Assembly: GCA_002338615.1 (NCBI GenBank)
Contig: DDIS01000191.1
Coordinates: forward strand, 1-10,934
Reading direction: 5' to 3'
From: Proteobacteria bacterium UBA1844
Lineage (GTDB): Bacteria > Pseudomonadota > Gammaproteobacteria > Steroidobacterales > Woeseiaceae
Length of the DNA stretch: 10,934 nucleotides
A program made the translations under genes and the position numbers. Position 1 is the first letter of the stretch, and every line of letters starts with the position of its first letter. Positions 1 to 10,934 of the stretch are shown piece by piece. The notes under the pieces were generated by a model. The model worked only from the letters and a program-made list of their open reading frames with translations, searched no databases and was not told where the DNA came from.

Positions 1-42
1 CAGCCGCAGCGGCTAGTCCGGGTTTGCTGGCCCCACTACTTG

Positions 43-92
43 CTAATGTAACCTTAATGTCGCTTGACTAGTCTGGGTGCCTCGACAATCAA
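43..92 (+). promoter_or_regulatory. Candidate response-regulator operator and weak promoter upstream of ygiW
   Basis: TAATGT occurs at 44-49 and again at 55-60, an 11-nt step or one helical turn. A related CTTGA word starts at 63. OmpR-family regulators such as QseB and PmrA bind tandem half-sites with about this spacing, often CTTAA-like, and CTTAA is present at 53-57. TTGACT at 64-69 matches a -35 box at five of six positions, but no good -10 follows (only an AATCAA/GACAAT-like stretch at 84-92), which would suit an activated promoter. The assignment to the regulator encoded at 667-1323 is inference. Confidence 0.35.
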
Positions 93-109
93 AACCAGAG
101 GCAAGATCG

Positions 110-463
110 ATGAAGACTATATTGACATTATTGGCGTTTTTCTCAATTGCAGCGGCCGCACAGGCCGACACAGGTGCTGGCGGCTTTCAAGGCCCCGACG
201 GCCGCAGTCTCGTGACAGCCGCAGAGGTCGAAGGCCTGGCAGACGATACACAAGTCAGGCTGCTTGGTTATATCGTGCGAAAGACTGGAGACGAGGAATA
301 CGAATTTAAAGACGACTCCGGCACGCTCATCGTCGAAATTGACGATGACGACTGGCGCGGTGTCAACGTCTCCCCAGGCGACAAAGTGCAACTGACGGGC
401 GAAGTCGACAAGGAATGGAATCGTACTGAAGTAGAAGTGGATTCCGTACAATTGGCAGAGTAG
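110..463 (+). CDS. ygiW: YgiW/YdeI family periplasmic OB-fold stress protein
   Basis: The product is 117 aa. Residues 1-20 form a signal peptide (MKT start, hydrophobic core, AQA before the likely cleavage), so the protein should be periplasmic. The mature part carries the family signatures GGFQGP, LADDTQVRLLGYIV, EYEFKDDSGT and GEVDKEWN, and aligns by eye over its whole length with E. coli YgiW, a single bacterial OB-fold (BOF) domain linked to stress tolerance. It is very acidic, with a four-Asp run in the middle. The ATG at 110 is preferred over a GTG at 77 because AGAGG lies 8 nt before it and the signal peptide begins there. A QseBC-type pair follows; ygiW neighbours qseBC in E. coli and is co-transcribed with it in Aggregatibacter. 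The biochemical role of the family is not settled. Confidence 0.88.
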   Translation: MKTILTLLAFFSIAAAAQADTGAGGFQGPDGRSLVTAAEVEGLADDTQVRLLGYIVRKTGDEEYEFKDDSGTLIVEIDDDDWRGVNVSPGDKVQLTGEVDKEWNRTEVEVDSVQLAE

Positions 464-666
464 CCATTTCGGACCAATGGATCTGGCCACACCGGGGGTC
501 CGCGCGGCAGCAACGGACGGACTGCTCGCGGCCCCTTCGCTTATGCCAGAGAGGACCCTGACAGCCTGTTGAAAACGTCCTGGCCGGCACGATACAGCGT
601 TGCGAATCGGCTCACGATCAAAGCAAGATTGTTGCATTTACTGAAGCGCCATCTGGATAGCTGCCT

Positions 667-1323
667 GTGTACTTACTGCTCGTCGAAGACGACCTCAATC
701 TGGGCAAGGCCCTGCTCAAACTGCTGCAGCCGCACTATCGCATGCATTGGGTGCGTAGCTTGCAGGCCGCCAGGGAGTACATGGCCGTTGCCGACTACGA
801 CGCCGTCTTGCTCGATCTGGGCCTGCCCGACGGCGATGGCGTGGAATGGCTGCATACCCTGCGCAGGGCGGGCGCGCAATTGCCGGTGTTGATTCTATCT
901 GCACGCGATGCGCTCGACGATCGCGTTCGCGGGCTGGATACTGGCGCTGATGACTACCTGGTCAAGCCGTTTGAAGCGGATGAACTCCTCGCGCGAATTC
1001 GCGTTTTGCTGCGCCGCAAGTCGGGCGCAGCGCAGTCGCGGCTCACGGCCGGGGACTTGAGCTTTTCTGCCGACCACCAGCAGTTCTACCTGCATGACGA
1101 AGCGATCGATCTCCCGCCGAAGGAATATCAGATACTTGCGGTCCTCATTCAGGCACGCGATAAAACCGTCAGCAGGGAACGTCTTTCCCAGCAATTGTAT
1201 GGCTTGGGGCAGGGCACGGACTCGAACACCCTGGACGTGCATATGCACATGCTGCGCAAGATCGTTGGCAAGGAACGCATCGTCACGGTACGTGGTCTTG
1301 GTTACCGGTTACTGAGCCAATGA
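667..1323 (+). CDS. OmpR/QseB-like response regulator
   Basis: This 218-aa protein has an N-terminal receiver domain (about 1-115) and a C-terminal winged-helix DNA-binding domain (about 126-216). Receiver residues are all present: acidic pair D8/D9 in LVEDD, phosphoacceptor D50 in LLDLGLPDGDG, S78 in ILSARD and K100 in LVKPF. The effector domain ends in the typical SNTLDVHMHMLRK and TVRGLGYRL motifs. The LSARDALDDRVRGLDTGADDYLVKPF stretch resembles QseB and PmrA. The start is GTG at 667, which gives the usual receiver N-terminus; the only ribosome site is a weak GGA at 655-657. The stop overlaps the kinase start (ATGA at 1320-1323), so the two are translationally coupled. It probably controls its own region, including ygiW and the receptor gene, which is inference from position. 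I do not assign qseB versus pmrA. Confidence 0.93.
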   Translation: MYLLLVEDDLNLGKALLKLLQPHYRMHWVRSLQAAREYMAVADYDAVLLDLGLPDGDGVEWLHTLRRAGAQLPVLILSARDALDDRVRGLDTGADDYLVKPFEADELLARIRVLLRRKSGAAQSRLTAGDLSFSADHQQFYLHDEAIDLPPKEYQILAVLIQARDKTVSRERLSQQLYGLGQGTDSNTLDVHMHMLRKIVGKERIVTVRGLGYRLLSQ

Positions 1324-2624
1324 AAATTCGCCTGTCACGCATTGCACTATTACTGGCATTCAGCACGGTCCTGACCGGGGTGGCGGGTGTTGCGGCCACC
1401 TACATCGTGGCAAAAGATGAATTTCGCGAGTTGCTCGAGGACGATCTGAAATCGCAAAGCCGGCTTTTATCGAAGTTGCTGGCGTCGGACGCCAATGCGC
1501 TGACGAACAAAGAGCTGACACAGCTGCTCAGCGATGTGTTTGAGGAAGACGATGAAGATACGCTGTGGGTGAATGTCTACGATCGGCACAGCGGGCAGCT
1601 GGCCAGCAACCTGCGACACGAGCTGCCGGCACCGGACGGAGATCACCATGAGCTGACACTGCAACTGGATGGCCACACGTGGGAGGGCCGGCAGCGCGAG
1701 GAAGGTCCGCTGCTGGTACAGCTTCTGCGACGCGATGACTATCTCGAACATGTGCGAGAGGAGGTTCTGGAAGATATTGCAACGCCGGTTCTGGCCGTGG
1801 GAGCGATAAATCTGCTGTTACTGGCGACGTTTATAGCTATGGTGCTGCGGCCGGTCACGCGCCTGAGCCGACAAATAGAAACGCGCAATGCGGATTCGCT
1901 GGAGCCGCTGTCCGTCAAGACATCGACCCTGGAAGTGGCCGTCTTGCGGGATACGGTAAACCGCCTGATCAGCGGGATCGACGAGGTCCTGACCCGGGAG
2001 CGGCAATTCGCAAACGATGTCGCGCATGAACTGCGCACGCCGCTGACGACGCTCAAACTTGAGCTTGCCAGCAACGACCCCGACCTCGAAACATTGAAAT
2101 ACGAAGTCAACCGCTTGACCCAGCTCGTCGGCCAGATGCTGACCCTCGCAAGGGTCGAACAAGCGCATCTGCGGCAGTCGTTCAAAGCGATACAACTGGA
2201 TCAGCTTTGCCTGCGAGAACTGGAGCGCCTCCGACCCCGTATCGATGCGGTCGAAATGCAGGTTCAGACGTCACTGGCGCCATTGACGGTCGCCGGCGAC
2301 GAAGTGTTGCTGGGTTCATTGTTCAGCAATCTGTTATTGAACGTTATCCACCATTGCGCGCCCGGCACGGAGATTGCGGTGAGCCTCGAGCAGGTAACCG
2401 GTGCCGTTCGCCTGAGCGTGGAGGATAACGGACCCGGTATCGAAGCTTCGCAGGTTGAGCGGCTTAACAAAGGCTTCACCCGCATGGACAGCCGCAGCTC
2501 CGGCCATGGCCTGGGCCTCGCTATCTGCCGCAAGATTGCGGAAGTACACGGTGCAACGCTGACTTTCCTCGCACGGGATGACAGTGTGACGGGCTTGCGG
2601 GTGCAGCTGGATTTTCCGGATTAA
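1320..2624 (+). CDS. QseC/PmrB-like sensor histidine kinase
   Basis: This 434-aa inner-membrane kinase has TM1 at about residues 8-30, a periplasmic domain of about 125 aa, TM2 at about 155-176, then a linker with a HAMP-like character. The dimerisation domain carries the H-box FANDVAHELRTPL with phosphorylated H236. The ATPase domain has an N-box (N337 and N341), G1 as EDNGPGIE (369-375) and G2 as GHGLGLA (395-401), so it looks active. The periplasmic part holds an acidic run EEDDEDT (75-81), comparable in character to the acidic patches of PhoQ and PmrB that sense cations. The signal is not known. It overlaps the regulator gene by 4 nt and is followed after 34 nt by the TonB-dependent receptor gene, suggesting one transcript. 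Confidence 0.92.
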   Translation: MKIRLSRIALLLAFSTVLTGVAGVAATYIVAKDEFRELLEDDLKSQSRLLSKLLASDANALTNKELTQLLSDVFEEDDEDTLWVNVYDRHSGQLASNLRHELPAPDGDHHELTLQLDGHTWEGRQREEGPLLVQLLRRDDYLEHVREEVLEDIATPVLAVGAINLLLLATFIAMVLRPVTRLSRQIETRNADSLEPLSVKTSTLEVAVLRDTVNRLISGIDEVLTRERQFANDVAHELRTPLTTLKLELASNDPDLETLKYEVNRLTQLVGQMLTLARVEQAHLRQSFKAIQLDQLCLRELERLRPRIDAVEMQVQTSLAPLTVAGDEVLLGSLFSNLLLNVIHHCAPGTEIAVSLEQVTGAVRLSVEDNGPGIEASQVERLNKGFTRMDSRSSGHGLGLAICRKIAEVHGATLTFLARDDSVTGLRVQLDFPD

Positions 2625-2629
2625 CCGGA
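2615..2629 (+). other. Small hairpin spanning the kinase stop codon
   Basis: TCCGG (2615-2619) and CCGGA (2625-2629) form a perfect five-pair stem whose five-base loop is ATTAA and contains the kinase TAA. No T-run follows, so it is not a convincing terminator. It could act as an RNA processing or stability element between kinase and receptor genes, or be chance. Confidence 0.3.
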
Positions 2630-2658
2630 GTTTAAGGTTCATCTGCCAGACTCGCTGC

Positions 2659-4776
2659 ATGATGAGTACGACAGGGCGACTTGATAAGAGGTTATGGTAC
2701 ACAGCAGCACCGATCAGCCGCGCACTGCCGGTCGCGCGAAGCTGCCGGTTATTGATAGCTGCGCTACTCCTGTGCGCCGGGGTGTCGTCAGTGGCGGCTG
2801 AAGAGCAAAGCAGCGTGCGTGTATTTCCGGTGGAGTTCTTCGCTGATGCCCAGGCACAAACCGCGTACGACATGATCTCGCTGTTGCCGGGATTCACCTT
2901 CGATGCGGGTGATAAAAATGTGCGTGGTTATTCGGGCAGTACCGGCAATGTCCTGATCGATGGCCAGCGACCGGTGAGCAAATTTGACGATCTTGCAAAT
3001 GTACTGCAGCGAATTCCTGCGGCAACGGTAGCCAGGGTAGATCTGATTCGTGGTACTGCAACCGGTATTGATATGCAAGGGCGGTTGCTGGTTGCCAATA
3101 TAGTACGTCGAAACGAGGCGGCAATGGATACAAGTGCGGAGCTGGGACTATATGCTCATGGCGAGGGTCACTGGTTGCCGGAGGGGCGGCTCGAGGCCTC
3201 TCGCCGCTGGGGTGAGCAGCTTGTCGAAGGCTCAGTGCATGCCTACCAGCTTGCGGATGACGATAGTGGCGACGGGTTCCGGCAGCGCACGGATACCGCG
3301 GGCAATGTGACCGATCATGCGCGGTCCAGCCTGTTCGCGGCAGACGAAGGCATGCAGGCGGCGCTCGGGTACGAGCGACCTCTTTTGGACGGCAAACTGC
3401 GGCTCAACACGGTCTTGCTCAGCGAACAAAAGAAAGAAGATGAAGACTTGCGCTTCGATATTCCGATGACCGATAGCGTGGCCATCAGGGAGATCAAGAG
3501 TCACGATGAGATAGAGCTGGGCGCACATTTTGATCGCCCGCTTGGCGGCGATAGCACGCTCAATGTCCTTTTAATCCAGCAGATCAGGCAACAGGACAAA
3601 ACTGAGACGGAGATAACGGATGGTGCCAACGCTGCGTTTACCGAGAACAGCGAATCGGGCGAAACGATCGCGCGGGCAACGATTCGAAATTCCCTGTCAG
3701 GTGGACTTGTGCTCGAATGGGGCGCAGAGCTCGCCTACAATTTTCTGGACAGCAATTTTATCAGCGAGGAAGATGGCAGTCCGGTGTTCGTACCAAACGC
3801 GTCCGTGCATGTGGAAGAAAACCGTGCGGAAGGATTCACCAATGTAAGTTGGGTATCCGGGCCACGGTTAAGCAGCGAGGTCGGAATCGCATTCGAATTC
3901 TCCCGCATCAGCCAGGAAAGCGATGACACGACGAGGAAATCGCTCAGTTATCTGAAGCCAAGAGCAGCGTTGACCTGGACGCCGACTGACGTCGACCAGT
4001 TTCGCTTCCGCTTGCAACGAAACGTCGGGCAACTTGATTTTGACGACTTTGTTTCGTCAGCGGAATTGTCGACAAGCACCCTGAACATCGGCAACACGGA
4101 CCTCGAGCCTTACACAGCGTGGGACCTCACGGCAAACTGGGAGCGACTGTTTTGGCGCGGCGCGATTCTGGTGCTTGGACTGCGACATGCGTGGATGGAT
4201 AAGGTCGTGGACATTATTCCTGTCTACGCGGACACGGATGGCGACGGCGTTGATGAGGTCTACGATGGCCCGGGCAACCTCGGCAAAGGCAGCCTTGACG
4301 AATTCAACCTGGGGCTGGATCTGCCGTTGGACGGGATTGGTATCAGTGGCGGCACTCTCAAAGGCAACGTCGCCTACGTGCGAAGCTCGGTGCGCGACCC
4401 TTTGACCAATGAACGGCGGCCGATGGCGGACACGCAGCAAGCCTGGCAAGGTGAGATGGAATTTACTCAGGACCTGCCGGCGCATCGGCTGCGCTGGGGG
4501 GTGAACCTCAAGCTGGCTGAATCGAAGCCCGAGTATCGCCTGGACGAGACCCGGGTCGAGTGCGAGGATTTCTGGGTCGGCATGTTCGTCAACTACTACT
4601 TAACGGACGCATGGACCGTATCGCTCAGGCTTGAAAACCTGAGCGCTCGCAAGCAACACCTGGCACGTACCCTGTACGACGCTCCGAGAGACACGGGTAA
4701 TGTTGATGCGTACGAAGCGCGGTCCATGGAGTTTTCACCTTACGTGTACCTGCAGGTGCGCTGGCAACGGCATTGA
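2659..4776 (+). CDS. TonB-dependent outer-membrane receptor, substrate unknown
   Basis: The product is 705 aa. The N-terminus has a long basic n-region, a hydrophobic core at about 31-42 and a likely cleavage after VAA at 47, so it is exported. The plug domain spans about 55-155 and shows the usual words LLPGFTFD, NVRGYSG, VLIDGQRPVSK, LQRIPAATVARVDLIRG. The rest is a beta-barrel of alternating amphipathic strands rich in aromatic residues, ending in SPYVYLQVRWQRH. Length fits the family (about 650-850). The plug style is that of a proteobacterial receptor subgroup without an N-terminal carboxypeptidase-like domain. A DTDGDGVDEVYD stretch at 525-536 resembles an EF-hand calcium loop. The start is ATG 2659 or ATG 2662; no strong ribosome site is visible. 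Close linkage to the two-component pair suggests regulated uptake of a nutrient or metal complex, but the ligand cannot be read from sequence. Confidence 0.87.
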   Translation: MMSTTGRLDKRLWYTAAPISRALPVARSCRLLIAALLLCAGVSSVAAEEQSSVRVFPVEFFADAQAQTAYDMISLLPGFTFDAGDKNVRGYSGSTGNVLIDGQRPVSKFDDLANVLQRIPAATVARVDLIRGTATGIDMQGRLLVANIVRRNEAAMDTSAELGLYAHGEGHWLPEGRLEASRRWGEQLVEGSVHAYQLADDDSGDGFRQRTDTAGNVTDHARSSLFAADEGMQAALGYERPLLDGKLRLNTVLLSEQKKEDEDLRFDIPMTDSVAIREIKSHDEIELGAHFDRPLGGDSTLNVLLIQQIRQQDKTETEITDGANAAFTENSESGETIARATIRNSLSGGLVLEWGAELAYNFLDSNFISEEDGSPVFVPNASVHVEENRAEGFTNVSWVSGPRLSSEVGIAFEFSRISQESDDTTRKSLSYLKPRAALTWTPTDVDQFRFRLQRNVGQLDFDDFVSSAELSTSTLNIGNTDLEPYTAWDLTANWERLFWRGAILVLGLRHAWMDKVVDIIPVYADTDGDGVDEVYDGPGNLGKGSLDEFNLGLDLPLDGIGISGGTLKGNVAYVRSSVRDPLTNERRPMADTQQAWQGEMEFTQDLPAHRLRWGVNLKLAESKPEYRLDETRVECEDFWVGMFVNYYLTDAWTVSLRLENLSARKQHLARTLYDAPRDTGNVDAYEARSMEFSPYVYLQVRWQRH

Positions 4777-4862
4777 AATTGGACAATGTCATAGGCGGCT
4801 GCGACGGTCCCCTGCAGGTTTGCGTCTGCCGACTGCTTCACAGGTCTCGATGTTTGCCAGCA

Positions 4863-4891
4863 TTGCCAACGGCATAGGCGTGTGCTAACTA
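4863..4891 (+). promoter_or_regulatory. Weak candidate promoter for the DoxX gene
   Basis: TTGCCA (4863-4868, five of six to the -35 consensus) is followed after 17 nt by TAACTA (4886-4891), a poor -10 that is preceded by an extended TGn (4882-4885 region). This would place the start near 4898 and leave a leader of about 50 nt. The 170-nt gap after the receptor gene makes a separate promoter plausible. Evidence is by eye only. Confidence 0.25.
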
Positions 4892-4946
4892 TGGGGAAGC
4901 TTCAACACGCAGCTAGCCCACGAATAAGAACAGAGGGGACTCAAAA

Positions 4947-5318
4947 ATGTTGTCGATAATGAAAAAATACGAGAACCAAGCCTATGCGCTGATGCGGATT
5001 ACAACGGGCTTCATGTTTCTGTGCCACGGTGCGTCGAAATTCATGACCATGGGGGATGCCGCACGTCCGTTTCATATCCAGTGGATCGCCGCACCTATTG
5101 AGCTTATCGGTGGTGCTTTAGTAATGCTCGGACTGCTTACTGTACCGGCCGCGTTTCTCTGTGCCGGCATGGCTGCTGCCGCTTACTGGGTTGGGCACTT
5201 TCCGCGCGGTAATGTACTGCCCATTTCAAACGGTGGTGACGCGGCTGCACTTTTCGCATTCGTATTTCTCTATATTTCTGCGAAAGGGACTGGCATCTGG
5301 GGTATTGGCAAGGACTGA
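4947..5318 (+). CDS. DoxX family inner-membrane protein
   Basis: This 123-aa protein has four predicted membrane segments at about residues 12-30, 46-65, 67-84 and 97-113. Family landmarks are RITTGFMFLCHGASKF in the first helix, the PIELIGGALVMLGLL segment in the second, and NGGDAAALFAFVFLYISAKG near the end. Length is normal for a single-domain DoxX protein. Family members are linked to redox or sulfur-compound metabolism and oxidative stress, but the function of most, including this one, is unknown. The start at ATG 4947 is supported by GAGGGG at 4933-4938, 8 nt upstream; an internal ATG at 4959 lacks this. It is the last gene of the + strand block, followed by a strong hairpin. Confidence 0.88.
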   Translation: MLSIMKKYENQAYALMRITTGFMFLCHGASKFMTMGDAARPFHIQWIAAPIELIGGALVMLGLLTVPAAFLCAGMAAAAYWVGHFPRGNVLPISNGGDAAALFAFVFLYISAKGTGIWGIGKD

Positions 5319-5335
5319 AAGCGTTTCATAGACTT

Positions 5336-5365
5336 TCAGATGGCGGCGGAACAACCGCCATCTGA
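5336..5365. terminator. Probable terminator between convergent units
   Basis: TCAGATGGCGG (5336-5346) and CCGCCATCTGA (5355-5365) form a perfect 11-pair stem with an 8-nt loop. It begins 17 nt after the DoxX stop and lies between genes that converge, where a bidirectional terminator is expected. Neither flank has a clean T-run (TGGTCTTCTG on +, AAGTC on -), so efficiency as an intrinsic terminator is uncertain. Confidence 0.55.
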
Positions 5366-5435
5366 TGGTCTTCTGCGACCTGTACGCGGCGCGCGACGCA
5401 TCATGGCCTGAGCCGCGCGATGCTGGTGAGAAAAA

Positions 5436-5744
5436 TGGTGGGCCCGCCAGGACTCGAACCTGGGACCAAGGGATTCACTGTATCCACTCATTTCTGAATG
5501 GAGCGGACTATCTCATCACCCTCAACTTAATGGTAGGGGCGGGACGCTCTAGCCTGTTATTAAGAACACTCAAGTTCCCAGGTAGTCTCTGCACCGTCTG
5601 GCGGTGTACCGCCAGCTTGGCTCAGGATTGCCATCAGCCGAACTGCTAAGGTTTCCCTGAATTCATCCCGTTCATTTTGCGACTTTCGACGCAAACGCAC
5701 CTTTTTGATGAGTCCCCTGCTCTAACCAACTGAGCTACAGGCCC
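5436..5744 (-). tRNA. tRNA-Ile(CAU), split by a group I intron
   Basis: The 5' exon is 5744-5708 (37 nt) and the 3' exon 5475-5436 (40 nt). Joined, they give a 77-nt tRNA with every arm intact: acceptor GGGCCTG with CGGGCCC, D-stem GCTC/GAGC, anticodon stem GGGGA/TCCCT, loop CTCATAA, T-arm CCAGG-TTCGAGT-CCTGG, discriminator A, and encoded CCA (5438-5436). The anticodon CAU is at 5710-5708. CAU could mean Met or Ile2, but the pairs C4-G69 and C5-G68 are those TilS uses in E. coli tRNA-Ile2, and the anticodon arm matches E. coli ileX in pattern. ileX also lies downstream of rpoD in E. coli. The C34 would need lysidine modification to read AUA. Five T residues follow the CCA on the transcribed strand. 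Confidence 0.93.
5476..5707 (-). ncRNA. Group I self-splicing intron in the tRNA anticodon loop
   Basis: A 232-nt insertion lies between U36 and A37, directly after the anticodon. P1: exon CAU (5710-5708) pairs with guide GUG (5700-5698), giving the U-G wobble at the 5' splice site. P2: TTTGCG/CGCAAA (5695-5690, 5681-5676) capped by GAAA. P3: CGGGAT/GTCCCG (5670-5665, 5545-5540). P4: TCAGG/CCTGA (5660-5656, 5626-5622), with conserved AAACC and CAA joiners around P5. P6 hairpin: CTGGCGG/CCGCCAG (5615-5609, 5604-5598). P7: GACTA/TAGTC (5587-5583, 5510-5506), preceded by GCAGA. P8: TACC/GGTG (5535-5532, 5520-5517), then six-base J8/7 ATGAGA. P9: CCATTCA/TGAGTGG (5501-5495, 5490-5484) with a GAAA loop. 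The last base is G (5476), as required. Host gene, insertion point and guide match the Azoarcus tRNA-Ile intron. No reading frame for an endonuclease fits inside. Splicing activity is inferred. Confidence 0.92.
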
Positions 5745-5955
5745 ACGTTTTTCCTTTTAAATTTTGCTACTTTCTTTTTCCGGCGGCTCGTCTTTCAGCC
5801 CGGCCTTTCCAAATCTGGTAACGTTCAATCGCCCACATACCCAAGCGCCCCGTACCCGACTCATCGGCGAAGCAGCGCCGCGAAAAGCGAACGCGATTCT
5901 AATAGCGGGTTGCATGGATCCGAAAATTTTTTGTCTATCAGCTGCCCACGTCGCA

Positions 5956-7779
5956 CTAATCTTCCAGCAAAAAGCTCCGCAACTGATCCGAGCGGGTCGG
6001 GTGACGCAGCTTGCGCAGTGCCTTGGCTTCTATCTGGCGAATACGTTCGCGTGTTACATCGAACTGCTTGCCGACTTCCTCGAGCGTGTGGTCCGTATTC
6101 ATGTCGATACCAAAACGCATGCGCAATACTTTCGCTTCGCGCGGAGTAAGACCCGCGAGTACCGAGTGCGTAGTTTCTCTCAGGCCTTGCGAGGTTGCCG
6201 ACTCAACCGGTGAATGGACTGTCGTGTCCTCGATGAAATCGCCCAGATGCGAATCTTCATCGTCGCCAATTGGCGTTTCCATCGAAATAGGCTCTTTTGC
6301 AATCTTGAGTACCTTGCGTACCTTGTCTTCGGGCATCTCCATGCGTTCGGCCAATTCATCGGGCAGCGGTTCGCGGCCCATCTCCTGCAGCATCTGCCGG
6401 GAAATGCGGTTCAGCTTGTTGATCGTTTCGATCATGTGCACCGGGATACGGATAGTACGGGCCTGGTCCGCGATCGAGCGCGTAATTGCCTGGCGAATCC
6501 ACCAGGTGGCGTAGGTCGAAAACTTGTAGCCGCGACGGTATTCGAACTTGTCGACCGCCTTCATCAGGCCGATGTTTCCTTCCTGGATCAGGTCGAGGAA
6601 CTGTAAGCCACGATTTGTGTATTTTTTCGCGATTGAAATGACGAGGCGCAGGTTGGCTTCCACCATTTCTTTTTTCGCGCGCCGCGCTTTCGCTTCACCG
6701 ATCGACATTTGTCGATTGATTTCCTTGATCTCGGCAATGGACAGGCGTGTGTCCTGTTCCACAGCGAGCAACTTGCGTTGCGCACGCAGGATGTCGTCCT
6801 TGAGCTTGGCAAGAATGGATGAGTGCTTACGCTTTGCGCGAATATGTTTGTCAACCCATTTCAGGTTGGTTTCACTCTTCGGGAAACTGGACAGGAAATC
6901 CTTGCGCGGCATGTGCGCGTCACGCACACAAATACGCATTACCAGGCGTTCCTGGGTGCGAATGACCGCAACCGCATCGCGCAGGTTCCGAACCAGCGCG
7001 TCAAACAACTTCGGCGCGAGCTTGAGCTCCATCAGCTGATCAGCAAGGTCTGCGAGGATCTTCTTCGTTCGCTTGTCCTTGTAGCCGTGTTCCTCGATCG
7101 ATTTGAGCGAGCGATTGTGCAATCTTCGAATGACCTTGAAGCGCGCTTCGACTTCCTCCGGATCCGGCCCGGTATCGATGACTACTTCTTCGTCGTCGTC
7201 GTCATCGTCGGATTTTTGCTGCGGCGGTTTGATCTCGTCGGGTGCATTCGGGTCGATAAAGCCGACCAGCAGGTCCTGCATGCGCGTGTCGCCCGCGCTG
7301 ACCGCGTCAGCAACCAGCAGCAGCGCATCAATCGTCGGCGGAAAGTGCGCCATGTGATATTTGACCTGGTTCAGGCCGTCTTCGATGCGCTTGGCAATTT
7401 CGATTTCGCCCTGGCGCGTCAGTAGTTCGACGGTACCCATCTCTCGCATGTACATGCGCACGGGGTCGGTTGTACGACCGAATTCGGCATCAACGCTGGC
7501 GAGGGCCGCTTCGGCCTCTTCAACGGCTTCATCGTCCGTAGCAGCGGCGTCGGACAACACGAGCGACTCGGCATCCGGCGCTTTCTCATGCACCGTAATA
7601 CCCATGTCGTTAATCATGTTGACGATGTCCTCGATCTGTTCCGGATCGACGATGTCATTCGGCAAGCTATCGTTAACCTCTGCATAGGTCAGGTAGCCTT
7701 GCTCCTTGCCGCGGGCAATTAAATTCTTTAACTGTTGAACCTGTTTATTGCCGCCAATCATTGCTCGTTTTTCGCTCAA
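5956..7779 (-). CDS. rpoD: RNA polymerase primary sigma factor sigma-70
   Basis: From the chosen start the product is 607 aa, close to the usual 613-617. Region 1.1 includes [15 protein letters not shown] (about 23-37); region 1.2 has [12 protein letters not shown] (about 104-115); a non-conserved insert follows, including six consecutive Asp (191-196). Region 2 starts at [16 protein letters not shown] (372) and includes the -10 recognition segment around [14 protein letters not shown] (about 421-434). Region 4 has [14 protein letters not shown] (544-557) and the -35 binding helix in [18 protein letters not shown]. It directs RNA polymerase to housekeeping promoters. It is the last protein gene of the rpsU operon. 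The TTG at 7779 is chosen because GGAGG sits at 7794-7790, 10 nt upstream; ATG 7761 matches the family N-terminus better but lacks a ribosome site, and TTG 7809 would place that GGAGG inside the gene. Confidence 0.95.
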
Positions 7780-7866
7780 GACGAAACGACCTCCGGTTAA
7801 AAAATGCAAACGACCAAGTGTACTAAACCATCCTGGCTCAATCTATGACTAATTCTGCCTGCGTTG

Positions 7867-7897
7867 GTTGCACACCAGCTTTGCGCGCGTGCACAAC
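7867..7897 (-). other. Hairpin in the dnaG-rpoD intercistronic region
   Basis: In RNA sense, GTTGTGCAC (7897-7889) can pair with GTGTGCAAC (7875-7867): nine pairs including two G-U, around a 13-nt loop. It begins 6 nt after the dnaG stop. The E. coli dnaG-rpoD spacer contains an RNA processing site, so a similar role in adjusting primase versus sigma levels is possible, but that is inference. No T-run follows. Confidence 0.4.
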
Positions 7898-7903
7898 GGT
7901 TTC

Positions 7904-9652
7904 CTAAACCCGGCCAAGCTGCCTGAGTTCCGCTTTCTCATCCTCACTCAAGCTGCTAACTCGTTGTTTAGCAATCAAAACTTCAACATGTTCCCGCCGC
8001 GCCGCCTGGGCAATCTGAACCAGGCATTCGCCGAGTTCGGCCGCGGCATCAAACTCTTCGTCGTCCGGTAGTTCAGCTGCTGCGAGCTTGCCAAGGTGCT
8101 TGCCGGACTCGAGGTGTCGCCAGCGCTCCAGCAGGCCCGCAGTCGTCATATGGGGTTCCTCACGCACTGTTTCAATAAGGCCCGCCAAAAGATCGATACC
8201 GGGCCGGTTTACCCCCGCCAGCTGTTCCGGGTCAATTTGCAGGGCAGCGGCGGGATAGTTCAACAGCAGTGTGATGGCTTTTCTTACGACGGACGGTTTG
8301 CCGCGGGCATCGCGCCGACGGGCCAGCGCAATGGCCGGATGAATTGCGTTCAGGCGCTGCCTGCCTGCCGGATCCGAGGCCAGGTTGCGTTCGAGTTTCT
8401 CCGTTGCAAGCCCGACTGTTTTGGCCAGCGATTCCAGCAGAATATCGCGATAAACGCCATGCGGAATTTTGGCGACGAGCGGTTTGGCAAGCTCTGCAAA
8501 TCGTGCCTTGCCATCGACGCTGGCCAGGTCGACCTGGCGGGTCAATTCGCCGGTGAGAAAATCTGCCAGTAACAATCCGCTGTCCAGTGCCGCAATGAAT
8601 GCGTCGGCGCCGTGTGTATTGACATAGCTGTCCGGGTCCTGCCCATCCGGCAGGAACACAAAGCGAACTTGCCGGCCCTCACGAATGTGGGGCAGTGCGG
8701 TTTCGAGCGCGCGCCAGGCGGCCTGCCTGCCAGCCCTGTCGCCGTCGAAACAAAATGCCACGTTGTCACTAAGCCGAAACAGGCGATTAAGGTGGTCCGC
8801 GGTTGTCGCTGTGCCTAACGTCGCAACTGCGAAATCGATACCGTTTCGCGCCAGTGCAACGACGTCCATATAGCCCTCAACGACCACCAGCCGTTCAATC
8901 TGTCGCAATGCCTGGCGCGCTTCCCAAAGGCCATAGAGCTCACTGCCTTTATGAAACAATACGGTCTCAGGCGAATTGAGGTACTTCGGTTCTTCATCAC
9001 CCGTCGTCCTGCCGCCGAAGCCGATGCAACGACCGCGCGTGTCGCGGATCGGAAAAACAATCCGGTTCCGAAAACGGTCGTAGTGGCGCCCGTTATCCTT
9101 TCGGATAACCAGGCCAGTCGCGAGTAGTCTATCGATCGTGGTATCGGATCCGCCAAACTTGTCGAGCAGGTTGCTCCAGCCATCCGGAGCGAACCCGATA
9201 CCAAAACGTTGCGCCGTCACGCCGTCAATACCGCGTTGCTTGAGGTAGTCGACGGCAGGGGCATGCTCACGCAGACAGTGCTGCCAGTGCTTTTCGACCT
9301 TGCCGAGCAGTGCGAACAGCTCATCGTAGCGTTGTGCCGGCTTGTCACTTTCGTTACGCGGTACTTCCACCCCCATCGAATTCGCGAGGCTTTCAATCGC
9401 CTCGATGAAGTTCATGTGATCAAAATCCATCAGGAAGCTCACGGCGGTACCGTGTGCGCCGCAACCGAAGCAATGGTAAAAGCCCTTCGCCGGGCTCACG
9501 GTAAATGACGCGGACTTCTCATCGTGAAAGGGACAGCAGGCTTTGAACTCCCGGCCGGCTTTTTTCAATGGCACACGGCGGCCGACCACTTCGACAATGT
9601 CGGCGCGGGCCACGAGGTCGTCAATAAAATCTTGCGGAATCAGTCCGGCCAT
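7904..9652 (-). CDS. dnaG: DNA primase
   Basis: The product is 582 aa, the normal size for DnaG, and makes RNA primers at the replication fork. The N-terminal zinc-binding domain has C40, H43, C61 and C64 in CCPFHDEK and HCFGCGAHG. The polymerase core has the family words RFRNRIVFPI (about 193-202) and GFGGR (211-215). The TOPRIM fold shows catalytic E259 in VVVEGYMDV, then the acidic DGD at 303-305 and DGQDPD at 336-341, which bind metal. The C-terminal region from about 430 is the variable part that contacts the DnaB helicase. Start ATG 9652 gives the conserved MAGLIPQDFIDDLV N-terminus; its ribosome site is weak (AGAG, 4 nt away), consistent with low primase output. It follows yqeY by 132 nt and precedes rpoD by about 125 nt in the macromolecular-synthesis operon. 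Confidence 0.96.
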   Translation of the reverse strand: MAGLIPQDFIDDLVARADIVEVVGRRVPLKKAGREFKACCPFHDEKSASFTVSPAKGFYHCFGCGAHGTAVSFLMDFDHMNFIEAIESLANSMGVEVPRNESDKPAQRYDELFALLGKVEKHWQHCLREHAPAVDYLKQRGIDGVTAQRFGIGFAPDGWSNLLDKFGGSDTTIDRLLATGLVIRKDNGRHYDRFRNRIVFPIRDTRGRCIGFGGRTTGDEEPKYLNSPETVLFHKGSELYGLWEARQALRQIERLVVVEGYMDVVALARNGIDFAVATLGTATTADHLNRLFRLSDNVAFCFDGDRAGRQAAWRALETALPHIREGRQVRFVFLPDGQDPDSYVNTHGADAFIAALDSGLLLADFLTGELTRQVDLASVDGKARFAELAKPLVAKIPHGVYRDILLESLAKTVGLATEKLERNLASDPAGRQRLNAIHPAIALARRRDARGKPSVVRKAITLLLNYPAAALQIDPEQLAGVNRPGIDLLAGLIETVREEPHMTTAGLLERWRHLESGKHLGKLAAAELPDDEEFDAAAELGECLVQIAQAARREHVEVLIAKQRVSSLSEDEKAELRQLGRV

Positions 9653-9784
9653 ATAACTCTAACGGCGCTTACGGGCCTTTGGGGTTGCCAGCTGCATACG
9701 ATTGTGGTCGCGGCAATTAGCTGGACAGGACACTGGTTTCAAACAGCATAGCGTTTTTGAGGAGAACCGCCAGTCAGGCAAGTT

Positions 9785-10228
9785 TCACGCCAATAGTGCC
9801 TTTACGCGCGCACCAACCACGCCCATGTCCGCCTTGCCCGCCGCTTCCGACTTGATGGCGGCCATAACCTTGCCCATATCGCGAATGCTGCTGGCACCGG
9901 TTGATTTGATGGTCGCGACCAGCAGCGCATCCAGCTCTTCCGGACTTAATTGCTCGGGCAGGTAGTCCTCGATTACCTTGAGCTCGGCGCGCTCGATGTC
10001 GGCCAGGTCTTCACGCTGGCCACGCACAAATTGCTCGATCGAGTCGCGGCGTTGCTTGACGGCTTTCTCAAGTACGGCGAGCGTCGCTGCGTCGTCGAGC
10101 TCCTTGCGGGAGTCGACTTCAATACGCTTGATGTCGGCCAGCATCAGGCGAATCACTTTCAGCCGATCCTTGTTGCCGGCTTTCAGCGCCGTCTTCATGT
10201 CTTCAGTCAGGCGTGCTTTAAGCGACAT
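9785..10228 (-). CDS. yqeY: GatB/YqeY domain protein
   Basis: This 147-aa protein covers the whole YqeY family, a stand-alone relative of the C-terminal tRNA-binding domain of the GatB subunit of the tRNA-dependent amidotransferase. Recognisable family segments are MKTALKAGNKDRLKVIRLM near the N-terminus, RRDSIEQF, AELKVIEDYLPEQLSPEEL in the middle, MGKVM and GKADMGVVG near the end. Its helical C-terminal half resembles the GatB tail; the actual function is unknown. The ATG at 10228 is chosen because it gives the conserved MSLKARLTEDM start with a short GAG 6 nt upstream; reading further upstream to 10333 adds 35 residues without family similarity. It sits between rpsU and dnaG, as in many gamma- and betaproteobacteria. 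Confidence 0.92.
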   Translation of the reverse strand: MSLKARLTEDMKTALKAGNKDRLKVIRLMLADIKRIEVDSRKELDDAATLAVLEKAVKQRRDSIEQFVRGQREDLADIERAELKVIEDYLPEQLSPEELDALLVATIKSTGASSIRDMGKVMAAIKSEAAGKADMGVVGARVKALLA

Positions 10229-10364
10229 TGTGGACTCGAAAGATGGCGTTATGCCTTTAGGGTGGGGTGGGGCGCCTGGCTCTGCGATCAGTACCGTTGT
10301 TGGCACCTTGTGATGATGTTCGCGGCTGGGCAAGGGTGCTTTGGCTTCGCTCAGACGCTGCTGC

Positions 10365-10580
10365 TCAATATAAACGCTTTCGCTTGGAGTCTTCCCGTGA
10401 GATACGCTTTAAGTGACGCTTAACGGCCGCTGCTTTCTTACGCTTGCGTTCCTGGGTCGGCTTCTCATAAAACTCGCGGCGACGAAGCTCGGTCAATACG
10501 CCGGCCTTTTCGCAGGCGCGTTTGAAACGGCGCAGGGCTGCGTCAAAATATTCATTTTCTTTAACACGTACGCTTGGCAT
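10365..10580 (-). CDS. rpsU: 30S ribosomal protein S21
   Basis: The product is 71 aa, exactly the usual length for S21. It starts [21 protein letters not shown], contains [20 protein letters not shown] and ends with a very basic tail ([14 protein letters not shown]). S21 sits on the 30S platform near the 3' end of 16S rRNA and helps initiation by natural mRNAs. It is the first gene of the operon, 62 nt downstream of the -10 box given separately. The ribosome site is short (GGA, about 7 nt upstream). A 136-nt gap separates it from yqeY; in E. coli a terminator in the equivalent place lowers downstream expression, but here only an imperfect stem CACCCTTG/CAAGGTG is visible. Confidence 0.96.
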
Positions 10581-10610
10581 GTGATTCCACGGATCCTTCA
10601 GACATAAGAA

Positions 10611-10628
10611 TCCCGGCTATAGCCGGGA
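10611..10628. promoter_or_regulatory. Perfect 18-bp palindrome in the rpsU leader
   Basis: TCCCGGCTATAGCCGGGA is its own reverse complement. It lies just after the predicted rpsU transcription start, so it could be a 5' leader hairpin or a dimeric operator. A second CCGGCT lies at the predicted 5' end of the leader (RNA sense, about 10639-10634) and could compete for pairing with the same AGCCGG. It does not match the LexA box known upstream of E. coli rpsU. Its role is unknown. Confidence 0.5.
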
Positions 10629-10641
10629 CACGGAGCCGGCC

Positions 10642-10669
10642 ATTATACTGGTCTGGTGGCCTATTTCAA
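10642..10669 (-). promoter_or_regulatory. Sigma-70 promoter of the rpsU operon
   Basis: On the minus strand TTGAAA (10669-10664, five of six) is separated by 16 nt from a perfect TATAAT (10647-10642). The start is expected near 10635, giving a leader of about 55 nt before rpsU. This is the best promoter in the window and suits a highly expressed ribosomal protein operon that also carries dnaG and rpoD. Confidence 0.75.
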
Positions 10670-10705
10670 ACCCGGATTTAAGGGCCCCGGAGCAGGAGTC
10701 GATCA

Positions 10706-10934
10706 ATGAATGTCCTCGGCATTGAAACCAGTTGCGACGAGACTGGTATCGCCCTCTACAGTACCGAGGGTGGCCTGCTCGCGCATGCATTGCACAGCCA
10801 GGTCGACCTGCACGCTGTTTACGGCGGAGTGGTGCCGGAGATCGCCTCGCGCGACCACCTGCGCCGCATGCTGCCACTGATCGAGCAGGTTATGGCGGCC
10901 GCCGGGTTAGAGCGGCCGGATGCGATCGCGCACA
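10706..10934 (+). CDS. tsaD: tRNA threonylcarbamoyladenosine synthase subunit TsaD, 5' part
   Basis: Only the first 76 codons are present; the gene runs off the right edge. The N-terminus [18 protein letters not shown] and the later [31 protein letters not shown] are diagnostic of TsaD (formerly Gcp/YgjD). With TsaB and TsaE it transfers threonylcarbamoyl from the AMP intermediate to A37 of tRNAs that read ANN codons, in the cytoplasm. The metal-binding HxxxH lies beyond the window. AGGAG at 10694-10698, 7 nt before the ATG, fixes the start. It is divergent from rpsU, a conserved arrangement. Its modification target A37 is the first base of the 3' exon in the split tRNA-Ile gene nearby. Confidence 0.95.

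Follow-up and report, generated by a model that had tools for sequence, protein, structure and literature searches.

An AUA-decoding tRNA gene split directly after its anticodon by a predicted self-splicing group I intron with phage relatives

Introduction

The intron in the tRNA-Ile(CAU) gene of Azoarcus sp. BH72 is inserted between tRNA positions 36 and 37, bears GAAA loops, has no open reading frame and is about 205 nt long. Its natural triplet is CAU, the isoleucine anticodon, according to a passage of PMC6274277. The phage T4 td ribozyme, of subgroup IA2, differs from the otherwise similar IC3 ribozymes of Azoarcus and Synechococcus, by the description in part of PMC4498298, in having a P7.1/P7.2 extension between P7 and P3; in IA2, P7.1 and P7.2 are linked by G-U-A, as stated in an excerpt of PMC3428280. 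Among bacterial genomes, 36 with missing tRNAs for fMet or Ile2 have been explained by group I introns, with Acidovorax and Burkholderia named for Ile2 (PMC8450103, in the section concerned), and group I introns in tRNA genes are listed in a portion of PMC4033280 for cyanobacteria and for a small number of alpha- and betaproteobacteria.

Here we analyse a split tRNA-Ile(CAU) gene of Proteobacteria bacterium UBA1844 (Gammaproteobacteria; Woeseiaceae), located in a 10,934-nt stretch of DNA (contig DDIS01000191.1) that is referred to in its whole length as the window. Its sequence identifies it as the gene of the AUA tRNA; the split falls directly behind the anticodon and is made by a group I intron that is predicted to splice itself.

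Results

Architecture and splice sites of the split gene

The coordinates of the split gene, as read directly from the letters, are exact (window 5744-5436, minus strand; Table 1). The Rfam model RF00028 matched positions 5720-5484(-) over its full length (1-253 of 253) with 74.9 bits against a cut-off of 50 (E 6.2e-18), which bears out the initial annotation of the insertion as a group I intron, and this was the single RF00028 match found in the whole 4.2-Mb genome. ARAGORN without introns (its default) reported no tRNA in the window; with introns allowed, it found c[5436,5744], placed the intron 2 nt off and named the gene tRNA-Gln(CTG), so that the warning that tRNA finders may overlook such a gene was justified.

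Table 1 Features of the split tRNA-Ile(CAU) gene, its intron and its upstream neighbour (window positions)
Feature	Position	Strand	Details
rpoD, upstream neighbour of split tRNA	5956..7809	-	dnaG and rpsU precede rpoD; same strand as tRNA
5' exon of tRNA-Ile(CAU), tRNA positions 1-36	5708..5744	-	37 nt; anticodon CAU at 5710-5708; read directly
Group I intron	5476..5707	-	232 nt; first nt C 5707, terminal G 5476; from RF00028 and exon parse
Internal guide sequence GUG, forming P1 with anticodon CAU	5698..5700	-	preceding G 5701 pairs with intron C1 (5707); 100% of P1 cells paired
P2 hairpin	5676..5695	-	GAAA loop 5687-5684; both-side changes in 8/8 pairs
P3 5' strand	5665..5670	-	partner 5545-5540; 98.7% of cells paired
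P4 5' strand	5656..5661	-	partner 5626-5621; 99.5% of cells paired
P6/P6a	5594..5620	-	100% and 99.1% of cells paired
P7 5' strand GACUA	5583..5587	-	partner UAGUC 5510-5506; 100% of cells paired, invariant
P7.1/P7.1a extension between P7 and P3	5553..5582	-	CCUG 5582-5579 with CAGG 5556-5553; inner GAAC 5577-5574 with GUUC 5567-5564
P8	5519..5538	-	51.8% of cells paired; partly supported by alignment
P9 hairpin	5484..5501	-	GAAA loop 5494-5491; both-side changes in 7/7 pairs
3' exon, tRNA positions 37-76 and encoded CCA	5436..5475	-	40 nt; read directly and from uninterrupted relatives

The joined exons were compared with eight stretches from seven genomes of the same genus. They are identical over 77 nt to the uninterrupted gene in L440, L442, L443 and L444; in L445, L446 and L447 the uninterrupted gene is 94.8-97.4% identical, and L441 ends at the contig edge. 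As the joined exons match natural uninterrupted alleles, both splice sites are fixed. The proposed identity of the tRNA and the insertion at 36/37 are corroborated. Five of these eight stretches (L441, L442, L444, L446 and L447) have rpoD ahead of the tRNA in the same orientation; at L440, L443 and L445 it was not seen. In a wider set of 128 introns, the terminal G (which was not demanded by the parse) and the following AA are present without exception. The flanking anticodon-stem strands pair 5/5 in 239 of 240 tRNA-Ile introns, under parses that demanded at least four anticodon-stem pairs; the remaining one is without a 5' exon.

Intron fold and covariation

Pairs and covariation were counted in an alignment of 65 related introns, in which 91.5% of the pair cells hold standard pairs, compared with 33.6-45.8% when the partners were slid by 1-3 columns. 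Changes on both sides were seen in 41 of 62 pairs, a number that none of 500 shuffles reached (shuffled mean 29.3), and U.G occupies the 5' splice site in all 65 introns. Of the features listed in the initial annotation, the P1 pairing of CAU with GUG, the terminal G and a GAAA loop on each of P2 and P9 are present; P2 of the window contains one U.U mismatch. The further statement that every core helix can be recognised holds for the P3-P9 core with its conserved P7, but P8 is supported only in part (Table 1). Since P7 is invariant, the alignment itself neither supports nor opposes this helix. The extension between P7 and P3 covaries: 90.9% of the P7.1 cells and 95.5% of the P7.1a cells are paired, with both-side changes in 6 of 8 pairs across the 65 introns.

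The minimum-energy fold predicted for the bare intron joins the 5' strand of P7 to bases further downstream, which may be a misfold. A stem of 4 bp behind P7, which can be drawn in 240 of 240 introns, was dropped because chance stems are likely, and L373 has an assembly gap at that place. An encoded endonuclease was excluded, as had been claimed, by the 232-nt length of the intron, which is too short for one; among the 240 introns, the longest stop-free run measures 105 codons (in a 316-nt intron).

Guide sequence and anticodon

In the window's order, four introns in tRNA-Lys(CUU) genes (L003, L011, L012 and L335) share with the window intron the 36/37 site, the extension and the overall fold, but their guide is GAG, matching the anticodon CUU, whereas that of the window is GUG. 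The middle pair of P1 is A-U in 61 of the 65 aligned introns and U-A in the other 4, which are those of tRNA-Lys(CUU). The four form one clade in two trees, so the change from GUG to GAG was probably a single event. Both host tRNAs have U36, which is needed by the U.G pair at the splice site.

Distribution among bacteria

The idea that such a split gene is rare or unseen had to be abandoned: RF00028 matched in 177 of 396 genomes of the window's order, and tRNA-Ile2 introns were already known, as recorded in part of PMC8450103. We examined 151 loci of the order (two sets of 31 and 120, among the matches listed; L402 repeats L010), and 123 are tRNA-Ile(CAU) genes split at 36/37, the window's own and L401 included. 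The other 28 comprise three tRNA-Ile(CAU) copies at contig ends (L303, L344, L398), four tRNA-Lys(CUU), five tRNA-Leu(UAA), L400, and 15 loci that are 23S rRNA-like or without assignment. This RF00028 set was made without a GGTG requirement, and GGTG nevertheless lies near the start of 122 of the 123 tRNA-Ile introns, the exception being L401. The 23S rRNA-like group I introns of the order at L010, L017 and L005 are apparently closely spaced, and at L344:1-499 the split gene is followed by two additional copies of the end of the tRNA 3' exon. A pattern scan of the order returned the uninterrupted gene in 175 and the split gene in 92 of the 396 genomes (G035 falsely), but both patterns miss variants and the former also matches elongator tRNA-Met.

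Beyond the order, an even sample of 155 genomes of the class, scanned with the GGTG pattern, contained ten with a split gene, both exons and a post-P7 hairpin: the window's own and nine of other families, none of these in the window's order. A class scan with GGTGNC, which fails on the window's own GGTGCG, gave 3 of 321 (L403 and L404 real, L405 not) and is an underestimate. In named genomes, the GGTG pattern found at least 119 stretches, including Lysobacter, Luteimonas, Dyella, Rhodanobacter, Variovorax, Azonexus and Woeseiaceae; a few carriers among them are labelled Bacteroidota and Verrucomicrobiota. Two metagenome-assembled genomes (MAGs) titled Actinomycetes and Halobacteria (L070, L148) hold introns that fall inside the gammaproteobacterial clade, and these labels are probably binning errors. 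No plasmid carrier was found in 72,556 records, four of which match, each across just 12-16% of the query. In a Burkholderiales MAG (L091), an uninterrupted and a split tRNA-Ile(CAU) gene stand in tandem after rpoD, at oriented offsets 5668 and 5933.

The tRNA-Ile2 introns of Acidovorax and Burkholderia interrupt the same tRNA and were missed by tRNAscan-SE, as described in the relevant part of PMC8450103; unlike them, the window intron is gammaproteobacterial, and among named kin the intron tree places it nearest to that of a Woeseiaceae bacterium. Among the Burkholderiales introns, L035 shows the extension and L036 and L142 group with it in the tree. As far as our searches tell, the kind of split gene is thus already known, and what is added here is the extension-bearing lineage, its gammaproteobacterial spread and its phage copies; neither the wider distribution nor the phage link was found in the open-licence PMC literature.

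Phage relatives

Introns of the same kind split tRNA-Ile(CAU) at the same site on four viral contigs (L178, L238, L281, L282), which are the real ones among seven stretches retrieved with a viral GGTG pattern (L174, L179 and L252 are not). A looser viral pattern was discarded as mostly chance, 2 of 120 among the matches listed being parsed as split tRNAs. Klebsiella phage Muenster (MT708547.1; L474:880-1150) carries an unannotated split tRNA-Ile(CAU) gene between annotated tRNA-Ser and tRNA-Asn genes, and in L475, a related phage record, a tRNA with the anticodon CAU, Met or Ile, is likewise split. The introns of Muenster and of the four viral contigs have the tRNA, site, guide and P7-P3 hairpin in common with the window; their split tRNAs, unlike that of the window, sit among phage tRNAs. 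Kin introns also occur in terminase genes of Vibrio phages, and another, in crAss-like phage cr55_1, overlaps an HNH gene. In the terminase region of Vibrio phage R16F (L480:210-1547), three group I intron matches were seen and the gene is annotated in pieces, while in cr55_1 (L476:544-744) a RAGATH-22 RNA match of 127.5 bits lies near the group I intron.

In the tree with phage introns, the gammaproteobacterial introns form one clade, whose sister is the virus-borne tRNA-Ile intron L238 (96/90); several phage rows in this tree have long branches and unsure places. Judged from their sequences, the window intron is kin to phage introns among the introns compared. On L282 (97 kb), the split tRNA-Ile(CAU) is directly followed by a TilS-like gene (L282:10273-11163; TIGR02432 117.6 bits, cut-off 93.6), and the two may constitute a phage kit for AUA decoding; a gene for a NADAR-domain protein lies nearby. 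Some Pseudomonas phages, about 287 kb in size, likewise have an annotated TilS.

Neighbourhood and inheritance

In the 128-intron set, the sequence preceding the split tRNA extends over 1.2 kb or more at 113 loci (14 shorter ones were omitted). At 74 of these, rpoD precedes the tRNA on the same strand at a distance of up to 3 kb (median 215 nt); at 4 it was seen only elsewhere, and at 35 not at all. RpoD residues 430-600 are covered at 84 loci, 78 of them on the same strand, and after removal of the window's duplicate (L001) 77 were compared. Intron and RpoD distances at these 77 loci correlate with a Spearman coefficient of 0.554, which none of 999 permutations reached (highest 0.22), and for 52 of them the nearest intron neighbour is within the five nearest by RpoD. 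Among well-supported splits, 13 of 27 in the intron tree are present in the RpoD tree; in the opposite direction, room is left for transfers because just 12 of 30 RpoD splits (support of at least 0.9) recur in the intron tree. Descent that was mostly vertical, together with losses and some transfers, would account for this pattern.

The intron might instead be chiefly mobile, travelling with phage-borne split tRNAs that recombine with the host tRNA, or by reverse splicing, in which case its link to rpoD would simply reflect the location of the host gene. The phage and the viral contigs with split tRNA-Ile(CAU) genes point in this direction, as do the absence of the intron from 17 of 34 sampled near-complete genomes of one genus and the carriers labelled Bacteroidota and Verrucomicrobiota, but the agreement of intron and RpoD trees far above chance and the single clade of gammaproteobacterial introns argue against it, and we regard predominant mobility as possible though doubtful. 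Inheritance mostly with the host remains our preferred reading.

Relation to the Azoarcus-type introns

The window intron and the IC3 intron of Azoarcus sp. BH72 have in common the host tRNA and a guide that reads CAU, the latter on the evidence of the passage in PMC6274277. The link to Azoarcus drawn in the initial annotation is upheld by the host tRNA, the site and the guide and breaks down on structure, since the P7.1-type extension is absent from IC3 introns as characterised in part of PMC4498298, Azoarcus among them, and present in the window as a covarying P7.1/P7.1a hairpin. The pairing of the guide with the anticodon itself (GUG:CAU) is likewise seen, but cannot serve as a contrast to Azoarcus, whose own triplet is the same in that passage (PMC6274277). 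An extension between P7 and P3 is a mark of IA introns, and the td intron of phage T4 combines it with an IC3-like core (same part of PMC4498298). The G-U-A-joined P7.1 and P7.2 of td, as given in the excerpt of PMC3428280, have as their counterpart in the window one two-part hairpin, as drawn, and an IA2 assignment was rejected. The subgroup is given here no finer than 'IA-like'.

Two introns of the order, L401 and L400, are taken by us as Azoarcus-like. Both lack the extension; L401 splits tRNA-Ile(CAU) at the same 36/37 site, and L400 has a tRNA-like 3' half with no recognisable tRNA half upstream. Together with the tRNA-Leu introns, they stand apart from the window type in two trees (97; 99/97), Azoarcus itself being outside the tree. 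P7 and P3 are 4 nt apart in each of the seven Azoarcus-like and tRNA-Leu introns and at least 31 nt apart in 174 of 189 tRNA-Ile introns (of 240, 51 gave no measure); the 15 short ones show the hairpin by eye. In topology tests, a grouping of all bacterial tRNA-Ile introns was weakly rejected (p 0.032), while a joint clade of 22 gammaproteobacterial and two Azoarcus-like introns was not (p-AU 0.141), so the separation by sequence from the Azoarcus-like introns is not decisive.

That result would suit descent of the window intron from an Azoarcus-type IC3 tRNA-Ile intron of the common ancestor of Beta- and Gammaproteobacteria, with the P7.1 hairpin inserted later, as would the same tRNA, site, GUG guide and GAAA loops. 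Such an origin is improbable, however, as the extension is also found in tRNA-Lys introns and in phage introns, the Azoarcus-like and tRNA-Leu introns are grouped beyond the 99/97 branch, and the P7-P3 spacings of the two sets are far apart. We favour a P7.1-bearing lineage common with phages.

Number of tRNA-Ile(CAU) copies and AUA usage

A second tRNA-Ile(CAU) was not found in the genome (93.8% complete, 217 contigs) when it was searched with the joined tRNA: the search returned the two exons, then tRNA-Lys(CUU), 86% alike, and weaker matches. Thirty tRNAs were found, several expected ones being missing from this draft, and just two with CAU, which sequence reading identifies as elongator and initiator tRNA-Met. 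The split gene is therefore likely, short of proof because of the 93.8% completeness, to be the only tRNA-Ile(CAU) of the genome. In 34 genomes of the genus that are at least 90% complete, the uninterrupted-CAU pattern, which also matches elongator tRNA-Met (own genome included), gave 15 matches in the 17 with the split gene and 39 in the 17 without it; the split-pattern match of G035 contains no intron.

A dead intron in a relic gene, with a tRNA-Ile(CAU) or tRNA-Ile(UAU) from the unassembled part serving AUA, would accord with the incomplete genome and its missing tRNAs, but is very hard to reconcile with exons equal to uninterrupted alleles, compensatory changes across the intron family, the presence of the lysidine enzyme TilS in the genome and the use of AUA in the window, where a tally of nine genes shows it in six of them, for 12 of their 145 Ile codons and a single time in rpoD.

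Discussion

The two steps of group I splicing and the tRNA modifications involved are established knowledge, and on this basis the following pathway can be proposed. The tRNA-Ile(CAU) gene after rpoD would be transcribed as a precursor, in which the intron would fold as a group I ribozyme with its guide GUG bound to CAU (P1, with U36.G at the splice site). External guanosine would cut after U36, whose 3' OH would then attack after the terminal G and join U36 to A37. In the resulting 77-nt tRNA, TilS would modify C34 and the t6A enzymes A37, after which the tRNA would read AUA. The intron would belong to a P7.1-bearing lineage, common with phages and apart from the IC3 lineage of Azoarcus and cyanobacteria, and within Gammaproteobacteria it would have been mostly inherited with its host, with many losses or local transfers. 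The split gene, its splice sites, the covarying fold, the distribution and the kinship with phage introns are shown by the present analysis; the splicing in this organism and the order of historical events are inferred. We consider the explanation as a whole, a split gene spliced by a P7.1-bearing, phage-related and mostly host-inherited ribozyme, highly probable.

An AUA tRNA that depends on a ribozyme would be common in some bacterial groups and yet be overlooked by tRNA finders or given a wrong name. The occupation of one tRNA site by two ribozymes of different build, together with a guide that tracks the anticodon, offers a handle on how group I introns choose and change their targets, and the phage copies suggest a vehicle for the intron. 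A more far-reaching scenario is put forward tentatively. A phage-borne ribozyme lineage may have specialised on the anticodons of U36 tRNAs, the split tRNA-Ile(CAU) of phages, once beside TilS, serving as an AUA-reading kit. Recombination between phage and host tRNAs could have brought the intron into bacterial tRNA-Ile(CAU) genes, where it would have settled for the long term in many families of Gammaproteobacteria, often by rpoD; one guide base (GUG to GAG) would have opened tRNA-Lys(CUU), and the Azoarcus type would have reached the site independently.

Two further parts of the window may be mentioned. An open frame at 10706-10934 (+), upstream of rpsU-dnaG-rpoD-tRNA-Ile, is tsaD-like by its translation and would encode a t6A37 enzyme; the t6A37 position would adjoin the splice junction. 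On the other side, positions 77-5318 (+) hold a row of genes for a BOF-domain protein, a response regulator, a sensor kinase, a TonB-type receptor and a DoxX protein.
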